Shown one piece after another: positions 1 through 64,000 of a stretch of DNA of 64,000 nucleotides. The stretch comes from an uncultured Candidatus Nitrosopumilus sp. (GTDB lineage Archaea; Thermoproteota; Nitrososphaeria; Nitrososphaerales; Nitrosopumilaceae). Numbering within the stretch: the first letter of the stretch is position 1; each line of letters opens with the position of its first letter. The stretch spans positions 992,001 to 1,056,000 of the forward strand of contig OX638319.1 of NCBI GenBank assembly GCA_951812655.1, given 5' to 3'. The notes beneath the pieces are model-generated. The model was not told the origin of the DNA. It did not search any database and was given only the letters and a program-made list of their open reading frames with translations. A program made the position numbers and the translations under genes.

Positions 1-14
1 ATTAGTATACTAAC

Positions 15-22
15 CTTTATTA
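15..22 (+). promoter_or_regulatory. TATA-like box for the first secreted-protein gene
   Basis: The octamer CTTTATTA is centred about 26 nt upstream of the ATG at 44, the spacing expected for an archaeal TATA box driving a leaderless transcript. The spacing is seen; promoter function is inferred. Confidence 0.4.
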
Positions 23-43
23 TTTACAACACCGTGGTCAAAA

Positions 44-2050
44 ATGGTGGCTCCAAATCTTGTTCTGATGAATGGATCAAAAAAACTGTCGAAAAACGGA
101 ACAAGTTTATTCTTACTATTTATGATCTGCGTGATTTCGATATCTCTTAATCAGATAGCGCATGCCCAGACATCTTCTGTCTCAGAATCCCAAATCACTC
201 TCTCGGAGAATTTGCATAATGACCCAATTGCACAGGATATTCTCAAGAAGATAGAACAGACAAAAAAGATGATTGATGAACTCAGACAAAAAGAGTTTGA
301 GGAAAATCAGGCCCGGGAGAACCTGAAAAAGATGCGGGACATTTCAGTGGAACGGCTCAATCAGAATCTTGCAGAATGGGAGAGGATGTGGGAGCAGCAC
401 TCTTCGCGAAACTCCTTTGAGAAATTTGTAAACAAAAAGCCGTCATACGTACAGGGAGTATTCTGGGACCAATTTGAATTCAAGGAACAGAAGGTAAATG
501 CAGGAAGAATCGCAATGAACAAGGTCTTGACAGACGGTGGCACAATGCATGACGCAAAAGAAGCATACAACGAGGCCGCTACTACGTTAAGGGTGGAATT
601 AATCGAGATGAACTCACAGCTTAACGTAAAGCACAACCTTGCAGACCCCATAGAACAGAAACTGTTCAATTCAGCAGGACAAGTCCATCAATCCCCTGCA
701 ATTCATACAAAGTTGACCGACTTGTATTCGGACTATAAAACTCAGCCTGGCTACATCTTGGCAAACATGGATGATGCGAATACACTGGATCTGAACTTCG
801 ACTCAGATTCAAATCTGAACTGCGTTGAAGGATTTGTTTTGGTTTCCCGAATCACGACCGGACATCAATCATGTGTTGAGCAATCTACTGCCGAAAAATG
901 GATGAAGTCTGGAATCAAAGGACTTGTCATTGCAGGTGCCAATTTGCCAGATAAAAACAAAATTGAGATAAACCCTGCAACGCAGTGTGGAGATGAATTC
1001 CAGGTTATCTATCATATCGCAAAGGCAGAGTACCAATGTGTGTCAGAACATGATGCAACATTCATGCTAGAACAGAGCATTGCTGAAAGTCATACGCTTG
1101 TCGACTATATCGGAATAAAGGATGAGCAAAAGACATACGAGGACATTGTTTACGATATCAATCAGAGAATACTTGCGATTAACGAGGAATTTGACATCAA
1201 AAACAGGCAATTAGAGTCAAAATACGATGAAATTATAGATAATCATGAATCAACCAATAGGGAGAAAATGCTAGAGGATATCGAAGATTACAAAGTCGGA
1301 ATCATCTCAAAAGAGGAAGTCAACAAACACATTTCAAAAATTAGGGACACAAGTGATGCGCTAAGAATACAAATATTGGAAGAAAAGGCCAAAGATGCTG
1401 CAATGCTAGAGTCTGAAAAGAGACACCGCATGCTAGATGTAATCAAAGGACATGACAACAATCCAGACCTTGATGTTGACTGGGATCATCTAAATTCAAC
1501 AGATAGTAGCGTACAAGTTTCAAGTGAGGAAGAAGAGACAGTGTACCAACCAGTCATAATTACAATATCAGACAAGGATGATAAAGTGATCCTGGATAAG
1601 ATAAACGTGGTCAATTCGTTTGGCCATAGGTTCGATGAGATAAAATCCGAACAGGTTTTGCAAATTGCTGCGGATATTACTAATTCAAGTAAGCATGAGC
1701 AGGACTTCGCATACGTGGTGGAGATAACTGATGACCAGAACAACCCCGTTCAGCCAGCAAAGTGGGCGACAGGAACACTTAACCCTGTCCAGACATTCAA
1801 CGTGAGCTTGTCCTGGATTCCAGAAGATGCAGGAGAATACAAGGCCTCTGTCTTCGTCGGAACCGACATCAATTCTGTTTTGCAGGCGGCAGACATAGAA
1901 ATCAACGTGAATTCAGATGGGGATGTCTCTGATGAGGATTATTGTAAAAACGATAGTGAGCTACTTTTCAAGTATTCAGACAATTCCCCAATTTGCGTAG
2001 CTTCTGACACTGCTTTCAAGCTAATCAATAAAGGATTGGCATTTGCTTAA
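44..2050 (+). CDS. Secreted coiled-coil protein with three Cys-pair repeats and an Ig-like domain
   Basis: Unrecognised exported protein of 668 residues. A hydrophobic segment near residues 22-40 ends in AHAQ, a likely signal peptide. A second ATG at 68 would give a shorter n-region, but the TATA spacing favours 44. Residues about 50-120 and 380-480 are charged and heptad-like (coiled coil). About 510-630 looks like a beta-sandwich. A short motif with two Cys about 19-21 residues apart, followed by an amphipathic helix, occurs three times (about residues 260-300, 312-345 and 635-668). Copy two begins TQCGDEF and copy three ends the protein. A surface or periplasmic structural role is inferred; no catalytic motif is visible. 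Confidence 0.75.
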   Translation: MVAPNLVLMNGSKKLSKNGTSLFLLFMICVISISLNQIAHAQTSSVSESQITLSENLHNDPIAQDILKKIEQTKKMIDELRQKEFEENQARENLKKMRDISVERLNQNLAEWERMWEQHSSRNSFEKFVNKKPSYVQGVFWDQFEFKEQKVNAGRIAMNKVLTDGGTMHDAKEAYNEAATTLRVELIEMNSQLNVKHNLADPIEQKLFNSAGQVHQSPAIHTKLTDLYSDYKTQPGYILANMDDANTLDLNFDSDSNLNCVEGFVLVSRITTGHQSCVEQSTAEKWMKSGIKGLVIAGANLPDKNKIEINPATQCGDEFQVIYHIAKAEYQCVSEHDATFMLEQSIAESHTLVDYIGIKDEQKTYEDIVYDINQRILAINEEFDIKNRQLESKYDEIIDNHESTNREKMLEDIEDYKVGIISKEEVNKHISKIRDTSDALRIQILEEKAKDAAMLESEKRHRMLDVIKGHDNNPDLDVDWDHLNSTDSSVQVSSEEEETVYQPVIITISDKDDKVILDKINVVNSFGHRFDEIKSEQVLQIAADITNSSKHEQDFAYVVEITDDQNNPVQPAKWATGTLNPVQTFNVSLSWIPEDAGEYKASVFVGTDINSVLQAADIEINVNSDGDVSDEDYCKNDSELLFKYSDNSPICVASDTAFKLINKGLAFA

Positions 2051-2189
2051 TGCTAGAATCAAATCTATGAATAATTATATTTTGTATTGTGTATTGGAAT
2101 GGTAATTCTCGATTAACCCTTTCCACATAACATCTCTCCAGAATAATCCCATTTTATCTGGATCTTTGAAATTAGAGACATTATGTGAC

Positions 2190-2372
2190 ATGACAATGAA
2201 AATGATGATTGAGATAATGCTGTGTCATATTCATGATGAGTTTGGCTGCACATGGCTCAAATCTTCTCCATCTGAATCACGTATTTTGAATGACTGCAAG
2301 GATTTGCTCGTTATTTTTCATAGTTTGAGATGCACAAAAGAAGATCTATGTCCACTGTTTGACAGAAAATAA
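2190..2372 (+). CDS. Possible small Cys-containing protein, uncertain
   Basis: A 60-codon frame from ATG 2190 (TTG 2166 is an alternative start) with four Cys and a mixed, protein-like composition. No TATA box is placed at the right distance, and an equally long frame lies on the other strand over part of it. It may be a lineage-specific small gene or chance. Confidence 0.25.
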   Translation: MTMKMMIEIMLCHIHDEFGCTWLKSSPSESRILNDCKDLLVIFHSLRCTKEDLCPLFDRK

Positions 2373-2535
2373 GTAAATTCACGCTTGTTTTTAATGTCGA
2401 AATTTTTGTTCACATACAATATATTAGATTCTAACTTCATCTGAAATAGACTGTGATGGGTAATATGCCTAAAATCCGGAACATTAACTCCAGTTCCAAT
2501 GGCGTTTGCCATTCTTCCGTCACAGTCACTTAAAA

Positions 2536-2543
2536 TTTAAAAA
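2536..2543 (+). promoter_or_regulatory. TATA-like box for gene at 2565
   Basis: TTTAAAAA is centred about 25-26 nt before the ATG at 2565, fitting a leaderless transcript. Confidence 0.5.
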
Positions 2544-2564
2544 CCCAATGAAGACACAAATCTC

Positions 2565-2762
2565 ATGCCAAAAATTGAAACCTTCGACGCTGTGGGTTTT
2601 TGGAAAAATGCTTATGCCCATCAGCGTGGCAAATTGTTGAAAAAAGTCAACGTGCCAGATGATCAAATTATTTCTTTGGTCAACAAACAGTACATGGAAA
2701 TTCCTGCAGCACTTCGATATGAGATTGAAACTAGCGGCATCACCAAAAAAGAACTTCAGTAA
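2565..2762 (+). CDS. Small conserved-looking hypothetical protein
   Basis: A 65-residue soluble protein with alternating charged and hydrophobic residues and no Cys cluster or membrane segment. The start is supported by a TATA box at the leaderless distance. It lies 40 nt upstream of the tRNA-binding-fold gene, which has its own promoter, so the two need not be co-transcribed. I recognise no family. The length, promoter and coding-like composition make it likely real. Confidence 0.65.
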   Translation: MPKIETFDAVGFWKNAYAHQRGKLLKKVNVPDDQIISLVNKQYMEIPAALRYEIETSGITKKELQ

Positions 2763-2774
2763 AATTCGAAATTC

Positions 2775-2782
2775 ATTTTAAG
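2775..2782 (+). promoter_or_regulatory. TATA-like box for gene at 2803
   Basis: The ATTTTAAG element is centred about 25 nt before ATG 2803. It overlaps an in-frame GTG at 2782, which argues that the GTG is promoter sequence and not the start codon. Confidence 0.45.
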
Positions 2783-2802
2783 TGGAGAAATTAACATTAC
2801 AC

Positions 2803-3132
2803 ATGACTACTGTATCTTATGATGACTTTGCAAAGCTTGACATTAGGGTTGCAAAAATTATTGGGACTGATCCAATTGAGGGCAAATCTAGGATTATTCG
2901 AGGTAGGATAGATTTGGGAGATGAAGATCAACGTGATGTAATAATTGGCGGTGCACAGTACTATGAGCCAGAGGATCTTGTGGGAAAAACTGTAGTGGTA
3001 ATTGCTAATCTTGAACCAAAAAAAATGGCTGGTGTTGAGTCTAATGCGATGTTATTGGCTGCTGATGTTGATGACAAACCTTTTTGGTTGACTGTGAAGG
3101 AAGATGTTCCCTTGGGAAGCCCGATAAAATAA
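2803..3132 (+). CDS. tRNA-binding (OB-fold, MetRS C-terminal/CsaA-like) protein
   Basis: About 109 residues matching the EMAP/Arc1p-type tRNA-binding OB fold: the opening YDDFAKLDIRVAKI, the internal VIIGGAQYYEPEDLVGK, and VVVIANLEPKKMAGVES are family signatures. In archaea such stand-alone proteins resemble the C-terminal domain of methionyl-tRNA synthetase or CsaA-type chaperones. Likely role: binding tRNA or assisting an aminoacyl-tRNA synthetase in the cytoplasm. I chose ATG 2803 over the upstream GTG because a TATA-like element covers the GTG. The family call is firm; the precise role is inferred. Confidence 0.85.
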   Translation: MTTVSYDDFAKLDIRVAKIIGTDPIEGKSRIIRGRIDLGDEDQRDVIIGGAQYYEPEDLVGKTVVVIANLEPKKMAGVESNAMLLAADVDDKPFWLTVKEDVPLGSPIK

Positions 3133-3183
3133 CTAGTATTTTTTACTGTTCTTTTTTGCTAGCGTCTTTTGAGATGATTTACT

Positions 3184-3744
3184 TTAATCATAAATCATTA
3201 GTTCTTTTTCTTCAAGCATGGCATGTAGATTGTTTACGGATCTATACACACTTGTTTCGTGCTTAGCTCCTGTGCAAACTATCTTTCCAGACGAAAACAA
3301 TAGAATCACTGTCTTGGGATCAAGCATTCTGTGAATTAGTCCTGGGAATTGCTCCGGTTCGTACATACTTCTGGGAAGGGTTCTTGCCGCTTGTTCCAAA
3401 TGGATTTTTCCTCCCAGGTTAATTGATGCTACTATGTTTTGAACTGTCACTGTAGCATTTTTTTTCACTTTGATTCCTCCCTTGCGGAGATCTTGCACTA
3501 CTGTCTTAACTGCCTTTTTTGCCATTGCTTCGGATTTTGATCCAGTACATACCATCTTACCTGATGTGAAAATTAACGTGGATGTTTTTGGAATTTTTAA
3601 TCTAAAAACCAAACCTGGAAATTGATCTGGATGATATTCCACATCAGGAAATTTTCTAGTAATGTCATCTAAATCCATTTTTTGCATGACATCTGCTGAT
3701 GCTACGACATTTTCCACACTAATCATCGGTTTTGTTTGTGGCAT
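3184..3744 (-). CDS. tbp: TATA-box-binding protein (TBP)
   Basis: A general transcription factor that binds the archaeal TATA box and recruits TFB and RNA polymerase. The 186 residues form the classical saddle of two direct repeats of about 90 residues. The first carries FPGLVFRLKIPKTSTLIFTS, the second FPGLIHRMLDPKT then ILLFSSGKIVCTGAK, each with the SGKxVCTG turn. N- and C-terminal extensions are minimal, as usual in archaea. The upstream strand has TTTAAA-type elements at the right distance for a near-leaderless message. TFB lies 17 kb away at 20998. Confidence 0.97.
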   Translation of the reverse strand: MPQTKPMISVENVVASADVMQKMDLDDITRKFPDVEYHPDQFPGLVFRLKIPKTSTLIFTSGKMVCTGSKSEAMAKKAVKTVVQDLRKGGIKVKKNATVTVQNIVASINLGGKIHLEQAARTLPRSMYEPEQFPGLIHRMLDPKTVILLFSSGKIVCTGAKHETSVYRSVNNLHAMLEEKELMIYD

Positions 3745-3821
3745 GTTTGGATTTTTTATTTTTAAACTGTAATTTAAAATGCGTTAATGTACTTTAAGTA
3801 AATAAATACCGTGACTTAATC

Positions 3822-3947
3822 ATGGAATACTACGTTGAGTTGTTTCTCTCAGCATTGGATACGGAACATACAAGGATCAACGAATTTTATCATCTGGGAT
3901 CAAACTATTTTTTTGTGATTAACAGTCATGATGAAGGAATTCTTTGA
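3822..3947 (+). CDS. Putative 41-residue protein with leaderless promoter
   Basis: A short frame starting ATGGAATACTAC that encodes an acidic/aromatic peptide (MEYYVELFLSALDTEH at its start). A TTTAAGTA element is centred about 26 nt before the ATG, exactly the leaderless spacing seen elsewhere here. No homolog is recognised. Length alone gives little support; the promoter placement is the main argument. Confidence 0.35.
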   Translation: MEYYVELFLSALDTEHTRINEFYHLGSNYFFVINSHDEGIL

Positions 3948-4151
3948 ACTGATCTTGGATTTAGTCTCTGGCAATTAGAATATTGATTTGTTGTTTTAGA
4001 ATGAAATCATGTCGATTTTAGTTTCTAAAATCTTCATCACACTTCACGCCTGTTTACAATGCCAATATTCTTGCCCACATCCAAATCAAAATGCTTGATT
4101 CAATAGACAACTTTGTCTATGACTTGATGTTTACGTCAATGAGAAAGGCGC

Positions 4152-4328
4152 ATGAAAGAAAACAATTACTCTTCGTTGTCAGAACCAATGCCTATGCTTG
4201 CCAGAATATGGCCCGTGGTGTCCGCAATCAGGTCAATCGCAACGTCAAGCAGGTCTTCTGTCGTCGGTCTGCTTGTAACCTTGTATCTGTTGAAAGATCA
4301 TGTCATGGGGTGTGACAGTCTTGAGTGA
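4152..4328 (+). CDS. Putative small membrane protein, 58 residues
   Basis: Frame from ATG 4152 with a Ser-rich middle and a hydrophobic segment near residues 36-48 (VVGLLVTLYLLKDHV), a possible single membrane helix. It overlaps the next gene's start in another frame, as do the following genes with one another, suggesting a coupled small-gene operon. A competing frame, 4091-4315, covers the same bases with a Cys/Arg-rich product; I judge it less protein-like but cannot exclude it. Confidence 0.35.
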   Translation: MKENNYSSLSEPMPMLARIWPVVSAIRSIATSSRSSVVGLLVTLYLLKDHVMGCDSLE

Positions 4329-4551
4329 TTCCGCAAAGAAAAACCGTCGCATACCTCTTGTGGTAATTCTGACTCTAATGGCAGTTGCAGTGAGTGTTCC
4401 TCTGCTATCCGATACGTCCAAACCTGAAATAGTAAACCATGCTGTTCTTGATGCCTGGTGTGAAAAGGCCTGGAACGACATGATGAACCAAAAAGAAGGC
4501 AGATTCACGGATGCACGTCTGATTGGCAACATGATGAGGGGCGCATGCTGA
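4300..4551 (+). CDS. Small membrane-anchored protein
   Basis: About 83 residues: a basic N-terminus (KKNRR), one hydrophobic helix (IPLVVILTLMAVAVSVPLL, about residues 18-36) and a polar, Trp/Met-rich tail of about 45 residues ending in a Cys. This suggests a single-pass protein with an extracytoplasmic tail. GTG 4312 and TTG 4321 are alternative starts. Its TGA overlaps the ATG of the next gene, so the pair is probably translationally coupled. No family recognised. Confidence 0.55.
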   Translation: MSWGVTVLSDSAKKNRRIPLVVILTLMAVAVSVPLLSDTSKPEIVNHAVLDAWCEKAWNDMMNQKEGRFTDARLIGNMMRGAC

Positions 4552-4769
4552 AGATGGCAGAAAATGACGGCAATCTCAATGGCACGCTTGGGAATCTAAA
4601 AGCAATCAGGGAAAAAATGAAACTCCAGTTGGAAGAATATTTTCAGGAACTAAATGCCAGTCCTACTCCAAAAAGAAGACAGAAACTGGATTCGAAGGTT
4701 GCCATGATGCGAGAAGCACTTGCCGATAATTTCAAGATGGTGGAGAAGGAGAGAAACAAGCATGACTGA
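4545..4769 (+). CDS. Small helical, charged hypothetical protein
   Basis: A 74-residue (or 71 from ATG 4554), lysine/glutamate-rich protein predicted almost wholly helical, with a coiled-coil-like stretch from LKAIREKMKLQLEEYF onwards. It overlaps the upstream gene by 7 nt and the downstream zinc protein by 8 nt, strong positional evidence for a real operon member. Function unknown. Confidence 0.6.
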   Translation: MLKMAENDGNLNGTLGNLKAIREKMKLQLEEYFQELNASPTPKRRQKLDSKVAMMREALADNFKMVEKERNKHD

Positions 4770-4917
4770 AAATAAAGAATGCGATCATCATGTCTTTGTG
4801 CATAGCATCATGTGTAGATTCTGTGGAAGGCTTCAATGCGATCGTTGTCTCAAAGAACATTTGGCACATCATATTGAAAATAATGACAAGGAAATACCTC
4901 CTGAGGATTTCAAGTAG
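4762..4917 (+). CDS. Small B-box/RING-like zinc-binding protein
   Basis: A 51-residue protein whose first two thirds are packed with metal ligands: CDHHVFVHSIMCRFCG, then CDRC, then HLAHH. The C/H spacing resembles cross-brace (B-box-type) zinc modules. ATG 4762 sits inside the last codons of the upstream gene (8-nt overlap). A role in protein-protein or nucleic-acid contact is inferred from the fold style only. Confidence 0.65.
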   Translation: MTENKECDHHVFVHSIMCRFCGRLQCDRCLKEHLAHHIENNDKEIPPEDFK

Positions 4918-4951
4918 TGTTGTCGACAGAAAATAAAGAAAGTGACTCGAA

Positions 4952-5164
4952 ATGAATCCGAAACCATATGGCAAAAAATGCCAATGCGGACATCATGAAA
5001 GCGAGCACGTGGCAAAAATGAAAAAATTGGATGAGCCGTCTGTTCTTCAGGCAAAAAGCATGTATGGTGTACTTCCCTTAACTGCCTCAAACCTTGAACG
5101 TGGTGTTTGCAAAGTATGTCCATGTGTCAAATTCAATACCGGCAAGAAAAATTGGGGTTTTTGA
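4952..5164 (+). CDS. Small Cys/His-rich (zinc-binding) protein
   Basis: A 70-residue protein with an N-terminal CQCGHHESEH cluster and a C-terminal CKVCPCVKF cluster separated by about 40 residues, consistent with one composite zinc site. It lies 34 nt behind the B-box-like gene on the same strand. The family is not named with certainty. The spacing of the ligands makes it very likely a real, folded metalloprotein. Confidence 0.65.
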   Translation: MNPKPYGKKCQCGHHESEHVAKMKKLDEPSVLQAKSMYGVLPLTASNLERGVCKVCPCVKFNTGKKNWGF

Positions 5165-5225
5165 ACACAACAAAAGAATCAGAGAATATCACGGTTAAAA
5201 GCAAACTTTGTCAGTGTATGTTGCA

Positions 5226-5354
5226 ATGAGAATCAGCTTCAAGATCCAATTTGGAATCTTCGTTGCAGTTGCCGTTGCAGTAATCGCATGGACCTATGTG
5301 GACTGTGGAAGCTTGTTGAGGACCGAATGCCATCAGGTAATGCTTCAAAGATGA
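5226..5354 (+). CDS. Possible 42-residue single-helix membrane/secreted protein
   Basis: ATG 5226 opens a frame with a basic N-terminus and a hydrophobic stretch IFVAVAVAVIAWTYV (about residues 11-25), then a short tail with two Cys. It could be an exported mini-protein. It follows the Cys/His protein by about 60 nt on the same strand. No homology recognised. Confidence 0.4.
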   Translation: MRISFKIQFGIFVAVAVAVIAWTYVDCGSLLRTECHQVMLQR

Positions 5355-5489
5355 CGATAACGAAACAAAAAGTTTATTCGTGAATCATCTTGACCGCTCA
5401 AAATTCCCAGAAAACCAGGCTCATCTAGGCAGTACAGTGAGAACATGAAGTGCCTGCATGATTACTTCATTGAGATGCTGGATTGATTT

Positions 5490-5585
5490 TCACTGCCTGC
5501 ACTTGTCACAGACTACCTGAAATCCGTCTTCCTCAAACACCAATGATACGCCAGATGAGTAGCATTTCGAACATATTCCTTTCAT
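5490..5585 (-). CDS. Minimal zinc-ribbon protein of 31 residues
   Basis: Minus-strand frame encoding a product that starts MKGICSKCYSSG and ends VVCDKCRQ: two CxxC knuckles 18 residues apart joined by a short beta-hairpin-like segment (VSLVFEEDGFQ). This is the compact geometry of a complete zinc ribbon. The gene is isolated on the minus strand within plus-strand small genes. The motif would be very unlikely by chance. Role unknown (nucleic-acid or protein binding is usual for ribbons). Confidence 0.6.
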   Translation of the reverse strand: MKGICSKCYSSGVSLVFEEDGFQVVCDKCRQ

Positions 5586-5735
5586 GGACTCATGTCAATT
5601 CAAAAGCCAATTTGAAATGATCAATCGAATTTTGATTCGATCCGGGTCAACCAAAATTGCATCCGTTTGAATTTCACAATAACCTACTCTTTTAGGCTCG
5701 GATTCTCTTATCCTAAGATCTTGATTTGCAACGTC

Positions 5736-5897
5736 ATGTACTGTGATACTAAGGCCTTCTTCAAGGTGATCCGTCATTATCGTCATCCCGGCAAGAACTC
5801 AAGGCCATTTGCCAGGGACATCATGTGGTACTGCGAGAATCATGCGATGATAATTTCCGCAGACGATACCGACGTCAGTATACAGGTGCTTTCATGA
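5736..5897 (+). CDS. Putative small hypothetical protein coupled to next gene
   Basis: A 53-residue frame from ATG 5736 (TTG 5667 would add 23 residues). Its TGA overlaps the ATG of the next gene in an ATGA arrangement. The product is moderately basic with aromatic residues and two Cys (start MYCDTKAFFKVIRHYRHPGK). Composition and coupling support it; no family is recognised. Confidence 0.45.
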   Translation: MYCDTKAFFKVIRHYRHPGKNSRPFARDIMWYCENHAMIISADDTDVSIQVLS

Positions 5898-6061
5898 TGA
5901 GAAAGATAAACGTCGAGATAAAGGACAAGGAATATCTGGACTTTCTTTCGGTCTGCATCGAGGACGATCTTTCAATGGAGGAGAAGCTCAAGGCCATTAT
6001 CAGATATCATATTATCACGTACAGGAGCAGTATGAAGATGAGAAATCAAAGGTTATTTTAG
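5894..6061 (+). CDS. Small helical hypothetical protein
   Basis: A 55-residue, charged, probably helical protein (MMRKINVEIKDKEYLDFLSV at its start) whose first strand plus helices is vaguely reminiscent of a ribbon-helix-helix, but without a convincing match. Start ATG 5894 (or 5897) overlaps the preceding gene's stop by 4 nt. It closes the cluster of small genes that begins near 4.1 kb. Confidence 0.5.
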   Translation: MMRKINVEIKDKEYLDFLSVCIEDDLSMEEKLKAIIRYHIITYRSSMKMRNQRLF

Positions 6062-6213
6062 GTTGAGCCTGAGAATTTGATTAAAGTACAAAAACACTAC
6101 TTTAGCTGTAATTAAAGCAATTGTCCTGGGTTTCCATCAGTTTTTTCTTTTAGATTTAATTAATTGATTGACTGTAAAATTGAACGAATGCTTTAATTTG
6201 GTTCTGACAAGGA

Positions 6214-7344
6214 TTGATTCTAGTGAATTTTACAAATTTTGACGCTGATCAGCTGTTTTCGATGAATGATGATACTAATCCCATAATGATGTTGGTTTGG
6301 ATTCTTCCTATCATTCTCTTTGTTTTTTATGGACAACGCATTCAGTTATGGGTCACCTCGTCAGAAATCAAGAAAGGAATAAAAAAACTTGCTAGTTTTA
6401 GAGACGAGTCTAGAATCGAACTAATTAACTACGTCAAGAATAATCTGAATCCCAGGGATGATCCCGTAAAAAAAATAGACAAGTTTTTGGATTACTTTAC
6501 CATCATGCCTGTAGATATGGATCCTAACGGGATTGTTGAAAAAGTACGCCATACAGTTAGGTCTAGAGAAGATTTCACCAGGGAGCATGTCCGGTCTCTG
6601 TCTCCTGAGATGAGCGAACTTGAGCTTACAAAAGTCCAAACTTTACTCGAACTGGCATCATCGTTGCAGATGATTCACAAGATAATCAATCACATGTTTC
6701 TTACCGCAAAAAAACAAAACAATTATCCACTAATTTTGCCGTTGCAGATGATTCTTCCTTTCATTATGGAGCAGGCAGAATCAATGAGGGATGCTATCCC
6801 CGCTTTTAAAGCAGGACAGCCCGTAGGTGATGGAATTGGCCCCATGGTTGTTGGAAAAATGATGTTGAATGTTGAAAAAGAAACGTTGGTCTTTCAAACC
6901 ACTTGCGCAAAATCTAACTATGAGGATAGAACTTTGTACTTGCTAAAGGCTGAAGGCCCTGGCTCAACAGTAGGAAGGCCTGCTGATGCGTTGGAGCGTA
7001 TTGTATCTGAAAACAAATTGGATGCGATAATCATGGTTGATGCCGCATTGAAGATGGAGGGTGAAGATTCTGCATCAATTGCCCAGGGATTCGGCGCAGC
7101 GATAGGGGGAATAGGTACTGAAAGATTCCAAATTGAGGCAGTTGCATCAAACTCCAACATTCCGATCTTTTCAATTGTTGTCAAGCAGTCTGTGAAGGAG
7201 GCAATCACCTTGATGACCAAGGACATTGCTGATACGGCAGATGACGTTCGATTGCAAATTTACGAGATGATTTTGGAAAATACTGTAAAGGGTCAATCTG
7301 TTGCAATAATTGGCGTGGGCAATACCGTTGGAGTGCCTCAATGA
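6214..7344 (+). CDS. DUF1512 family membrane-anchored archaeal protein
   Basis: About 376 residues with one N-terminal membrane helix (MLVWILPIILFVFYG) followed by a soluble cytoplasmic domain. The length and layout match the archaea-only DUF1512 family; function is unknown. A Gly-rich, Rossmann-like second half (IGPMVVGKMM; GFGAAIGGIGTERFQ) suggests ligand binding. The TTG at 6214 is the longest start; GTG 6223 or ATG 6262 (just before the membrane helix) are plausible. The stop overlaps the downstream zinc ribbon by 4 nt (ATGA), so the two are probably co-translated. Confidence 0.75.
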   Translation: MILVNFTNFDADQLFSMNDDTNPIMMLVWILPIILFVFYGQRIQLWVTSSEIKKGIKKLASFRDESRIELINYVKNNLNPRDDPVKKIDKFLDYFTIMPVDMDPNGIVEKVRHTVRSREDFTREHVRSLSPEMSELELTKVQTLLELASSLQMIHKIINHMFLTAKKQNNYPLILPLQMILPFIMEQAESMRDAIPAFKAGQPVGDGIGPMVVGKMMLNVEKETLVFQTTCAKSNYEDRTLYLLKAEGPGSTVGRPADALERIVSENKLDAIIMVDAALKMEGEDSASIAQGFGAAIGGIGTERFQIEAVASNSNIPIFSIVVKQSVKEAITLMTKDIADTADDVRLQIYEMILENTVKGQSVAIIGVGNTVGVPQ

Positions 7345-7523
7345 TATTTTCTAAGAAAAAGATCACTGTTGCGTACACCGTAGAACAATGTACAAAATGT
7401 AAAATGTTGACAAAAAGAAAATTTACCGAGGGTGACGTTTTATTTGCAGAAATAATGAAATGTGGATCTTGTGACGGGTTGATTCAAATTGAAAAAATCT
7501 TTGGCGAATCCTCTGAACTGTGA
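7341..7523 (+). CDS. Small zinc-ribbon protein
   Basis: A 60-residue protein with CTKCKML and CGSCDGL knuckles about 25 residues apart, the pattern of a zinc ribbon. It is coupled to the DUF1512 gene by an ATGA overlap, suggesting a partner function. It converges on another tiny zinc ribbon (7532-7645) with only 8 nt between stops. Confidence 0.7.
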   Translation: MIFSKKKITVAYTVEQCTKCKMLTKRKFTEGDVLFAEIMKCGSCDGLIQIEKIFGESSEL

Positions 7524-7531
7524 TTGAAAAA

Positions 7532-7645
7532 TTAATCTGTTCTGTATTTAACGTTGCATGATGGGCAAAACCATGATTCTCCTTCTCCTTGTTCCTTGAA
7601 CATTAAACCACTGCATTTTGGACATGGTGCAATTTCCTCACTCAA
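7532..7645 (-). CDS. Minimal zinc-ribbon protein of 37 residues
   Basis: Minus-strand frame starting at TTG 7645. The product contains CPKCSGLMFKEQ, then a Gly/Glu turn, then FCPSCNVKYR: two CxxC knuckles with a canonical ribbon spacing. It begins 22 nt after the stop of methionine aminopeptidase on the same strand and is probably co-transcribed with it. Such mini-ribbons are often missed because of length. Role unknown. Confidence 0.65.
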   Translation of the reverse strand: MSEEIAPCPKCSGLMFKEQGEGESWFCPSCNVKYRTD

Positions 7646-7667
7646 TACAATTCATCCTATTTTCTGA

Positions 7668-8564
7668 TTACTGGATCCTTGTTGTTACTGTGACGCCATC
7701 CTCGTTTGGAATGAATGTGTGTTCTGCTTGTGCAACTCTCTGCTCATTTACTTCGATTAGGACTGGATATGCCTGTACTGCTTTTTTCTTTATCAGAATA
7801 TTCAAAAGTTCTTTTGCCTGTTTTTCTTCCCATTCCTTTACGATCCACCTTAGTGCAAATGGCAACATGTTGAAGTTTGTCCATATGTAATCAAGTAGCC
7901 TGTCTGCCTCTGCATTCTTTGTTTTCTTTCTGGAGTTCAATGCAAAAATATTTTTTATTTGCCCATTCCTTACGAATCCGCCTCCATCACCAGTTGTAAC
8001 AAATGGCTCACATGCGTAAGCTGAATTCTCTGAAAGAGAAAATCCTCCGATTGACCAAATGTTGGGAATGGACTTTCCAGCATGGATCGTGTATTGATCT
8101 AGTGAATGTCCGCTGAGATTTGCAATTGGCTTGAATCCCATTTTTTTAATCGTGGTCTCTATGGTCCGCCCAATGTCGCTAGCCTTTACGCCTGCTTTGA
8201 TGGTTGACATTGCATTTGCCAACGCGTCTTCGGCAGATTGAACTAGTCCGTCAAACTGGGCATCATAACAAACCGTCACTGCGGTATCTGCGATGTATCC
8301 GTCTATCTGTGCACCAAGATCAATTTTGACCAGATCTGTATCTTTGATTGTAATGGGATCGTTTGGTTCAGCTGTGTAATGAGCTGCAATTTCATTGATA
8401 CTGGCATTAACTGGAAATGCACATTTTGCACCCCTTTTCTTGATCTCTCCTTCTACCTCTTCACATATCTCGTAAACTGATTTGCCAATCCAGTCCTTGT
8501 TTCTGACCATTTCTCGAACATCTGATGCAATTTTTCCTGCCTTGATGTATTGCTCAGTTTGCAC
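7668..8564 (-). CDS. map: Methionine aminopeptidase, type II
   Basis: Removes the initiator Met from nascent proteins. The 298 residues carry the pita-bread metal ligands: Asp82 and Asp93 in KIDLGAQIDGYIADTAV, the His of SGHSLDQY, the Glu of CEPFVTTG and the Glu of QAEHTF near the C-terminus. His62 (AAHYTAEP) is the conserved substrate-site His. The insert of about 60 residues before the last strand marks type II (archaeal/eukaryotic). The C-terminus ends directly after the catalytic strand as in other archaea. A zinc-ribbon gene follows downstream. Confidence 0.95.
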   Translation of the reverse strand: MQTEQYIKAGKIASDVREMVRNKDWIGKSVYEICEEVEGEIKKRGAKCAFPVNASINEIAAHYTAEPNDPITIKDTDLVKIDLGAQIDGYIADTAVTVCYDAQFDGLVQSAEDALANAMSTIKAGVKASDIGRTIETTIKKMGFKPIANLSGHSLDQYTIHAGKSIPNIWSIGGFSLSENSAYACEPFVTTGDGGGFVRNGQIKNIFALNSRKKTKNAEADRLLDYIWTNFNMLPFALRWIVKEWEEKQAKELLNILIKKKAVQAYPVLIEVNEQRVAQAEHTFIPNEDGVTVTTRIQ

Positions 8565-8606
8565 GATTTTGATTTCCTGACTGCCTTTAAAATGATTATC
8601 TGTGAA

Positions 8607-8614
8607 GCTTAAAT
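8607..8614 (+). promoter_or_regulatory. TATA box of tRNA-Pro
   Basis: GCTTAAAT is centred 26-27 nt upstream of the first base of the tRNA, the canonical archaeal position, so the transcript should start at or very near the mature 5' end. Confidence 0.6.
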
Positions 8615-8636
8615 TGGGCTATTCTATGGTTCTTCT

Positions 8637-8713
8637 GGGATCGTGGTCTAGCTTGGTATGATTCTGCGTTTGGGACGCAGAGGTCGCGAATTCAAATTTC
8701 GCCGATCCCACCA
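8637..8713 (+). tRNA. tRNA-Pro (anticodon TGG), CCA encoded
   Basis: A complete cloverleaf: acceptor stem GGGATCG/CGATCCC, anticodon stem CTGCG/CGCAG around loop TTTGGGA (anticodon TGG, Pro), and T stem GCGAA/TTCGC. The discriminator A at 8710 is followed by an encoded CCA (8711-8713). No intron. The cognate prolyl-tRNA synthetase gene is also in this window (50510-51952). Confidence 0.96.
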
Positions 8714-8853
8714 TCATTATCTTATTATCAAATTGGATTACAAAGTAGTTGCTGGGCAATGAAGAAGAGTTAGAGTAATGATTTTGAAATGAGGTAAACT
8801 GATTGGATCTGAGCGCCGGCATGTTTTTATGAATTCTTCAAATTCTTTGTAAC

Positions 8854-9108
8854 GTGACTCTGTGGAAATTTGAGAAGCGTGATATTGTTTTAGTTGTGGG
8901 ACTCTTGCTGTTCATGATCGGTCTTATTCCCTTCACCAGTCCCATTCTGGCAATAATAATAGTCATTGCGATGTATTTTGGAATTAAAATTTACGTAGAA
9001 AAAAGAAAACAATCCATCTTAAATGACGTAGGAGGTGGAATCTGTATGGAATGTGGCTCAAAGATTTTTGATGAAAAATGCCCGAATTGCGATTCTCCTA
9101 AAGAATAA
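8854..9108 (+). CDS. Small two-helix membrane protein with C-terminal zinc ribbon
   Basis: 84 residues from GTG 8854. Residues about 10-45 form one or two membrane helices (VLVVGLLLFMIGLIPF; ILAIIIVIAMYFGIKIYV), followed by a basic linker and a cytoplasmic zinc ribbon (CMECGSKIFDEKCPNCD). This architecture is common among small archaeal proteins of unknown function. No operon partner is evident. Confidence 0.7.
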   Translation: MTLWKFEKRDIVLVVGLLLFMIGLIPFTSPILAIIIVIAMYFGIKIYVEKRKQSILNDVGGGICMECGSKIFDEKCPNCDSPKE

Positions 9109-9196
9109 ATCCAAAAAAATCAATCTTCTTTTGAACTATTTTGGGTCAATTACATTTTGATAAGAAATTCTAAGTGTGGTTGGAATTCATATGCGT

Positions 9197-9484
9197 TTAC
9201 TGTTTTAACTTTCGATTGAGTTCTGCTTCGATGTACATTTTTGCATTTTCTGTAGACATTATTGTATACTCGTTATCGAAATTTTTGGCTACCTTGTCCA
9301 CTGCATCCTGCACGATCTTTTCTTTTTGCTCGTCATCTACATCTTGTTCTTTTACGTATAGCAGAGCAGATTCTACGGCTAAAGGTACGAATTCTCCAAG
9401 CATCTTTCTTGCTTTCTGAGCAGAGTCTTTCTTACTTTCAGACAGTGTTCTTTCGATCAGCGAATCCAGATTCTCTGTTAGCAT
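9197..9484 (-). CDS. Hypothetical helical acidic protein
   Basis: A 95-residue soluble, all-helical, Lys/Glu/Asp-rich protein. It lies 22 nt downstream of the 102-residue gene on the same strand and shares its style (helical, same length class), so the two may form a small operon encoding interacting proteins. No family recognised. Confidence 0.6.
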   Translation of the reverse strand: MLTENLDSLIERTLSESKKDSAQKARKMLGEFVPLAVESALLYVKEQDVDDEQKEKIVQDAVDKVAKNFDNEYTIMSTENAKMYIEAELNRKLKQ

Positions 9485-9506
9485 GCTACGTGCTGTATTG
9501 GCTAGT

Positions 9507-9815
9507 TCATCTGATTTTAATTCCGTTAGGATCTGGGACTACGTTTTCAAACACTTTTTTTCCTAGCTCTGGAGGCATTTTGCCCCGGGAAAGTTGTTCG
9601 TGATATTCTGGATTGTCTGCAAACTGCTTGAAAACGTATCTTCCTTGATTTTCGACAAATGACTTTGCAGAATTGACAAAATATTCTTCAGCATCTGCAC
9701 TTATCTGCAATCCTTTCTTTCTGGCAAAGCTAATCTCCATTGACACCGCACCTGCAACAACGGGTCCAATCGTGGACAAAAGCTGTTCCAGAATGTCCTG
9801 AACAAACATATCCAA
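9507..9815 (-). CDS. Hypothetical helical protein
   Basis: 102 residues. An amphipathic N-terminal helix (MFVQDILEQLLSTIGPVVAGA) is followed by a soluble helical part with several aromatic residues. It could associate with a membrane. It is first of two same-strand small genes (next 9197-9484), and a short secreted-peptide gene lies 24 nt upstream on the same strand. Function unknown. Confidence 0.6.
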   Translation of the reverse strand: MDMFVQDILEQLLSTIGPVVAGAVSMEISFARKKGLQISADAEEYFVNSAKSFVENQGRYVFKQFADNPEYHEQLSRGKMPPELGKKVFENVVPDPNGIKIR

Positions 9816-9839
9816 CGGTTTGGCACAGTACGTCGAATT

Positions 9840-9995
9840 TCATTCAGAATCAAAACAGCTTATCGTGATTTCTTCATTGGGTTGAGCAAAAGCATTGCTG
9901 ACAATGTTTACAGTTCCGAATGACATGAGGATAATTGAGATTGCAAGGATTCCGTTGTATATTATGCGCTCGCTCTTCTGCACGATGTATTTCAA
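9840..9995 (-). CDS. Putative secreted mini-protein (47-51 residues)
   Basis: Minus-strand frame from TTG 9995 (or GTG 9983). A basic N-terminus (KYIVQKSERIIYNG) leads into a hydrophobic core (ILAISIILMSFGTVNIV) ending SNAFAQ, a textbook signal-peptide cleavage site. The predicted mature part is only about 13 residues with a single Cys (PNEEITISCFDSE). The same AFAQ/AHAQ-type end occurs in the large secreted proteins of this window. It may be an exported peptide or a truncated secreted-protein gene. Confidence 0.5.
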   Translation of the reverse strand: MKYIVQKSERIIYNGILAISIILMSFGTVNIVSNAFAQPNEEITISCFDSE

Positions 9996-10320
9996 GATTA
10001 TTTCTGCATAAGTTTTTCCTTTGAACTATTTGCCTCAAAGATGCAAAATTTGCTTCATACCGTATCCTTTTCCTCCTTGCTCGTATTCAGAATTTCATTT
10101 TAATGCCTATCTCTTCTGCATGGCATTTCTGTATGTTCTACTGCTATTTCGTGTGTTGTCTTCAGATGATTTCTACGTGCTCTCTAAATAGCTAAAAAAT
10201 GTAATTTGTGTATGAAAATGTCTCACAAAATCCTTGAATTTAGGTCAACTTTAACAACAAGCTCAACTTTTCCTCAATCCCATTCTAAAATGAGTCTATT
10301 TGCCAATCAAACTAGGAAAC
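9996..10320. other. Intergenic stretch, about 325 nt
   Basis: AT-rich spacer between divergently oriented genes. It should hold promoters for both. A CTAAAATG-type element near 10284-10291 is suitably placed for the gene starting at 10321. I see no coding frame of interest or RNA structure. Confidence 0.4.
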
Positions 10321-13300
10321 ATGATGAATTGTAGAGTGCCTCTGTTATTTTCTATTTTGTTATTGGCTGGGGCTGTGGCTCCTGCATATGCTCAGACATT
10401 CGAAAATGTTGTAATCAATGAGGTGGATATCAATCCCCCCGGTGATGATTTTGCATCAATAACTGAATGGATTGAGCTTTACAATCCTACAGATGATGAC
10501 ATTGATATTAGCGGCTGGAAAATTGCTTCTACCACAGTTCTTAAAAAAACAATGACCCTTTCTCCTGGCACCATTATAGAGTCTGGGGAGTTTCTGACCT
10601 TCTCTTATCAAAATATTTGGTTTACTGATGTAAATGAATCCGTGGAAATTAGAGATTCCCGTGACACTTTAATTGACAAGACTCCGTCTATTTCGGACTT
10701 AGAAAACGATTTTACTTCGTGGCAAAGAATCTACGACGGTTTTGATACTGACAGTTCTGATGATTGGAAATTTGTATCCTCTACCACTGGGCTGTCTAAT
10801 GGAAAAATAATTGAAACACATGAATCTGAAGAACTCTTTGTCACTATCTCATCTGACAAACAGGTATACCTGTTTGGAGATACTGCAAAAATCTCTGGAA
10901 GTGTTTCAGAGGAAGTCTATGCTCTAAAACCTGTTTTTAAACCTGAACAAATCGTTGTTGCAATTACGGGACCTAATTTTGAGAAGACCTTTACCATGTA
11001 TCCTGACACTTTCCTGAATTTTGAGACAAGTCTTACTTTGCATCAAGTGCTTGGAATTAATCCGGGAATCTATGATGTTGAAGTAACATATGCGGGAGAA
11101 ACGTCCTCTGCAAAATTCTCCGTAGGCTATGAGGAATTTGTGGAAAAAGTAGAGAAAGAAGAGATTATCGGAATCTCCTCAGATAAATCGCAGTATATTC
11201 CCGGAGAGTTTGTTTCCATTTCTGGTTTCTCCTCGGAAATAATTCCATTTGAAGGCATGAAATTTACTATTGTTGATTCTGACGATGAATTGATTGCAAG
11301 TGGGACTCTTTTTCCTATTGATGGCGAATTTCTGACAAAGGTTTTCATTACTACCGTTGATCCTTCTTTTGGAACGTATTACTTGTTTGCAGAATATTCT
11401 GACAAGTCCGTATCCACTAGTTTTGAGGTTCTTGAAGATCTGAAAGATGATGTTCCAATTTCACTCTGGACTGACAGTGATGCTTATGGAATAGGAGATG
11501 TAGTTGAAATCACTGGTAGATTAAACCATGTCTGGATAAGTACTTTAGATTTGGAAATTGTGCAGACAAAACAATCTTCTCTTGGGGTTTCTGATGTGGG
11601 TGATGATGCTGGATTCAAAATATTAGATGGAGTTAGAATTGATGGGGATGGTTTTTTCACGTATACTTTTACAATTCCTGACAGCCAAAATCGTTTGGGC
11701 GACTACAGAATTACTGTGTCCAAAGACGTTGGGTCTGTATCTACAATTATCCATGCAGTCGATAATCCTGATGATTTTGTAGGTTCCGATGAGCCACTTA
11801 CTGTGATGTCTGACAGAGACGTTTACGAATTTGGAGACACAGTCACCATAAGTGGATTCATTGCTGATCCTCATACGAATTCAAGTTATGACTCTGGCTC
11901 TTCTGTAGCTGTTTCGATTTCTCATGAAGATGGAACTCCTTTAGAAATAACCACGTTGTCGAAAAACAACAACATTGAGTTTGAATATGAGTTTACTGCC
12001 ATTCCAGAAACATCTGGACGTTATTTGGTACAGCTTGACATTACAAAACTCATCTTTGAGGAAGGAAACTATGTGATCAAATCCCAATACGGTGGTCATG
12101 TGGTCACAAAACAATTCACCGTCATTGATTCTCTTAATCTTGCTGACGGTGCTTCTCTATCTCTGGATAAAGAAATTTACGGTCTGGGGGAAACTGTTTT
12201 CCTCACTGGAGTAGTTCCACCTACAGGAAATGCTGGTGTTGAGATAATTTTGACAAAACCTGATGGTTCAGTAATTAACTCTGGCACCACAATCGATAAC
12301 CAGCGTTTCTCTTGGTCTTGGATCACTCCAATATCTGAAAAATACCAAAGTTCAAAGATAGATGATACTGAAAAAAGTGTTATCGCCTCTAATTTTGGAG
12401 TGTATAAGATGAAAGTTTCTATGGACAGTGTTAACCAGGAGTTATTCTTCAAAGTCTCCGATGATCCTGAAAATGATTCCTTGACTACTTCTCCTCTATA
12501 TGTCTCCACAGAAAAATCCCTGTACAAAGCTGGTGAAAAACTAAAGGTAATTGGAAATGTAATTCAACGTGAGCAAGGCAATGAGGGTCTTGTTGTTCCT
12601 GAACGCGTAACTATCAAAGTCCTGGACGGTGATTTCCCATACAAACAGATTCATGAATCAACAGTATATCCTAACTTGAGTGGAGAATTTTCCAGCATAT
12701 TTGAATTACCTGTGACAATATTTGCTGAAGGAACATACACTGTGAAAGCCTCATTCTTCCAAGTTTCTGATTCTGCCACATTTAGCATAGCCAATGACTT
12801 CACTTTTGGCCTTGACGAAGATGTGTCTCTGCTGCTGTCAACTGATAAACCAGAATATAATCCAGGTGATGTGGTTGTGGTGACTGGAAAGCCAAACAAG
12901 CTGATATACCTTGAAAAATTCGATGTGAGCGTTACTAAAAAATCAGATTCAGAAATCACATGCGGATCTTTTATTTGCGGAACAGATGCAGGTCCTGTAA
13001 CATCAATTAGACCAAGTCCTTCGGGCTCATTTACACACCAATTCACAATTCCTGATTCAGTATCCTCAATAGGGATGTATGATGTAATTGTTGATGCCGA
13101 TTTTGAGAAAAAATCTATTTCATTTAACGTGATTGAAAAGCAAGACTCAGTACTGCCCGAGACCGTGATTGAAAAGCAAGATTCTGCAATGTCTGCTACT
13201 GTGATTGAAAAAGAAACCAGAATTGTAGAAAAAATGATTTCAATATCCACTGAAGAAAAAATCACCGCCGATGGAAATATTGCTCCTCGTGTTGTCACTG

Positions 13301-13629
13301 GCTCCTTGATCACTCCTTCAAGAGGCGATGAAGGAAATGTCAATCTCCGAATAACCTCTGCCTCTGGCATGTGCATCATTGGCACTGATGATGAATGTTC
13401 CGTACAGCACTCCACTAGACAACCTGGTAAAATCTATGAGGTTGTGAATGTTGATGGAATCAATATGAATGTTAGATACAGTGGACCTGACGTACGCCTT
13501 GAGAAATTCAGTATTTCCCCTGAATCATCCCTCGTATTTTTGCCTGATGTTGATTGGACTATTGAAGTGATCAAAGATGATCAGGTGTCTAGATTCTATT
13601 ACTCTGTGACATACAAGAACATGGAGTAA
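10321..13629 (+). CDS. Large secreted surface protein: lamin-tail domain plus seven beta repeats
   Basis: About 1,102 residues from ATG 10321 (a TTG at 10300 would add seven). A signal peptide (VPLLFSILLLAGAVAPAYAQ) is followed by a lamin-tail domain (INEVDINPP; EWIELYNPTDDDIDISGWKI). Then come seven beta-sandwich repeats spaced about 100-117 residues apart, each opening with a pattern such as SSDKQVYLFGDTAKISG, SDRDVYEFGDTVTISG or STDKPEYNPGDVVVVTG. A Lys/Glu-rich linker with three VIEK-type repeats precedes the last domain. No C-terminal membrane helix or sorting signal is seen, so retention may rely on other surface proteins. An adhesion or envelope role is inferred. Confidence 0.85.
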   Translation: MMNCRVPLLFSILLLAGAVAPAYAQTFENVVINEVDINPPGDDFASITEWIELYNPTDDDIDISGWKIASTTVLKKTMTLSPGTIIESGEFLTFSYQNIWFTDVNESVEIRDSRDTLIDKTPSISDLENDFTSWQRIYDGFDTDSSDDWKFVSSTTGLSNGKIIETHESEELFVTISSDKQVYLFGDTAKISGSVSEEVYALKPVFKPEQIVVAITGPNFEKTFTMYPDTFLNFETSLTLHQVLGINPGIYDVEVTYAGETSSAKFSVGYEEFVEKVEKEEIIGISSDKSQYIPGEFVSISGFSSEIIPFEGMKFTIVDSDDELIASGTLFPIDGEFLTKVFITTVDPSFGTYYLFAEYSDKSVSTSFEVLEDLKDDVPISLWTDSDAYGIGDVVEITGRLNHVWISTLDLEIVQTKQSSLGVSDVGDDAGFKILDGVRIDGDGFFTYTFTIPDSQNRLGDYRITVSKDVGSVSTIIHAVDNPDDFVGSDEPLTVMSDRDVYEFGDTVTISGFIADPHTNSSYDSGSSVAVSISHEDGTPLEITTLSKNNNIEFEYEFTAIPETSGRYLVQLDITKLIFEEGNYVIKSQYGGHVVTKQFTVIDSLNLADGASLSLDKEIYGLGETVFLTGVVPPTGNAGVEIILTKPDGSVINSGTTIDNQRFSWSWITPISEKYQSSKIDDTEKSVIASNFGVYKMKVSMDSVNQELFFKVSDDPENDSLTTSPLYVSTEKSLYKAGEKLKVIGNVIQREQGNEGLVVPERVTIKVLDGDFPYKQIHESTVYPNLSGEFSSIFELPVTIFAEGTYTVKASFFQVSDSATFSIANDFTFGLDEDVSLLLSTDKPEYNPGDVVVVTGKPNKLIYLEKFDVSVTKKSDSEITCGSFICGTDAGPVTSIRPSPSGSFTHQFTIPDSVSSIGMYDVIVDADFEKKSISFNVIEKQDSVLPETVIEKQDSAMSATVIEKETRIVEKMISISTEEKITADGNIAPRVVTGSLITPSRGDEGNVNLRITSASGMCIIGTDDECSVQHSTRQPGKIYEVVNVDGINMNVRYSGPDVRLEKFSISPESSLVFLPDVDWTIEVIKDDQVSRFYYSVTYKNME

Positions 13630-13663
13630 ATTCAAAATACGATGATTGGTATTTCTGATTGAA

Positions 13664-14155
13664 ATGAAAGTCCAAGTTTTGATGTTCTATCAGGATGATC
13701 CTAAGAAATGCACTGCTGCAAAAATGGTGAAATTTGGACTTGCTCAAAGTATCAAGAAAATAGGTTCCAAGGGAATGGTATTGGATCCATTCTCTGAAAA
13801 AACTTTGCTTCCAAAAGACAAATCGATAATTAATACAGTGATCGGCATTGATTGCTCTTGGAATCTAGCCGACAAAGCTTTTTCTAAAAAATTTAATGGA
13901 ATTAAAAGAAAGCTTCCTCCTCTTCTTGCTGGTAACCCTGTAAACTATTCAAAACTAAACAAGTTGACAACCGTGGAAGCCATTTCTGCATCGTTATTTA
14001 TTCTGGGATTTAAAGATCAGTCCATGGGACTGCTAAACAAATTCAAGTGGGGGCATACTTTCTATGATCTAAATCAAAACCTTCTAAACGAATACTCGAA
14101 TCTTGAAAATGAATCTCAAATAGAACTTGTCTTGAAAGATTACGGTTTACTCTAG
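13664..14155 (+). CDS. tsr3: Tsr3-family rRNA aminocarboxypropyltransferase
   Basis: Transfers the aminocarboxypropyl group of SAM to a small-subunit rRNA base (the family makes acp3 modifications in eukaryotic 18S; the archaeal 16S target is inferred). About 163 residues from ATG 13664. Family signatures include DDPKKCTAAKMVKFG, LDPFSEKTLLPKD, GIDCSWN, RKLPPLLAGNPVNYSKLNKL and the C-terminal FKWGHTFYDLNQ. Its TAG shares the CTAG sequence with the stop of the convergent substrate-binding-protein gene. Confidence 0.93.
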   Translation: MKVQVLMFYQDDPKKCTAAKMVKFGLAQSIKKIGSKGMVLDPFSEKTLLPKDKSIINTVIGIDCSWNLADKAFSKKFNGIKRKLPPLLAGNPVNYSKLNKLTTVEAISASLFILGFKDQSMGLLNKFKWGHTFYDLNQNLLNEYSNLENESQIELVLKDYGLL

Positions 14156-16596
14156 TTCCTGTTTTTTACATATGCTGAAATGCCTACAATTATTATTGCT
14201 GGAATGATCCAAATCCAATAATCCTGCTTGCTTTCGGAAAATTCCACATTTTCATAAGTTGCTGTAGGTAACATGGTATGGGTATCTGTGACGAAAAAGT
14301 TTGATTCATAAAAGTCTGGTTTAGATACCGAATTTGAAATTGCAAATACTTTGATATTGTTTAAACCTACTTTCAAAACATCTCCTTTAATATCCAAAGA
14401 AACAATATCTGATTCCAAATCAATGTCGTTTGACGATATTGTATTCCCTCCACTGTCTGTCAAAAAATATCTGATGGAATCTGAATTTTTTGTATCTATT
14501 GTGATGATGAAATCTTCTCCTTGCTGTACTGTGTTCTTTATGTCAATTTTATTAATCAATGGCAATTCTGCCTTCTCATATTCCCTCCACTGTCCTTTTT
14601 GAAATGGATATGTGTCATCTTCAAACGCATTTACCTTTATAGTTCTTGATTCTGGAGAATATGATTCTAAATAATATGGCCCATTGCTAATTACTGCATG
14701 GTTGTATGTTTCAATCCACTTGATTGATGAGTCATATCGGCCTTGAAAATACTCTGAGCTTCCCCTTTCTCCTTTCAACGCTTTTGGTATGTGATGTGTT
14801 TCTTTAAATTCTTGTAAGTTTTCTTTGATGATGCTTGCATCGTTTGGAATGATTAATGATATCCAGTTCACATTTTTGCTAGTTGCCCCTGACCTTGAAA
14901 ATGACGCTTTTCCGTCAATGACTGCTTTTTCCATCGCTGCTGTGATCTCCCATGGCATAGTATTCCATAATACTGCCCAATCGGCTATCTCTTTTTCATC
15001 AAAATGCCAATAATCCACATAAACCTCCACCGTATCTTCGTCTATCGGATTTATCCCCTTGATGGTTTGTATGCTTTGAGCTGCTCTTGGGGTGAATTCT
15101 GTGTCAAAAGTCTTATCGTTTTGATCAACTTGTGTTCCCCATTCTGTTGTAAAATACAATGAATACAAAATGTCGTCCATGTTCATCTTTTCCCCGTTAT
15201 GCCAATTGCCAAACTGTAAATCAAATGTCACTTTGCTAGTTGCATGTGAGTCGTGCTCTATATTTTCCCATTTCTGCAATGTGGCATTCCATATCTTTGC
15301 TTCACTAGGGATTTCAATCTCTCCTTCAGGTCCTGATGTCTCCACTGTCCAATTTGCCCTTATTGGAAATGTCTCTCCAGTAAACGGATGTTTGAATGTT
15401 GCAGGATCGGAGATGATTCCCCAGATGTGCCTACTGTAGCTGTCTGTTAATCCCATTACTGGATTCCATGCACCTTGATAGATCTGTTTAACACCGATTA
15501 CAAGCTCGTTATGATCACTTTTGGCATTGATTGGTGTAAATCTACTTGGAACTCCTGCCCCGAAATCGTTAACCACTCCTGAAACTCTTTCGTTGACCAC
15601 ATACTGATCAATCTTGCTAGCTAGAAAAATTCTAATCGACTCGCTGACTCCTTGTGTGACTGCTTCTTGAATCAATCCTGCTCTTTGCTCTTCGCTGGTA
15701 AAATTACCCGTGTATATTTTCTGGGTTAGCTTGTCTAATTCTCTGTTTTCATAATTCCAATATGTTGGATCATTGAATCCTGGCATGTTTGAAAACCATG
15801 GCGAATACATTTGGCCCAATCCCACTGAATCATATTTTACAAATGCTGAGCGTCCCCATCCTTCTGTATACAAGCTCCATTCCATATCCGATGGGTCTGA
15901 CCCATAAACTACCACGAATGCTTTATTCAGATCTCCGAAATCTTTTCTAACTGTAAATCCTATTTCTTCTAACTCTGTAGATAATATTTCTCCTATTGAC
16001 TTTCTAACCGGATCATCGCTTCTTATGAAGATGACTATTTCTATTGGATTGCCTCCTATGTGCCATTTGCCTTCTTTTTTGATTGCTCCCTGTTCGATAA
16101 GAGCTTTGGATATTATCTCGTTGGCCAGTACGGGATTATATTTAAAATTAAATGTCTCAATCTGTTCAATTACTGTAAGATATTCTGGGTCAGACGGACC
16201 ATAATACGAGATAATGGGGGAACCAAATCCTCCCATCAATTCATTTACGATTAGTTTCCTGTCTACTAGATAATTCATTGCAAATCTAACATCTTTGTTT
16301 GAAAATGGATTGTATTGCTCTGATTTTGCAGGATTGATCAGAATGCTATATGAACCTCCTGTGGAATCAAACACCTGCAATCCTTTTTTATCTGTGTTGC
16401 CCTCTAATCTGTCTGGTGAAATCGTATAGTAATACGTGTCAATATTTCCATTTCGCACCTCTTCTAACGCTGTATTCTCATCAAGATACTGAATGAATTT
16501 GACCGAATCAAAAAAGGTGCTTTTTTCTGCAAACGATTCATTTTGCATTACTATTATGATTGACAGAGCTAGTATGATAACTAGCATTGTTTTCAT
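14152..16596 (-). CDS. Membrane-anchored ABC-transporter substrate-binding protein (family 5, peptide type)
   Basis: 814 residues: signal peptide (residues 1-23, ending ESFAE), a long SBP_bac_5-type periplasmic fold (WNPVMGLTDSYSRHIWGII; VTFDLQFGNWHNGEKMNMDD is the typical peptide-binder core), a C-terminal beta domain, and a final membrane helix (YWIWIIPAIIIVGISAYV) that anchors it to the cell surface. It probably captures peptides or related solutes for an Opp/Dpp-type importer. No permease is adjacent; an OppF-like ATPase lies at 47074. The stop overlaps tsr3 by 4 nt. Confidence 0.88.
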   Translation of the reverse strand: MKTMLVIILALSIIIVMQNESFAEKSTFFDSVKFIQYLDENTALEEVRNGNIDTYYYTISPDRLEGNTDKKGLQVFDSTGGSYSILINPAKSEQYNPFSNKDVRFAMNYLVDRKLIVNELMGGFGSPIISYYGPSDPEYLTVIEQIETFNFKYNPVLANEIISKALIEQGAIKKEGKWHIGGNPIEIVIFIRSDDPVRKSIGEILSTELEEIGFTVRKDFGDLNKAFVVVYGSDPSDMEWSLYTEGWGRSAFVKYDSVGLGQMYSPWFSNMPGFNDPTYWNYENRELDKLTQKIYTGNFTSEEQRAGLIQEAVTQGVSESIRIFLASKIDQYVVNERVSGVVNDFGAGVPSRFTPINAKSDHNELVIGVKQIYQGAWNPVMGLTDSYSRHIWGIISDPATFKHPFTGETFPIRANWTVETSGPEGEIEIPSEAKIWNATLQKWENIEHDSHATSKVTFDLQFGNWHNGEKMNMDDILYSLYFTTEWGTQVDQNDKTFDTEFTPRAAQSIQTIKGINPIDEDTVEVYVDYWHFDEKEIADWAVLWNTMPWEITAAMEKAVIDGKASFSRSGATSKNVNWISLIIPNDASIIKENLQEFKETHHIPKALKGERGSSEYFQGRYDSSIKWIETYNHAVISNGPYYLESYSPESRTIKVNAFEDDTYPFQKGQWREYEKAELPLINKIDIKNTVQQGEDFIITIDTKNSDSIRYFLTDSGGNTISSNDIDLESDIVSLDIKGDVLKVGLNNIKVFAISNSVSKPDFYESNFFVTDTHTMLPTATYENVEFSESKQDYWIWIIPAIIIVGISAYVKNRN

Positions 16597-16644
16597 AATT
16601 CTATTTCGAACGGGATATAATAAAATCTATATCACAATACCCTG

Positions 16645-17331
16645 ATGCTATTATCTCCTAAAACCTATATTTCTTCCATGATTCACAAATTCCAACTGAA
16701 AATGAATCCTAAGATGTTGGCTGGTTTACAAGGGATTATTCCAGGTGGTGTTTCTGTTGAGGATTTTTCTGCTGTCACACAACTTGATTTCGCTACTTCA
16801 AAAACAATTCTGAATGAATTCATTTATGATGGAATAGGAACAACTGAAAACAATTCATATTTTTTTGAGGATGGTGACAAACTAAAAGTCGCTGTCAAGT
16901 TACTTGAAAAAGGTTATCCTATAGACGATATTTCAATTGCGTTGAATTGGAGAGATTTTGAAGGATTGACTGCTGAAATCCTATCCTCAAAAAACTTTGC
17001 AGTGATCAAAAATCTAATGCTCACGAAACCTCGTATGGAGATAGATGTGGTGGGAATAAGACTTGGGATAGCAATTTTAATTGATTGTAAGCATTGGAAA
17101 CAATACAGTTCTTCATCGTTAACTGCTGCTGTGAAAAAACAGGTTGAAAGGACAAAAAAATATGTGGAGAAAACCCCCGGGGCTATGGCCATTCCTGTGA
17201 TTGTGACGTTGTATAAGGACAAAATTGATTTTATTGGAAATGTACCTATTGTTCCTATATTCCAGTTTTCTTCATTCATTGACGAATTTTATGGTAACAT
17301 CGATCAAATGAAAACTATAGAAAAAGACTAG
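16645..17331 (+). CDS. Winged-helix plus restriction-endonuclease-fold protein
   Basis: Up to 228 residues; ATG 16678 or 16702 may be the true start. The N-terminal half resembles a small helical DNA-binding domain. The C-terminal half shows a PD-(D/E)xK nuclease pattern: Glu in FEGLTAEIL, Asp in MEIDVVGIR, and the paired ID-C-K in ILIDCKHWK, followed by a helix (VKKQVERTKKYV). This is the Mrr/Holliday-resolvase-like core, so a DNA-cleaving or repair role is plausible. It overlaps the convergent DUF2070 gene by 17 nt. Catalytic activity is inference. Confidence 0.7.
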   Translation: MLLSPKTYISSMIHKFQLKMNPKMLAGLQGIIPGGVSVEDFSAVTQLDFATSKTILNEFIYDGIGTTENNSYFFEDGDKLKVAVKLLEKGYPIDDISIALNWRDFEGLTAEILSSKNFAVIKNLMLTKPRMEIDVVGIRLGIAILIDCKHWKQYSSSSLTAAVKKQVERTKKYVEKTPGAMAIPVIVTLYKDKIDFIGNVPIVPIFQFSSFIDEFYGNIDQMKTIEKD

Positions 17332-19063
17332 TTGCAAAAAATATCACTCCTCCAATCACAAATCCCTTGGTAATTTTCAACGAATTATCCAGTGCTTTCG
17401 AATAATCCTGGTATATGCTCTGACCCATCACTTTCACCTTGGTCTCGTTTTCTAGGATCTCAAATTTTGTCGGCTTGACTTGTGCCTCTGCATTTCTTGC
17501 AATCTCGAAGAACCATTTGGAAAGCTTGTCTGCGCCTGTAATCAATCCAAGCTGATAGTACCCGTTTCTGTTTCTTGCTTTAACTGGCGCATAATGCGTG
17601 TCTGATGTGCAAATTTCGATTAGATGATAGTCTCTTTTTGCAAACGTATCTACGATCTTTTCTCTTACTCCGTTTTCCATGTTGTTTGCATCGGCCCATC
17701 CCAGGAAGTATTTTTTTTCATTGATTTTTAGACAAAGAATTCCTAGACCGCCCATTCCGAGATCCTCTGTCCATACGTCCATGTCTTCTGTATTGGCGTA
17801 GCCAAATTCTATCTGAAAACTATCTCTTGTAATCAGGGAATCCAAACATGATTTTGCAGCTTTAAGCATATCTTGCCCATCCTCTTTGGATATTTCTTCT
17901 CCCATGGCATTGTGACAATCTACGATCATCGTTTTTCCATAATTACGATTTTTTGCATACTGAGTAATCTCTGTTCTCATGTAGCTGGGAATGTCTTCCA
18001 TTCCGTGTGGAGAAAGTGACAAAAATAACAACGGATTATTTCCAAAAAGTAATCCCGTAACTCTTGATTTGTTTATTTGAACTGTGACTGGCTCTGTACA
18101 CCGCATTCCTTCTTCTTTGACTTTGCTGCTGTCTAGGTTTTTCAGATATTTGTCGACTTCTTTTCGTGATGGGAGGTTTAAAGCGTGATCAGATATGCTG
18201 TGTAGTACCATCGCTGATGATGATGAGTTTTTATAAATCAGATACGGTATGTTGCTACCTCCTACGGGATGATACGGTCCTGGATGTATGCCTGGTAAAA
18301 TCATTTTGAATTCTTTTTTGTTGTCATGTGGTGAGAATTTTATCTGTGAGGTGGATACTTTTGTTTCACTTGAATGCTGCTCCATGAGTTTTTCCGCATC
18401 CTCGAAATCATTACCTTGCGACGCCAGGTATGCTTGAATAGTTCTGTGGGTACTCTCCATCTCGGGTCTGCCTGCTCTGTCTGTTAGAACTGACCAGACA
18501 CTTGCAATGATCAAAAAAGATATTCCATATCCTAATCCTACCGGTTCACTGAGAATTGAAAACCACATGTCTTGTGGAATTAATACAAAAAACATTGCAA
18601 GAGGCTGAATGAAGCATATTGCCCATGCTTTTTTGAGGCTTGCGCCGAGAGTTGTCGTGTAAATTCCTATTCTGAAACTCGCAAAAAGAAGCAAACCAAA
18701 TGTCACGAAGAACAAATCTAATTCTTTTGACAAAACAACGCTGGAAAGAATCCCCATTAGCAATGTAACGGTCCACAGCATGTTTCCAAATAGGGATGAG
18801 TGAAATGACTTGGAGAATTCTTTTTTCTTTGAAAATCTTGAATCAAGCAGCTGTGTCAGAAACAATACCGACAGAACCAGTGGGAGTCTGTACCAATTTT
18901 CCACAAAACCCAAATCGGATAGGTAGCCAAAATATATTGAAAGAACCGTCACCGAAGATACCAGTAGCGATACAACTAAGGAAAAATAATGTGATGATGG
19001 ATTAACTAGGGTGAGCGAAAATCTATTGTGTATTTTTGAAACATCGTCTGGATCTTTTTCCAT
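17315..19063 (-). CDS. DUF2070 family polytopic membrane protein
   Basis: 582 residues. About 6-7 membrane helices occupy residues 25-205, a long cytoplasmic or extracytoplasmic domain follows, and one membrane helix sits at the C-terminus (FVIGGVIFFATSLFL). The signature ILPGIHPGPYHPVGGSNIPY and the later DCHNAMG and SDTHYAPV identify the archaeal DUF2070 family. The His/Asp-rich motifs look metal-binding and suggest a hydrolase-type active site; function is not established. It lies just downstream of Sec61-beta on the same strand (7-nt gap). Confidence 0.88.
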   Translation of the reverse strand: MEKDPDDVSKIHNRFSLTLVNPSSHYFSLVVSLLVSSVTVLSIYFGYLSDLGFVENWYRLPLVLSVLFLTQLLDSRFSKKKEFSKSFHSSLFGNMLWTVTLLMGILSSVVLSKELDLFFVTFGLLLFASFRIGIYTTTLGASLKKAWAICFIQPLAMFFVLIPQDMWFSILSEPVGLGYGISFLIIASVWSVLTDRAGRPEMESTHRTIQAYLASQGNDFEDAEKLMEQHSSETKVSTSQIKFSPHDNKKEFKMILPGIHPGPYHPVGGSNIPYLIYKNSSSSAMVLHSISDHALNLPSRKEVDKYLKNLDSSKVKEEGMRCTEPVTVQINKSRVTGLLFGNNPLLFLSLSPHGMEDIPSYMRTEITQYAKNRNYGKTMIVDCHNAMGEEISKEDGQDMLKAAKSCLDSLITRDSFQIEFGYANTEDMDVWTEDLGMGGLGILCLKINEKKYFLGWADANNMENGVREKIVDTFAKRDYHLIEICTSDTHYAPVKARNRNGYYQLGLITGADKLSKWFFEIARNAEAQVKPTKFEILENETKVKVMGQSIYQDYSKALDNSLKITKGFVIGGVIFFATSLFL

Positions 19064-19070
19064 TATTCCT

Positions 19071-19235
19071 TCACGGAGCTAGAAATACGTCAATTACCCA
19101 TGAAACTACAATTAAGCTAATTGGGATTGTCACTACAATTTTTGGATCTATTCTGAATCCTTTTGTTTCGTCTTCAAAGAATCTCATCAGACCTCCACTT
19201 GATGCTGGAAGCGGTGCTGATTTTTTATCTGCCAT
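19071..19235 (-). CDS. Preprotein translocase subunit Sec61-beta (SecG homolog)
   Basis: Small tail-anchored subunit of the SecYEbeta translocon. 54 residues from ATG 19235 (MADKKSAPLPASSGGLMRFF). The SGGLMRFFEDE motif and the single C-terminal helix (VVTIPISLIVVSWVIDVFL) are diagnostic of archaeal Sec61-beta. An upstream in-frame extension (MRRRTV) is unlikely. It is followed within 7 nt by DUF2070 and preceded by UPF0148, probably one operon. Confidence 0.92.
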   Translation of the reverse strand: MADKKSAPLPASSGGLMRFFEDETKGFRIDPKIVVTIPISLIVVSWVIDVFLAP

Positions 19236-19270
19236 TACAGTACGTCGTCGCAAATTTTAACATAAAAACT

Positions 19271-19603
19271 TTATTGTTTGTCTTTGATTTTCTCTATCGT
19301 TTCAAGTAATGAGTTGATTGTTTTTAGGATATTCTGCTGATTCTCTAGATCTTTTTCGCTTTCTAGATCTTTTGTCAGACTTTCTATTTTTTTTTGCAGG
19401 GTTTGTTTTATTGGTGATGTGGTGAAATCCTCTGATACTTTCTCTATGATTTCTTTTTTTTCAGGTTCTTTTCCACAGCTAATACACAAAGCGTGTCCTT
19501 CTTTCATCACTCTGACTCCTTTACAGTATGGGCACGGCTCACTGAGTAGGGTTGCACCATTTAACAGCATTTTCGCAGCTTTTTTTGTAAGTTCATTTTC
19601 CAT
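19271..19603 (-). CDS. UPF0148 / Sjogren-autoantigen-like zinc-ribbon protein
   Basis: 110 residues. An N-terminal helix (KKAAKMLLNGATLL) precedes a zinc ribbon (CPYCKGVRVM...CISCGKEP), and the second half is a charged coiled coil (LEKD-type heptads). This layout matches the archaeal UPF0148 / autoantigen p27 family. Molecular role unknown. Start of a probable three-gene run with Sec61-beta and DUF2070; divergent from aIF1. Confidence 0.85.
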   Translation of the reverse strand: MENELTKKAAKMLLNGATLLSEPCPYCKGVRVMKEGHALCISCGKEPEKKEIIEKVSEDFTTSPIKQTLQKKIESLTKDLESEKDLENQQNILKTINSLLETIEKIKDKQ

Positions 19604-19705
19604 GTTTTTCCTTAACTATATGTCTAAAAAATCCAATTATTTTTGATTTTTTATTTATTTCAAAGAAGGCTTAATAGTATGAATAATTGAATTTAGTTCG
19701 AACGT

Positions 19706-20014
19706 ATGGCAGTAATTTGTAATACTTGTGGACTACCAGAAGATCTGTGTGCTTGTGGCGAACTTGCCAAAGACAGCACGAAAATCATTATTCGATTAGA
19801 GACTAGACGATTTAAGAAAAAAGGTACCATGATTGAGGGGCTAGATCCTAAGCTGAATAATTTGGAAACTGTTGCAAAAGAACTGAAAAACAAGTATGCG
19901 TGCGGCGGAACTGCAAAGGAAGGTTACATCTTTTTGCAGGGTGATCATCGAGATACAATCAAAGACACTTTGATCAATTTGGGCTTTGCTGCAGACACTA
20001 TAGAGCTTCATTAG
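19706..20014 (+). CDS. Translation initiation factor aIF1 (SUI1 family)
   Basis: 102 residues. A short Cys-containing N-terminus (CNTCGLPEDLCACG) precedes the SUI1 fold with IIIRLETRRFKKKGTMIEGL and YACGGTAKEG, the basic loop and glycine turn that contact the 30S P site. It acts in start-codon selection, fitting the leaderless, TTG/GTG-rich gene set here. A TTAATAG-type box lies about 30 nt upstream. The CPBP gene follows after 6 nt. Confidence 0.94.
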   Translation: MAVICNTCGLPEDLCACGELAKDSTKIIIRLETRRFKKKGTMIEGLDPKLNNLETVAKELKNKYACGGTAKEGYIFLQGDHRDTIKDTLINLGFAADTIELH

Positions 20015-20020
20015 ACCAAA

Positions 20021-21001
20021 TTGGAAAGTTCAAACAAAATACTGCAACTACTTGGAATTCCGTTTACTGCATTACTCTCTGTGCTATTTGGCCTGTTTCT
20101 CATTTCTTTTCCGATGGGTCTATACGTTATTTTTGAAACTGATGTTGGAAGAGACATCAACTATGAATTTCCTCTGACTCACTTGGATATTTTTTATGGT
20201 ACTGGATTCTTTGAATCCTCTGCGGATGTTAGCATCGGTGATGTTTTTGTCATTCTGTGGATGTTGTATCTAGTTCTTTTTGTTGTAGCCGCGCTGGGTC
20301 CAAAATTTGGATTTCTGAAAACACTTTCCTCCATGATATCTTTTGGAAAGTACTACTCTAAACAAAACTACATGATCGGAGTGACAAAATGGTTTTCAAT
20401 TCTAATTCTGGTTTCAGCAATAATCAATTTTGTACAGGAGGGATTTGGTGTCGAAATCATTCCGCCTGAAACCGAAAATGACCTGATTCAGTTTTTCTAT
20501 GTCAGCCTTGCTCCTATATTGGAAGAGTTTGTTTTCCGCATTATCTTAATCGGCATTCCTTTGTTTGTTTTGTATTCAAATAAATCATCTGCAAAATATT
20601 TCTTCAGATGTCTGTGGACTCCTTCACTCTTGGAGTTGTATTCGATAAAAAAAGCAATAGTTGTTATAGTTTTTGTAGGAATAACATTTGGTTTCTCACA
20701 TATTGCCTTTGAGGATTCTTGGAGTGGGGGAAAATTTGCTCAGGCTACAGCTGGCGGGATTATTTTGGGATGGGTCTATCTTAGATACGGGTTCATTGCC
20801 TCACTTTTGATACATTGGGCAACCAATTACTTTGTATTTTCATTTGTTGGATTTCTCTCTCAGATCAATTCTATTTCTGTTCATGAGGCATTTTCACATC
20901 CGCTGATGTCCTCTTTGGAACTTCTATTTCTGTTTGCAGGGTTTTTTTCAATCTGTGTACTGATCGTTCAGAGATTTTATCAGCACAATGAACAGTGTTA
21001 G
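20021..21001 (+). CDS. CPBP-family intramembrane metalloprotease-like protein
   Basis: 326 residues from TTG 20021, polytopic, with about eight hydrophobic helices. The family motifs are present: EEFVFR (EExxxR) near residue 170, FGFSHIAF (FxxxH) and the C-terminal HWATNY. CPBP (Rce1-like) proteins cleave prenylated proteins or bacteriocin/immunity partners; the archaeal substrates are unknown. It follows aIF1 by 6 nt and converges on TFB with a 4-nt shared stop (TTAG). Confidence 0.88.
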   Translation: MESSNKILQLLGIPFTALLSVLFGLFLISFPMGLYVIFETDVGRDINYEFPLTHLDIFYGTGFFESSADVSIGDVFVILWMLYLVLFVVAALGPKFGFLKTLSSMISFGKYYSKQNYMIGVTKWFSILILVSAIINFVQEGFGVEIIPPETENDLIQFFYVSLAPILEEFVFRIILIGIPLFVLYSNKSSAKYFFRCLWTPSLLELYSIKKAIVVIVFVGITFGFSHIAFEDSWSGGKFAQATAGGIILGWVYLRYGFIASLLIHWATNYFVFSFVGFLSQINSISVHEAFSHPLMSSLELLFLFAGFFSICVLIVQRFYQHNEQC

Positions 21002-21906
21002 AGGTTCAGAGCTACTTTCAAACCTTTGTATCTGTTCCTGATTGTCACTTCTGTTACTCCAGCGGCTTCTGCAACATCTCTTTGTGTTTTATTCTCTCCA
21101 TTTGTTACACATGCAACATACAATGCAGCAGCAGCTAATCCCATGGGATCTTTTCCTGCAGAAATTTTTTTCTCTTCAGCAGTCTGCAAAATCTTCGTAG
21201 CTTTTCTCTTCGTTTTTTCAGACAGCCCCGCTTTGCTTGCAATTCTTGAAATACATTTCACAGGATTCACCACCGGCATCTTCAAATTCAGTTCTCTCAG
21301 CAGCAGTCTGTAACATCTTGCGATATCCTTTCGTTTAATGTTGCTTGCTTGCCCAATGTCCTTTAGTGTTCTTGGGGTTTCCGTGTCACGACAAGCCGCG
21401 TATAATGCTGATGCAATTAATGCTGAGATGGAACGCCCTCTGACCAATCCTTTCTCAAGAGCCTTTCTGTAGATGTATGCTGCCTTTTCAATGACCGAGT
21501 CCCCAACTGCAAGTTTGTCTTTTAACCTGTCCAACTCGCTAAACGCTTGTCGAAAATTTCTATCTACTGGTTCGTGAACCTGGCTCCTGCTATCCCACGT
21601 CCTGAGTCTTTCGATGGTGCTTTTCATTGCAGCTGTTAGTGGCTTTCCGGTCGCGTCTCTGTTTTGCGGATTGATAATGGTTGACAATCCCATGTCGTGC
21701 ATTGCAAGTGATGTTGGAACTCCTGCCCTGCTTTTGTTCTCGCCCTCGTTAGAAAATGATCTCCACTCTGGACCTGATTCTTCAGTCTTGTCGGTGATTA
21801 CAAATCCGCACTTTCCACAAAAATTTTCACCTGTATTGGCATCCGTGACTAGTGAACCTTTTCCGCATCTTGGGCATTTATCTTTGGAGTTATCTGTTTT
21901 AACCAT
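20998..21906 (-). CDS. tfb: Transcription initiation factor IIB (TFB)
   Basis: Bridges TBP and RNA polymerase at promoters. About 302 residues from ATG 21906: N-terminal zinc ribbon (CPRCGKGSLVTD then FCGKCGFV), B-finger region (GPEWRSF; RAGVPTSLAMHDMGLSTII) and two cyclin-like repeats (AFSELDRLKDKL; VKCISRIASKAGLS), ending with a helix-turn-helix-like RDVAEAAGVTEVTIRNRYKG. A TTG 21918 would add four residues, but a TATA box 31 nt before ATG 21906 supports the shorter form. TBP is at 3184. Confidence 0.96.
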   Translation of the reverse strand: MVKTDNSKDKCPRCGKGSLVTDANTGENFCGKCGFVITDKTEESGPEWRSFSNEGENKSRAGVPTSLAMHDMGLSTIINPQNRDATGKPLTAAMKSTIERLRTWDSRSQVHEPVDRNFRQAFSELDRLKDKLAVGDSVIEKAAYIYRKALEKGLVRGRSISALIASALYAACRDTETPRTLKDIGQASNIKRKDIARCYRLLLRELNLKMPVVNPVKCISRIASKAGLSEKTKRKATKILQTAEEKKISAGKDPMGLAAAALYVACVTNGENKTQRDVAEAAGVTEVTIRNRYKGLKVALNL

Positions 21907-21933
21907 TTTATTTTTCAAAGCCTTTTGTGATAA

Positions 21934-21941
21934 TATTTAAA
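21934..21941 (-). promoter_or_regulatory. TATA box of tfb
   Basis: On the minus strand TTTAAATA is centred about 31 nt before ATG 21906, predicting a start about 5 nt upstream of the ATG. A second AT-rich run (TATATATAA) lies further up. Confidence 0.5.
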
Positions 21942-22013
21942 TTTTTTACATCATTATATATAAGTATGTTGATGATTCCGTACAAAATTGAGTTTTCTAC
22001 TTTTTGATGTCTT

Positions 22014-22652
22014 CTAATTTGATCCGATGATGTTTCTGATCTTGTCTTTTATCTCTGGTTTTTCATTTTGTTCTAAGACGAATTTTAGATCATCTGTATT
22101 GTCAATGTCTAGCATGATCCTTTTCACAAAAACCATTGCAACATTTAATGTATTTTCTTTGGCCGTACTCATGTGTATTTTGTAACTGTCTTCATCATAA
22201 TGCGTTTTCATCAAGTCTACTGGCATTCTTGCCAGCGCATTAGTCCCGTCAAATCTTCTTGACGGTACAATTATCGCAAAATTTGGATGCATTTTGTAGT
22301 TTAACATGAAATCAATATCCTGTGTTTTGATGAATGGTATGTCTTGAGGGAACACTATGGATGCGTGGAAATTATTTTCCAAAAGATACTTGTCCGCAAG
22401 TGCAATTGCACTGTTGACGCTTTCTTCCTTTTCGTCTTTGATTATGGTTGCGTTAAATCTTGCACCTATCTCCATCGCCTTTTCCTCTTTTGTAACGATG
22501 ATTGTTTCTTCAATCTGTGGTGATATGGAAATTGTATGAAGAATTTCTTCAAGCATCACTATGCACAAATCTTCTACCTGTTGTGGAGATAAGTCCAAAC
22601 GTGTTTTTGCTTTAGTGAATGTCTTAACCGGGATGATTGCAGCTATTTTCAA
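22014..22652 (-). CDS. cofC: 2-phospho-L-lactate guanylyltransferase (CofC)
   Basis: Activates 2-phospholactate (or a related phosphoacid) with GTP in coenzyme F420 assembly. 212 residues; the nucleotidyltransferase opening IIPVKTFTKAKTRL, VVFPQD-type strand (IVFPQDIPFI) and SRRFDGTNAL are family features. It starts 1 nt after the cofD stop, so the two enzymes that act in sequence are surely co-transcribed. cofE is separate (53088). Confidence 0.93.
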   Translation of the reverse strand: MKIAAIIPVKTFTKAKTRLDLSPQQVEDLCIVMLEEILHTISISPQIEETIIVTKEEKAMEIGARFNATIIKDEKEESVNSAIALADKYLLENNFHASIVFPQDIPFIKTQDIDFMLNYKMHPNFAIIVPSRRFDGTNALARMPVDLMKTHYDEDSYKIHMSTAKENTLNVAMVFVKRIMLDIDNTDDLKFVLEQNEKPEIKDKIRNIIGSN

Positions 22653-22653
22653 A

Positions 22654-23574
22654 TTATACGTGCACTTGCTTTAAAATGAAATTTGCCAACGCTTCCTCAG
22701 CTATTTTGTTTTTCATGGTGATTTTCGTTTCAAAAACCTTCATGTCCAAACTCTGGATTTTTTTGACCAGTGATTTGTCTTTGGTGTCTACGATGATATT
22801 GGAACAAACATCTGAATACATTTTTGCCAACCCGTAGGCGTTTGATTCGATTCCTGCAGCCTGCATGTATTTTGCAGCAGGTCCGCTAATCGCATCATCT
22901 CCAATAAGAGGGCTGATTGCCACTACTTTCTTTTTCATCTTGGATAGTTCTTTTCTGATTCCTTTGATCTGTAGCATTGGGCCAATTGATGTCAGCGGAT
23001 TTCCAGGTGCAAGAATCACCATCTCTGAATCATGTATGGTGTTGATTGCTTCCGGATTCGGACGTGCCTTATCTGCACCAATGTATTGAATTCCCTCCAC
23101 TGGATCCTTTCCTCTGTGTTTCACCCAGTACTCCTGCAAATGTAATTCTCCTTTATCCGTAGTTATCCTAGTTTCGATGCTGTTGTCAGTAACCGGTATG
23201 ATGTTTGCAGTAACCGCAAATTTTTCACACATCCATTTTGTAATGTCGCTTAGGTTCTTTCCGTTTTTTAGCATATTGGTTCTGATCAAATGTGTGGCTG
23301 CATCCCTGTCTCCAACTCTAAACCAAGTTTCTTCTCCAAACACTTCCATTTGACGCAAAAAGTTGAAAGTGTCTTTTTTCATGCCCCATCCTCTTTCCTG
23401 ATCAAGCAAGTCCGCTAATCCGTAAATTATCGTATCAATATCTGGACATACATATAGTCCGTAAAGCCAATAGTTGTCTCCTACATTGCTAATTACATTG
23501 ACCTTGGATTCTTGGGCAACAAGGCCTCGAACTAATTTGACCGAACCTGTTCCTCCTGCTAAAACTGTAATCAT
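22654..23574 (-). CDS. cofD: 2-phospho-L-lactate transferase (CofD)
   Basis: Joins the activated phospholactyl-GDP-type substrate to the deazaflavin Fo, giving F420-0. 306 residues; the N-terminal LAGGTGSVKLVRGL nucleotide loop, SNVGDNYWLYGLYVCPDIDT (Fo/metal site) and LAPGNPLTSIGPML are diagnostic. First gene of cofD-cofC. Its promoter region is shared with the divergent secreted-protein gene at 23691. Confidence 0.95.
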   Translation of the reverse strand: MITVLAGGTGSVKLVRGLVAQESKVNVISNVGDNYWLYGLYVCPDIDTIIYGLADLLDQERGWGMKKDTFNFLRQMEVFGEETWFRVGDRDAATHLIRTNMLKNGKNLSDITKWMCEKFAVTANIIPVTDNSIETRITTDKGELHLQEYWVKHRGKDPVEGIQYIGADKARPNPEAINTIHDSEMVILAPGNPLTSIGPMLQIKGIRKELSKMKKKVVAISPLIGDDAISGPAAKYMQAAGIESNAYGLAKMYSDVCSNIIVDTKDKSLVKKIQSLDMKVFETKITMKNKIAEEALANFILKQVHV

Positions 23575-23660
23575 ATCATACTCCTTTAGAACCTGAATTG
23601 TTATTTTGTATACTACATATTACTTTTTCAAAAACTAGCGATCTCAATAATTAGGATAAG

Positions 23661-23668
23661 TTTATTAG
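23661..23668 (+). promoter_or_regulatory. TATA-like box for gene at 23691
   Basis: TTTATTAG is centred 26-27 nt before the GTG at 23691, consistent with a leaderless transcript and supporting that GTG as the start. Confidence 0.45.
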
Positions 23669-23690
23669 CTTAATTTTATGAGTTCCAAAT

Positions 23691-25208
23691 GTGTCTAGGA
23701 CTGTAATTATGACAGTTATGCTTGCGACGCTTATCGTTGCTAGTACGAGTGCACCTGCTTGGGGTGCACAGATGGATGCACGAATCAATCCTAATGCTGA
23801 TACTTCTCCTTTTGAAATGAAGTATCTGAAAACGATATTTATTGAATATCCAAATGGCGGTGACTTGTTCAAAGAATTACAAGGAAAAGAATGGACCATT
23901 TCAGGTTCTGCTGATCTTTCGAATCCTGGTGTACAAGATTTGATGGATAGAATTAATCAAAAAATATCTACTGAAGCAATTTCAACAAAAATTACTGATC
24001 TAAATGTAAATTATGAATTTCAACTAAAAGCAAGAAATACCAATACTTCTATTGACTATCAGGTTGTTTTGGTTGGAACTTTATCTGATTATGTTGTTAC
24101 CAAAGATTCTTTGAAAACCTTGGTTGATTTGGGTTGGAGGGGGATGTCTGCAAATGGTGAAGTAATGATTGACGACGTTGAAATCAATATACCGCTTAGC
24201 ATTATTCGAGATCAAGAACCTGCGGCTTATGCTTTCTTAGAGGGTACCGAAGCTGACGATGTTCTTAGTAGACCTCTAATTGATGCAAATTTCATTTTAG
24301 AGCAACCATTGACCAACTGGCACTTTTTGTTTGATCCAACTGGAATCAATGCAGATGCCAGTACATTTGGTTTGGATGAATCTATCCAGGGATTTGTCAT
24401 ATCCAGTTGGACTATGGGTGAAAGCAGTATACGAGAGGGAAGACAGGTAGAGCGTGTTTATGAGGCTGAAGTGGTAGCAGATCAGACTTATTCTGTAAGA
24501 AGTGTGCAATCAACTGACACTGCTAACTTATCTGCTATTGGATTTGGCGCTTTGGATGTTTTGGATGGTGTTGAAATTATTGGTGTCACTCCAACTCCTC
24601 CAGAGGGTTATGCCACAACATCAACGGGTGGTTTCCCTATAATGATTGTCTATGGAATGGCTGGAATGGCTGCCATTGCCGGAATTGCATTTTTCTTTGT
24701 AAGTAGCAGATCTATTAAAAATGAAAAGAAGGGACAACAAGGTATTTCTCCTGATAGACTGATAGGCTATCAGACTAGTGCTTCATCTGGTGGCTATCAA
24801 ACCAACAGAGGTGAGGCTCAATTAAAAGATGATACTAGTTATCAGCAAACACGTAGTGTCTATGATGATGCACAAACACTTCCTGCAGAAACTCAACCAC
24901 AAAGTCCTCCATCAACACAAACTCAGCCAGAACCAACACCACCATCTGATGGTTTGACAAAGATGATCAATGTGAACATCAGTGTAGAAAACATAGATGT
25001 GAATGAAGGTGAAGGATGGACAAATGAAATTGTGAACATATATGCAGATATGGTGGTGTCAGACATTCATGTAACCAACAATTCCATTTCGTTTAAGGCC
25101 GGATTTTCTGGAATGGATGATACGACCCCTGATGACATAAAATTGAAAATTGATGAATACCTGACAATGACTGAGGTCTTTATTGTTCAAAGTATTTCGT
25201 GTAACTAA
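23691..25208 (+). CDS. Secreted/membrane protein with central TM helix and Pro/Gln-rich cytoplasmic linker
   Basis: 505 residues, unrecognised. A signal peptide (ATLIVASTSAPAWGA) precedes a long beta-rich extracytoplasmic domain (about 30-305). A membrane helix (IMIVYGMAGMAAIAGIAFFF) lies near 320-342, then a polar Gln/Pro/Ser/Thr linker (about 350-430) and a small folded C-terminal domain (about 430-505). This type I layout could transmit or anchor envelope structure to the cytoplasm. The GTG start is supported by its TATA spacing. Possible functional links are not visible in the neighbours. Confidence 0.75.
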   Translation: MSRTVIMTVMLATLIVASTSAPAWGAQMDARINPNADTSPFEMKYLKTIFIEYPNGGDLFKELQGKEWTISGSADLSNPGVQDLMDRINQKISTEAISTKITDLNVNYEFQLKARNTNTSIDYQVVLVGTLSDYVVTKDSLKTLVDLGWRGMSANGEVMIDDVEINIPLSIIRDQEPAAYAFLEGTEADDVLSRPLIDANFILEQPLTNWHFLFDPTGINADASTFGLDESIQGFVISSWTMGESSIREGRQVERVYEAEVVADQTYSVRSVQSTDTANLSAIGFGALDVLDGVEIIGVTPTPPEGYATTSTGGFPIMIVYGMAGMAAIAGIAFFFVSSRSIKNEKKGQQGISPDRLIGYQTSASSGGYQTNRGEAQLKDDTSYQQTRSVYDDAQTLPAETQPQSPPSTQTQPEPTPPSDGLTKMINVNISVENIDVNEGEGWTNEIVNIYADMVVSDIHVTNNSISFKAGFSGMDDTTPDDIKLKIDEYLTMTEVFIVQSISCN

Positions 25209-25220
25209 AATATTTTTTAA

Positions 25221-25256
25221 TTTAACAAATGTGACGAATAATTTTAATTTGTTAAA
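25221..25256 (+). terminator. Possible hairpin after the 505-residue gene
   Basis: TTTAACAAAT at 25221-25230 is perfectly complementary to ATTTGTTAAA at 25247-25256, giving a 10-bp AT-rich stem with a 16-nt loop, preceded by a T-run. It may act at transcription end or simply be AT-rich chance. Confidence 0.3.
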
Positions 25257-25502
25257 AATTTCCTCTCTGCAAACTATTAGTGCTGCAGTTGAAGATTCAT
25301 GTGTACATTCTACATGTGCATGACTGACTTCAGAATGTGATTGTATGATGCCAAGACTTTAGTCTATATCATAGTCCCTGTCGATGTAGTGTGACGTATA
25401 CGAGGATCTCCTTATTCTATGTATCATGATCCACTTCTAAAATTTTAGTATGTGTGCTGGGAGTAACCCTCCTTCTGTTTTCACGATATTTCGCTTTGCA
25501 GC

Positions 25503-25752
25503 CTACCTGAACCTGGTGCAGGATCTTAGAGTTCTGTTTGGCTTTGCTCCATGTGGGTCGTCTTTTTCATTCCTTTTATGGAAACCTCAGGTTTTGCCAT
25601 CATTGTACACTCCATATTGGATTATTTTCTGCTCCGTTGCCAGCCATCTCTGACTATCTATCTCCAGATCACATTTCCTGCATGGAGGGAGGAGTTTCCT
25701 CTGCCGTAGCAGCGTGTCGTTCTCCAGCTCACATGGTTATCTGTCCTGTCAT
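25503..25752 (-). pseudogene. Probable decayed small Cys-containing protein gene
   Basis: On the minus strand an ATG at 25752 reads MTGQIT and then meets a stop. Shifting one frame gives a continuous protein-like segment with CELENDTLLRQRK and PCRKCDLEIDSQRWL followed by YGVYNDGKT, a TGA at 25587, and then another protein-like stretch (GFHKRNEKDDPHGAK) to a TAG at 25503. This looks like a small zinc-ligand protein broken by one frameshift and one nonsense codon. The rest of the 25257-25764 gap shows nothing else. Confidence 0.35.
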
Positions 25753-25764
25753 TTGATTTGAGTA

Positions 25765-26394
25765 TTACTTTTCAGGTTTCGTACCTATTATGAACAAAGT
25801 TCCCATTTCTCTCTTCCATTTCTTAGTATTCGTGGTGTCTTTGACTTGCTTTGTTTTTACGTAAAATCCCGCCTTGTGAAAAAATCCTTTCCATTCCTTC
25901 TTCGAATGAAGATGCATTTGTATTTTCATGATGTCTCTCCATCTTGTGGTTGCTTTGTTATCTGAGTAAAAATCAGTTCCACAAAAAAATTGCCCTCCTG
26001 GTTTTAGCAGTTTGTATATCCTATTTAGTGCAACTTCTATAGAGTCTGCATAATATAGGGATTCCATGGAAAAGATATAGTCAAACTTTCCTTTGTAGTC
26101 CATTGACTCTATGTCCGTATGAAAAAATTCCTCTTTCTGACTTTCTATCTTCTTCTGTGACTGCATGATCATTTTTTTGCTTTTGTCAATGCCTATGGAT
26201 TTTTTACAACTTTCTTCCTTTGCAATTTTTCTTATAACCCAACCGTTTCCGCATCCCACATCCAGGAAAGTAAATGGATTGTCAAATGATACTGTTTTTA
26301 AAAATTTTAAAACGTTCTTACCGTGCTCTGTTTCCATTGATTCTGCTTTGCCGTTTTGGGCCCACTCATCAAAAGTTTTTCTAACCCCGTCCAT
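25765..26394 (-). CDS. Class I SAM-dependent methyltransferase
   Basis: 209 residues with a Rossmann methyltransferase core: motif I FLDVGCGNGWVIRKI, acidic motif II region (IGIDKSKKM), FDYIFSMESLYY (motif IV-like) and LLKPGGQFFCGTDF (motif VI). The ubiE/COQ5-like style suggests a small-molecule substrate; the specific substrate cannot be read. Single gene, flanked by the decayed small gene and, divergently, the 985-residue secreted protein. Confidence 0.85.
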   Translation of the reverse strand: MDGVRKTFDEWAQNGKAESMETEHGKNVLKFLKTVSFDNPFTFLDVGCGNGWVIRKIAKEESCKKSIGIDKSKKMIMQSQKKIESQKEEFFHTDIESMDYKGKFDYIFSMESLYYADSIEVALNRIYKLLKPGGQFFCGTDFYSDNKATTRWRDIMKIQMHLHSKKEWKGFFHKAGFYVKTKQVKDTTNTKKWKREMGTLFIIGTKPEK

Positions 26395-26562
26395 GTTTTC
26401 TTGTTTTTCTTGTTTACATTATAATCTTCTTTTGATTGATCAAGATGCAAATTAATTTCACATATTTTTAATTTTTAATTAGTTTAAATTCTGCAAGTCT
26501 GCAACCGTCAGAAAGTACTTTGATCAAGATCTACTTATTTTTGATATCATAGCTGCCCAAAT

Positions 26563-26570
26563 CTTAAGTA
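26563..26570 (+). promoter_or_regulatory. TATA-like box for gene at 26595
   Basis: CTTAAGTA is centred about 28 nt before ATG 26595, implying transcription start about 2 nt upstream of the ATG. Confidence 0.5.
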
Positions 26571-26594
26571 GCATGGGCATCGATTTGGATCCTT

Positions 26595-29552
26595 ATGGTG
26601 CGAATTCCTATCGTTTTGGGCATTTTTGTAATTCTATTGATGCCCGTGTATGCGTCAGCACAGACTCCTGACAGGATTACCGTGCTAGAAAACTTTGGCC
26701 ATCATGATAGAGGCGAGCCGATATTCGTTTATGGACAGATTGCAAGCATGTTGGATGATTCCTTTTTGATAATGCAAATTTTTAATCCTCAGGGTGATTT
26801 GTGTCAAATCCAGCAGCTTATGCCCTTGCCTGATGGCGCTTTCATCACTGATGCGATTCCTCTAAACGGCAGAATTTGCGGCATTCCTGGTGAATATGAG
26901 ATAAAGTTGTTCTATGGAGATTATTCAAAATCCACTGCATTTACCGTCTCTTCTGATTCTTTTTCTGAACCCAGTAACAAGCAAGCAATTGTCTTGGCCA
27001 AAGATTTGGTGTCTGATCATGCTTCTTTTATTGCAAATATACATGACATCCTCTCCCCCGCCCCGATTCTAATGCCCGAGAGTGTGTCTGAACTGGAGTC
27101 TGTCTATGTGAATATGTTGGGGGAATATTTTGCCGACGATTTGATATTTGAAATCAATCCTTTGATAAGGCCTGCTGTGTCCTCATCGTTGGATTCCGTG
27201 CAGCATCTTCAAAATGAGGATGAAATCTCTTTGGAAATTGCAAAGTCCATAGATAAAATTATTTTTGCATCTGTATTTTATTACGAAATTGGCGATAAGG
27301 CAAAAGCCATTGATTTGCTAACTGACGCGTTTGTAGACGTACGAAATGTAAATCCTGATAAGGCGTCTGTGACAAGAACTCCAACCTTTGATGAGTTAGA
27401 GGAGACGCTGCTAAACTTGATGAAGAAATCTGATACAGTGATGAGCAAATCAATAAAGCACGAAGTTGGGTTTATCTTTGCTCGGGGAACTGCACCAATC
27501 CATACTGATGACATTACCGAATTAATTGACATTCTTTCAAAATCCCGATATCTTGATGTGGTATCAAGAAAACAAAGTGATCTTTACAAGATGGTTCAAA
27601 ATGACTGGTCTTCATTAAAATCATCATTGGTCGGTAAAGAATCCATTGCAGATCTGATTTCTTCATCTGCCCAAGTCGCAGAACTGCATCATGCAGCCAT
27701 ACTTTTACGAGAATTGGACACAGTGGATCGATTCATTTCATCTGATATGGAAGAGAACGGGGATCTTGCCAATCTGATCATGCCTAACTGGCTCTCACTT
27801 GAGCGTGATCTGCAACTGGCAACCAGCGTTGACGACATCTTGGAATCCGAATCTGAGATAAATCAAATGGTTCAGATTATAGACATATCATCCAGAATTA
27901 GCAAAAGCGTTGAAATCTCACAGGCAAGTGGAGTCAATTCTGCTCTGACGGATGATTGGAAGTTGCTTTTAGAACGAGTAGACAATGCTGATTCCATTGA
28001 CGACATCTTGGAAATCGTGTCAGAATTTGATAAATCAATGAACGAACTTAGAGAGAAACGTAACCCGTTGATGGTTTTGGAATTCCAATACGAGAGTATG
28101 AAAGAAAAGGCAGAGCTCCAGTCAGACTATGAAAATTTATTTTTAATTGACAATGCGTTGAAAATATTAGATACTGCCCGACAAATGGAATCTGGAAATC
28201 CCTCCATAATGAGAATTGACAGAATTGAAGTTTTACTCACATGGGTCAGTGAAATATCCCCTGGAATTAAGGCCGATTTGGATTCTTACAACAAAGATGT
28301 GTACAAGATTCGTGCAAGTGATATCTTGCAACGTGCCAAATCACTTGAAAACTTGGTTGATCTTAGTCTCACAAAGAACAGATTCTTGCCAAACTATGTA
28401 GAATTTACCGAGACTTTCAACGAAAAAATTGACAACGTAAGGGACCTTGTAATTAAAAATGATCTTGCCGAGGCTGATATCCTAGTTCGTGATTTGTTTG
28501 ATGAATGGACTGTCATCTCGCAAGCATACGCTGATGATCCAAACGGTTCTGAAAATGGCTATACCTTGGATGAGCTTAAACGTATTGAGTTTAGAAAGAA
28601 ACTGGATAGCTTTTCAAACATGGTATCCACTTTCTATACTGCGGGATTTTCTGAACACGTTGATGAATACAACAAAAAGATGAATGATGCACATGATTTG
28701 ATACAGATTGCAAACTTTGTAGATGCAGAATCAAAGATTCTGGAAATCAGCACCTATCTCAGTGAACATCTGACACTGCATAATTCTGGAATAGTGTATG
28801 ACATTTCCTTTGATTCCACAAAAAACACTTGGATAATTAACGGTGCAGTTGAGAAATCTGTTTCTGACCGAAGAGAAAATCTGTATGTCACTGTGTATGG
28901 GATGGATGGAACTTCTCATAGTGGTCTTGAATTCACTGATACCCGACAAGGCAATTTCTTTACTCAATGGATTGCCCCTACTGATCCTGGGCTTTATGTC
29001 GTGATGCTTCAATACAAGGATTCAAAGGCTTCGCAGATTGTCAACGTTGAGCATGAGTTTGCATACAAATACAGTGAATCTGATCTGGACATGGTTGAGC
29101 TTGCACGCGAATTTGAAGAACTAAAATCGTTTGCCCAGAAATTTGGCGGTGACGTCTTTACTGAAAATCCGGGATTTGCATCTGTGATAAATGAGATAAC
29201 GTTTGCCTTTGCTGATAAAGATGCGAAACAGGTGGATGAAAACCTTGACGAATTGAAGATCCTTGTGGAGAGGTATCTTCCGGTAAGATCAAAGGTTGCA
29301 GTCATCGAGGCCGTATATGATGTTGATAAGCTGATAGTGTCCGGGGCTGTTCAAAAGACACTTGCATTCAGAGAGGATCTATTTGTAAATGTGTTTGATC
29401 AAAAGGGTAATGTTGTCGAGGAAATTGCCCTCAAGGATAGTTCTTCTGGATTGTTCACTGAAGTAATCTCTCGTTCATTTGATTCTGGAGTGTATGTGGC
29501 CCAATTGCAGTATCATGATGTGATTGTGACTGATTTCTTTAGTGTGCGGTAG
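26595..29552 (+). CDS. Large secreted helical protein with duplicated C-terminal beta domain
   Basis: 985 residues, unrecognised. A signal peptide (VLGIFVILLMPVYASAQ) precedes an N-terminal beta domain (about 25-120) and a long alpha-helical, acidic middle (about 130-720). Two homologous C-terminal beta modules follow, each of the pattern I-x-G-A-V-x-K followed by an RxxLxVxV strand and ending GxYVxxLQY (INGAVEKSVSDRRENLYVTV and VSGAVQKTLAFREDLFVNVF). Internal helical repeats such as SVDDILESESEIN and SIDDILEIVSEFD also suggest duplication. An extracellular structural role is likely. The stop abuts the convergent reductase gene with no spacer. Confidence 0.8.
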   Translation: MVRIPIVLGIFVILLMPVYASAQTPDRITVLENFGHHDRGEPIFVYGQIASMLDDSFLIMQIFNPQGDLCQIQQLMPLPDGAFITDAIPLNGRICGIPGEYEIKLFYGDYSKSTAFTVSSDSFSEPSNKQAIVLAKDLVSDHASFIANIHDILSPAPILMPESVSELESVYVNMLGEYFADDLIFEINPLIRPAVSSSLDSVQHLQNEDEISLEIAKSIDKIIFASVFYYEIGDKAKAIDLLTDAFVDVRNVNPDKASVTRTPTFDELEETLLNLMKKSDTVMSKSIKHEVGFIFARGTAPIHTDDITELIDILSKSRYLDVVSRKQSDLYKMVQNDWSSLKSSLVGKESIADLISSSAQVAELHHAAILLRELDTVDRFISSDMEENGDLANLIMPNWLSLERDLQLATSVDDILESESEINQMVQIIDISSRISKSVEISQASGVNSALTDDWKLLLERVDNADSIDDILEIVSEFDKSMNELREKRNPLMVLEFQYESMKEKAELQSDYENLFLIDNALKILDTARQMESGNPSIMRIDRIEVLLTWVSEISPGIKADLDSYNKDVYKIRASDILQRAKSLENLVDLSLTKNRFLPNYVEFTETFNEKIDNVRDLVIKNDLAEADILVRDLFDEWTVISQAYADDPNGSENGYTLDELKRIEFRKKLDSFSNMVSTFYTAGFSEHVDEYNKKMNDAHDLIQIANFVDAESKILEISTYLSEHLTLHNSGIVYDISFDSTKNTWIINGAVEKSVSDRRENLYVTVYGMDGTSHSGLEFTDTRQGNFFTQWIAPTDPGLYVVMLQYKDSKASQIVNVEHEFAYKYSESDLDMVELAREFEELKSFAQKFGGDVFTENPGFASVINEITFAFADKDAKQVDENLDELKILVERYLPVRSKVAVIEAVYDVDKLIVSGAVQKTLAFREDLFVNVFDQKGNVVEEIALKDSSSGLFTEVISRSFDSGVYVAQLQYHDVIVTDFFSVR

Positions 29553-30767
29553 TCATTTTTTACCTTTTATCAAATTGAAAAGCTGTCTGACTGCTAGCTT
29601 TGGATGATGTGTTGCCAGTTTTATCATGTTGGATAATCCGAAATCTGCCTTTATGAAATCAATAAACTCTTCTGGCTTTAGCTCATTAATTATGTCCAGC
29701 TCGATGTCCCATTCCTCATCGCTTAGACCTATCCATCTGTCCTGAACTTTGCCTGCTGAATTGATTTTTGACTCGATATCTTTTTTCCAGTTCTTTTCGT
29801 ACTCTTCAAGAGCACTCATGGATGTGTTGTCTGATTTTATGGCATCCGCGGATACCTTTCCTGCAACTCTGCCGAACTTGATTGCATATCTGATCCCTTC
29901 CAAGACCAGTGGGTTTGCTTGCCCTGCTGAGTCGCCGACAAGTATCAAATTATTGAAAACTGTTTTTCTTGATAGCCCGTCATTGGGAATTAATCCGTAG
30001 TGGAATTCAATGGGTGTTATTTTTCCTAGCTCTTTGATTGGCCCCATCTTGGTTTCCATTATTTCCTTTAATCTTTGGGTAGGATCTACGTTTGATTCTG
30101 GTTTTCCTACGCCAACGCCGATTCTAACTTTGTTGTTTCCGAGTGGGAATATCCATGCATATCCCGCAGGCGAGTATTGTTGTCCTACCATCAGCCACCA
30201 CGTGTGAGGGTCTGAATTTTCTACCTCGACCTCGTATTCTGCCCCTGCGCCAAATCTTTTCCACTGTTCTGCAAATCCCATGGCTTTGCATACTGTGGAT
30301 GTAAATCCGCTGGCATCTATCACCATTTTGCAATGAAATGTAACTTCTCCCTTGGGGCCTTTTCCCTTGACTCCGACAATGTTTCCGTTTTTGTTTTTTA
30401 TCACTTGGTCTATGTTGATTTTGACAAAAATATCTGCACCTGATTGTTCAGCTTCCCGTGCTAGCCATCTGTATGTTTTTCTGACATCTAATACTGCCGC
30501 CCTCGCAACCGAGTCGCTGATGGTAACCTCGTTGTTGGGCGAACAGAATGAGAAATTTTTGATTGGATTGTAGCAGTCATCTGGAATGCCAAATTCCTTG
30601 ATGTTTTGAATCCATGTTACTCCGCTTGTCCTTACAGTCTCCGCAATCGACTTTTCTTTTTCTAGCAGGGCTACTCTGATTCCATTTTTTGCTGCCGCAT
30701 ATGCGGCTGAGGAACCTGCCGGTCCACCGCCAACTACGACCAGATCATAATGATGCTCTTCGGACAA
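29553..30767 (-). CDS. Geranylgeranyl reductase family FAD-dependent oxidoreductase
   Basis: 404 residues. N-terminal FAD-binding Rossmann motif (LVVVGGGPAGSSAAYAAA), later LVGDSAGQANPLVLEGI (second FAD motif with the PxxxEGI loop) and GAGAEYEVE mark the archaeal GGR family. These enzymes saturate isoprenoid chains of archaeal membrane lipids (or menaquinone side chains). Which substrate applies cannot be told from sequence. Upstream on the same strand (about 50 nt) is a small zinc-finger gene. Confidence 0.9.
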   Translation of the reverse strand: MSEEHHYDLVVVGGGPAGSSAAYAAAKNGIRVALLEKEKSIAETVRTSGVTWIQNIKEFGIPDDCYNPIKNFSFCSPNNEVTISDSVARAAVLDVRKTYRWLAREAEQSGADIFVKINIDQVIKNKNGNIVGVKGKGPKGEVTFHCKMVIDASGFTSTVCKAMGFAEQWKRFGAGAEYEVEVENSDPHTWWLMVGQQYSPAGYAWIFPLGNNKVRIGVGVGKPESNVDPTQRLKEIMETKMGPIKELGKITPIEFHYGLIPNDGLSRKTVFNNLILVGDSAGQANPLVLEGIRYAIKFGRVAGKVSADAIKSDNTSMSALEEYEKNWKKDIESKINSAGKVQDRWIGLSDEEWDIELDIINELKPEEFIDFIKADFGLSNMIKLATHHPKLAVRQLFNLIKGKK

Positions 30768-30818
30768 TCGGTTTGAATCACAATTACCTAGGATATATTT
30801 TTGAGGATGTCTTATGAC

Positions 30819-31028
30819 TTATTTTTTTAATACCGGGGTGCCTGTCGAATCATTTTCTCTTTCGGCATCAAACGTCTCCATGTGTGCGGGATCTCGGTGC
30901 ATGAAGCTGTGAGTTCCTCCATCTTCTTTTCTGCAGAACTTGGAATGGATTGTCTTCTCGATCTCCAGCGTGGTCTCATTCTCATGAAAAAGTCGCTTTC
31001 CGCATTCGGGACACACGAATTCAGGCAT
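30819..31028 (-). CDS. Small zinc-finger-like protein
   Basis: 69 residues. An N-terminal CPECGKRLFHE knuckle, then a helix and FCRKEDGGTHSFMHRD provide further Cys/His ligands for one zinc site. It lies immediately upstream of the geranylgeranyl reductase. No family is recognised; role unknown. Confidence 0.65.
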   Translation of the reverse strand: MPEFVCPECGKRLFHENETTLEIEKTIHSKFCRKEDGGTHSFMHRDPAHMETFDAERENDSTGTPVLKK

Positions 31029-31042
31029 GAATTTTGATTGCG

Positions 31043-31237
31043 TTAAATGTATTTAGATGTTTCAGACAACATGGCATTTGTGTTTGACAAGTATGCTGTA
31101 GCGATACATTCTTGAACGTATGTTTTGCATCCATTTGAGACTTTTAGTATATTTGATTTGATTTCGATGTGGTTTTCTGGTTTTGTCAAATAATGAATTT
31201 GCAATGAGTCAAACAATAATGGGAATAAAGTGAACAC
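31043..31237 (-). CDS. Uncertain small protein downstream of HEPN-like gene
   Basis: A 64-codon frame from GTG 31237 whose first base overlaps the stop of the upstream gene by 1 nt. The composition is plausible but undistinguished, with two Cys. The operon position is its main support; it may be non-coding spacer. Confidence 0.3.
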   Translation of the reverse strand: MFTLFPLLFDSLQIHYLTKPENHIEIKSNILKVSNGCKTYVQECIATAYLSNTNAMLSETSKYI

Positions 31238-31776
31238 TATGTGTCATTATTTGGTTCTGGCATGTTGCCGTGATGGAGGGCCTCATGTCTTGCCATCGTA
31301 GATAAATCTGAACAGATCATGTCCAATCTTTCATACAGCTCAAAAATATTCTCTTCATCGTCTGCGTGTATCGCAATGTCTGTAATCTCATTTTTACTCG
31401 TCGCGTTTTCTTCTCTTGTATGTTGCATGTCTATTGTGCGAATTAATTCTCTGGCATCCTCCTCTATCGATTTTATGTTTACACGATGTGCAAACCAGTC
31501 CCTGATGTCGCATATCTTCGCAGCATCCCTTGCTTTTGAGGGCGGAAAAATCCCTCTGTCCTCCAATATGGTTATGATTATCTTAACCGGGATTCTTCTT
31601 GCTTCCTTGCTTTGCATAATACCTTCCATTGAATCCCTTAGGCATCCTTGAAAGTAGTTTGTATGTAGCAACGCAATCTCTTTTTTGTTGCTTGTTTGCT
31701 GTAGCTTAGTCTGATACGCATCATAATTCTGATGAATCCTGTTACCGAATTCCTCATGATCGAATCTTTCTGGCAT
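31237..31776 (-). CDS. HEPN-like helical protein with RxxxxH motif
   Basis: 179 residues, all-helical in style. The core CDIRDWFAHRVNIKSIEEDA contains R-D-W-F-A-H, the Rx4-6H motif typical of HEPN-fold proteins (often RNases of toxin-antitoxin or defence systems), preceded by a four-helix-like arrangement (ILEDRGIFPPSKARDAAKI). No nucleotidyltransferase (MNT) antitoxin partner is adjacent. A stand-alone HEPN or DUF-type protein is the safest reading; nuclease activity is inference. Confidence 0.6.
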   Translation of the reverse strand: MPERFDHEEFGNRIHQNYDAYQTKLQQTSNKKEIALLHTNYFQGCLRDSMEGIMQSKEARRIPVKIIITILEDRGIFPPSKARDAAKICDIRDWFAHRVNIKSIEEDARELIRTIDMQHTREENATSKNEITDIAIHADDEENIFELYERLDMICSDLSTMARHEALHHGNMPEPNNDT

Positions 31777-31976
31777 GAGATCATTTTGAAAAACCGCATG
31801 TTAAATCTTGATTTTACACGAAGTCCTTTTGATATATGCTGAAATTTTAACATGTCGTGAATGCTGGTAGGGTCATCTATGATATGAATTGGAAAAATGC
31901 ATAATTGTTAATTTAGGATGTGTGTAAATTACATTCCGATGATAAACTTAAGATGTTTGTTGAAAAGTGGTTAATC

Positions 31977-32102
31977 ATGGATGAATCACAACTTTTGTCT
32001 TTTGCCCTCTGGTCTACTGTGACGGGAATCGTCGTACTGGTTACAGGGTTCAGCTATCGTGCGTATCTACGGAAGAAAAACATGCATGTTTTGTCATCTT
32101 GA
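31977..32102 (+). CDS. Small single-pass membrane protein
   Basis: 41 residues from ATG 31977 (an upstream ATG at 31920 would give 60). One membrane helix (FALWSTVTGIVVLVTGFSY) is followed by a basic tail (RAYLRKKN), so the C-terminus is probably cytoplasmic. No family recognised. Confidence 0.5.
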   Translation: MDESQLLSFALWSTVTGIVVLVTGFSYRAYLRKKNMHVLSS

Positions 32103-32109
32103 TCTGAAT

Positions 32110-32208
32110 TCAGTTTTTGTAACTCTCTGACAATTTTTGATTTTGAAAAATCTTTGATGTTTCCAACTGCTCTTGCAGTTTTCTTAGTTGTTTGTCCTTG
32201 TTTGTCAT
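32110..32208 (-). CDS. Putative 32-residue helical peptide
   Basis: Minus-strand ATG 32208 opens MTNKDKQLRKLQEQLETSKI, a strongly heptad-like, charged helix, and stops at 32110. It starts 41 nt after the dehydrogenase stop on the same strand. The amphipathic pattern is unlike random AT-rich sequence, but length limits certainty. Confidence 0.4.
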   Translation of the reverse strand: MTNKDKQLRKLQEQLETSKIFQNQKLSESYKN

Positions 32209-32249
32209 TTATGATTGCTCGGAAACCTCATGCACCATGAAGTGATGTA

Positions 32250-33149
32250 TCACTTGTTGATTTTTTTGATATACTCTATTATTCCGGTATAGTCTGTTTC
32301 GGCAAATCCCTCTTTGATGGCATTGTCGTATACCTCTTCAGCCTTGCTGATCATCGGCAGCTGAATTCCCAAAGATCTTGCGGTGCTTGTCATGGTGGTA
32401 ATGTCTTTTTTTAGGTTTGCAAGCGTGAATGTGGTATCATATTTTCCTTCTATCATCTTGTATGCCTTTCTCTCGCTCATTCCCGTCTTGAAGTACGTGG
32501 AGTTTAGAATTTCAAGAAATATTTTTGGATCTACGTTTGATTCTTTTACAAGCGTGATGCCTTCTGAAAGTGCTAATGCCAGCATGGTAATCTGAAGATT
32601 CATGGCCAGCTTTACAGAGTGTGCGACTCCGCTTTCCCCGAGGAAAAATACCTTGTTTGCAATCGTGTTGAATACTTCTTTACATAAATCAAATCTTTCT
32701 TTATTTCCTGATGCCATCATCACCAGCTCCCCGTTTATTGCGACGTTTGGACCGCCCATCACGGGAATATCCAACTTTGATATGCCATGTTCCATGAACT
32801 CTTTTGTAATCTTTTTTGATTCTAGCGGATCTATTGTGCTCATGTCCGCAACAGCTAGCCCTTCGTGATTTCCTTCTATGATTCCGTTCGCTTCAAATGA
32901 GACCTGTCTTACTGCGTCTGCATCTTTAATAATTATGATGACCAGTTCAGAATTTTTTGCAACTTCCTTTGGCGATGCAGCTGTCTTAATCCCTTTGTCT
33001 TTTAGTGTCTGCATCTTTTCCGCTGTTCTGTTGTAAGACGTAACTTCAAAACCTGATTCCGACAAATGCAATGCCACTGCACTTCCGAGCATTCCTGTGC
33101 CTATGATCCCAATCCTTTTGATCTTCGTACCTTCTTTGAAATTATTCAT
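32250..33149 (-). CDS. NAD(P)-dependent beta-hydroxyacid dehydrogenase family protein
   Basis: 299 residues. N-terminal Rossmann motif GIIGTGMLGSAVALHL, the substrate loop DIPVMGGPNVA (DxPVxGG class signature) and the catalytic Lys region HSVKLAMNLQ identify the 3-hydroxyisobutyrate/tartronate-semialdehyde dehydrogenase superfamily; the substrate is unknown. It starts immediately after the stop of the 128-residue gene (no gap), so they form an operon. Candidate roles include succinic-semialdehyde/glyoxylate reduction as in GLYR-type members. Confidence 0.88.
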   Translation of the reverse strand: MNNFKEGTKIKRIGIIGTGMLGSAVALHLSESGFEVTSYNRTAEKMQTLKDKGIKTAASPKEVAKNSELVIIIIKDADAVRQVSFEANGIIEGNHEGLAVADMSTIDPLESKKITKEFMEHGISKLDIPVMGGPNVAINGELVMMASGNKERFDLCKEVFNTIANKVFFLGESGVAHSVKLAMNLQITMLALALSEGITLVKESNVDPKIFLEILNSTYFKTGMSERKAYKMIEGKYDTTFTLANLKKDITTMTSTARSLGIQLPMISKAEEVYDNAIKEGFAETDYTGIIEYIKKINK

Positions 33150-33536
33150 CTAATGCCTCTCCTCATTTTGAATCTCCCAATGGCTGTTTCCGAATCTGGA
33201 GGAAGTAAACTCAATCTGCCCGATGGTCTTGTCGCCTTTCTTGACCTTGGCAAAGTCAAATCTTTTTACCCTGATCACTCTTTCCTTGGGCTTGTATCCT
33301 CCCTCGATGATTTTTATTTTGAATCTCTTGCTTGCCTTGATGACGAGCTTTCTGGCGTTTTGTACGTCTCCAACCCACGAAAACATTTCAAAGTCCCCGA
33401 AATTTGCGGTGGATACAGAATACCCGTACAGCCTAGCTTCAAGCTTCAGGGACTGGGACTTGGCCTTTTCGTTTAACCATGCCATCACTTCTTCCCCGTG
33501 ACCTTTCTCTACTCCGAACGTCTCTGAATCTCCCAT
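33150..33536 (-). CDS. Hypothetical protein in operon with dehydrogenase
   Basis: 128 residues, soluble, basic in the C-terminal half (KKGDKTIGQIEF), beta-rich. No Cys cluster or membrane segment. Its stop directly abuts the dehydrogenase start, so co-translation is likely and a shared pathway is suggested. I do not recognise the family. Confidence 0.65.
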   Translation of the reverse strand: MGDSETFGVEKGHGEEVMAWLNEKAKSQSLKLEARLYGYSVSTANFGDFEMFSWVGDVQNARKLVIKASKRFKIKIIEGGYKPKERVIRVKRFDFAKVKKGDKTIGQIEFTSSRFGNSHWEIQNEERH

Positions 33537-33619
33537 CTGATTTCATTCTGGATTTGATTCAATAATAATCATTTTCAAACAATTGTTAAACTAAAATATT
33601 GATTTGCCTGTGACATCTT

Positions 33620-33997
33620 ATGCTCACAGTCGACTGCAGAGATGTGACGTTGATAAAAAACGAGTTGCTTGTTTACGTTGCAGATCAGATGGCGGCGATT
33701 CCTACGATAAAGCATGATCAGTTCACCTTATCTGCGTTGGATGACGACGACGTTGTTGATGCTGCTGAGGCGGTCTCTGCAATCAGGGAATACCTGAATT
33801 CCATTGATCAGGGTGGTAACTTTGCTGTAGTCTCCATTAATGATATGATTGAGATAAGATCCATTACCGGGAAGATTCTTGAAGCGGATCCTTCTGCTTC
33901 TGAATCTCAAAACAACCTGTACTCGTGTTCCCATTGTGGGTTTGTCACACAGTATGAGGTGGAGCTGACCACCCACATGAGAATCCATTACCTCTGA
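33620..33997 (+). CDS. Protein with C-terminal C2H2-type zinc finger
   Basis: 125 residues. The N-terminal 85 residues are acidic and mixed alpha/beta (unrecognised). The C-terminus has a classical C2H2 finger, YSCSHCGFVTQYEVELTTHMRIH (CxxC-x12-HxxxH), ending three residues later. A DNA/RNA- or protein-binding role is inferred. Its 3' end overlaps the convergent membrane-protein gene by 10 nt. A second C2H2 gene lies 350 nt on. Confidence 0.7.
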   Translation: MLTVDCRDVTLIKNELLVYVADQMAAIPTIKHDQFTLSALDDDDVVDAAEAVSAIREYLNSIDQGGNFAVVSINDMIEIRSITGKILEADPSASESQNNLYSCSHCGFVTQYEVELTTHMRIHYL

Positions 33998-34296
33998 TTC
34001 TTTTTGAAAATTCTGTGTAACGGGTTTCTTCTATTGGTTTCTGGAATCTCCGTTGCCATCGAAAAGTCATAGTGTGGGAACCTGTCTCGGTATTCTGAAA
34101 TGTAGCTGGTTGCGACCCTGTGTGTGCCAAAGCTTGTTCTGACACCGTCAATACTTACTTGCCTTCCGTAGACGTCGTGGATCGCTATCCTGTATTGCTC
34201 TTGCTTTACCTGGTGATATCTTGTACTGTAGTACCATAGGATTCCAAGTGACACTACGAAGAATCCTGTGATCAGTTTGTCCAGGATTTTTTCCAT
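33988..34296 (-). CDS. Small membrane-anchored hypothetical protein
   Basis: 102 residues from ATG 34296. An N-terminal membrane helix (LITGFFVVSLGILWYYS) is followed by a basic soluble domain with a beta-rich region (YRIAIHDVYGRQVSIDGVRT). An upstream start at 34344 is less likely. It converges on the C2H2-finger gene. No family recognised. Confidence 0.6.
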   Translation of the reverse strand: MEKILDKLITGFFVVSLGILWYYSTRYHQVKQEQYRIAIHDVYGRQVSIDGVRTSFGTHRVATSYISEYRDRFPHYDFSMATEIPETNRRNPLHRIFKKNQR

Positions 34297-34346
34297 GTGT
34301 TGATTCTCAACAGGATCTTTATAAGCAATAATTAGAAAAATCAACT

Positions 34347-34544
34347 GTGGAAAGATCCTCTAAAAATCATGTGGAAAAGGTTTACTGTGAAAAATGTGAT
34401 CTTGTGTTTGAGTCTCGTCAGAGATTTGAAAAGCACCTTGACAGTCACATGTCGCAGTTTGTATGCGAGACCTGTCCGATTGACGCGGCCATTTCAAAAT
34501 TCGTGAATCTTTTTAGAAGAAAGTCCCATGACAATTTGGAATAA
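34347..34544 (+). CDS. C2H2 zinc-finger protein
   Basis: 65 residues from GTG 34347. The finger YCEKCDLVFESRQRFEKHLDSH fits CxxC-x12-HxxxH, followed by a second Cys pair (CETCP) and a basic tail. Such single-finger proteins are scattered in archaea and are candidate transcription or RNA-binding factors. It precedes the DsbA-like gene by about 30 nt. Confidence 0.7.
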   Translation: MERSSKNHVEKVYCEKCDLVFESRQRFEKHLDSHMSQFVCETCPIDAAISKFVNLFRRKSHDNLE

Positions 34545-34575
34545 GTTTTTTTAACCAACTTACACTGTTTTGAAT

Positions 34576-35238
34576 ATGAATAAGAAGGGCCTGTTGATAG
34601 GCATCGTTTCCATTGCAATCATTGCCGGCATTGCGGCATCTATTTCCGTATCCGATTCTGAATCTGTAAATCTTGACATGGAAAGAACCCATGGGACCAT
34701 TTCAACTGCTATGGGTTCCCCAATCCTCGGTGATCCTTCCGCACCCGTCACGATTGTCGAATTCGGAGATTACCAGTGCCATCAGTGCTACAACTGGTTT
34801 CACAATACAAAGCCTGCAATAGAAAGCCAGTACATCCAAACCGGAAAGGCGAACTTGGTCTTTGTCGACATGGCATTTTTGGGAAATGATTCTCCACGGG
34901 CAGCTCAGGCTTCATACTGTGCAGAGGATCAGGAGATGTATTGGGAATATCATGGCCTTCTTTACGCCTCTCAGGAATCCAAAATTGACGGCGGATGGGC
35001 AGACTCTGAAAGACTAAAGGCATTTGCGTTTAGTCTCGGGCTTGACATGGAACTGTTTGAAAGCTGTCTTGATTCTGGAAAGTATTCCAAACGCGTGCAG
35101 TATAATACTCAGGAAGCAAGGGAGCATGGCGTCAGGGGGACTCCCGGATTCTTCATAGTTGGTCCTGATGGCCAACAGCAGCTCGCAGGCGCACAGCCAT
35201 TTTCAGTATTCAAGCAAATCCTGGATACTATGGCATAG
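34576..35238 (+). CDS. DsbA-like thioredoxin-fold exported oxidoreductase
   Basis: 220 residues from ATG 34576. An N-terminal membrane/signal segment (GLLIGIVSIAIIAGIAASI) is followed by a DsbA-family domain: strand VTIVEFGDYQCHQCYNW with the redox CHQC motif, an all-helical insert, and the cis-Pro loop GVRGTPGFFIVGPDG. It probably acts outside the membrane in disulfide formation or isomerisation of exported proteins. The next gene (35239) starts in the codon after its stop, suggesting a redox partner; the archaeosortase-like gene is nearby. Confidence 0.88.
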   Translation: MNKKGLLIGIVSIAIIAGIAASISVSDSESVNLDMERTHGTISTAMGSPILGDPSAPVTIVEFGDYQCHQCYNWFHNTKPAIESQYIQTGKANLVFVDMAFLGNDSPRAAQASYCAEDQEMYWEYHGLLYASQESKIDGGWADSERLKAFAFSLGLDMELFESCLDSGKYSKRVQYNTQEAREHGVRGTPGFFIVGPDGQQQLAGAQPFSVFKQILDTMA

Positions 35239-35718
35239 ATGACATCCACTACCAAGATCGTATTTTCTAATCCCAGGTATGCTGTACTGGGATTTGTGAT
35301 TTTTACCTGCATGTTGGTCGGACTGCTGATCATGTCGGAATTTATTTTCTTGGAGCCGTATGTGGTTAGTCATCTTCCAACCGGTACCGAAACTGCCTTT
35401 GTTCTTATCGTGATCATCTCTGTGTTTTCTGCATTGGTTTTGCCGATGAATATTTTTCGCATCAACATCCTAAAAAAGTCAAAACAAAAAATGGGAGGTG
35501 GCATCTTTGGCTCTATTATAGGTGCAGCTGCAGGCGCATGCAGCTGTGGCCCAATCGGATTTGCGGTAATCTCCACTTTTGGCTCCGTTGGTGCTACGGC
35601 CACAGCATTCTTGACAAACTATGAGACGCCAATTAGGATGGTTGCCATTGGAATTTTAATTGTGACCTATTTCACTACCGTAAAGTCTCTAAAAATGGAA
35701 TGCAGAATTAATCCTTGA
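35239..35718 (+). CDS. Polytopic membrane protein with CSC motif, partner of DsbA-like protein
   Basis: 159 residues with about four membrane helices. Helix 3 holds GAAAGACSCGPIGFAV, a Cys-x-Cys in a Gly-rich membrane helix reminiscent of thiol-relay proteins such as CcdA/DsbD, though the sequence is not a recognised member. It starts directly after the DsbA-like stop (no spacer). Inference: it could pass electrons across the membrane to or from the DsbA-like protein. Confidence 0.65.
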   Translation: MTSTTKIVFSNPRYAVLGFVIFTCMLVGLLIMSEFIFLEPYVVSHLPTGTETAFVLIVIISVFSALVLPMNIFRINILKKSKQKMGGGIFGSIIGAAAGACSCGPIGFAVISTFGSVGATATAFLTNYETPIRMVAIGILIVTYFTTVKSLKMECRINP

Positions 35719-35823
35719 ATTCGTTTGAAGTGAATTCATTCATTTGAATTTTAGATTTTTAATTCTCTACTGATTCTGAATTCACTAAAGTCGAGATATT
35801 TATTTGCCTTTTTTAGATTTAGC

Positions 35824-36750
35824 GTGATGATGAGTTTAAACATGATTTTTGCAATCATCCTCATCGCTAGTCCGATTCTTTTTGCAATGGCCGCATACCC
35901 TGATTCCATATCGTGGAGCTGGAATGAGGGTCGGGGCGGATATCTCTTTGCCCTTATCTTTGTAATTGCCGAACTGGTCGGTTTGAAAATTGTCATTTCT
36001 AAGAAACGACTGTTGTCTGTAGTGCCCATCGCAATCTTGACCATCTCGTATCTCATATCGTTGGAATTTGGTTTGAGGGAATACATCATAGAATCTGCAA
36101 AATCATTTGACGTACAATTGATCTATTCGTGGACCTGGATGTGGGACTTTGTCATCATGGCCATATTCATCGTTGCGGCTCTGACTATTTTCTTTGGAAA
36201 AAGATGGATTAGAATCGCACCTGCTGCACCAATTTTTCTGACTGGAACTGCAATCATTCTTTCTCTGGATGCGTTTTTCCCATATGATACGCTTGGCCCA
36301 TTGCAGTACATCGTTCCGTATTTCGTTCAGGCAAATGTGTGGTTAGTCACTGCACTTGATCTGGGAACTGCTGTGGCTAGAGACAATGTGATGTTCCTAC
36401 GTGGTGATCACGGTTCCATGGCTCTTCAGGTATTCTGGCCATCAGCCGGAGTTCACAGCATAATCATCTTCTCATTAGTGATTGGCGCATTCATGTTAAA
36501 GCTAAATATTCCACGAAACAGAAAGGCCATTTATTTTATAATTGGAATTTTTGGAACTATCACCGTAAACCTCATCAGAATTTTTTCACTGTCGTGGTAT
36601 GCACTAAAAGTAACCACTGATCCAGTTGCTTGGGAAGAATATCACAAGATAGCTGGAGAAATCATGTTTTTGCCTTGGCTTTTTGCGTTCATTCTTGTGG
36701 TGATAGTTATCGAATCCAGACGTCTGAAGAAGTTGGATGCCAAATCATGA
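35824..36750 (+). CDS. Archaeosortase/exosortase-family protein (thaumarchaeosortase-like) with Ser at the Cys site
   Basis: 308 residues, about eight membrane helices. The exosortase fold signature is visible: FWPSAGVHSIIIFSLVIGAF (equivalent of the canonical Cys-x-Gly loop but with Ser near residue 207), NLIRIFSLSWYA (conserved Arg) and a late His (YHKIAGEIMFLPW). Related enzymes cleave and anchor surface proteins with a C-terminal sorting helix; in thaumarchaea the expected signal is PEFG-CTERM, which I do not find on proteins here. Replacement of the nucleophilic Cys by Ser is seen directly; whether activity persists is unknown. It ends 5 nt from convergent dinB. Confidence 0.82.
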   Translation: MMMSLNMIFAIILIASPILFAMAAYPDSISWSWNEGRGGYLFALIFVIAELVGLKIVISKKRLLSVVPIAILTISYLISLEFGLREYIIESAKSFDVQLIYSWTWMWDFVIMAIFIVAALTIFFGKRWIRIAPAAPIFLTGTAIILSLDAFFPYDTLGPLQYIVPYFVQANVWLVTALDLGTAVARDNVMFLRGDHGSMALQVFWPSAGVHSIIIFSLVIGAFMLKLNIPRNRKAIYFIIGIFGTITVNLIRIFSLSWYALKVTTDPVAWEEYHKIAGEIMFLPWLFAFILVVIVIESRRLKKLDAKS

Positions 36751-36755
36751 CTAAT

Positions 36756-37850
36756 TCAAAAAAAAGATGTAATGTCACTTTGTCCTTGTATTTCTGACAG
36801 CTCTGAAACTTTCACGCCCACCCTTCTAATCGTAATTGTTTGACTTTCGAGAGCTTCCTTTAGTAACTGTCCTGCATTTTTTTGCAGATCATCGATGCTA
36901 TTTGTGGGATTTCTTAACATTCTTGATTTTGACTTGTTTGACATGTCTGATTGTACAAAATGTATCCCAATGGATTTGAACATTTTGTTGTTCTTTTTGA
37001 TTACTTCGTAGACTTCTTGACATAGTTCAGAAATATTTTCAGATAAAAATTGATAGTCTTTCGAGTCTTTTTTTAATGTTGTAATTTTACTATACTGGAT
37101 GCTTTCTTCTCTTTTCTTAACTGGCTCCTCGTCTATTCCTCTTGCCGAATTATAGATGAATGTACCACTTTTTCTACCAAATTCCTTGTTTAAAGTAAAG
37201 ATATCTAATTTTTTAAGATCTTGAATTGTTTCTATGCCCATCTCCAAAAACATCTCTTCGGTTTTCTTACCGATGCCTGGAATTTTTCTGATTTTTAACT
37301 GGTCCAAGAATGCTTCTTTTTTATCTGGAGGGACAACCGTGAGGCCATCTGGCTTTTGAAAGTCTGAAGCTATTTTTGAAATTAGTTTGTTTGATGAAAT
37401 TCCTATAGAACAGCTTAGCTTTATTTTGTCTCTGATGGTGTTTTTGATTTGCTGGGCTAAATGACTTGCATTCCCAAAATCCATTCCTGCTCTATGTGTT
37501 ACATCTAGGTATGCTTCATCTCTTCCTACATATTCAAAAATATCTGCAGCATCCCTCATGATCCCCATTGCTTTTTCAGACATTTCAGAATAAAATTCAA
37601 AATCTACGGGTAAAAACACTGCATCTTTTCTCTCTTCCAATTTTCTTTTTGCAAACGCAATCGGAATGCCTGATTTTACTCCGTATTTCCTTGCTGTATA
37701 GTTTGCAGTTGCTATGGCGCCACTATCTCCTCCTCTGTCTGAGAAGACGCATACACAAACAGGTTTTGATTTAAGTTCGGGTGAACGAGTTTCTTCGCAT
37801 TGTGCATAAAAATAATCAAAATCAATGTGGAAAACTATTCTTGTTTCCAA
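36756..37850 (-). CDS. dinB: DNA polymerase IV (Y-family translesion polymerase)
   Basis: 364 residues. Palm and finger motifs HIDFDYFYAQCEETR and YVGRDEAYLDVTH (acidic catalytic pair), helix-hairpin-helix IRKIPGIGKKTEEMF and a little-finger domain place it with Dpo4/DinB. The C-terminus ends QSDITSFF, a PCNA-interacting (PIP) box, so it docks on the sliding clamp. It bypasses lesions during replication; usually stress-linked. The residue before the catalytic Asp is Arg (GRDEA) where the family often has Ser. Single gene. Confidence 0.94.
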   Translation of the reverse strand: METRIVFHIDFDYFYAQCEETRSPELKSKPVCVCVFSDRGGDSGAIATANYTARKYGVKSGIPIAFAKRKLEERKDAVFLPVDFEFYSEMSEKAMGIMRDAADIFEYVGRDEAYLDVTHRAGMDFGNASHLAQQIKNTIRDKIKLSCSIGISSNKLISKIASDFQKPDGLTVVPPDKKEAFLDQLKIRKIPGIGKKTEEMFLEMGIETIQDLKKLDIFTLNKEFGRKSGTFIYNSARGIDEEPVKKREESIQYSKITTLKKDSKDYQFLSENISELCQEVYEVIKKNNKMFKSIGIHFVQSDMSNKSKSRMLRNPTNSIDDLQKNAGQLLKEALESQTITIRRVGVKVSELSEIQGQSDITSFF

Positions 37851-37923
37851 TGTTTCTCTAAAGATATCTGATTATTACAGTATTGTGCATTCATCTAAAT
37901 ACTGAGCAGGATTTAGTATCTTC

Positions 37924-38169
37924 ATGGATTATCCTGTATCCGTTGATGAAAATGGCGTGAATTTCAAACCTGAAAAAATGGAAAAAGAAAGACTCTATCA
38001 TTGCATATTCAAAAATAAAGTCATGTTGGTGTTCAAAGATTCTCAGGATGTGATGAATTGTTATGAGATTGAAGAGCCTGATTTGGTTGAACAGATCAAA
38101 AATTGCAATGATGATGATCTTGAAAAATTATTTGATGACTATTTGAATGGAAAGCACCTGAAAAATTAA
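37924..38169 (+). CDS. Small acidic hypothetical protein
   Basis: 81 residues, soluble, acidic ([14 protein letters not shown] near its C-terminus), alpha/beta in style with two Cys. No family recognised. It is followed by the Alba gene 41 nt on, which has its own TATA box. Confidence 0.6.
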
Positions 38170-38190
38170 ATAAAAGGAAAATAGAATTTG

Positions 38191-38199
38191 TTTATAAAA
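38191..38199 (+). promoter_or_regulatory. TATA box upstream of the Alba gene
   Basis: TTTATAAAA, a near-ideal archaeal TATA box, ends 12 nt before TTG 38211. The spacing is slightly short of the usual value, so the start site may lie at or just after the TTG; an earlier TAAATAAAA at 38167-38175 is an alternative. Confidence 0.45.
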
Positions 38200-38210
38200 G
38201 GAATCTAAAA

Positions 38211-38864
38211 TTGAGCGACTCAAAAAAATCAAAAGATGCAGAAGATATTTTATCTGAATTTGATTCCCGTTCTAAATCTCTGTCTAAACCAGAACCCGCT
38301 CCAGAACCAGAACCAGAACCAGAACCCGCTCCAGAACCAGAACCCGCTCCAGAACCAGAACCCGCTCCAGAACCAGAACCCGCTCCAGAACCAGAACCCG
38401 CTCCAGAACCAGAACCAGAACCCGCTCCAGAACCAGAACCCGCTCCAGAACCAGAACCCGCTCCAGAACCAGAACCCGCTCCAGAACCAGAACCCGCTCC
38501 AGAACCAGAACCCGCTCCAGAACCAGAACCCGCTCCAGAACCAGAACCAAGAAATAATTCTAACCAGTCATCTACATCAAGCTCCATTTCAGAAGAACGT
38601 GATGTGATTTTTGTTGGTACAAAACCTATCATGACTTATGTGTCTGCAACTTTGACGCAGCTTTCAACTAGAACAACCGTCACCATCAAGGCTAGGGGAA
38701 AAAGGATTACCCAAGCTGTAGATGTTTCACAAATGATTACCAAGAGGATGGATTCTGTTGGTTATGTGATATCTGACGTGAGAATTTCTTCAGATTCTTT
38801 AACCTCTCAGGATGGAAAACAACGTAATGTCTCCACTATGGAAATTGACATTACAAAGAATTAA
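38211..38864 (+). CDS. Alba-family chromatin protein with long Pro-Glu-Ala repeat extension
   Basis: 217 residues from TTG 38211. The C-terminal 90 residues are a full Alba domain: [33 protein letters not shown] (DNA-contact loop) and [18 protein letters not shown]. Unusually, about residues 27-113 are a perfect Pro-Glu-Pro-Glu-Pro-Ala-type repeat preceded by a charged Ser/Lys N-terminus. Standard Alba is about 90-100 residues. The acidic, stiff tail could modulate DNA compaction or partner binding. The stop overlaps the next membrane-protein gene. Confidence 0.93.
38289..38549 (+). repeat. In-frame 18-bp minisatellite (Pro-Glu-Ala repeat) in the Alba gene
   Basis: About 261 bp built almost wholly of the unit CCAGAACCAGAACCCGCT (Pro-Glu-Pro-Glu-Pro-Ala), with about 13 Ala-containing units and two places where extra CCAGAA dyads are inserted. 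Copies are identical at the DNA level including third positions, indicating recent expansion by slippage or unequal recombination. Confidence 0.95.
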
Positions 38865-39084
38865 TTTTAAGAATTCATCTTTAATCATACTTGGAATTTT
38901 GTTTCTTGGTGCACTAGTTGGTTTAATTGTTTATCCCTGTGGTGTGGAGTATTTTTTAATCGCTCGTGATGTTTTTTCTTATCAACAATCTTACGATTCT
39001 GAATTTTGTGAAGTTCTAGTTGAAAGAATTTATCTGTTTAATGAAAATTGTGAGTCTCATCTGGAGATCTTTGATTGTGGCTAA
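38845..39084 (+). CDS. Small membrane protein with paired Cys
   Basis: 79 residues from TTG 38845 (20-nt overlap with alba; ATG 38812 is an alternative giving 90). A single membrane helix ([18 protein letters not shown]) is followed by an acidic tail with four Cys that could form disulfides outside the cell. It ends sharing a CTAA stop sequence with the convergent LysE gene. No family recognised. Confidence 0.55.
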
Positions 39085-39689
39085 AATGAAATATCTGACA
39101 AAAATGTTATTCCAAAATAAATCAAAGTACAATTAAGTCCTATCATTAGTATCTTGTAGTTTCTATTTGAAATAATTCGTTTACTTTTAGACGCAAGAAA
39201 CGCAACTCCCCCTAGCCATACAAAATCCATCCAAATGTGCATGATGAACACCACTAACATTCCTGCAAATGCCCAAATTAGCATTGCATCTGTAATCAGC
39301 TTGAGTCCTATCGTTAACCACCAAACGATGAAAAATGGATTAAGTGCACTAAACGCGATTCCCGTAACTATGGGGTGCTGTTTGGGTTTTGAGATGCTAT
39401 TTTTTCCATCTTGTAGAACCGCTCTTATCTGCATAAATGCAAAAACAAAAAGTGTAACAGCTCCTAAAACCGAAATCAATATCCTGAACTCTGGAAAAAT
39501 TTCTAATGACAGTGCGCCTATTCCTAATAAAACAACAAGTGGAAATTCTACAATGGTATGGCCTATTGCTATTTTGATGCCTGATTTTGTACCGTCACGC
39601 AATCCGTGTGACACATTTGCTGCAAATAGTGGTCCTGGGGACATGACTCCTGTTGCAGATATTGCAATGACCATGAGGGCAAATTCCAT
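39081..39689 (-). CDS. LysE/RhtB-type amino-acid exporter family protein
   Basis: About 202 residues from ATG 39689, six hydrophobic helices. The MSPGPLFAANVSHGLRDG motif in helix 1 and the ALNPFFIVWWLTIG segment are hallmarks of the LysE/RhtB superfamily of small-molecule (often basic amino-acid or homoserine) exporters. The substrate cannot be predicted. Single gene; overlaps the upstream membrane-protein gene by 4 nt tail-to-tail. Confidence 0.88.
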   Translation of the reverse strand: MEFALMVIAISATGVMSPGPLFAANVSHGLRDGTKSGIKIAIGHTIVEFPLVVLLGIGALSLEIFPEFRILISVLGAVTLFVFAFMQIRAVLQDGKNSISKPKQHPIVTGIAFSALNPFFIVWWLTIGLKLITDAMLIWAFAGMLVVFIMHIWMDFVWLGGVAFLASKSKRIISNRNYKILMIGLNCTLIYFGITFLSDISF

Positions 39690-39743
39690 TATCAAAACCA
39701 TTTTTGATATCTAGATTATGAAATTGTCATGATTGAAGTGATT

Positions 39744-40457
39744 CTATCTGTACATGGAATCCTTCAGATGTTTGGACTCTTCTTGGGTTTCTTTAATTGT
39801 TATTTCTGCTTTTTCAGCTTCTTTTTGTAGTGATGGTATGTCACATGTGGCTCCTGGTATTAGTTTGGACATTGCCATGCATAATTCTGCACTTGATTTA
39901 AAATCTGGTCCTTCGCCGTTAGTATGAAATACTATCACGATAACATCTTGATCAAACATTCTTCCTTCATTCAACAGAGTTCCGGGGATTCCTGGGATTG
40001 TTCCATTTTCCAAAATCTTTAATCCCGCGTCTTTGATTTTTTTCCTAGCTGCATCAGTACTTCCAACGCCCATCATCTCTTCGTTTCCTTTTGGCGATTT
40101 GATTGCCACACTGCTTACAATTAATCCTATTTTGTGGTCATTTGCCCATTTCAACATTGTTTTAGCAGTAACCCTGTGCAAAGATTGATCAAGTGTGAGA
40201 AATGACAAAAATACCCCTACCTTCAAATCTTCATTGACGAAGATTCTTGTGGGAAAATTTGGCTCTCCATCTTTGACGATGCTAATCGGCGGAAAATTCT
40301 CCGAGTCAATTACTCCAGCTAATTCAAACTGCGATGTATGGATCATTGATTCAGTTGCTATTGCACTGCTGAAACCTACCGAGGGAAACCCGTCGATAAG
40401 ATAGCCTCCCTCTAAATTAAGTGGTTTAATCTCTCTTACGCGAATTTTTGGTGGCAT
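39744..40457 (-). CDS. PAC2-family protein (proteasome assembly chaperone-like)
   Basis: 237 residues. Opening LEGGYLIDGFPSVGFSSAIA, the SENFPPISIVKDGEPNFPTR motif and the GVGSTDAARKKI region match the archaeal PAC2 family, whose members (PbaA/PbaB) assist 20S proteasome assembly. The C-terminus is a charged helix. It lies just downstream of deoxyhypusine synthase on the same strand (42-nt gap). Assignment to a specific PbaA or PbaB role is not possible from sequence alone. Confidence 0.85.
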   Translation of the reverse strand: MPPKIRVREIKPLNLEGGYLIDGFPSVGFSSAIATESMIHTSQFELAGVIDSENFPPISIVKDGEPNFPTRIFVNEDLKVGVFLSFLTLDQSLHRVTAKTMLKWANDHKIGLIVSSVAIKSPKGNEEMMGVGSTDAARKKIKDAGLKILENGTIPGIPGTLLNEGRMFDQDVIVIVFHTNGEGPDFKSSAELCMAMSKLIPGATCDIPSLQKEAEKAEITIKETQEESKHLKDSMYR

Positions 40458-40499
40458 TGAACTTAGAATGTTGTAATCTGATAATATCTTTTGCTTGGT

Positions 40500-41441
40500 T
40501 CATTTGTGCAATTTTGAAATAAGTGCTGCATATAGAAATGGCAAAATTGTTGTCACTTCCGCATGAAGAGTTGTTTGTTTTGCAATCTGGGTTACTTTTC
40601 CCCATGATATGGCCTCTCTGACCAATGCGCCGCTTAGGCTTCCGTCAAATTCTTGTGCAGTGGTGACGTAAACTGCATAATCCAGTCCTTCTCTGTATTG
40701 ATTCCACCATAGTGTGTGATGCTTTGATATTCCGCCTCCAATCATGAATGCTCCTGATCTCTCTGCTTTGAAAATCAAGCCTGAGAGAAGATTTGCATCA
40801 CCGGTCATATTCAATTTAAAATCACTGTGCTTTTGTGTGAAAAGCCAAATCTGACTTCCAACTGCACCGTCCATTATTCCTGGCACTATGACGTCAGTGT
40901 CATTTTTGTATGCCCAATGAAGAAATGAATCTTCTCCGAGATGCTTGCCAACCATCTTGCAAATCTCAGATGTAGTAATCTCTCTGACCCCTTTTTGATA
41001 TTCTTCTTCCAAGAATGCCTGCATCTTTTCTTCTATGAGTGGGCCGTAACTGTCCATAGGAACAAGGACGTTGCCCAACCTGTGAATGTCTTGATTTGCT
41101 AATTCCATGTCGTCCATCGTAAAAGATCCTTCTTTGTAATGTGAAAAATGCCTGGCAATATCATGATCTAATGCACCACAAGTTGTAATTGCTACATCAA
41201 ACCACTTGTTCTTAATCATGTTCTTGATGATGCCTCTTAATCCTGTGGAAACAACTGCGCCCACAAAAGAAACAAATCTTAAACATTGTTTGTCCGATAT
41301 CATTTCTGTTAGGATGTCCAATCCATTTGACATGTTTACCGATTCAAATCCTCCTGATTTAGACATCTCCTCGAAAATTTTCTCTATGGATGCGTCTCGT
41401 TCAATTTCAATATCCTTAACTGGACGACCCGGGTTTATCAT
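40500..41441 (-). CDS. dys: Deoxyhypusine synthase
   Basis: Catalyses the first step of hypusine formation on aIF5A, transferring the aminobutyl group of spermidine to a lysine. 313 residues. Features: LRFVSFVGAVVSTGLRG, TCGALDHDIARHF, NMTGDANLL, the catalytic-lysine loop FMIGGGISKHH, and DYAVYVTTAQEFDGSLSGA (NAD/spermidine site). Followed by a PAC2 gene on the same strand. Confidence 0.93.
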   Translation of the reverse strand: MINPGRPVKDIEIERDASIEKIFEEMSKSGGFESVNMSNGLDILTEMISDKQCLRFVSFVGAVVSTGLRGIIKNMIKNKWFDVAITTCGALDHDIARHFSHYKEGSFTMDDMELANQDIHRLGNVLVPMDSYGPLIEEKMQAFLEEEYQKGVREITTSEICKMVGKHLGEDSFLHWAYKNDTDVIVPGIMDGAVGSQIWLFTQKHSDFKLNMTGDANLLSGLIFKAERSGAFMIGGGISKHHTLWWNQYREGLDYAVYVTTAQEFDGSLSGALVREAISWGKVTQIAKQTTLHAEVTTILPFLYAALISKLHK

Positions 41442-41542
41442 GATCTCACTTGCTTCGCCAAGTATAAAATCCTGCCTTAAGTGAAATGGTTTTTTCCATG
41501 AACTAAGAAAAGTATAAACCCGTCCAACATCAATGATTCTAA

Positions 41543-42637
41543 TTGGCAGATAAAATTAAAGTTGCATTAGTGGGAATTGGTAATTGTTTTTCAGGATTGA
41601 TACAGGGAATAGAATACTATCGAGAAAACCCTTCCCAAGAAATCACGGGAATCATTCATGATAAATTAGCAGGTTATGGGATTCATGATATTGATTTTGT
41701 GTGCGGCTTTGATGTGGGTGAAAACAAAGTTGGCAAGCCTCTCAACGATGCCATCTACGAATCTCCCAACATGGTAAACTGGATTCCAAATGATAGCATG
41801 CCAAAAACCGCTGCCAAAGTATACGAGAGTCCGCTTTTAGACGGCGTCGGAATATGGGTTGAAAACAAAATCAAACCTCTTTCTAGTACTAAAACAACTG
41901 AGGAGATTACTGCCGAAGTTAAACAAGTTATCAAAGACACTGGGGCCGAAATCATTGTATCGTATCTGCCTGTGGGGTCTGATAAGGTAACTGAGTTTTG
42001 GGCTCAGATCTGCCTTGATACCAATACCGCGTTTGTTAACTGCATTCCTTCCTTTATCGCCTCTGATGAAACTTGGGCCAAGAAATTTCAGGACAAAAAT
42101 ATTCCTTGTATTGGTGATGATATTAAAGGACAAGTCGGTGCTACTATAGTTCACAGAACCTTGGCAAAACTATGCAGTGACCGGGGGACAAAAATTGAAA
42201 AAACTTACCAAATCAACGTTGGAGGAAATACCGACTTTCTAAACATGAAAGAGCAGGACAGGCTCGTTTCAAAGAGAATATCCAAAACAGAAAGTGTTCA
42301 AAGCCAGCTTAAAGAAAGATTGGATGATGATCAAATCTATGTTGGACCCTCTGATTTCATTCCTTTCTTGGGAAATACAAAACTCATGTTTATGAGAATT
42401 GAGGGTCGTCAGTGGGCAAACATTCCTTACAATATGGAAGTTCGTTTGGAGGTTGACGATAAGGCCAATTCCGCAGGTATTGTGATAGATGCAATTAGAT
42501 TGGCAAGGATTGCGCTTGACAGGAAAATAGGTGGCCCAATCAGGCCTGCCAGTGCATATTTGATGAAACACCCCATTGAGCAAACATCTGACGTCTTGGC
42601 TAAAGCTGCATGTGAAAAATTCGTTTCCGGCGAATAG
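41543..42637 (+). CDS. ino1: Inositol-1-phosphate (myo-inositol-3-phosphate) synthase
   Basis: Makes inositol phosphate from glucose 6-phosphate, feeding archaeal inositol phospholipids. 364 residues from TTG 41543. NAD-binding opening VALVGIGNCFSGLIQGIEYY, later IGDDIKGQVGATIVHRTLA, NVGGNTDFLNM and RLARIALDRKIGG (lysine-rich catalytic region) match the short prokaryotic MIPS. Divergent from dys; its stop abuts the convergent nitrilase gene. Confidence 0.93.
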   Translation: MADKIKVALVGIGNCFSGLIQGIEYYRENPSQEITGIIHDKLAGYGIHDIDFVCGFDVGENKVGKPLNDAIYESPNMVNWIPNDSMPKTAAKVYESPLLDGVGIWVENKIKPLSSTKTTEEITAEVKQVIKDTGAEIIVSYLPVGSDKVTEFWAQICLDTNTAFVNCIPSFIASDETWAKKFQDKNIPCIGDDIKGQVGATIVHRTLAKLCSDRGTKIEKTYQINVGGNTDFLNMKEQDRLVSKRISKTESVQSQLKERLDDDQIYVGPSDFIPFLGNTKLMFMRIEGRQWANIPYNMEVRLEVDDKANSAGIVIDAIRLARIALDRKIGGPIRPASAYLMKHPIEQTSDVLAKAACEKFVSGE

Positions 42638-43375
42638 TCAGTAAAATCTGTTTGAATCCTGAAATCTTCTCTTTCTATTTTCCTCGTACTTGTCAAGATT
42701 GAATTCTTTTGAAATCCCCTCCTCTCCTCTCAGTCTTGTAATTTTTGTTGTCATGACTTTGTTGTTTTCAGATAAATCCACGATCATGCTGTTTCCTCCA
42801 AATCTCTGATTCTCTACGTTTGCAGCAAGAATTGGGATTCTGTTTTCAAGTGATCTGACTTTGACATACATTTGCCATGGCTCAATTCCTCTACGAACTA
42901 TCCTGCTGGGAGAAAATAGCACTTGGGCTCCTTTTCTTGCAAATGTATTTGCAACATTTGGAAACACCATGTCATAACAAATTACCACTCCAAATTTGCA
43001 TGCTGTATTGAACACTTTGACCTCTTTTCCTGGCTTTACGCTGTCCTTTTCATAGTCAAACGGATGTATTTTTTCTTGTTTTCCGATAAATTCTCCCTTT
43101 GGACCTATGATTGGGGCTATGATCGATGTTCTTTTTTTTGAAACGTCATAAAATGCCCCTGGTATGATAGTCATTGAGAATTCTTTTGCAATTTTCTTGA
43201 ATCTTGATAATTCTTCGTCAAAGTTTACGATCTCGTTGTTTTTGAGCCATTGTTCTGGCAGGCATGCTATCTCTGTATTCTTTTGGCCTAATTTTTTCAA
43301 AATTTCTGATGCAGCGTAAATTCTCTTTTCATTTGGACCTTGCGATGAAGTTTGAACTAATCCTAGTTTTACCAT
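42638..43375 (-). CDS. Carbon-nitrogen hydrolase (nitrilase superfamily)
   Basis: 245 residues with the catalytic Glu (CLPEQW), Lys (GKQEKIHPF) and Cys (GVVICYDMVFP) triad of the nitrilase superfamily, plus ANVENQRFGGNSMIVD near the C-terminus. It hydrolyses an amide or nitrile; the substrate is not inferable, though omega-amidase or N-carbamoyl-type reactions are common. Divergent from smc, convergent with ino1 (no spacer). Confidence 0.9.
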   Translation of the reverse strand: MVKLGLVQTSSQGPNEKRIYAASEILKKLGQKNTEIACLPEQWLKNNEIVNFDEELSRFKKIAKEFSMTIIPGAFYDVSKKRTSIIAPIIGPKGEFIGKQEKIHPFDYEKDSVKPGKEVKVFNTACKFGVVICYDMVFPNVANTFARKGAQVLFSPSRIVRRGIEPWQMYVKVRSLENRIPILAANVENQRFGGNSMIVDLSENNKVMTTKITRLRGEEGISKEFNLDKYEENRKRRFQDSNRFY

Positions 43376-43552
43376 GAACTACAATTTTATTTTCATTAAT
43401 AATAAGTAGATATTTTCTAGCGATCACAGGTTCTTTTTTTTTGATGCTGATCCACTACGAAAAAAATGATAATACAACAAGAAAAATTACGCAATTCTGT
43501 CAACAAAACTTGTTAACCATCGATTATCCGACGTATTTGGAAATGATAGTCA

Positions 43553-46500
43553 TTGGTTCATGTCAAAAAAGTTGAGATCTTTGGTTTTAAATCATTTGGA
43601 TTTAAAAATACCACGGTGCAGTTTGAACCTGGTTTGGTGTCCATCTCTGGACCAAACGGATCTGGAAAAAGTAACATTCTCGATGCGATTATTTTTGCAA
43701 TGGGTGAAAACAAACCAAAAGTAATGCGGGTTGACAAACTTCGCTCTTTGGTCCACGACGTTGAAGGAAATCGCCATGGGACAAAGATGGCAAGATCTAG
43801 TGTTCACTTTGACAACTCCGATAGAAAAATTCCAGTTGATACTGATACTGTGGAAATCACAAGAGAGCTGGACGCAAATGGTGAAAACACGTACTATCTA
43901 AATAAAAAGAAAACAAATCGAAGTCATATTCTTGATTTGTTAGATATGGCTAATGCTGGCTTGGGACAACTTAATGCAGTTCAGCAAGGTACCGTGACAA
44001 GAATCTCTGAATTCACATCTGAAGAAAAAAGAAAAACAATCGAGGATTTAATCGGCCTGTCGTATTTTGATGATAAGAAAGAAGAATCTGTTAAACAACT
44101 TGATGAGGCTGATCGAAGATTGGAGATTGCGTTGGCAAAAATGGGAGAAATCAAAAAACGGATAGATGAACTCGAAGAGGAGCGAAATCAGAAACTACGT
44201 CATGATCTTTTGGAAAGAGAACTAAATAGATACAGGGCAATATCCGCTGCCAATAAAATGAAGGCGTTATCTGGTAAAAAAATCACAAAAGAGTCTTCTC
44301 TGAGTACCATTTCATTAGAAATGTCTGCCTTGAATGAAAAAAGAGGCACCCTTAGGCAAGAAATCACATCTCTGGATGCTGAGAAAACACAGATGATGGC
44401 CAAAGCTGATGATTATAGCCAGGCTAAAGCCTCGCTAGACGTTGAAATCAGCTCAGCAATGGAGCAATATGAGATTGACAACAGTGCCATTTCTGCATCA
44501 AAGAAAAGAATGGAACAAATCACCTCGAGAATTCCTGAAATCAAAAATGAGATCTCTGGGATTGAACAAGCAAGGGATGACATAGGTGGGCAAATCTCTA
44601 AGATTAAAGAATCAATTAGTCAAACTAACCTTAAAAAAAATAAAATCAATGATGATGTGGAAATAATTGATTCTCAAAGAAATAAGATATTGACTGCTCA
44701 ATCTGAAGCTGCATCTAAAAAATCTGAAATTGATAATAAGATAAAATCTCTTACGGGCCAGCTAAATGATGCCAAGTTAAAACTCTCTAAAGTGCATAAC
44801 GAGAAGGAAGAATCAATGATCAAAATTAATTCAAACTCTAGAAAATTGGATGAATTGGAGGATGCTATATCCAAATTAAACAATTATCACTCCAAATTGG
44901 AATCAATGCAGAAGAACCATGATGCCTCAATTATTGAGTTAAAATCTAGGATTTCAAAGTTGCATTCTAGAAAGTCAAAGTTACACAATGACATGGATGA
45001 GCTTAGCTTGATCTTGGAAAAATCGAGCAAAGCTGCAAATCAATATGAATCAAAAATCAAAACTGTGAAAGGATTCATGCATGAGGATTACACTGTTGCT
45101 AAATTAAAAGAAGATGCAGAAAAACTTGGCATATCTGGATTGGTCTACGAAATGATTTCTTGGGACAAAAAATATGAGCGTTCAGTTCTTGCAGTGAGTT
45201 CCGACTGGATTAAGGCAATAGTTGTAAAAGACTTTGCAACGTTGCTTGGCATCGCTGAGGTCGCTAGAAGTAAGAATCTTCCAAAGCTAAAGATTATTCC
45301 TTTAGACGCCATTCCAAAATTTAAATTAACTTTGCCTAACGTGTCGGGAGTTGTGGGAATTTTGGCAAACTATGTGAATTGCAAACCTGAGTATTCCGTA
45401 CTCAAAACATTTCTATTCGGTAATATTGTACTAACTGAAAACCGAGAATCGGCATATAATGTCTCCCAACTTGGATACAAATCAGTCACTTTTGATGGTG
45501 AATATTTTGAGGCAAAGGGTGGGACTGTTGTGATAGATATCAACTCAAAAATTTCAAAATTAACAAAGCTTATCTCCATGAGTGGTGACATTGATGGACT
45601 GTTTAGATCAATAGGGATAATAAAAAAATACTTGCAAAAAAAGAAACATTCGTTAAAAAAATTGGAAGATTCTATTCACTCTTATGCCGAACGACTTTCA
45701 ATGTCTGAAAATTCACTAACGTCTACAAACGAAAATTATTCGAGTTTACAATCTCGCATCAGCTCAGCACTTACGATGAGAGTTCAATTGGCAAAAAGAA
45801 TATCTGATTTAACTTCTAGACATGACATTGTAAGCTCTGAAGAAAGCACTGTTGAGTCTCACATTGCATCTTTACAGGAACGCATTGAAATAGTTGAGGA
45901 AAATTATGCTAGTGGGGAACAAGATCGTATTGCTAACGAGTTGTCCAAGATCAATATTCAAAAGTCCGATGTTGAAAAAATGTATTCCGCAATCATGAAT
46001 GAGTATCGTGACAAATCATCTCAATTAACCACCCTTCAAACACAGGATAATCGGGAGCAATCTCAGTTGAATCGTCTCACTCATGAAGAAGATTCACTAA
46101 ATTTAGAATTAGGTGAGTTGGATATAAAAATTCAAAACTTGGAAAAACAAAAGGAATCCAAAAACATTCTTCTTGTATCTTTAAGAGAGAAGGAACAGGA
46201 ATTGATTTCAACTTCTGGTTCATCAATCGGACATCTCAAAGAATTTGATGACAATCTCAGGGTTTTATCTGAACAAGACAGGAATTTTACAAAGCAGATT
46301 AACACGTTAGAACGTCAGTCTGATTCACTGTCTCGTGATCTGCGTGACTTGTCTGAAAATGAGGCTAAATTGCAGCAAATTCTTTCAACATTTGGATTTG
46401 ACAAGAATATGGAGGTGTTTGACGTGGAATCCATAGTTCATGGATTGTCAACTGAACTGTCTACATTAAATGCATTAAATGCCAAATCTCCCCAAACCTA

Positions 46501-47077
46501 TCTTGAGGTTTCATATGGGTATCGTTCCATGTCTGTTCGTAAAAATTCCCTTGAGGAGGAGCGAAATTCCATAGTGAAGTTTATTGAAGATGTTGAAAAG
46601 GATAAGAGACAAACATTTTTGGATGCATTTGACAAGGTGGACAAGGAGATTCGGTTAATTTTCAATAAGATGACTGATGGTGATGCTTGGTTAGAGTTGC
46701 AAAATGAAGACGACATATTTAATTCTGGAATATCTTACTTGATCCAGTTCCCAAATAAACCAAAAAGAGAATCTACATCAATCAGTGGTGGTGAAAAAAC
46801 ATTAGCAGCTATTGTGTTTGTCTTAGCTTTGCAAAAACTCAAACCATCTCCGTTTTATCTCTTTGATGAAGTTGATGCGCACCTTGATGCTCCGAACTCT
46901 GAAAGGCTTGCAAAAATTCTTGAAGAGAGATCAAAAGAAAGCCAATTCATCATGGTGTCTTTGAAAGATTCTGTAATACAAAAAGCAAAACTGATCTATG
47001 GTGTGTTTCCAAAAAACGGCGTGTCCCATGTTGTGACTTACAAAGACAAACGAATGCCATCTGTTAGAAGCTCCTAG
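43553..47077 (+). CDS. smc: Chromosome segregation SMC ATPase
   Basis: 1,174 residues from TTG 43553. Walker A GPNGSGKSNILDAI near residue 34, long coiled coils, a hinge (about 510-640, MISWDKKYERSVLAV; ILANYVNC), then the C-terminal ABC signature SISGGEKTLAAIVFV near 1076 and Walker B FYLFDEVDAHLDAPN near 1101. It forms the chromosome-organising condensin-like ring. Kleisin (ScpA) and ScpB partners are not adjacent. The stop shares CTAG with the convergent ATPase gene. Confidence 0.97.
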   Translation: MVHVKKVEIFGFKSFGFKNTTVQFEPGLVSISGPNGSGKSNILDAIIFAMGENKPKVMRVDKLRSLVHDVEGNRHGTKMARSSVHFDNSDRKIPVDTDTVEITRELDANGENTYYLNKKKTNRSHILDLLDMANAGLGQLNAVQQGTVTRISEFTSEEKRKTIEDLIGLSYFDDKKEESVKQLDEADRRLEIALAKMGEIKKRIDELEEERNQKLRHDLLERELNRYRAISAANKMKALSGKKITKESSLSTISLEMSALNEKRGTLRQEITSLDAEKTQMMAKADDYSQAKASLDVEISSAMEQYEIDNSAISASKKRMEQITSRIPEIKNEISGIEQARDDIGGQISKIKESISQTNLKKNKINDDVEIIDSQRNKILTAQSEAASKKSEIDNKIKSLTGQLNDAKLKLSKVHNEKEESMIKINSNSRKLDELEDAISKLNNYHSKLESMQKNHDASIIELKSRISKLHSRKSKLHNDMDELSLILEKSSKAANQYESKIKTVKGFMHEDYTVAKLKEDAEKLGISGLVYEMISWDKKYERSVLAVSSDWIKAIVVKDFATLLGIAEVARSKNLPKLKIIPLDAIPKFKLTLPNVSGVVGILANYVNCKPEYSVLKTFLFGNIVLTENRESAYNVSQLGYKSVTFDGEYFEAKGGTVVIDINSKISKLTKLISMSGDIDGLFRSIGIIKKYLQKKKHSLKKLEDSIHSYAERLSMSENSLTSTNENYSSLQSRISSALTMRVQLAKRISDLTSRHDIVSSEESTVESHIASLQERIEIVEENYASGEQDRIANELSKINIQKSDVEKMYSAIMNEYRDKSSQLTTLQTQDNREQSQLNRLTHEEDSLNLELGELDIKIQNLEKQKESKNILLVSLREKEQELISTSGSSIGHLKEFDDNLRVLSEQDRNFTKQINTLERQSDSLSRDLRDLSENEAKLQQILSTFGFDKNMEVFDVESIVHGLSTELSTLNALNAKSPQTYLEVSYGYRSMSVRKNSLEEERNSIVKFIEDVEKDKRQTFLDAFDKVDKEIRLIFNKMTDGDAWLELQNEDDIFNSGISYLIQFPNKPKRESTSISGGEKTLAAIVFVLALQKLKPSPFYLFDEVDAHLDAPNSERLAKILEERSKESQFIMVSLKDSVIQKAKLIYGVFPKNGVSHVVTYKDKRMPSVRSS

Positions 47078-48039
47078 TCTAGTTTCACAAAACATGCTAC
47101 GTGATGACTGTCATCGATTGTCTCTAAATTTGGCTCTTCCTTGCATTCTTCAATTGCGTATGGGCATCTTGCTCTGAATTTGCAACCTTGCTCTGATTCT
47201 TCATTCGTCGGTTCATTGATTCTTATCTTCTTGTCTCTGTGAAGATTGTTTGGATCAGGTTCTGAAATTGCGTCAAGCAAAGCTTGTGTATACGGATGCT
47301 TTGGCTTTGTCAAAATTCTGTCAATGCTGCCAATCTCTACGATTTTTCCCCTGTACAAAATTGCTATTCTTTGACCAAAATGCCTGGCTGTCGCCAGATC
47401 ATGTGTGATGTAGATAAATGATATGTTGTACTTTCTGCGCAAATCGTGCATCAGTTCCAGCATTTCTGCTCTAATTGATACATCCAGCATGGACACCGGC
47501 TCATCTGCTAGTATGACTCTGGGTTTTAGTGTCAACGCTCTGGCCAAAACTACTCTTTGTCGTTGTCCTCCAGATAGCATGTGGGGAAACCTCTTTGCAA
47601 TATCTTCAGCCGGTTCTAGCTTTACTTCTTTCAGAACTTCGATAACTCTTTTGAATCGTTCGTCACCGTTTCCGATTTTGTGTATTTCCAGCGGTTCAGA
47701 AACGATATCTCCTATCTTCATTCTTGGATTGATGGAATCATATGGATCCTGGTGTATCATCTGGCAGTTCATCCTGATTTTCTCCAGGCTTTTTTCTTGA
47801 TTGTCTATTTCATGTCCGTCAAAAAATATCCTTCCAGAATCTGCCTCAACTGATTTTAAAATTAATTTCGCAATTGTGGATTTTCCCGAACCCGATTCTC
47901 CCGCTAATACCATGACTTCTCCTTTTTCTAAAGAAAATGACACGTTGTCTGCAGCTTTGACGGTGCTGGATTTTGAACCGAACATTCCTTTTTTCGTGAA
48001 ATATTTTTTCAAATTTTCGACTCTAAGTATTTCGCTCAT
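47074..48039 (-). CDS. Opp/Dpp-type ABC transporter ATP-binding protein (OppF-like)
   Basis: About 321 residues from ATG 48039 (a GTG/ATG-type extension to 48069 is less likely). Walker A GESGSGKSTIAKLIL, Q-loop, signature LSGGQRQRVVLARAL and Walker B VILADEPVSMLDVS are complete, and the C-terminal oligopeptide-ATPase zinc-like domain CKFRARCPYAIEECKEE marks the Opp/Dpp class. It powers peptide or similar uptake. No permease or second ATPase lies adjacent; the binding protein at 14152 is a possible partner. Overlaps smc by 4 nt. Confidence 0.9.
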   Translation of the reverse strand: MSEILRVENLKKYFTKKGMFGSKSSTVKAADNVSFSLEKGEVMVLAGESGSGKSTIAKLILKSVEADSGRIFFDGHEIDNQEKSLEKIRMNCQMIHQDPYDSINPRMKIGDIVSEPLEIHKIGNGDERFKRVIEVLKEVKLEPAEDIAKRFPHMLSGGQRQRVVLARALTLKPRVILADEPVSMLDVSIRAEMLELMHDLRRKYNISFIYITHDLATARHFGQRIAILYRGKIVEIGSIDRILTKPKHPYTQALLDAISEPDPNNLHRDKKIRINEPTNEESEQGCKFRARCPYAIEECKEEPNLETIDDSHHVACFVKLD

Positions 48040-48131
48040 TGGATGATATTGGATGTGGAGGTATATCAAGAAATGCCATGCATGTAAAATTGGGATAACG
48101 CATTTATGTTAAACAAAGATCGATTTAATAC

Positions 48132-49154
48132 TTGAATAATGTAATTCAAAAAAATCTAAGTTACAAAAAGTACGTGATAGATTCAAAGCTTCGATATTTT
48201 AAACCGCATGCAAGCAAAATTGAGAAAACATTCGCCGAAGAAATTTCCACAACGTTGAGTAATGACCCGAAATTTATTGCTCCCAAATTTTTTTATGACA
48301 AAAAAGGATCGGAATTGTTTGAAAAAATATGTGGCTTGCCTGAATACTATCCTACTATGACTGAAATTCAAATATTGAAGACTGTGTGCGGCGAATTGAA
48401 CGATTATCTGGATGAGTCTTTTAGGTTGGTCGAACTTGGAAGTGGCGCATCTGTTAAAACCAGGCTAATTCTTGATGCTTTTTTCTCTTTGCAAAAAACA
48501 ACTGAGTACTTTCCAATAGACATATCCGAAATTCTCACAGAAAGCTCTGAGATGTTGCTGAGGGATTATGACCGACTTAGCATTACTGGAATAATTGACA
48601 CTTATGAAGGTGGATTGAAATTTCTTAGAAATTATGACGATAGAAAAAACCTGATTGTATTTTTGGGCTCTAGTTTTGGAAATTTTTCTCCCTCTGATGG
48701 TGAAGATTTCCTGAAAACTGTCAACTCTACCATGAAATCCGGAGACTTGCTCTTGATTGGATTGGATTTGGTCAAGGACAAGCAAATTCTTGAATCCGCA
48801 TACGATGACTCCATTGGTGTTACTGCGCAATTCAATCTTAACGTGCTTTCTAGAATAAATGATGAACTTGATGCTGATTTTGACTTGAGTAATTTTTCAC
48901 ACTATTCTGTTTACAATGACGAACATAGAAGAATTGAAATGTACTTGAAATCTCTTGTGCGTCAGTCCGTAATCATCTCCAAATCAAACATTCGATTAGA
49001 TCTAGAAAAAGACGAATTAATCCATACCGAATACTCGCACAAATACAGTCTGGAACAAATCCGTATACTGCTTGAAGGTACCGGATTCAGAATCAATCGA
49101 ACATGGGTTGACGATCAAAAGTATTTCTCTCTCACGCTTGCATCCAAATTCTAG
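48132..49154 (+). CDS. egtD: L-histidine N-alpha-methyltransferase (EgtD)
   Basis: Trimethylates histidine to hercynine, the first step of ergothioneine synthesis. 340 residues from TTG 48132. EgtD features: ISTTLSNDPKFIAPKFFYDKKG, LVELGSGASVKTRLILDAF (SAM site), FPIDISEILTES and IVFLGSSFGNFSPSDGEDFL. It faces egtB tail-to-tail with a shared CTAG stop, so the pathway's two core enzymes are adjacent but on opposite strands. Confidence 0.95.
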   Translation: MNNVIQKNLSYKKYVIDSKLRYFKPHASKIEKTFAEEISTTLSNDPKFIAPKFFYDKKGSELFEKICGLPEYYPTMTEIQILKTVCGELNDYLDESFRLVELGSGASVKTRLILDAFFSLQKTTEYFPIDISEILTESSEMLLRDYDRLSITGIIDTYEGGLKFLRNYDDRKNLIVFLGSSFGNFSPSDGEDFLKTVNSTMKSGDLLLIGLDLVKDKQILESAYDDSIGVTAQFNLNVLSRINDELDADFDLSNFSHYSVYNDEHRRIEMYLKSLVRQSVIISKSNIRLDLEKDELIHTEYSHKYSLEQIRILLEGTGFRINRTWVDDQKYFSLTLASKF

Positions 49155-50461
49155 ACTTTCTCGGCACATCTGAATCCCGAAAACAGCCATCTCTCATCCA
49201 ACCTGAAGAAGTTTCTATAGCTTCCCCTGATTGACATTCTTGGAGTTCCAAATGAACCTCCTCTCAAAACTTTTTGATTTGTAAACCATTTGTCATTGTA
49301 TTCATCAAAATCTGATTTGAATCCCGGATACCCGTTAAATTCTGATGCTGTCCATTCCCAAACGTCCCCTATCATTTGTTGACATCCATAACTGCTGGCA
49401 CCGTTGGGAAACGTTCCGGCTTCTGTGCATCTCCAGTGGTATGATTCAAGCAAATTGCATTTGTCGTTTGTAGGGATCTCGTTTCCCCACGGGTAGATTG
49501 TCTTTTCTTGTTTTTCCTCATTCCAGCAGGCAGCCTTTTCCCATTCTGCCTCAGTTGGCAGTCTCTTGCCTGCCCATTTGCAGTATGCATCTGCCTCATA
49601 GAAGCTGACATGGCATACGGGCTCATTGGGATTGACTCTTCTAATTCCTTGAAAATCCCTTACGTTCCATTCGTCATCTATCTTCTCCCAGTACATTGGG
49701 GCATTCCACTTGTTTGCTTTCACCTTCTCCCATCCGTCTGACAGCCAAAACTTGTATGTCTCGTAACCTCCGTCATCCATGAATTCCATGAACTGTTGGT
49801 TGGTGATTGGGAACTTGTCCATTTTGTAGTCATTGAGATACGTCTTGTGTTCTGGTAGTTCTATGTCATAACAATATTCTTTTCCGCCGTACCCCATCGT
49901 GAATATGCCTCCTTTGATTTTCACTGATTCTTTTTCCACGTGTTGTGGGTTGGGGACTTGCTTTTTTCTTATCGGTCTGTATTGTTCTGCAAGTAGATGC
50001 TGCAAATCATATACCAAAAGTTCCTGATGTTGGCATTCATGATGAAAGCCTATCGTCATCAGTTTTGACGTCTCTTCATCTATTATCCGAGATTCTAATA
50101 CTTTCTCAACTCTCTGATTGACGGTGTTAAAATATTGGAAGATCTGATCTATTGTTGGTCTCGATACCACTCCTCTCAATCCTTTGTCATGAGGAACTCC
50201 GAATTGCTGATAATAGGAATTTAGATATTCTGAAAACTCTTTTGAATAAAACTCGTAATCTTTGTCCATCTTGCTGAGTATTACCTCATAAATCCAACTA
50301 ACATGACCTACGTGCCATTTGGGAGGACTCATGAAAAATGAAGTTTGAACAATAAAATCATCTTTTTCCAACGTCTTTACAATCTCGAGTGTTCTATCTC
50401 TCGTTTCTCTGAACTGCTCAACAAGTTTTTTGTTTGCTTCTAATTCTTGACTTGCAGTCAT
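49151..50461 (-). CDS. egtB: Ergothioneine synthase EgtB-like (sulfoxide-synthase family)
   Basis: Iron-dependent enzyme joining hercynine to a thiol (cysteine or gamma-glutamylcysteine) as a sulfoxide. 436 residues: DinB_2-type N-terminal domain with KWHVGHVSWIYEVI and HHECQHQELLVYDL (three His iron ligands), and a formylglycine-generating-like C-terminal domain (VSFYEADAYCKWAGKRLPTE; QMIGDVWEWTASEF; VLRGGSFGTP). EgtC/EgtE partners are not visible. A selenoneine-type SenA role cannot be excluded by eye, but the adjacent egtD favours ergothioneine. It lies 48 nt downstream of proS. Confidence 0.92.
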   Translation of the reverse strand: MTASQELEANKKLVEQFRETRDRTLEIVKTLEKDDFIVQTSFFMSPPKWHVGHVSWIYEVILSKMDKDYEFYSKEFSEYLNSYYQQFGVPHDKGLRGVVSRPTIDQIFQYFNTVNQRVEKVLESRIIDEETSKLMTIGFHHECQHQELLVYDLQHLLAEQYRPIRKKQVPNPQHVEKESVKIKGGIFTMGYGGKEYCYDIELPEHKTYLNDYKMDKFPITNQQFMEFMDDGGYETYKFWLSDGWEKVKANKWNAPMYWEKIDDEWNVRDFQGIRRVNPNEPVCHVSFYEADAYCKWAGKRLPTEAEWEKAACWNEEKQEKTIYPWGNEIPTNDKCNLLESYHWRCTEAGTFPNGASSYGCQQMIGDVWEWTASEFNGYPGFKSDFDEYNDKWFTNQKVLRGGSFGTPRMSIRGSYRNFFRLDERWLFSGFRCAEKV

Positions 50462-50509
50462 GATTGAAAAACAATGTTTTTGTCTTATTATGTTTGTGGA
50501 AATTTTTTT

Positions 50510-51952
50510 CTAGTATCCTCTGGCAAATACTGGTATGGAAACGCTTTTCTCGCCACAATAAATGCATTTTTGGGTTTTGTCCTCGCTTCCAAATGGAACT
50601 ACTCTGATCTCTGCACCTGTTTCTTCTTTGATTGCATCTTCGCATTCTAATTTGCCACACCATGGTGAATTGAAAAAACCTCCTTTCTCGATCTTTACTT
50701 TGAAATCTGAATATTCAGAAATATCTATTGTGTTTACTCGTGCTTCTTGCTGTGCTTTGTTTAGCATCTCGTTTTGTATTTTATCCAGCAAAGAAGGAAT
50801 ATTTTCAATTTCTGTGAAATTCAAATTCATTTTTTCTAAATTGTATCTTTTTGCCATGACCATGCTCTGTTTCTCGATATCTTTTGGCCCTATCTCGATT
50901 CGTAATGGGACTCCTTTCATCTCCCAGTCATTGAATTTGTAACCTGGAGATAGTCCTTCTCTGTCGTCAATGTGTACTCTGATCTGTTTGGATTCCAGAC
51001 TTTTCTCGATTTCTTTTACTTTGGAGAACACCGTTTCTCTACCCTCGTCATTTTTGTAAATTGGTACAATTACCACTTGAATTGGTGCTACCTTTGGTGG
51101 CAAAACAAGACCTTTGTCATCCCCATGCACCATGATCATTGCTCCGATCAATCTCCAAGAGACGCCCCATGATGTTTGCCAGGCAAAATGCTCCACGTTA
51201 TCTTTGTCCGCAAATTTCACTTCAAATGGTTTGGAAAAATTTTGTCCCAAGAAATGTGATGTCCCCATCTGTAATGCCTTTCCATCTGGCATAATTGATT
51301 CCATTGTGGTGGTATATTCCGCACCTACGAACTTCTCTTTCTCGCTTTTCTTTCCTGTGGTGACAGGAATTGCCAATTCTGATTCTACTGTATTTTTGTA
51401 AATATCTAGGATTTTGATCACTTCGTCTTCAGCTTCTTTTTTTGTCATGTGTACTGTATGTCCTTCTTGCCACAAAAATTCTGAAGTCCTGAGAAATGGT
51501 TTGGTCGCTTTAATCTCTGCTCTAAGTGCTGTATTCCAAAAATTTATTTTCAATGGTAAGTCCCTCCAACTCTGAATCCATTTGGAATAGAGAGTGTATG
51601 CAAGTGTTTCAGATGTGGGTCTTAATGCAAGTCTGTCTCCTACTTCGTTGGTTCCTGAGTGGGTTACCCAAAATACTTCGGGATTGAATCCTGCAAAATG
51701 CTTCTGTTCTTTTCCGAGTAATGATTCCGGAATCAAAATTGGTAAAAACCCATTTCTGATCCCATTCTTGGCAAATTTTTTATCAAACGTGTTTCTTAGT
51801 GACTCCCAAATGGAATACCCATCAGGTCTGAGTACTATCAGTCCTTTAACGGGAGCATAATCTGCAAGTTTGGCTTTTAGCACAACTTGTGTATACCATT
51901 CACTGAAATCATCATTCTTTTCAACAGTGATGCCGATTTTTTCTTTTCCCAA
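50510..51952 (-). CDS. proS: Prolyl-tRNA synthetase (archaeal/eukaryotic type)
   Basis: Charges tRNA-Pro. 480 residues: class II motifs LALRPTSETL (motif 2 region) and the motif 3 area (VHGDDKGLVLPPKVAPIQVV), an anticodon-binding domain, and a C-terminal zinc-binding domain (WCGKLECEDAIKEE; QKCIYCGEKSVSIP) ending in a Tyr, typical of the archaeal form lacking a bacterial editing insert. The cognate tRNA-Pro is at 8637. It is followed by egtB 48 nt on, perhaps one operon. Confidence 0.96.
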   Translation of the reverse strand: MGKEKIGITVEKNDDFSEWYTQVVLKAKLADYAPVKGLIVLRPDGYSIWESLRNTFDKKFAKNGIRNGFLPILIPESLLGKEQKHFAGFNPEVFWVTHSGTNEVGDRLALRPTSETLAYTLYSKWIQSWRDLPLKINFWNTALRAEIKATKPFLRTSEFLWQEGHTVHMTKKEAEDEVIKILDIYKNTVESELAIPVTTGKKSEKEKFVGAEYTTTMESIMPDGKALQMGTSHFLGQNFSKPFEVKFADKDNVEHFAWQTSWGVSWRLIGAMIMVHGDDKGLVLPPKVAPIQVVIVPIYKNDEGRETVFSKVKEIEKSLESKQIRVHIDDREGLSPGYKFNDWEMKGVPLRIEIGPKDIEKQSMVMAKRYNLEKMNLNFTEIENIPSLLDKIQNEMLNKAQQEARVNTIDISEYSDFKVKIEKGGFFNSPWCGKLECEDAIKEETGAEIRVVPFGSEDKTQKCIYCGEKSVSIPVFARGY

Positions 51953-52012
51953 TCTGTTTTTGAAGAAATTAATTTTACTAATGAGCCTTTCGTGGAAACA
52001 CTTCTTTTGATG

Positions 52013-52300
52013 TTATTCTAATGGATCCCCTTTGCATAGAACTTCTCCCATTACTCTGCTTTGGAAATTGGGACATACAAAGCACTGAATGAACTGAATA
52101 TTTTCTTTAATCACTGGGCATTCCACATATTCCTGTTTCATTTTTTTAAGCATTTTGGGACTGACTCCCTTTAGCTTTAGTTTTCCCTTTTCATCCATCA
52201 TGCCTGATGCTTTCAACTCTTCTTTGACTTCTGCAGGGAGCTTTTGTCTGTCTTCAGTCATTTTGATTTCTACATCAAACTTGTGTTCTAATTCTCCCAT
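52013..52300 (-). CDS. Small Cys-containing hypothetical protein
   Basis: 95 residues. A charged, helical N-terminal half (LPAEVKEELKASGMMDEKGK) leads to a Cys-rich tail (CPVIKENIQFIQCFVCPNFQ and a later C) that could bind a metal or an iron-sulfur cluster. It lies about 60 nt upstream of proS on the same strand. No family recognised. Confidence 0.6.
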   Translation of the reverse strand: MGELEHKFDVEIKMTEDRQKLPAEVKEELKASGMMDEKGKLKLKGVSPKMLKKMKQEYVECPVIKENIQFIQCFVCPNFQSRVMGEVLCKGDPLE

Positions 52301-52403
52301 ACATAGAGAATATACATTCGGTGATTTATTACTAGCGCTTTTTTGATTTTCAAAAAATTAAACTTTAATATAATTAGTATTTTTTTTTGAGTTCAGAAAC
52401 CTA

Positions 52404-53036
52404 TTGCTAGTAATTTTTGATGTCGAGGGAGTACTATATGATGAAGAATACCTTCCCATCCTTGCTGAAAAGCTCAACAAAGAAGATGAAATTTGGGCAA
52501 TAACCAAACAGGGAATTCAAGGAAAAATTAACTGGGAAGAAGGTCTGAGAACGAGAGTTGCTGCATTAAAAGGCCTTGATGAAAAAACTTGTCAGGAAGT
52601 AGCTGATGCATTACCCATTATGACTGGTGCAAAAGAGGCATGTGCTGCATTAAAAGCTGCGGGATGGAAACTCATGGCAGTATCCGGTGGCTTTACTTTG
52701 ATGATGGGAAGGCTTCAAAAAGAATTGGGATTAGACTATGTATTTTCTAATGAATTGGTTTTCAAAGATGGAAAGTTAGACGGTGTAAACATTTCTGTAG
52801 ATTCCGACAAATCCACATCAGCGAAAATAAAAATCGAGGAATGGGGGGAATCTAAAGAGAATATTGTTTGTGTTGTTGATGGCGCAAATGATGTTAAGCT
52901 GTTTGACGTTTGTGGGTTGGGAATTGCATATCGAGCACAAGATCTTGTTAAAGACTTGGCAACCACAACTTTGGAAGAGAAAGATCTATCTAAAATAGTC
53001 GATATCATTAACAAACACTACAAACTAAGCATCTAG
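52404..53036 (+). CDS. serB: HAD-family phosphatase, phosphoserine phosphatase-like
   Basis: 210 residues from TTG 52404. HAD-I core with motif I VIFDVEGVLYDEEY, motif II VSGGF, motif III Lys (KSTSAKIKI) and motif IV VVDGANDVKLFD; the cap matches SerB-like enzymes. It would hydrolyse phosphoserine in serine synthesis. Motif I reads D-x-E (DVE) where the general acid Asp is expected, a conservative change seen directly. TATA-like TAATTAGTAT supports the start. cofE follows on the same strand. Confidence 0.85.
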   Translation: MLVIFDVEGVLYDEEYLPILAEKLNKEDEIWAITKQGIQGKINWEEGLRTRVAALKGLDEKTCQEVADALPIMTGAKEACAALKAAGWKLMAVSGGFTLMMGRLQKELGLDYVFSNELVFKDGKLDGVNISVDSDKSTSAKIKIEEWGESKENIVCVVDGANDVKLFDVCGLGIAYRAQDLVKDLATTTLEEKDLSKIVDIINKHYKLSI

Positions 53037-53087
53037 ACACAACTTTGAAGTAAACAATTTTTTAGTCCGTTACATTACTCGCTGTGT

Positions 53088-53813
53088 TTGCAAATAATAC
53101 CGGTTCATATTAAAAATGAAATTAATTCTTCTGCTCACCTATCTGAACTGATTGTTAACTCTCAAAATCTTGATGATGGAGACATTGTGGTGATTGCCCA
53201 GAAAGTAATTTCAAAGCAGGAAGGCCGCATGGTCAAATTGAATGCAGTGTCTCCCTCTCTTCTGTCTGAGGGAATTGGTTCACAATATCAAAAAGATCCT
53301 AGGCTAGTTGAATTGATATTGTCGGAATCAAAACGCATTATTCGAATGCATGATGGCATTCTTGTTGTTGAAACAAACAGCGGCTTTATCTGTGCAAACG
53401 CCGGGATTGATGAGAGCAACGTTCCGGATGGATATGCTACCTTGCTGCCTGTGGATTCTGATGTCTCTGCAAAGAGAATACGCGATGAAATCTTTGTGCT
53501 AACTGACAAAAAAGTGGCGGTGATCATTTCTGACACGTTTGGCCGTCCTTTCAGGATGGGTCAAACCAATGTCGCCATTGGGGTTTCTGGACTTAATCCC
53601 ATCTTGGATTATGCCGGAACTGTAGATTCTTTTGACAAGGTCTTGCGCGTTACGGCCATTGCGATAGCTGATGAAATTTCATCTGCTTCTGAGATGGTAA
53701 TGGGAAAATCCTTAAAATGTCCTGCAGCCATTGTTCGTGGCTATTCTTTTAATGTTGAAGATTCTTCCATCACTGGACTGCTTCGAACCGAACGTGAAGA
53801 TCTTTTTAGATAA
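53088..53813 (+). CDS. cofE: Coenzyme F420-0:L-glutamate ligase (CofE)
   Basis: Adds L-glutamates to F420-0 with GTP, the last step of F420 synthesis. 241 residues from TTG 53088. Matches the stand-alone archaeal CofE: DGDIVVIAQKVISKQEGRMV, GFICANAGIDESNVPDGY, ISDTFGRPFRMGQTNVAIG and SFDKVLRVTAIAIADEISSA. cofC/cofD are 30 kb away. It follows serB by about 50 nt on the same strand. Confidence 0.95.
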   Translation: MQIIPVHIKNEINSSAHLSELIVNSQNLDDGDIVVIAQKVISKQEGRMVKLNAVSPSLLSEGIGSQYQKDPRLVELILSESKRIIRMHDGILVVETNSGFICANAGIDESNVPDGYATLLPVDSDVSAKRIRDEIFVLTDKKVAVIISDTFGRPFRMGQTNVAIGVSGLNPILDYAGTVDSFDKVLRVTAIAIADEISSASEMVMGKSLKCPAAIVRGYSFNVEDSSITGLLRTEREDLFR

Positions 53814-53861
53814 TTTTTTTTCAACAAGGTTATTATCTAAAGATTCGTATCTATTGTGCTA

Positions 53862-54776
53862 ATGCCTGTAAATGCCGAACTACACTGCCACAACTCGTTT
53901 TCAAATTTTCACGTGGGTGCTGAGGAGCCTCCGTATGATTGCAACATATCCATTAGGGATCAGCTTGAACGCTCGCATAGTCTGGGATTGGATGCAGTAT
54001 TTGTCACTAATCATAATACACTGGAAGGGTATCATCAGATGCTGGAATACAAAAGCAATCATGAAAAATTTAAGGGGATTGACATTTTCCCTGCTGAGGA
54101 AATCACTACTGAAAACGGTGAGCATGTGTTGGCATACGGTGTGCATGATGCAATTCCTGCCGGCATTTCCTTTGATGAGATAATGGATGAGATGGAAAAA
54201 CAAGGTGCCGTTTCATCTGCACCCCATCCGTTTGGCCTGATCAATGCCCTGCGTGATGATGCAAAAAAATGCGACATGATTGAGGTTTTTAACAGTAACA
54301 ATGTGGATGTGATGTCAAACGCACGTGCAGCTCAGTTTGCATTGGACAACGAAATGGTTAAGGTAGCTGGAAGCGATTCCCACGTCTTGTCGACACTTGG
54401 AAGATGCGTAAATGTGATTGACTCTGAAAGCAACTTGGATGATGTTCTACGTGCCATGAAGCAAGGCAAAATTGAAATCTCTCAAACCGGCTATGCACTG
54501 CAAGATGAGACCCTGGATCATCTGAGATACAAGATCAACAATTCAAAAGAGTACGTTCTTGACTACGTTGCAGAACACTATCCACACGAAAGATGGCTTT
54601 TTTCATTGCTGCTTAGAATTTACAATTCAAATCAAAACAGCTCTTTGTGGCCATTGTTTTACAAAATCTCTGTTTTCGTGATCAAGAGGATCTCAAAGAA
54701 AATTAATTTTCAAAACCATGATCCTAAATTGATAAGGGATAGGGACTTGTACAACATTTTCAAAATGGCATTGTAG
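53862..54776 (+). CDS. PHP-domain metal-dependent phosphoesterase-like protein
   Basis: About 304 residues from ATG 53862. PHP signatures: N-terminal AELHCHNSFS (HxH metal site), VFVTNHNTLEGYHQM, PAEEITTENGEHVLAYG, SAPHPFG and KVAGSDSHVLSTLG. Family members hydrolyse phosphoesters such as nucleotides or histidinol phosphate; the substrate is unknown here. A basic/aromatic C-terminal helical extension (about 235-304) is extra. It follows cofE by about 48 nt. Confidence 0.88.
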   Translation: MPVNAELHCHNSFSNFHVGAEEPPYDCNISIRDQLERSHSLGLDAVFVTNHNTLEGYHQMLEYKSNHEKFKGIDIFPAEEITTENGEHVLAYGVHDAIPAGISFDEIMDEMEKQGAVSSAPHPFGLINALRDDAKKCDMIEVFNSNNVDVMSNARAAQFALDNEMVKVAGSDSHVLSTLGRCVNVIDSESNLDDVLRAMKQGKIEISQTGYALQDETLDHLRYKINNSKEYVLDYVAEHYPHERWLFSLLLRIYNSNQNSSLWPLFYKISVFVIKRISKKINFQNHDPKLIRDRDLYNIFKMAL

Positions 54777-54843
54777 TTGCCATGTTCAAAGGCCAAGTCA
54801 AATAGATTTTAATATGACGGACCGGTTTTTGTATGTGATTACA

Positions 54844-55080
54844 ATGTCTGAGTCTTCTGAAAAAAAATTAGACGCAACAGGACTGTTCTGTCCTGAACCC
54901 GTTTTTAGAACAAAAATTGAAATCGAGCGAATGCAGGTTGGCGAAACAATCACTGTCTCTGCGGATGATCCTGCGGCTGAAGATGATATTTCTAGATGGG
55001 TTACGAGAAATGGACATGAGATGTTGGATTTGTCCAAAGACGGCGAAACAATTACGTTTAAAATTAAAAAGGTGAAGTAG
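54844..55080 (+). CDS. TusA-family sulfur-carrier protein
   Basis: 78 residues from ATG 54844. The catalytic LDATGLFCPEPVFRTKIEIE (the CPxP-type sulfur-accepting Cys) and VSADDPAAEDDISRWVTRNG define the TusA/SirA fold. It relays persulfide sulfur, for example to tRNA thiolation or other acceptors. The next gene, 8 nt on, is a cysteine-synthase-like enzyme, suggesting a joint role in sulfur handling. Confidence 0.9.
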   Translation: MSESSEKKLDATGLFCPEPVFRTKIEIERMQVGETITVSADDPAAEDDISRWVTRNGHEMLDLSKDGETITFKIKKVK

Positions 55081-55088
55081 CCCTAACG

Positions 55089-56084
55089 ATGACTGTTGTA
55101 AATGACGCCGACATACTCAATCGCGTAGGAAATACGCCTCTTGTGGCACTTGATTCTCTTTCTCATGATGGTCTGACATACAGTGCAAAATTAGAGGGAC
55201 ATAATCCGTTTGGTTCCGTTAAAGACAGGGCTGCGTTTTGGATGATTAAAGACGGTGAAGAGAGGGGAATTCTAAAAAAGAACAAGAGCATAATAATTGA
55301 GCCCACATCTGGAAATACCGGAATCGCATTGACCGGAATTGCGAATTTACTGGGCTACAAAGTCGAAATCGTCATTCCTGACAAAGTAAGCGACGAGACC
55401 AAGGACATCATAAGAGGTCTGGGAGCCAAGGTTTTTGAAACGAGTGATGATTTGTGTCCAAAGGTGGGTGCCGGCACTGATCAAAGCATTGCGCTTGCAA
55501 CGTCCATCGCATCATCTAGGCCTGATACGTATTACTCTCCAAACCAGTATGCGAACGATGCAAATTTCAGGGGACACTATGAGGGAACCGGTCCTGAGAT
55601 TTGGAAGCAGACTGCAGGCAAGGTGACTCATTTCTTTACTGGCGTTGGAACTGGCGGAACAATTACTGGGATAGGTACTTTTCTAAAAGAAAAAAACCCT
55701 CACGTGAAAATTATAGGATGTCAGCCACAGCAAAATCATCTTATACAGGGCTGGAGGAATTTTGAAGAGTCTGCAAAACCTGACTTGTTTTTGAAACGAG
55801 AGGATGTTGTTGACGAATGGGTATCTGCAAACAATGATGAGGCTTTCTCGGTTGTAAAAGAAGTTCTCACAAAAGACCGGCTTTTGATTAGTCCCTCATC
55901 TGCAGCTGTGTATGCATGCATGAAAAAATACACGATGGAAGATGATGATGCATGCGTTGTTGGGATTTTTGCCGATGATGGGAGAAAATTCAAAAGCGTA
56001 TATGCAAAGCAGAATGTCATGACTGGGGAAGAATTTGATGCTTCACTCAAAGATGCAAAACACATGTCTGAACTGCCATACTGA
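55089..56084 (+). CDS. PLP-dependent cysteine synthase family protein
   Basis: 331 residues. PLP Lys in FGSVKDRAAFWMI, phosphate loop EPTSGNTGIALTGIA, GVGTGGTITGIGTFLKE and the C-terminal SSAAVYACM fit the O-acetylserine/cystathionine beta-synthase fold (CysK/CysM). It would make cysteine from an activated serine and sulfide or a sulfur carrier. Directly follows the TusA-like gene (8-nt gap), so sulfur from the carrier is a plausible substrate. Convergent with a hypothetical gene 6 nt away. Confidence 0.9.
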   Translation: MTVVNDADILNRVGNTPLVALDSLSHDGLTYSAKLEGHNPFGSVKDRAAFWMIKDGEERGILKKNKSIIIEPTSGNTGIALTGIANLLGYKVEIVIPDKVSDETKDIIRGLGAKVFETSDDLCPKVGAGTDQSIALATSIASSRPDTYYSPNQYANDANFRGHYEGTGPEIWKQTAGKVTHFFTGVGTGGTITGIGTFLKEKNPHVKIIGCQPQQNHLIQGWRNFEESAKPDLFLKREDVVDEWVSANNDEAFSVVKEVLTKDRLLISPSSAAVYACMKKYTMEDDDACVVGIFADDGRKFKSVYAKQNVMTGEEFDASLKDAKHMSELPY

Positions 56085-56090
56085 CAGCAA

Positions 56091-56564
56091 TCATTCCAAA
56101 ATACTCTTTAGATGTGTGTCATAGAATGTCCTGAATATGGTGTTTGTCTCAATCTCGTATTTCAGACATTTGTCGCTGTACTCCGTCAGCTGACTCTTGA
56201 TTTCTTTGCTCCACTTGCTTTGCTGTTTGTCTTTACGGTCTATGATTGATGGATTCTCTCTAATCTTTTCCATGATTTCGATCATCGTTTTGCCCATCTG
56301 CTGGAATCTGCTTGTACGCAGCAGAAACATCTGTGCTTCATCCGCGCTGATCAGGTTCATCACTGCGTACACTTGACTGTAGTAGTCCAGTCCTTTTTGG
56401 TTGTATTTTTCAAAATCCTCTATCCTTGATTCCCAGTATTCCTTGCTTGCCTTTTCCTTGAATTTGTATTTGAATTGGTTTTTGCCTAATTCCATTCCTA
56501 ATTCTGCCAGTTTTTGACTGTGATCCTTGACTGCCTTTTTCAGATTTTCTGGATTATGGTTCAT
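56091..56564 (-). CDS. Coiled-coil hypothetical protein
   Basis: 157 residues, wholly helical and charged (KFKEKASKEYWESRIEDFEK; QQSKWSKEIKSQLTEYSDK), with no signal peptide or membrane segment. It is last in the minus-strand run trxB-zinc protein-this gene. Function unknown. Confidence 0.65.
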   Translation of the reverse strand: MNHNPENLKKAVKDHSQKLAELGMELGKNQFKYKFKEKASKEYWESRIEDFEKYNQKGLDYYSQVYAVMNLISADEAQMFLLRTSRFQQMGKTMIEIMEKIRENPSIIDRKDKQQSKWSKEIKSQLTEYSDKCLKYEIETNTIFRTFYDTHLKSILE

Positions 56565-56596
56565 GCGTATGTGGTCCTTTTATCACAATAAAGAGT

Positions 56597-56812
56597 TTAG
56601 ACTTTAATTTTCTTCCACGCTTTCGCTGATTCGTTGGCATGGATAATAATGCAAGTCTCGCAAAATGAATCCCATTCTCCTATCTCGCATTCCTCAAAAA
56701 ACGCTAGTGACCAGTTGTATGTGGGTTCTTTTCTGTATTGAAATTGCTGGATTGTGTAGATTTCCTTCTCCTGAAATTTTTTTAGACATCGACTGCACTG
56801 GGCACTTCTCAT
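56597..56812 (-). CDS. Small zinc-binding protein downstream of thioredoxin reductase
   Basis: 71 residues from ATG 56812, which sits two bases after the trxB stop. CSRCLKKFQEKEIY and later FCETCIIIHA give two CxxC pairs about 40 residues apart with aromatic residues between (YRKEPTYNWSLAFFEECE). It might be a redox-sensitive or nucleic-acid-binding protein; its operon with trxB suggests a link to thiol redox. No family recognised. Confidence 0.65.
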   Translation of the reverse strand: MRSAQCSRCLKKFQEKEIYTIQQFQYRKEPTYNWSLAFFEECEIGEWDSFCETCIIIHANESAKAWKKIKV

Positions 56813-56814
56813 GA

Positions 56815-57813
56815 CTAGGTGCCTGAATTTTCTGTAAGGTATTTGTCCACATCGATTGCCGCCATACATCCAAAAGCCGCTGCTGTGATTGCCTGTCTGT
56901 AGTTTCTATCATGAACGTCTCCTGCTGCAAATATGCCTTCTATGTTGGTATGTGTTTTGTTTTTTAATGACACGTATCCTTCATCATCTAGATCTATCTG
57001 GTTTTTGAATAATTTTGTATTTGGTTCGTGTCCAATTGCGACGAACAATCCTCCTACGTCTATTGTAGATTCTTCGTTTGTCTTCAGGTTTTTTAGAACT
57101 GCTTGTTGCATTTTTTGATCTCCTTTAATGTCTACAACTTCGGAATTCCAGTGAAATTTAATTTTCTCGTTGCTTAGTGCTCTTTCTTGCATTACTTTGC
57201 TTGCTCGAAGTTCATCGCGTCTGTGTACGAGGTGAACTGTAGTTGCAAACTTTGTTAGGAACGTGGCCTCTTCTATGGCTGAATCTCCTCCTCCTACTAC
57301 TACCAATTCCATATTTCTGAAAAATGGCCCATCACATGTTGCACAATATGACACTCCTTTACCTGCAAATGTTTGCTCTCCTTCCAATCCCATCTTTCTG
57401 GGATTTGCCCCTGTTGCGATAATGACTGCACGACCCTCGTATTCCTCTGAGGCAGTTAGCACTTTGAACGGTTTATGTCTGAAATCTACATTGACAACCT
57501 CGTCGTCAACAATTGTGGTTCCCATCCTCTGAGACTGTTTTCTCATGTCTATCATCAGATCCGGTCCCATGATTCCGTTTTCAAATCCCGGGTAGTTTTC
57601 CACCTCTGTTGTGTTGACAAGCTGTCCTCCTGGCAGTATTCCTGATAAAATCAACGTATCGTATCCAGCTCTGGAGCAATAGATGCCTGCTGTATATCCT
57701 GAAGGACCTGCTCCGATAATTATCACATCAAACTTTGTTTTACTCTTGTCTGGTATTTTTGGACCATCATCGTTGGTTTTTAGCGTCGCCGCACCTGAAT
57801 CTGCTGCCATCAT
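56815..57813 (-). CDS. trxB: Thioredoxin reductase
   Basis: 332 residues. FAD motif DVIIIGAGPSGYTAGIYCSR, redox-active CATCDGPFF (CxxC), NADPH motif VVVGGGDSAIEEATFLT and C-terminal FAAGDVHDRNYRQAITAAA are all intact. It reduces thioredoxin or similar disulfide proteins with NADPH. Two small genes follow on the same strand; upstream is a 232-nt spacer before the 255-residue gene. Low-pH or unusual specificity cannot be judged. Confidence 0.95.
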   Translation of the reverse strand: MMAADSGAATLKTNDDGPKIPDKSKTKFDVIIIGAGPSGYTAGIYCSRAGYDTLILSGILPGGQLVNTTEVENYPGFENGIMGPDLMIDMRKQSQRMGTTIVDDEVVNVDFRHKPFKVLTASEEYEGRAVIIATGANPRKMGLEGEQTFAGKGVSYCATCDGPFFRNMELVVVGGGDSAIEEATFLTKFATTVHLVHRRDELRASKVMQERALSNEKIKFHWNSEVVDIKGDQKMQQAVLKNLKTNEESTIDVGGLFVAIGHEPNTKLFKNQIDLDDEGYVSLKNKTHTNIEGIFAAGDVHDRNYRQAITAAAFGCMAAIDVDKYLTENSGT

Positions 57814-58045
57814 GATGATTCTCCATCTAATTTCAACAATTTAAGTGAATATACCTTAACGTCTGTAATTATTTTTAGAATAATTTGTTTGCTGATAAGT
57901 GGATTTGAAAAATGAATGCTGCTTACTATGATTACAATTTTTTTACGATTTGCTGTACTCAAAATATTTTTGCAATTTATGGTGATGACATGTTTGACAA
58001 ATTCTATATTTTTAAAACTGTATGTTCTGAGAAATATGTTTGAAT
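57814..58045. other. Intergenic spacer upstream of trxB
   Basis: About 230 nt with long A/T runs, presumably holding the trxB promoter. Reading frames here are short and low in coding character; nothing else seen. Confidence 0.4.
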
Positions 58046-58813
58046 CTAATTGTTTAGTTCGTCGAGAATCTTGGCATGTTCTTTGCAAAAGCTTCTTTTT
58101 TCTATTTGACAATAAAATAGATCTTTTTGCCAATGCGCATTGAATAGTCTGCATTCTCTATCTTTGCAAAATGCCTCACCTGTTTCGTAATACATTATTC
58201 CCTGAATCAGATAGCCTTCGGCAATCTTATGCAATCGTGAATCATGCTGTTTCAAAAACTGACCTTTGTATTTTTCATTAATCTCTTTAACTTCGCTTTC
58301 CGAAAAACACGTCATCAGATCTAGGTAGTATTGTTTTGGTTTTGCAGGAGCCTCTATCATCCCCGTTGTGGAAATTATTGCTGGATTTGACGCGATCAAA
58401 GCCCTGGCATGATATCTGTAATCGTCCTGATCAAACGTGCAAGTTGTCTTGTTCGTAAAAACAACATGCAATATGTTGTCTGTTTTTTCATCTACGGGGA
58501 TGAATTCTGCAAATGTTTTCTGCATTTCGAATCCGTCATACAGAGCAATCTCTTTCTCGTTTGACGTGTCTCTATTTTCTTTCTCAATTTGAATGTCTTC
58601 CTCTGTAGGAAAATATTTTTTAAATTGATTTTTTAAATCCAAAATCCTCGTGTTTGAGATATTCTCAAAAATTCTCTCATCTGCATGTGACAAGAAATTC
58701 TTTCTGTGCTCTACCTCGATGGAAAACATGTCTGAAATGAAAGAACTTATTTTTGAAATCTGAATTTCTTGAACCGTAGGCTCCTCATACAGAATAATCT
58801 TGGTAAGCTTCAA
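58046..58813 (-). CDS. Archaeal hypothetical protein, DUF6775-like
   Basis: 255 residues, cytoplasmic. The C-terminal CKDRECRLFNAHWQKDLFYC plus FCKEHAKIL provide a Cys/His set suited to a zinc site, and the pattern CRLFNAHWQ resembles the DUF6775 family described as putative metallopeptidases. A canonical HExxH is absent. The rest is mixed alpha/beta with no further motif. It follows thi4 on the same strand (23-nt gap). Family assignment is from memory of the motif and moderately certain. Confidence 0.6.
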   Translation of the reverse strand: MKLTKIILYEEPTVQEIQISKISSFISDMFSIEVEHRKNFLSHADERIFENISNTRILDLKNQFKKYFPTEEDIQIEKENRDTSNEKEIALYDGFEMQKTFAEFIPVDEKTDNILHVVFTNKTTCTFDQDDYRYHARALIASNPAIISTTGMIEAPAKPKQYYLDLMTCFSESEVKEINEKYKGQFLKQHDSRLHKIAEGYLIQGIMYYETGEAFCKDRECRLFNAHWQKDLFYCQIEKRSFCKEHAKILDELNN

Positions 58814-58836
58814 CGCCTAAACTGTGCTTCAATTGC

Positions 58837-59655
58837 TTATCTTTCTAGCTCTTTGATTTTTGCTGCTGTAATCTCTGCTGCTTTCTTGCCCGAAAACAAC
58901 ATGGATCCAAACGTTGGGCCCATTCTTGCCAATCCGTGTGTTTCCGTAACTGACATTCCTGCTGCCACTAGTCCTGGATAGACTTCCCCTGTTTTGTCGA
59001 CTACGTGTTCTTCGCCTTCATTAACATGCATTGGATTCATTCCCTTCCATTTGACCAGTCCTCTGTCCACTAGTCTTTTGACAGCAACCGAATCGTGACC
59101 TGAAGCATCAATTATGATTTTTGCTTCAAAAGCAACAGGATCAACACATGTGATGTTTCGTGGCAACGCTGAAACTGGCATCCAATTAACTACGATTCCT
59201 GCAACCCTGCCGTTTTTCATTACTAAATCATCGAACTTTGTTAGTTGTAGGAACTTTACTCCCGCATCACATGCCCCCGCAATTAACTTTGAAACTGCAT
59301 GTGGTCCTGGTGTGAGATATAGTCCTTCTGCAACTTTCTTGTATGGAACTCCTAGCTCATCCCAAATTTTCTGTGATGGCTCTCTTACTGTAACTGGGTT
59401 CATCATGTATCCGCCTAGCCAGTAACCTCCTCCAAGGTAGTTATTTTGCTCGATAACCAAAACTTTGTAACCCATGTTTGAAAGCTCTCTGCTGGCTGTT
59501 AATCCTGCTGGTCCGGCACCGATAATTATAACGTCTGATTCTGCTCTGTCAACTAGTACGTCGTGAAACTCATTTGCAATTGCACGTGTGATTTCTACCT
59601 CACGTACGTCGGTAAATATTTTATTTGATTGTTCTGCTACTGTTGCTTCTTGCAT
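58837..59655 (-). CDS. Thi4-family thiazole synthase (sulfide-dependent type)
   Basis: Makes the ADP-thiazole moiety of thiamine from NAD and glycine. About 272 residues from ATG 59655 (59679 possible). FAD-like ADP-binding motif IIIGAGPAGLTASRELSNMGY, EGLYLTPGPHAVSKL, and C-terminal VYPGLVAAGMSVTETHGLARMGP are family hallmarks. At the position of the yeast suicidal Cys the sequence has ASGHDSVAV (His), indicating the archaeal, catalytic, sulfide-using version. It is divergent from the sulfite/nitrite reductase gene. Confidence 0.93.
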   Translation of the reverse strand: MQEATVAEQSNKIFTDVREVEITRAIANEFHDVLVDRAESDVIIIGAGPAGLTASRELSNMGYKVLVIEQNNYLGGGYWLGGYMMNPVTVREPSQKIWDELGVPYKKVAEGLYLTPGPHAVSKLIAGACDAGVKFLQLTKFDDLVMKNGRVAGIVVNWMPVSALPRNITCVDPVAFEAKIIIDASGHDSVAVKRLVDRGLVKWKGMNPMHVNEGEEHVVDKTGEVYPGLVAAGMSVTETHGLARMGPTFGSMLFSGKKAAEITAAKIKELER

Positions 59656-59804
59656 GTCGGTGCTTGGACTTCTAATCAATTAATACTTTCCCACATTTGA
59701 GATTTGATATTTCTAATCTTTGACATCATGAGTATGTATGATTGGAAATAGGAAAATTATGCTCCATTTTGAAAATTCATATCCTAAAACATCCGTATCT
59801 CAAA

Positions 59805-59812
59805 AATTTATA
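59805..59812 (+). promoter_or_regulatory. TATA box for siroheme reductase
   Basis: AATTTATA centred about 37 nt before ATG 59846 predicts a start near 59835 and an 11-nt leader. Confidence 0.45.
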
Positions 59813-59845
59813 ACCAAACCCCGAGGAAAATAAGTTGTATTGACC

Positions 59846-61651
59846 ATGTCTGAGCTTAAGCAATCTTCGCCTGATTCTGTGAAATCTAAAATTAATTGGG
59901 CTAAGATGGAGGAAGCTGACAATTTTGCTAAAACTGTGAAACTGTTCCGTCAAGGCAAGTATGACGAAGATAGTTTTAGGAGATTTAGACTTCAACACGG
60001 GGCATACGGAACCCGTATGACTGGGGATTACGCTATGGTCCGCATTAAGATTCCAGCTGGGGAAATTTATCCAGAACAGATTGAAAAAATTTCTCAACTA
60101 AGTGAGCAGTATTCTATAGGAAGTGCGCATTTTTCGACTAGGGAAAACATACAGCTACATTGGGTGATTCTTGAAGATGTGTCGGAAATTTTCCGTGGTC
60201 TTGCTGAAGTTGGACTGACATCAAGAGAAGCGTGTGGAAATTCTGTTAGAAATGTGATGTGCAGTCCGTTATCTGGTGTATGTCCAGATGAGGAGTTTGA
60301 CTCTACTCCTTACGCACTTGCAACTGCGCGATTCTTTTTGAGAAATCCCATGGCTCAAAATCTCCCACGTAAATTCAAATTCAATTTTACTTGTTGCGAA
60401 AAACATGGAATGGTCCGTATGGTGGATGTTGGGTTGATTCCACAAGTACGTCAAGTCGAAGGTTCTGCTGAGAAAGGATTCAAGATTTTTCTTGGCGGTG
60501 GGTTGGGAAACAAATCTTTTGTTGGTCATCAACTGGAGGAATTTACTCCTGAAGACGACTTACTTTACACTTCAATTGCTGTAATGAGAATATTTGATAG
60601 ACTTGGTGATAGGACAAATCTTGCAAGAAACAGAATGCGTTATCTTGTAAATGAAATGGGTTGGAACAAATTCCAAAACCTGGTTTTCAAAGAAAGAGCA
60701 ATAGTTAGAGCGACGCAGTCAGTAATTACCCAATTAGACGTTGATCATTCTACAAATGAAATCAAGCGACCTATACGAATCTCTAATGAGGATGGAGGTT
60801 CTGTAATTCCTGACGGATATGCTAGATGGTTGAAAACAAATACCGTAAAACAATCTCAAGATGATTACAGGTCTGTGTTTCTTACACTTGAGGCAGGCGA
60901 CATCACTTCAAGCCAACTCAACGCATTAGCTGATATCATTCGAAATTTTTCGTCAGAAGGAAAGGCCAGATCTGGATTTGTGCAAAACATTGCATTAAGG
61001 TATGTGCATGAGGATGATTTACCTGGCTTGTACTCCAAATTGCTTGAAGTTGGACTTGCAAAATCTGGTGCTCTTACAATGACCGCACCTATTGGATGTT
61101 CTGGAACGACTTCTTGTAATTTGGCTCTGACAAATTCACACAGGCTTGCAAAGGAAATTCAAAGGAAATTTCTGGAACTTAAATTAGACGAAGACGACGA
61201 TCTAAGCGATTCTTCAATTAAGATTAGTGGCTGTCCGAATTCTTGTGGCCAGCATGGAATTGCAACCATTGGATTCTTTGGAGGCGGTGGACGCGTGGGA
61301 AAAGACATGTATGCAAACTATCAGATGTCCATCGGTGGACGTTCTGATGGTGACACCATGTTGGGTCAGACATGTGTTCGTGTTCCTGCAAAAAGGGTGA
61401 TTCCTGTAATTCTAAAAATAATCGAACTGTTTAAACAGAATAAGCAGTCTGATGATACTTTGAAAACCTGGATTCACAGGGTTGTAAGTGGAAATGAAGA
61501 TTCTGAAATAAAGTCTGTTGTTGATATTAAAAAAATACTTGAACCCCTTATCGTTCCACCTACGATTGAAGATGATCCTGACTTTTACCTGGATTATGGA
61601 AGTGATGCTAGTTATCACACAAAGACAGGCAAGGGTGAATGTGCAGCTTGA
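59846..61651 (+). CDS. Siroheme/4Fe-4S sulfite or nitrite reductase
   Basis: About 601 residues from ATG 59846. Two ferredoxin-like NiR/SiR repeats (FRRFRLQHGAYG; VRIKIPAGEIYPEQI) and the cofactor site PIGCSGTTSCNLALTNS plus SGCPNSCGQHGI, which supply the four Cys of the siroheme-bridged 4Fe-4S cluster. It does a six-electron reduction: sulfite to sulfide or nitrite to ammonia. The coupled rhodanese downstream (4-nt overlap) and the nearby TusA/CysM/Thi4 genes favour assimilatory sulfite reduction, but NirA-type nitrite reduction cannot be excluded. Confidence 0.9.
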   Translation: MSELKQSSPDSVKSKINWAKMEEADNFAKTVKLFRQGKYDEDSFRRFRLQHGAYGTRMTGDYAMVRIKIPAGEIYPEQIEKISQLSEQYSIGSAHFSTRENIQLHWVILEDVSEIFRGLAEVGLTSREACGNSVRNVMCSPLSGVCPDEEFDSTPYALATARFFLRNPMAQNLPRKFKFNFTCCEKHGMVRMVDVGLIPQVRQVEGSAEKGFKIFLGGGLGNKSFVGHQLEEFTPEDDLLYTSIAVMRIFDRLGDRTNLARNRMRYLVNEMGWNKFQNLVFKERAIVRATQSVITQLDVDHSTNEIKRPIRISNEDGGSVIPDGYARWLKTNTVKQSQDDYRSVFLTLEAGDITSSQLNALADIIRNFSSEGKARSGFVQNIALRYVHEDDLPGLYSKLLEVGLAKSGALTMTAPIGCSGTTSCNLALTNSHRLAKEIQRKFLELKLDEDDDLSDSSIKISGCPNSCGQHGIATIGFFGGGGRVGKDMYANYQMSIGGRSDGDTMLGQTCVRVPAKRVIPVILKIIELFKQNKQSDDTLKTWIHRVVSGNEDSEIKSVVDIKKILEPLIVPPTIEDDPDFYLDYGSDASYHTKTGKGECAA

Positions 61652-62445
61652 CGGCCTCTGTTGATATTACTACCGATGTAGACTCTTTACGCTCTGAAAT
61701 ACGAGACAAAAGTGTACGGGTCATAGATGTTAGGAGGGAGAACGATTACAAGCAGGATCACATACCAAACGCCGTGAATTTACCTTTGGCCCATTTGTTA
61801 TCCGATGATAGTCCTGAACGTGTACTGAAGATTGTGAATTCTTTGGGAATCGACGATGAGACTTCTGTAGTTGTATATGATGACACTTTTGGAGCTCTTG
61901 CATCTCGGGTTGCTTGGACCTTGGAGTACCTTGGACATTCTGATGTGACCTTGCTGGAAACCACTTTCAGTAATTGGAAGTCGATAGGTTTGGAAAGTGA
62001 TTCTGCAATTCCCGAAATACAGAAAAAACAGCATTCTATGAAACTACGATCTGATATTTTGGCAACATCCGATTATTTGGAAACCGCAAAAACACGTGAT
62101 GACGTAATATTGATAGATAATCGTGAAAGGTTGAATTTCCTTGAGCAGCACATTCCTGGGGCAATCAGTCTTCCTTATAGGACTCTTGCAACCTCGGATA
62201 AGATTTTACGTTCAAAAGAAGACATGAAGAGATTACTTGACAATCGCGGTGTTGCTGGCGATTCAGAAATCATAACGTACTGTGGAAGTGTTGGGACTCT
62301 GTCTGGACTCGCATATTATGCGTTAAAATCTGTTGGGCTTCCTAACGCAAAGCTGTACGTTCGCTCGTTCAAAGAGTGGAAAAACCTTGCAAAACCTACT
62401 GAAAAACAGGAGGATGCAAGCTATTGGGATTTATCCGCAGAATGA
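61648..62445 (+). CDS. Two-domain rhodanese-like sulfurtransferase
   Basis: About 265 residues from TTG 61648 (ATG 61639 is an alternative). Two rhodanese domains: the inactive N-terminal one (VRVIDVRRENDYKQDHIPNA) and a C-terminal one with the active-site Cys in IITYCGSVGTLSGLAYY. It moves sulfane sulfur (thiosulfate or 3-mercaptopyruvate type). It overlaps the siroheme reductase by 4 nt and is surely co-translated, placing it in inorganic sulfur assimilation or cyanide/thiosulfate handling. Confidence 0.9.
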   Translation: MTASVDITTDVDSLRSEIRDKSVRVIDVRRENDYKQDHIPNAVNLPLAHLLSDDSPERVLKIVNSLGIDDETSVVVYDDTFGALASRVAWTLEYLGHSDVTLLETTFSNWKSIGLESDSAIPEIQKKQHSMKLRSDILATSDYLETAKTRDDVILIDNRERLNFLEQHIPGAISLPYRTLATSDKILRSKEDMKRLLDNRGVAGDSEIITYCGSVGTLSGLAYYALKSVGLPNAKLYVRSFKEWKNLAKPTEKQEDASYWDLSAE

Positions 62446-63570
62446 TCAGTCTACTTCGCTTCTGAGTTTTTTTGTCACAGTGCCTTCTATGTTGTTAAAC
62501 AAAACCAACATGCTCTCTTTGTTGTCTTTTATGTAATCCACTCCCCTGTCTTTGATTCTGATTTTCCACAGTCTGATTTCCCTGTGTTCGTCAAAGAAGT
62601 TTTCTATCATCTGTTCACCTGATTTTGTTGGGTCTATGAATACTTCGAAGAGCTCCAGAGTTTTTTCCACATCCTCCTCCTCTATCGATTCCTTTACAGA
62701 ATGGATTGCTTGACTCAACTCTTTTAGATTTTTGACTGGTTTTGGTAAAGTTTTTCTGGTGATTCCGAACAATCCTTTTTTCTCTTTTCCCATTTTCTCT
62801 GCAATGTTGTCGGCTAGATCGTAGATTGGAATTTTACTCAAGCCGTCCCTCTTTTCATTTTGTACGATGAGGCCTTTCTCCAATAGTTTTCTAAGTGCCG
62901 TTTCCGCATCCACCTTGTCTAAAAATGTCGTCCAAACAATTGCACCCAATGTGTGGTATCCCTGTCTGATTGACTCAAGTACTACGACTTCTTCAATTCT
63001 CTTGAAGCCCTCTTCTATCCTTACGTTGACAAAGTCTTTGTCTCTGATTGATTTTCTTGCATTTTTGACATCCACCTCAATCGAACGCTTCAGTGCCTCT
63101 AGTGCTTCTGGAACTTGATTTAGTAATGAAAGGAAGCATGCTTGATTGTACAATGCCATTCCGTATGTTGGATCTGATTCAATTGATTTCTGAACTGCGG
63201 ATAATGCCTTGGAATAGTTCTTTTGTTCATAATGCACCAATGCCTTCAAATTCCATGCCTCTGGGTTTGTAACATCTATGTCCAAAATCTTATCATATAC
63301 TTTTAGGGCCTGACTATAGTCTTCTAGATGGAATCTTGCATATCCCAATTTCATCAGGGTTTCAACATTGTCTGGCTCTATTCTTAAAGCCTGTTCAAAA
63401 ACGTCAATGGCTTCTTCAAGCTTTTCATCGGCCATAAGGTTGATTCCTTTTTTAAATAATTTTTTACGATTATAATCTACATCTACTAAGCTTCTTTCAT
63501 TAGGAATTGTCTTCTCAATTTTTACTTCCTCTGTCTTATCTTTTGATTTCTTGGCGAAAAGCTTCTTCAC
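62446..63570 (-). CDS. TPR-repeat protein with C-terminal helical domain
   Basis: 374 residues, cytoplasmic. A basic N-terminus precedes about four TPR repeats (GINLMADEKLEEAIDVFEQA; YARFHLEDYSQALKVYDKI; LVHYEQKNYSKALSAVQKSI; YNQACFLSLLNQVPEALEAL), then a winged-helix-like region (VDAETALRKLLEKGLIVQN) and a charged helical tail. A scaffold for protein interaction is likely; partner unknown. Its stop abuts the rhodanese stop (TGATCA). Confidence 0.8.
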   Translation of the reverse strand: MKKLFAKKSKDKTEEVKIEKTIPNERSLVDVDYNRKKLFKKGINLMADEKLEEAIDVFEQALRIEPDNVETLMKLGYARFHLEDYSQALKVYDKILDIDVTNPEAWNLKALVHYEQKNYSKALSAVQKSIESDPTYGMALYNQACFLSLLNQVPEALEALKRSIEVDVKNARKSIRDKDFVNVRIEEGFKRIEEVVVLESIRQGYHTLGAIVWTTFLDKVDAETALRKLLEKGLIVQNEKRDGLSKIPIYDLADNIAEKMGKEKKGLFGITRKTLPKPVKNLKELSQAIHSVKESIEEEDVEKTLELFEVFIDPTKSGEQMIENFFDEHREIRLWKIRIKDRGVDYIKDNKESMLVLFNNIEGTVTKKLRSEVD

Positions 63571-63696
63571 AGCTCAGATGGGGTTTTATCTAGATAAATA
63601 CCAAGTGATATGGAAAATTTACCTAGTTGACGCTTCTGAAACGCTGTTCAACCAGCGATCTAAATACAAAAATACTTGAAATACACTCAAACGATT

Positions 63697-64000
63697 GTGT
63701 CATCTCAACCTAGATTAGAGATTCAAGGAAAGGCACCTTTTAAGCAATCTGGTGTATATGAAGCTCAGATCGCAATTTCCGACACTAAACCTTCTGATGA
63801 TGATATTAGAAATAAACAATTCTCCTTTCTGTGGCGAGGCAATTTCCACCTGAGGGTTAAGGATGGCGTTTTTTCTGAAACCATTGGAAATCCGTCTAAC
63901 CCCCTACCAATCTCTATTGCAAATTTAGATAAAGTTTGGATTGTTGTTACAGACCTATTTTCTTCACTTCATTCTATTTTTGATGTCCCTTTGACAAGTT
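63697..64000 (+). CDS. Partial gene running off the right edge
   Basis: From GTG 63697 the frame stays open for 101 codons to the end of the window. The product begins MSSQPRLEIQGKAPFKQSG and contains FSFLWRGNFHLRVKDGVFSE and LDKVWIVVTDLFSSLHS, a beta-rich pattern like repeated surface or structural domains of thaumarchaeal proteins. The family is not established. The C-terminus lies outside. Confidence 0.7.
   Translation, partial: MSSQPRLEIQGKAPFKQSGVYEAQIAISDTKPSDDDIRNKQFSFLWRGNFHLRVKDGVFSETIGNPSNPLPISIANLDKVWIVVTDLFSSLHSIFDVPLTS

Follow-up and report, generated by a model that had tools for sequence, protein, structure and literature searches.

Organization of the locus

The window analysed here is the whole stretch of 64,000 nucleotides from C1:992001-1056000 of a 1.67 Mb genome assembled as one contig and, judging by its named relatives, of the genus Nitrosopumilus. 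As originally predicted, it contains three consecutive open reading frames (ORFs) on the forward strand, for which the ORF positions were confirmed. The first (dsbA, 34576..35238) encodes a DsbA-like exported oxidoreductase with the CxxC motif CHQC (Cys68 and Cys71), which scores over the gathering score with both Pfam PF13462 (Thioredoxin_4; 99.9 bits, E 2.3e-28) and PF01323 (DSBA; 59.3 bits, E 5.6e-16). The second (csc, 35239..35718) begins one base past the dsbA stop and encodes the expected polytopic membrane protein with a Cys-x-Cys motif (Cys101 and Cys103); it pairs with dsbA. The third (35824..36750) encodes a Cys-free thaumarchaeosortase (TIGR04297) of 308 amino acids, whose AlphaFold2 (AF2) model has a mean pLDDT of 89. 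Its ORF starts at a GTG codon at 35824, and the true start is possibly an ATG within 35827-35842. Three codons of this gene are central to the analysis: TCA for Ser207 (36442..36444), in the motif FWPSAGVHS, at a column in which other archaeosortases have Cys; AGA for Arg252 (36577..36579), in a conserved N-x-x-R motif; and CAC for His274 (36643..36645). The DsbA-like protein probably has a function separate from that of the sortase. A convergent gene on the reverse strand (36756..37850), recognized by sequence as a dinB-like Y-family DNA polymerase gene, served as a synteny control. At 38211-38864 (forward strand), the window also encodes a protein in which a long PEPEPA repeat is followed, as judged by eye, by an apparent Alba-type DNA-binding domain.

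A thaumarchaeosortase with serine in the cysteine column

The third protein is an ordinary member of the already named thaumarchaeosortase family. It matches TIGR04297, an NCBIfam model of type "exception" with a curated cut-off of 250 bits, over its full length with 600.8 bits (E 5.6e-181), and it also passes the superfamily model TIGR04178 (exosortase/archaeosortase, exo_archaeo) with 42.7 bits (cut-off 23). The conserved Arg and Arg/His partners that characterize the superfamily are represented by Arg252 and His274, but the catalytic Cys of the C-x-G motif is Ser207. The reading of this protein as an archaeosortase with SAGVHS in place of the canonical Cys loop is therefore upheld. It is the only archaeosortase over the cut-off in the genome; a second candidate at C1:946493-946798 was rejected, being a weak match opposite the gene of a repetitive protein.

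Alignment of relatives to the window protein by tblastn revealed Ser207, Arg252 and His274 to be invariant in 126 distinct sequences, and the same residues are among the invariant columns in 20 diverse members with identities down to 27%. The Ser207 codon in the 126 sequences is TCT, TCA, TCG or TCC, and never AGY. An error of sequencing or assembly that turned Cys into Ser, which would leave Cys in the relatives, has a vanishingly small probability given an invariant Ser written with four synonymous TCN codons in sequences from many independent projects. A displaced Cys nucleophile was also considered and rejected. Among 129 distinct proteins in the alignment, 110 lack Cys altogether and any one column has Cys in at most four, which excludes a nucleophilic Cys at another place in the enzyme.

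A search of the phylum with the Ser-type alignment brought up relatives from beyond the class, the majority of them full-length. The 40 nearest that were compared all have Cys in the Ser207 column, mostly within the motif WPCAGxxS, together with the same Arg and His. In the tree, the Ser-types and these outside relatives fall on opposite sides of a single branch (support 97/90; present in 97% of bootstrap trees), and the Ser-types form one clade against the other Cys-types of the class (support 98/97, with long-branch warnings). Because Cys is found in all outside relatives compared, these alignments and trees are most simply explained by one ancient Cys-to-Ser change, at a deep branch of the class Nitrososphaeria, that preserved the remainder of the active site, although the root is unproven. 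Further differences between Ser-types and Cys-types lie at Asp108, where most Cys-types have Glu, at Leu256 and Ser257, which adjoin Arg252, and at Glu271 and Pro284, near His274. These five residues may be compensating changes.

Cys-type archaeosortases also occur within the class. One Nitrosopumilaceae genome has a Cys-type enzyme (ACAGLHES; L109, G015:C5) besides its Ser-type, with a cupredoxin-like gene nearby, as judged by eye. Eight loci of family f17 of the same class (L073, L114, L128, L129, L133, L135, L140 and L141) encode a Cys-type domain with WPC[AST]G. This domain forms the C-terminal portion of an open frame of 840-970 amino acids whose N-terminal portion is large; such a fusion was not seen in the family of the window protein.

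Probable PEFG-CTERM substrates

In agreement with the original prediction, PEFG-CTERM matches are absent from the window. The suggested search of the full genome with family models was productive: 12 PEFG-CTERM proteins score over the cut-off, all encoded outside the window, consistent with the co-occurrence that is a trait of TIGR04297. Their tails carry the motif and a hydrophobic stretch and end in basic residues. Among the 12 there are two weak cupredoxin matches, one plastocyanin-type match and one Kelch match. Four PEFG-CTERM genes lie in tandem on the reverse strand at G000:C1:791466-794317 (L034-L037), each encoding about 300 amino acids.

In a set of 300 genomes from the class, sortase and PEFG-CTERM proteins occur together in 188, the sortase alone in 11, PEFG-CTERM proteins alone in six and neither in 95 (Fisher p 2.3e-57, kinship ignored). 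The six PEFG-CTERM-only genomes are all 80-88% complete, and many of the sortase matches in the 11 genomes lacking a PEFG-CTERM match are divergent. Outside the home family the corresponding numbers are 23, 11, 0 and 95 (p 1.7e-17, kinship ignored). In family f3, some genera have both components and others neither. The listed genomes of f3 genera g23, g25 and g29 have neither sortase nor PEFG-CTERM, several of them keeping csc, and surface anchoring there must differ.

Genome G004 combines one Ser-type (L072) with two Cys-type enzymes (L139 and L111), each beside its own PEF-type CTERM gene. Such neighbours were also found at the Cys-type loci L293 and L297 and at the Ser-type locus L046. As PEF-type tails stand beside both kinds of enzyme, the change of residue apparently left the type of signal as it was.

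The dsbA-csc pair

The original prediction joined the three genes into one module for thiol redox and surface-protein sorting. We find that dsbA and csc are a conserved pair of their own across the order, probably a separate envelope thiol-redox unit, and that the sortase is a neighbour and not a partner. In most loci examined through the order dsbA is directly upstream of csc, and in the order's other families f3, f5 and f7 a DsbA-like gene stands beside csc in most loci. The linkage of the pair to the sortase varies, direct contact being confined to Nitrosopumilus-type loci. In favour of all three working as one system, csc adjoins the sortase gene in 46 of 55 Nitrosopumilus-type loci (some of the exceptions being short contigs), and most loci sampled from other Nitrosopumilaceae genera have the pair 1-5 kb upstream of it and on its strand. 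However, in genome G088 the two are about 135 kb apart. Linkage to the sortase is also wider for the convergent polymerase gene than for the pair, which makes proximity alone weak evidence in such syntenic genomes. Outside the home family, 18 genomes have csc and the sortase, a weak co-occurrence (p 0.006), against 25 with csc only and 16 with the sortase only, so the three genes are not co-conserved as the module would have it. Moreover, the sortase is Cys-free and offers no thiol for a redox pair to service. The occurrence of each without the other, and at varying distance, marks the pair as a unit in its own right, and we regard a joint system as very improbable.

In the family of the CxC protein, Cys101, Cys103, Cys155 and Arg133 are invariant. 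The protein has no Pfam or NCBIfam family match, the DsbB/VKOR families (PF02600 and PF07884) are absent among the Pfam matches of 33 members, and a PDB fold search with its model, which is unreliable over the Cys101/103 region (pLDDT < 50), gave no usable match. Since neither DsbB nor VKOR was detected in the window's genome, the protein is a candidate partner of DsbA. It might instead be a metal transporter of the Cu/Hg type, as its Cys motif in a membrane segment and weak MerT matches in a few members would suggest. Those matches are far from convincing (best Pfam E 0.013, in one of 33 members; NCBIfam E 0.023-0.037, the best MerT-only match being 0.023), none is significant, and the usual neighbour of csc is dsbA, which, given that neither DsbB nor VKOR was detected, would then be left without a known oxidase. 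We therefore hold the transporter reading to be plausible, though the less likely of the two. A distant match to the CxC family (L237), with GCPTCAG in place of ACSCGP, possibly represents a related membrane family of the same archaea.

Proposed mechanism of sorting

We consider it probable that the window enzyme is an active sorting transpeptidase for PEFG-CTERM proteins, with a serine nucleophile, working separately from the dsbA-csc unit. The assignment of Ser as nucleophile, of the bond cut and of the lipid product is drawn from homology and from analogy with ArtA of Haloferax volcanii, an enzyme that depends critically on Cys173, Arg214 and Arg253 (PMC9263693) and for which a route through a thioester acyl-enzyme, resolved in turn by archaetidylethanolamine, has been put forward (PMC7157517). 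By this analogy, the thaumarchaeosortase would recognize the PEFG-CTERM tail, a tripartite signal of PEFG motif, hydrophobic helix and basic end, at the outer face of the membrane. Ser207, aided by His274 and Arg252, would attack the peptide bond at the PEFG motif to give an acyl-ester enzyme intermediate on Ser207. An amine-bearing lipid headgroup, comparable to the archaetidylethanolamine of the ArtA model, would then resolve the acyl-ester and leave the surface protein anchored to lipid. In the AF2 model, Ser207 starts a helix at 206-227, Arg252 lies in the outer half of the helix 231-263 and His274 is near the start of the helix 267-307; these helix limits and the positive-inside rule place all three residues on the predicted outer side. 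We found no solved structure of the archaeosortase fold, and a PDB fold search with the sortase model gave no usable match.

The main alternative gives Ser207 a possible structural role in a protein able to bind but not to cleave. The protein would then be a catalytically dead archaeosortase, confined to binding or chaperoning PEFG-CTERM tails, or the cleavage would fall to another protease. The loss of the canonical Cys, which all 40 outside relatives have, is in keeping with this, and the C173S variant of ArtA in Haloferax volcanii is reportedly inactive. Serine is thus not simply interchangeable with Cys in ArtA and, if the report is right, a natural Ser enzyme needs its other changes. Yet all 126 distinct sequences retain the Ser, and the Arg and His are equally invariant, unlike a decaying active site; the protein is the sole archaeosortase over the cut-off in its genome; and the sortase tracks PEFG-CTERM tightly across genomes. 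A pseudo-enzyme consequently appears unlikely to us, and a working serine enzyme is the reading we retain.

The enzyme family was already named; what distinguishes it within the superfamily is the exchange of Cys for Ser. In the open-licence papers searched, we found neither the name thaumarchaeosortase, nor a description of a Ser-type archaeosortase or of the exchange, nor any biochemistry of a Ser-type enzyme. To our knowledge, clean natural Cys/Ser exchanges in a working transpeptidase are rarely seen. Here one family, with its Arg and His and its kind of tail unchanged, offers both residues, in one case together in the one genome G004, so that the chemistry is open to direct test. In marine ammonia oxidisers, surface proteins are probably anchored by this sortase, and a PEFG-CTERM multicopper oxidase has been postulated to act in archaeal ammonia oxidation (PMC9122916). 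Taken as a whole, we lean towards a picture in which, after a single ancient change of nucleophile from Cys to Ser, ammonia-oxidising archaea anchor PEFG-CTERM surface proteins, cupredoxin-like ones included, through a serine acyl-ester, and in which an unnamed CxC family may replace DsbB/VKOR.

Comparison with known systems

The window protein shares with the thaumarchaeosortases of TIGR04297 the Ser, Arg and His columns and the PEFG-CTERM partner, and no difference from them was found. Like ArtA and the TIGR04178 superfamily, it is polytopic, with a conserved Arg and an Arg/His and with tripartite C-terminal signals. In contrast to them, it has Ser for the catalytic Cys, most members of its family are Cys-free, and the signal is PEFG and not PGF. 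A parallel exists in rhombosortase, a rhomboid-family serine protease acting on GlyGly-CTERM proteins, which is also a membrane sorting enzyme with a Ser nucleophile; this is an analogy only, as rhombosortase belongs to a family unrelated to archaeosortases (PMC11980579, PMC3237569). Within the phylum itself, the Cys-type archaeosortases L267-L302, most of them with WPCAG, are full-length homologues with the Arg and His conserved. They differ from the window enzyme in having Cys in the 207 column, usually Glu at the position of Asp108, and other residues after Arg252. A shared feature is that some of them (L293 and L297) stand next to PEF-type CTERM genes.
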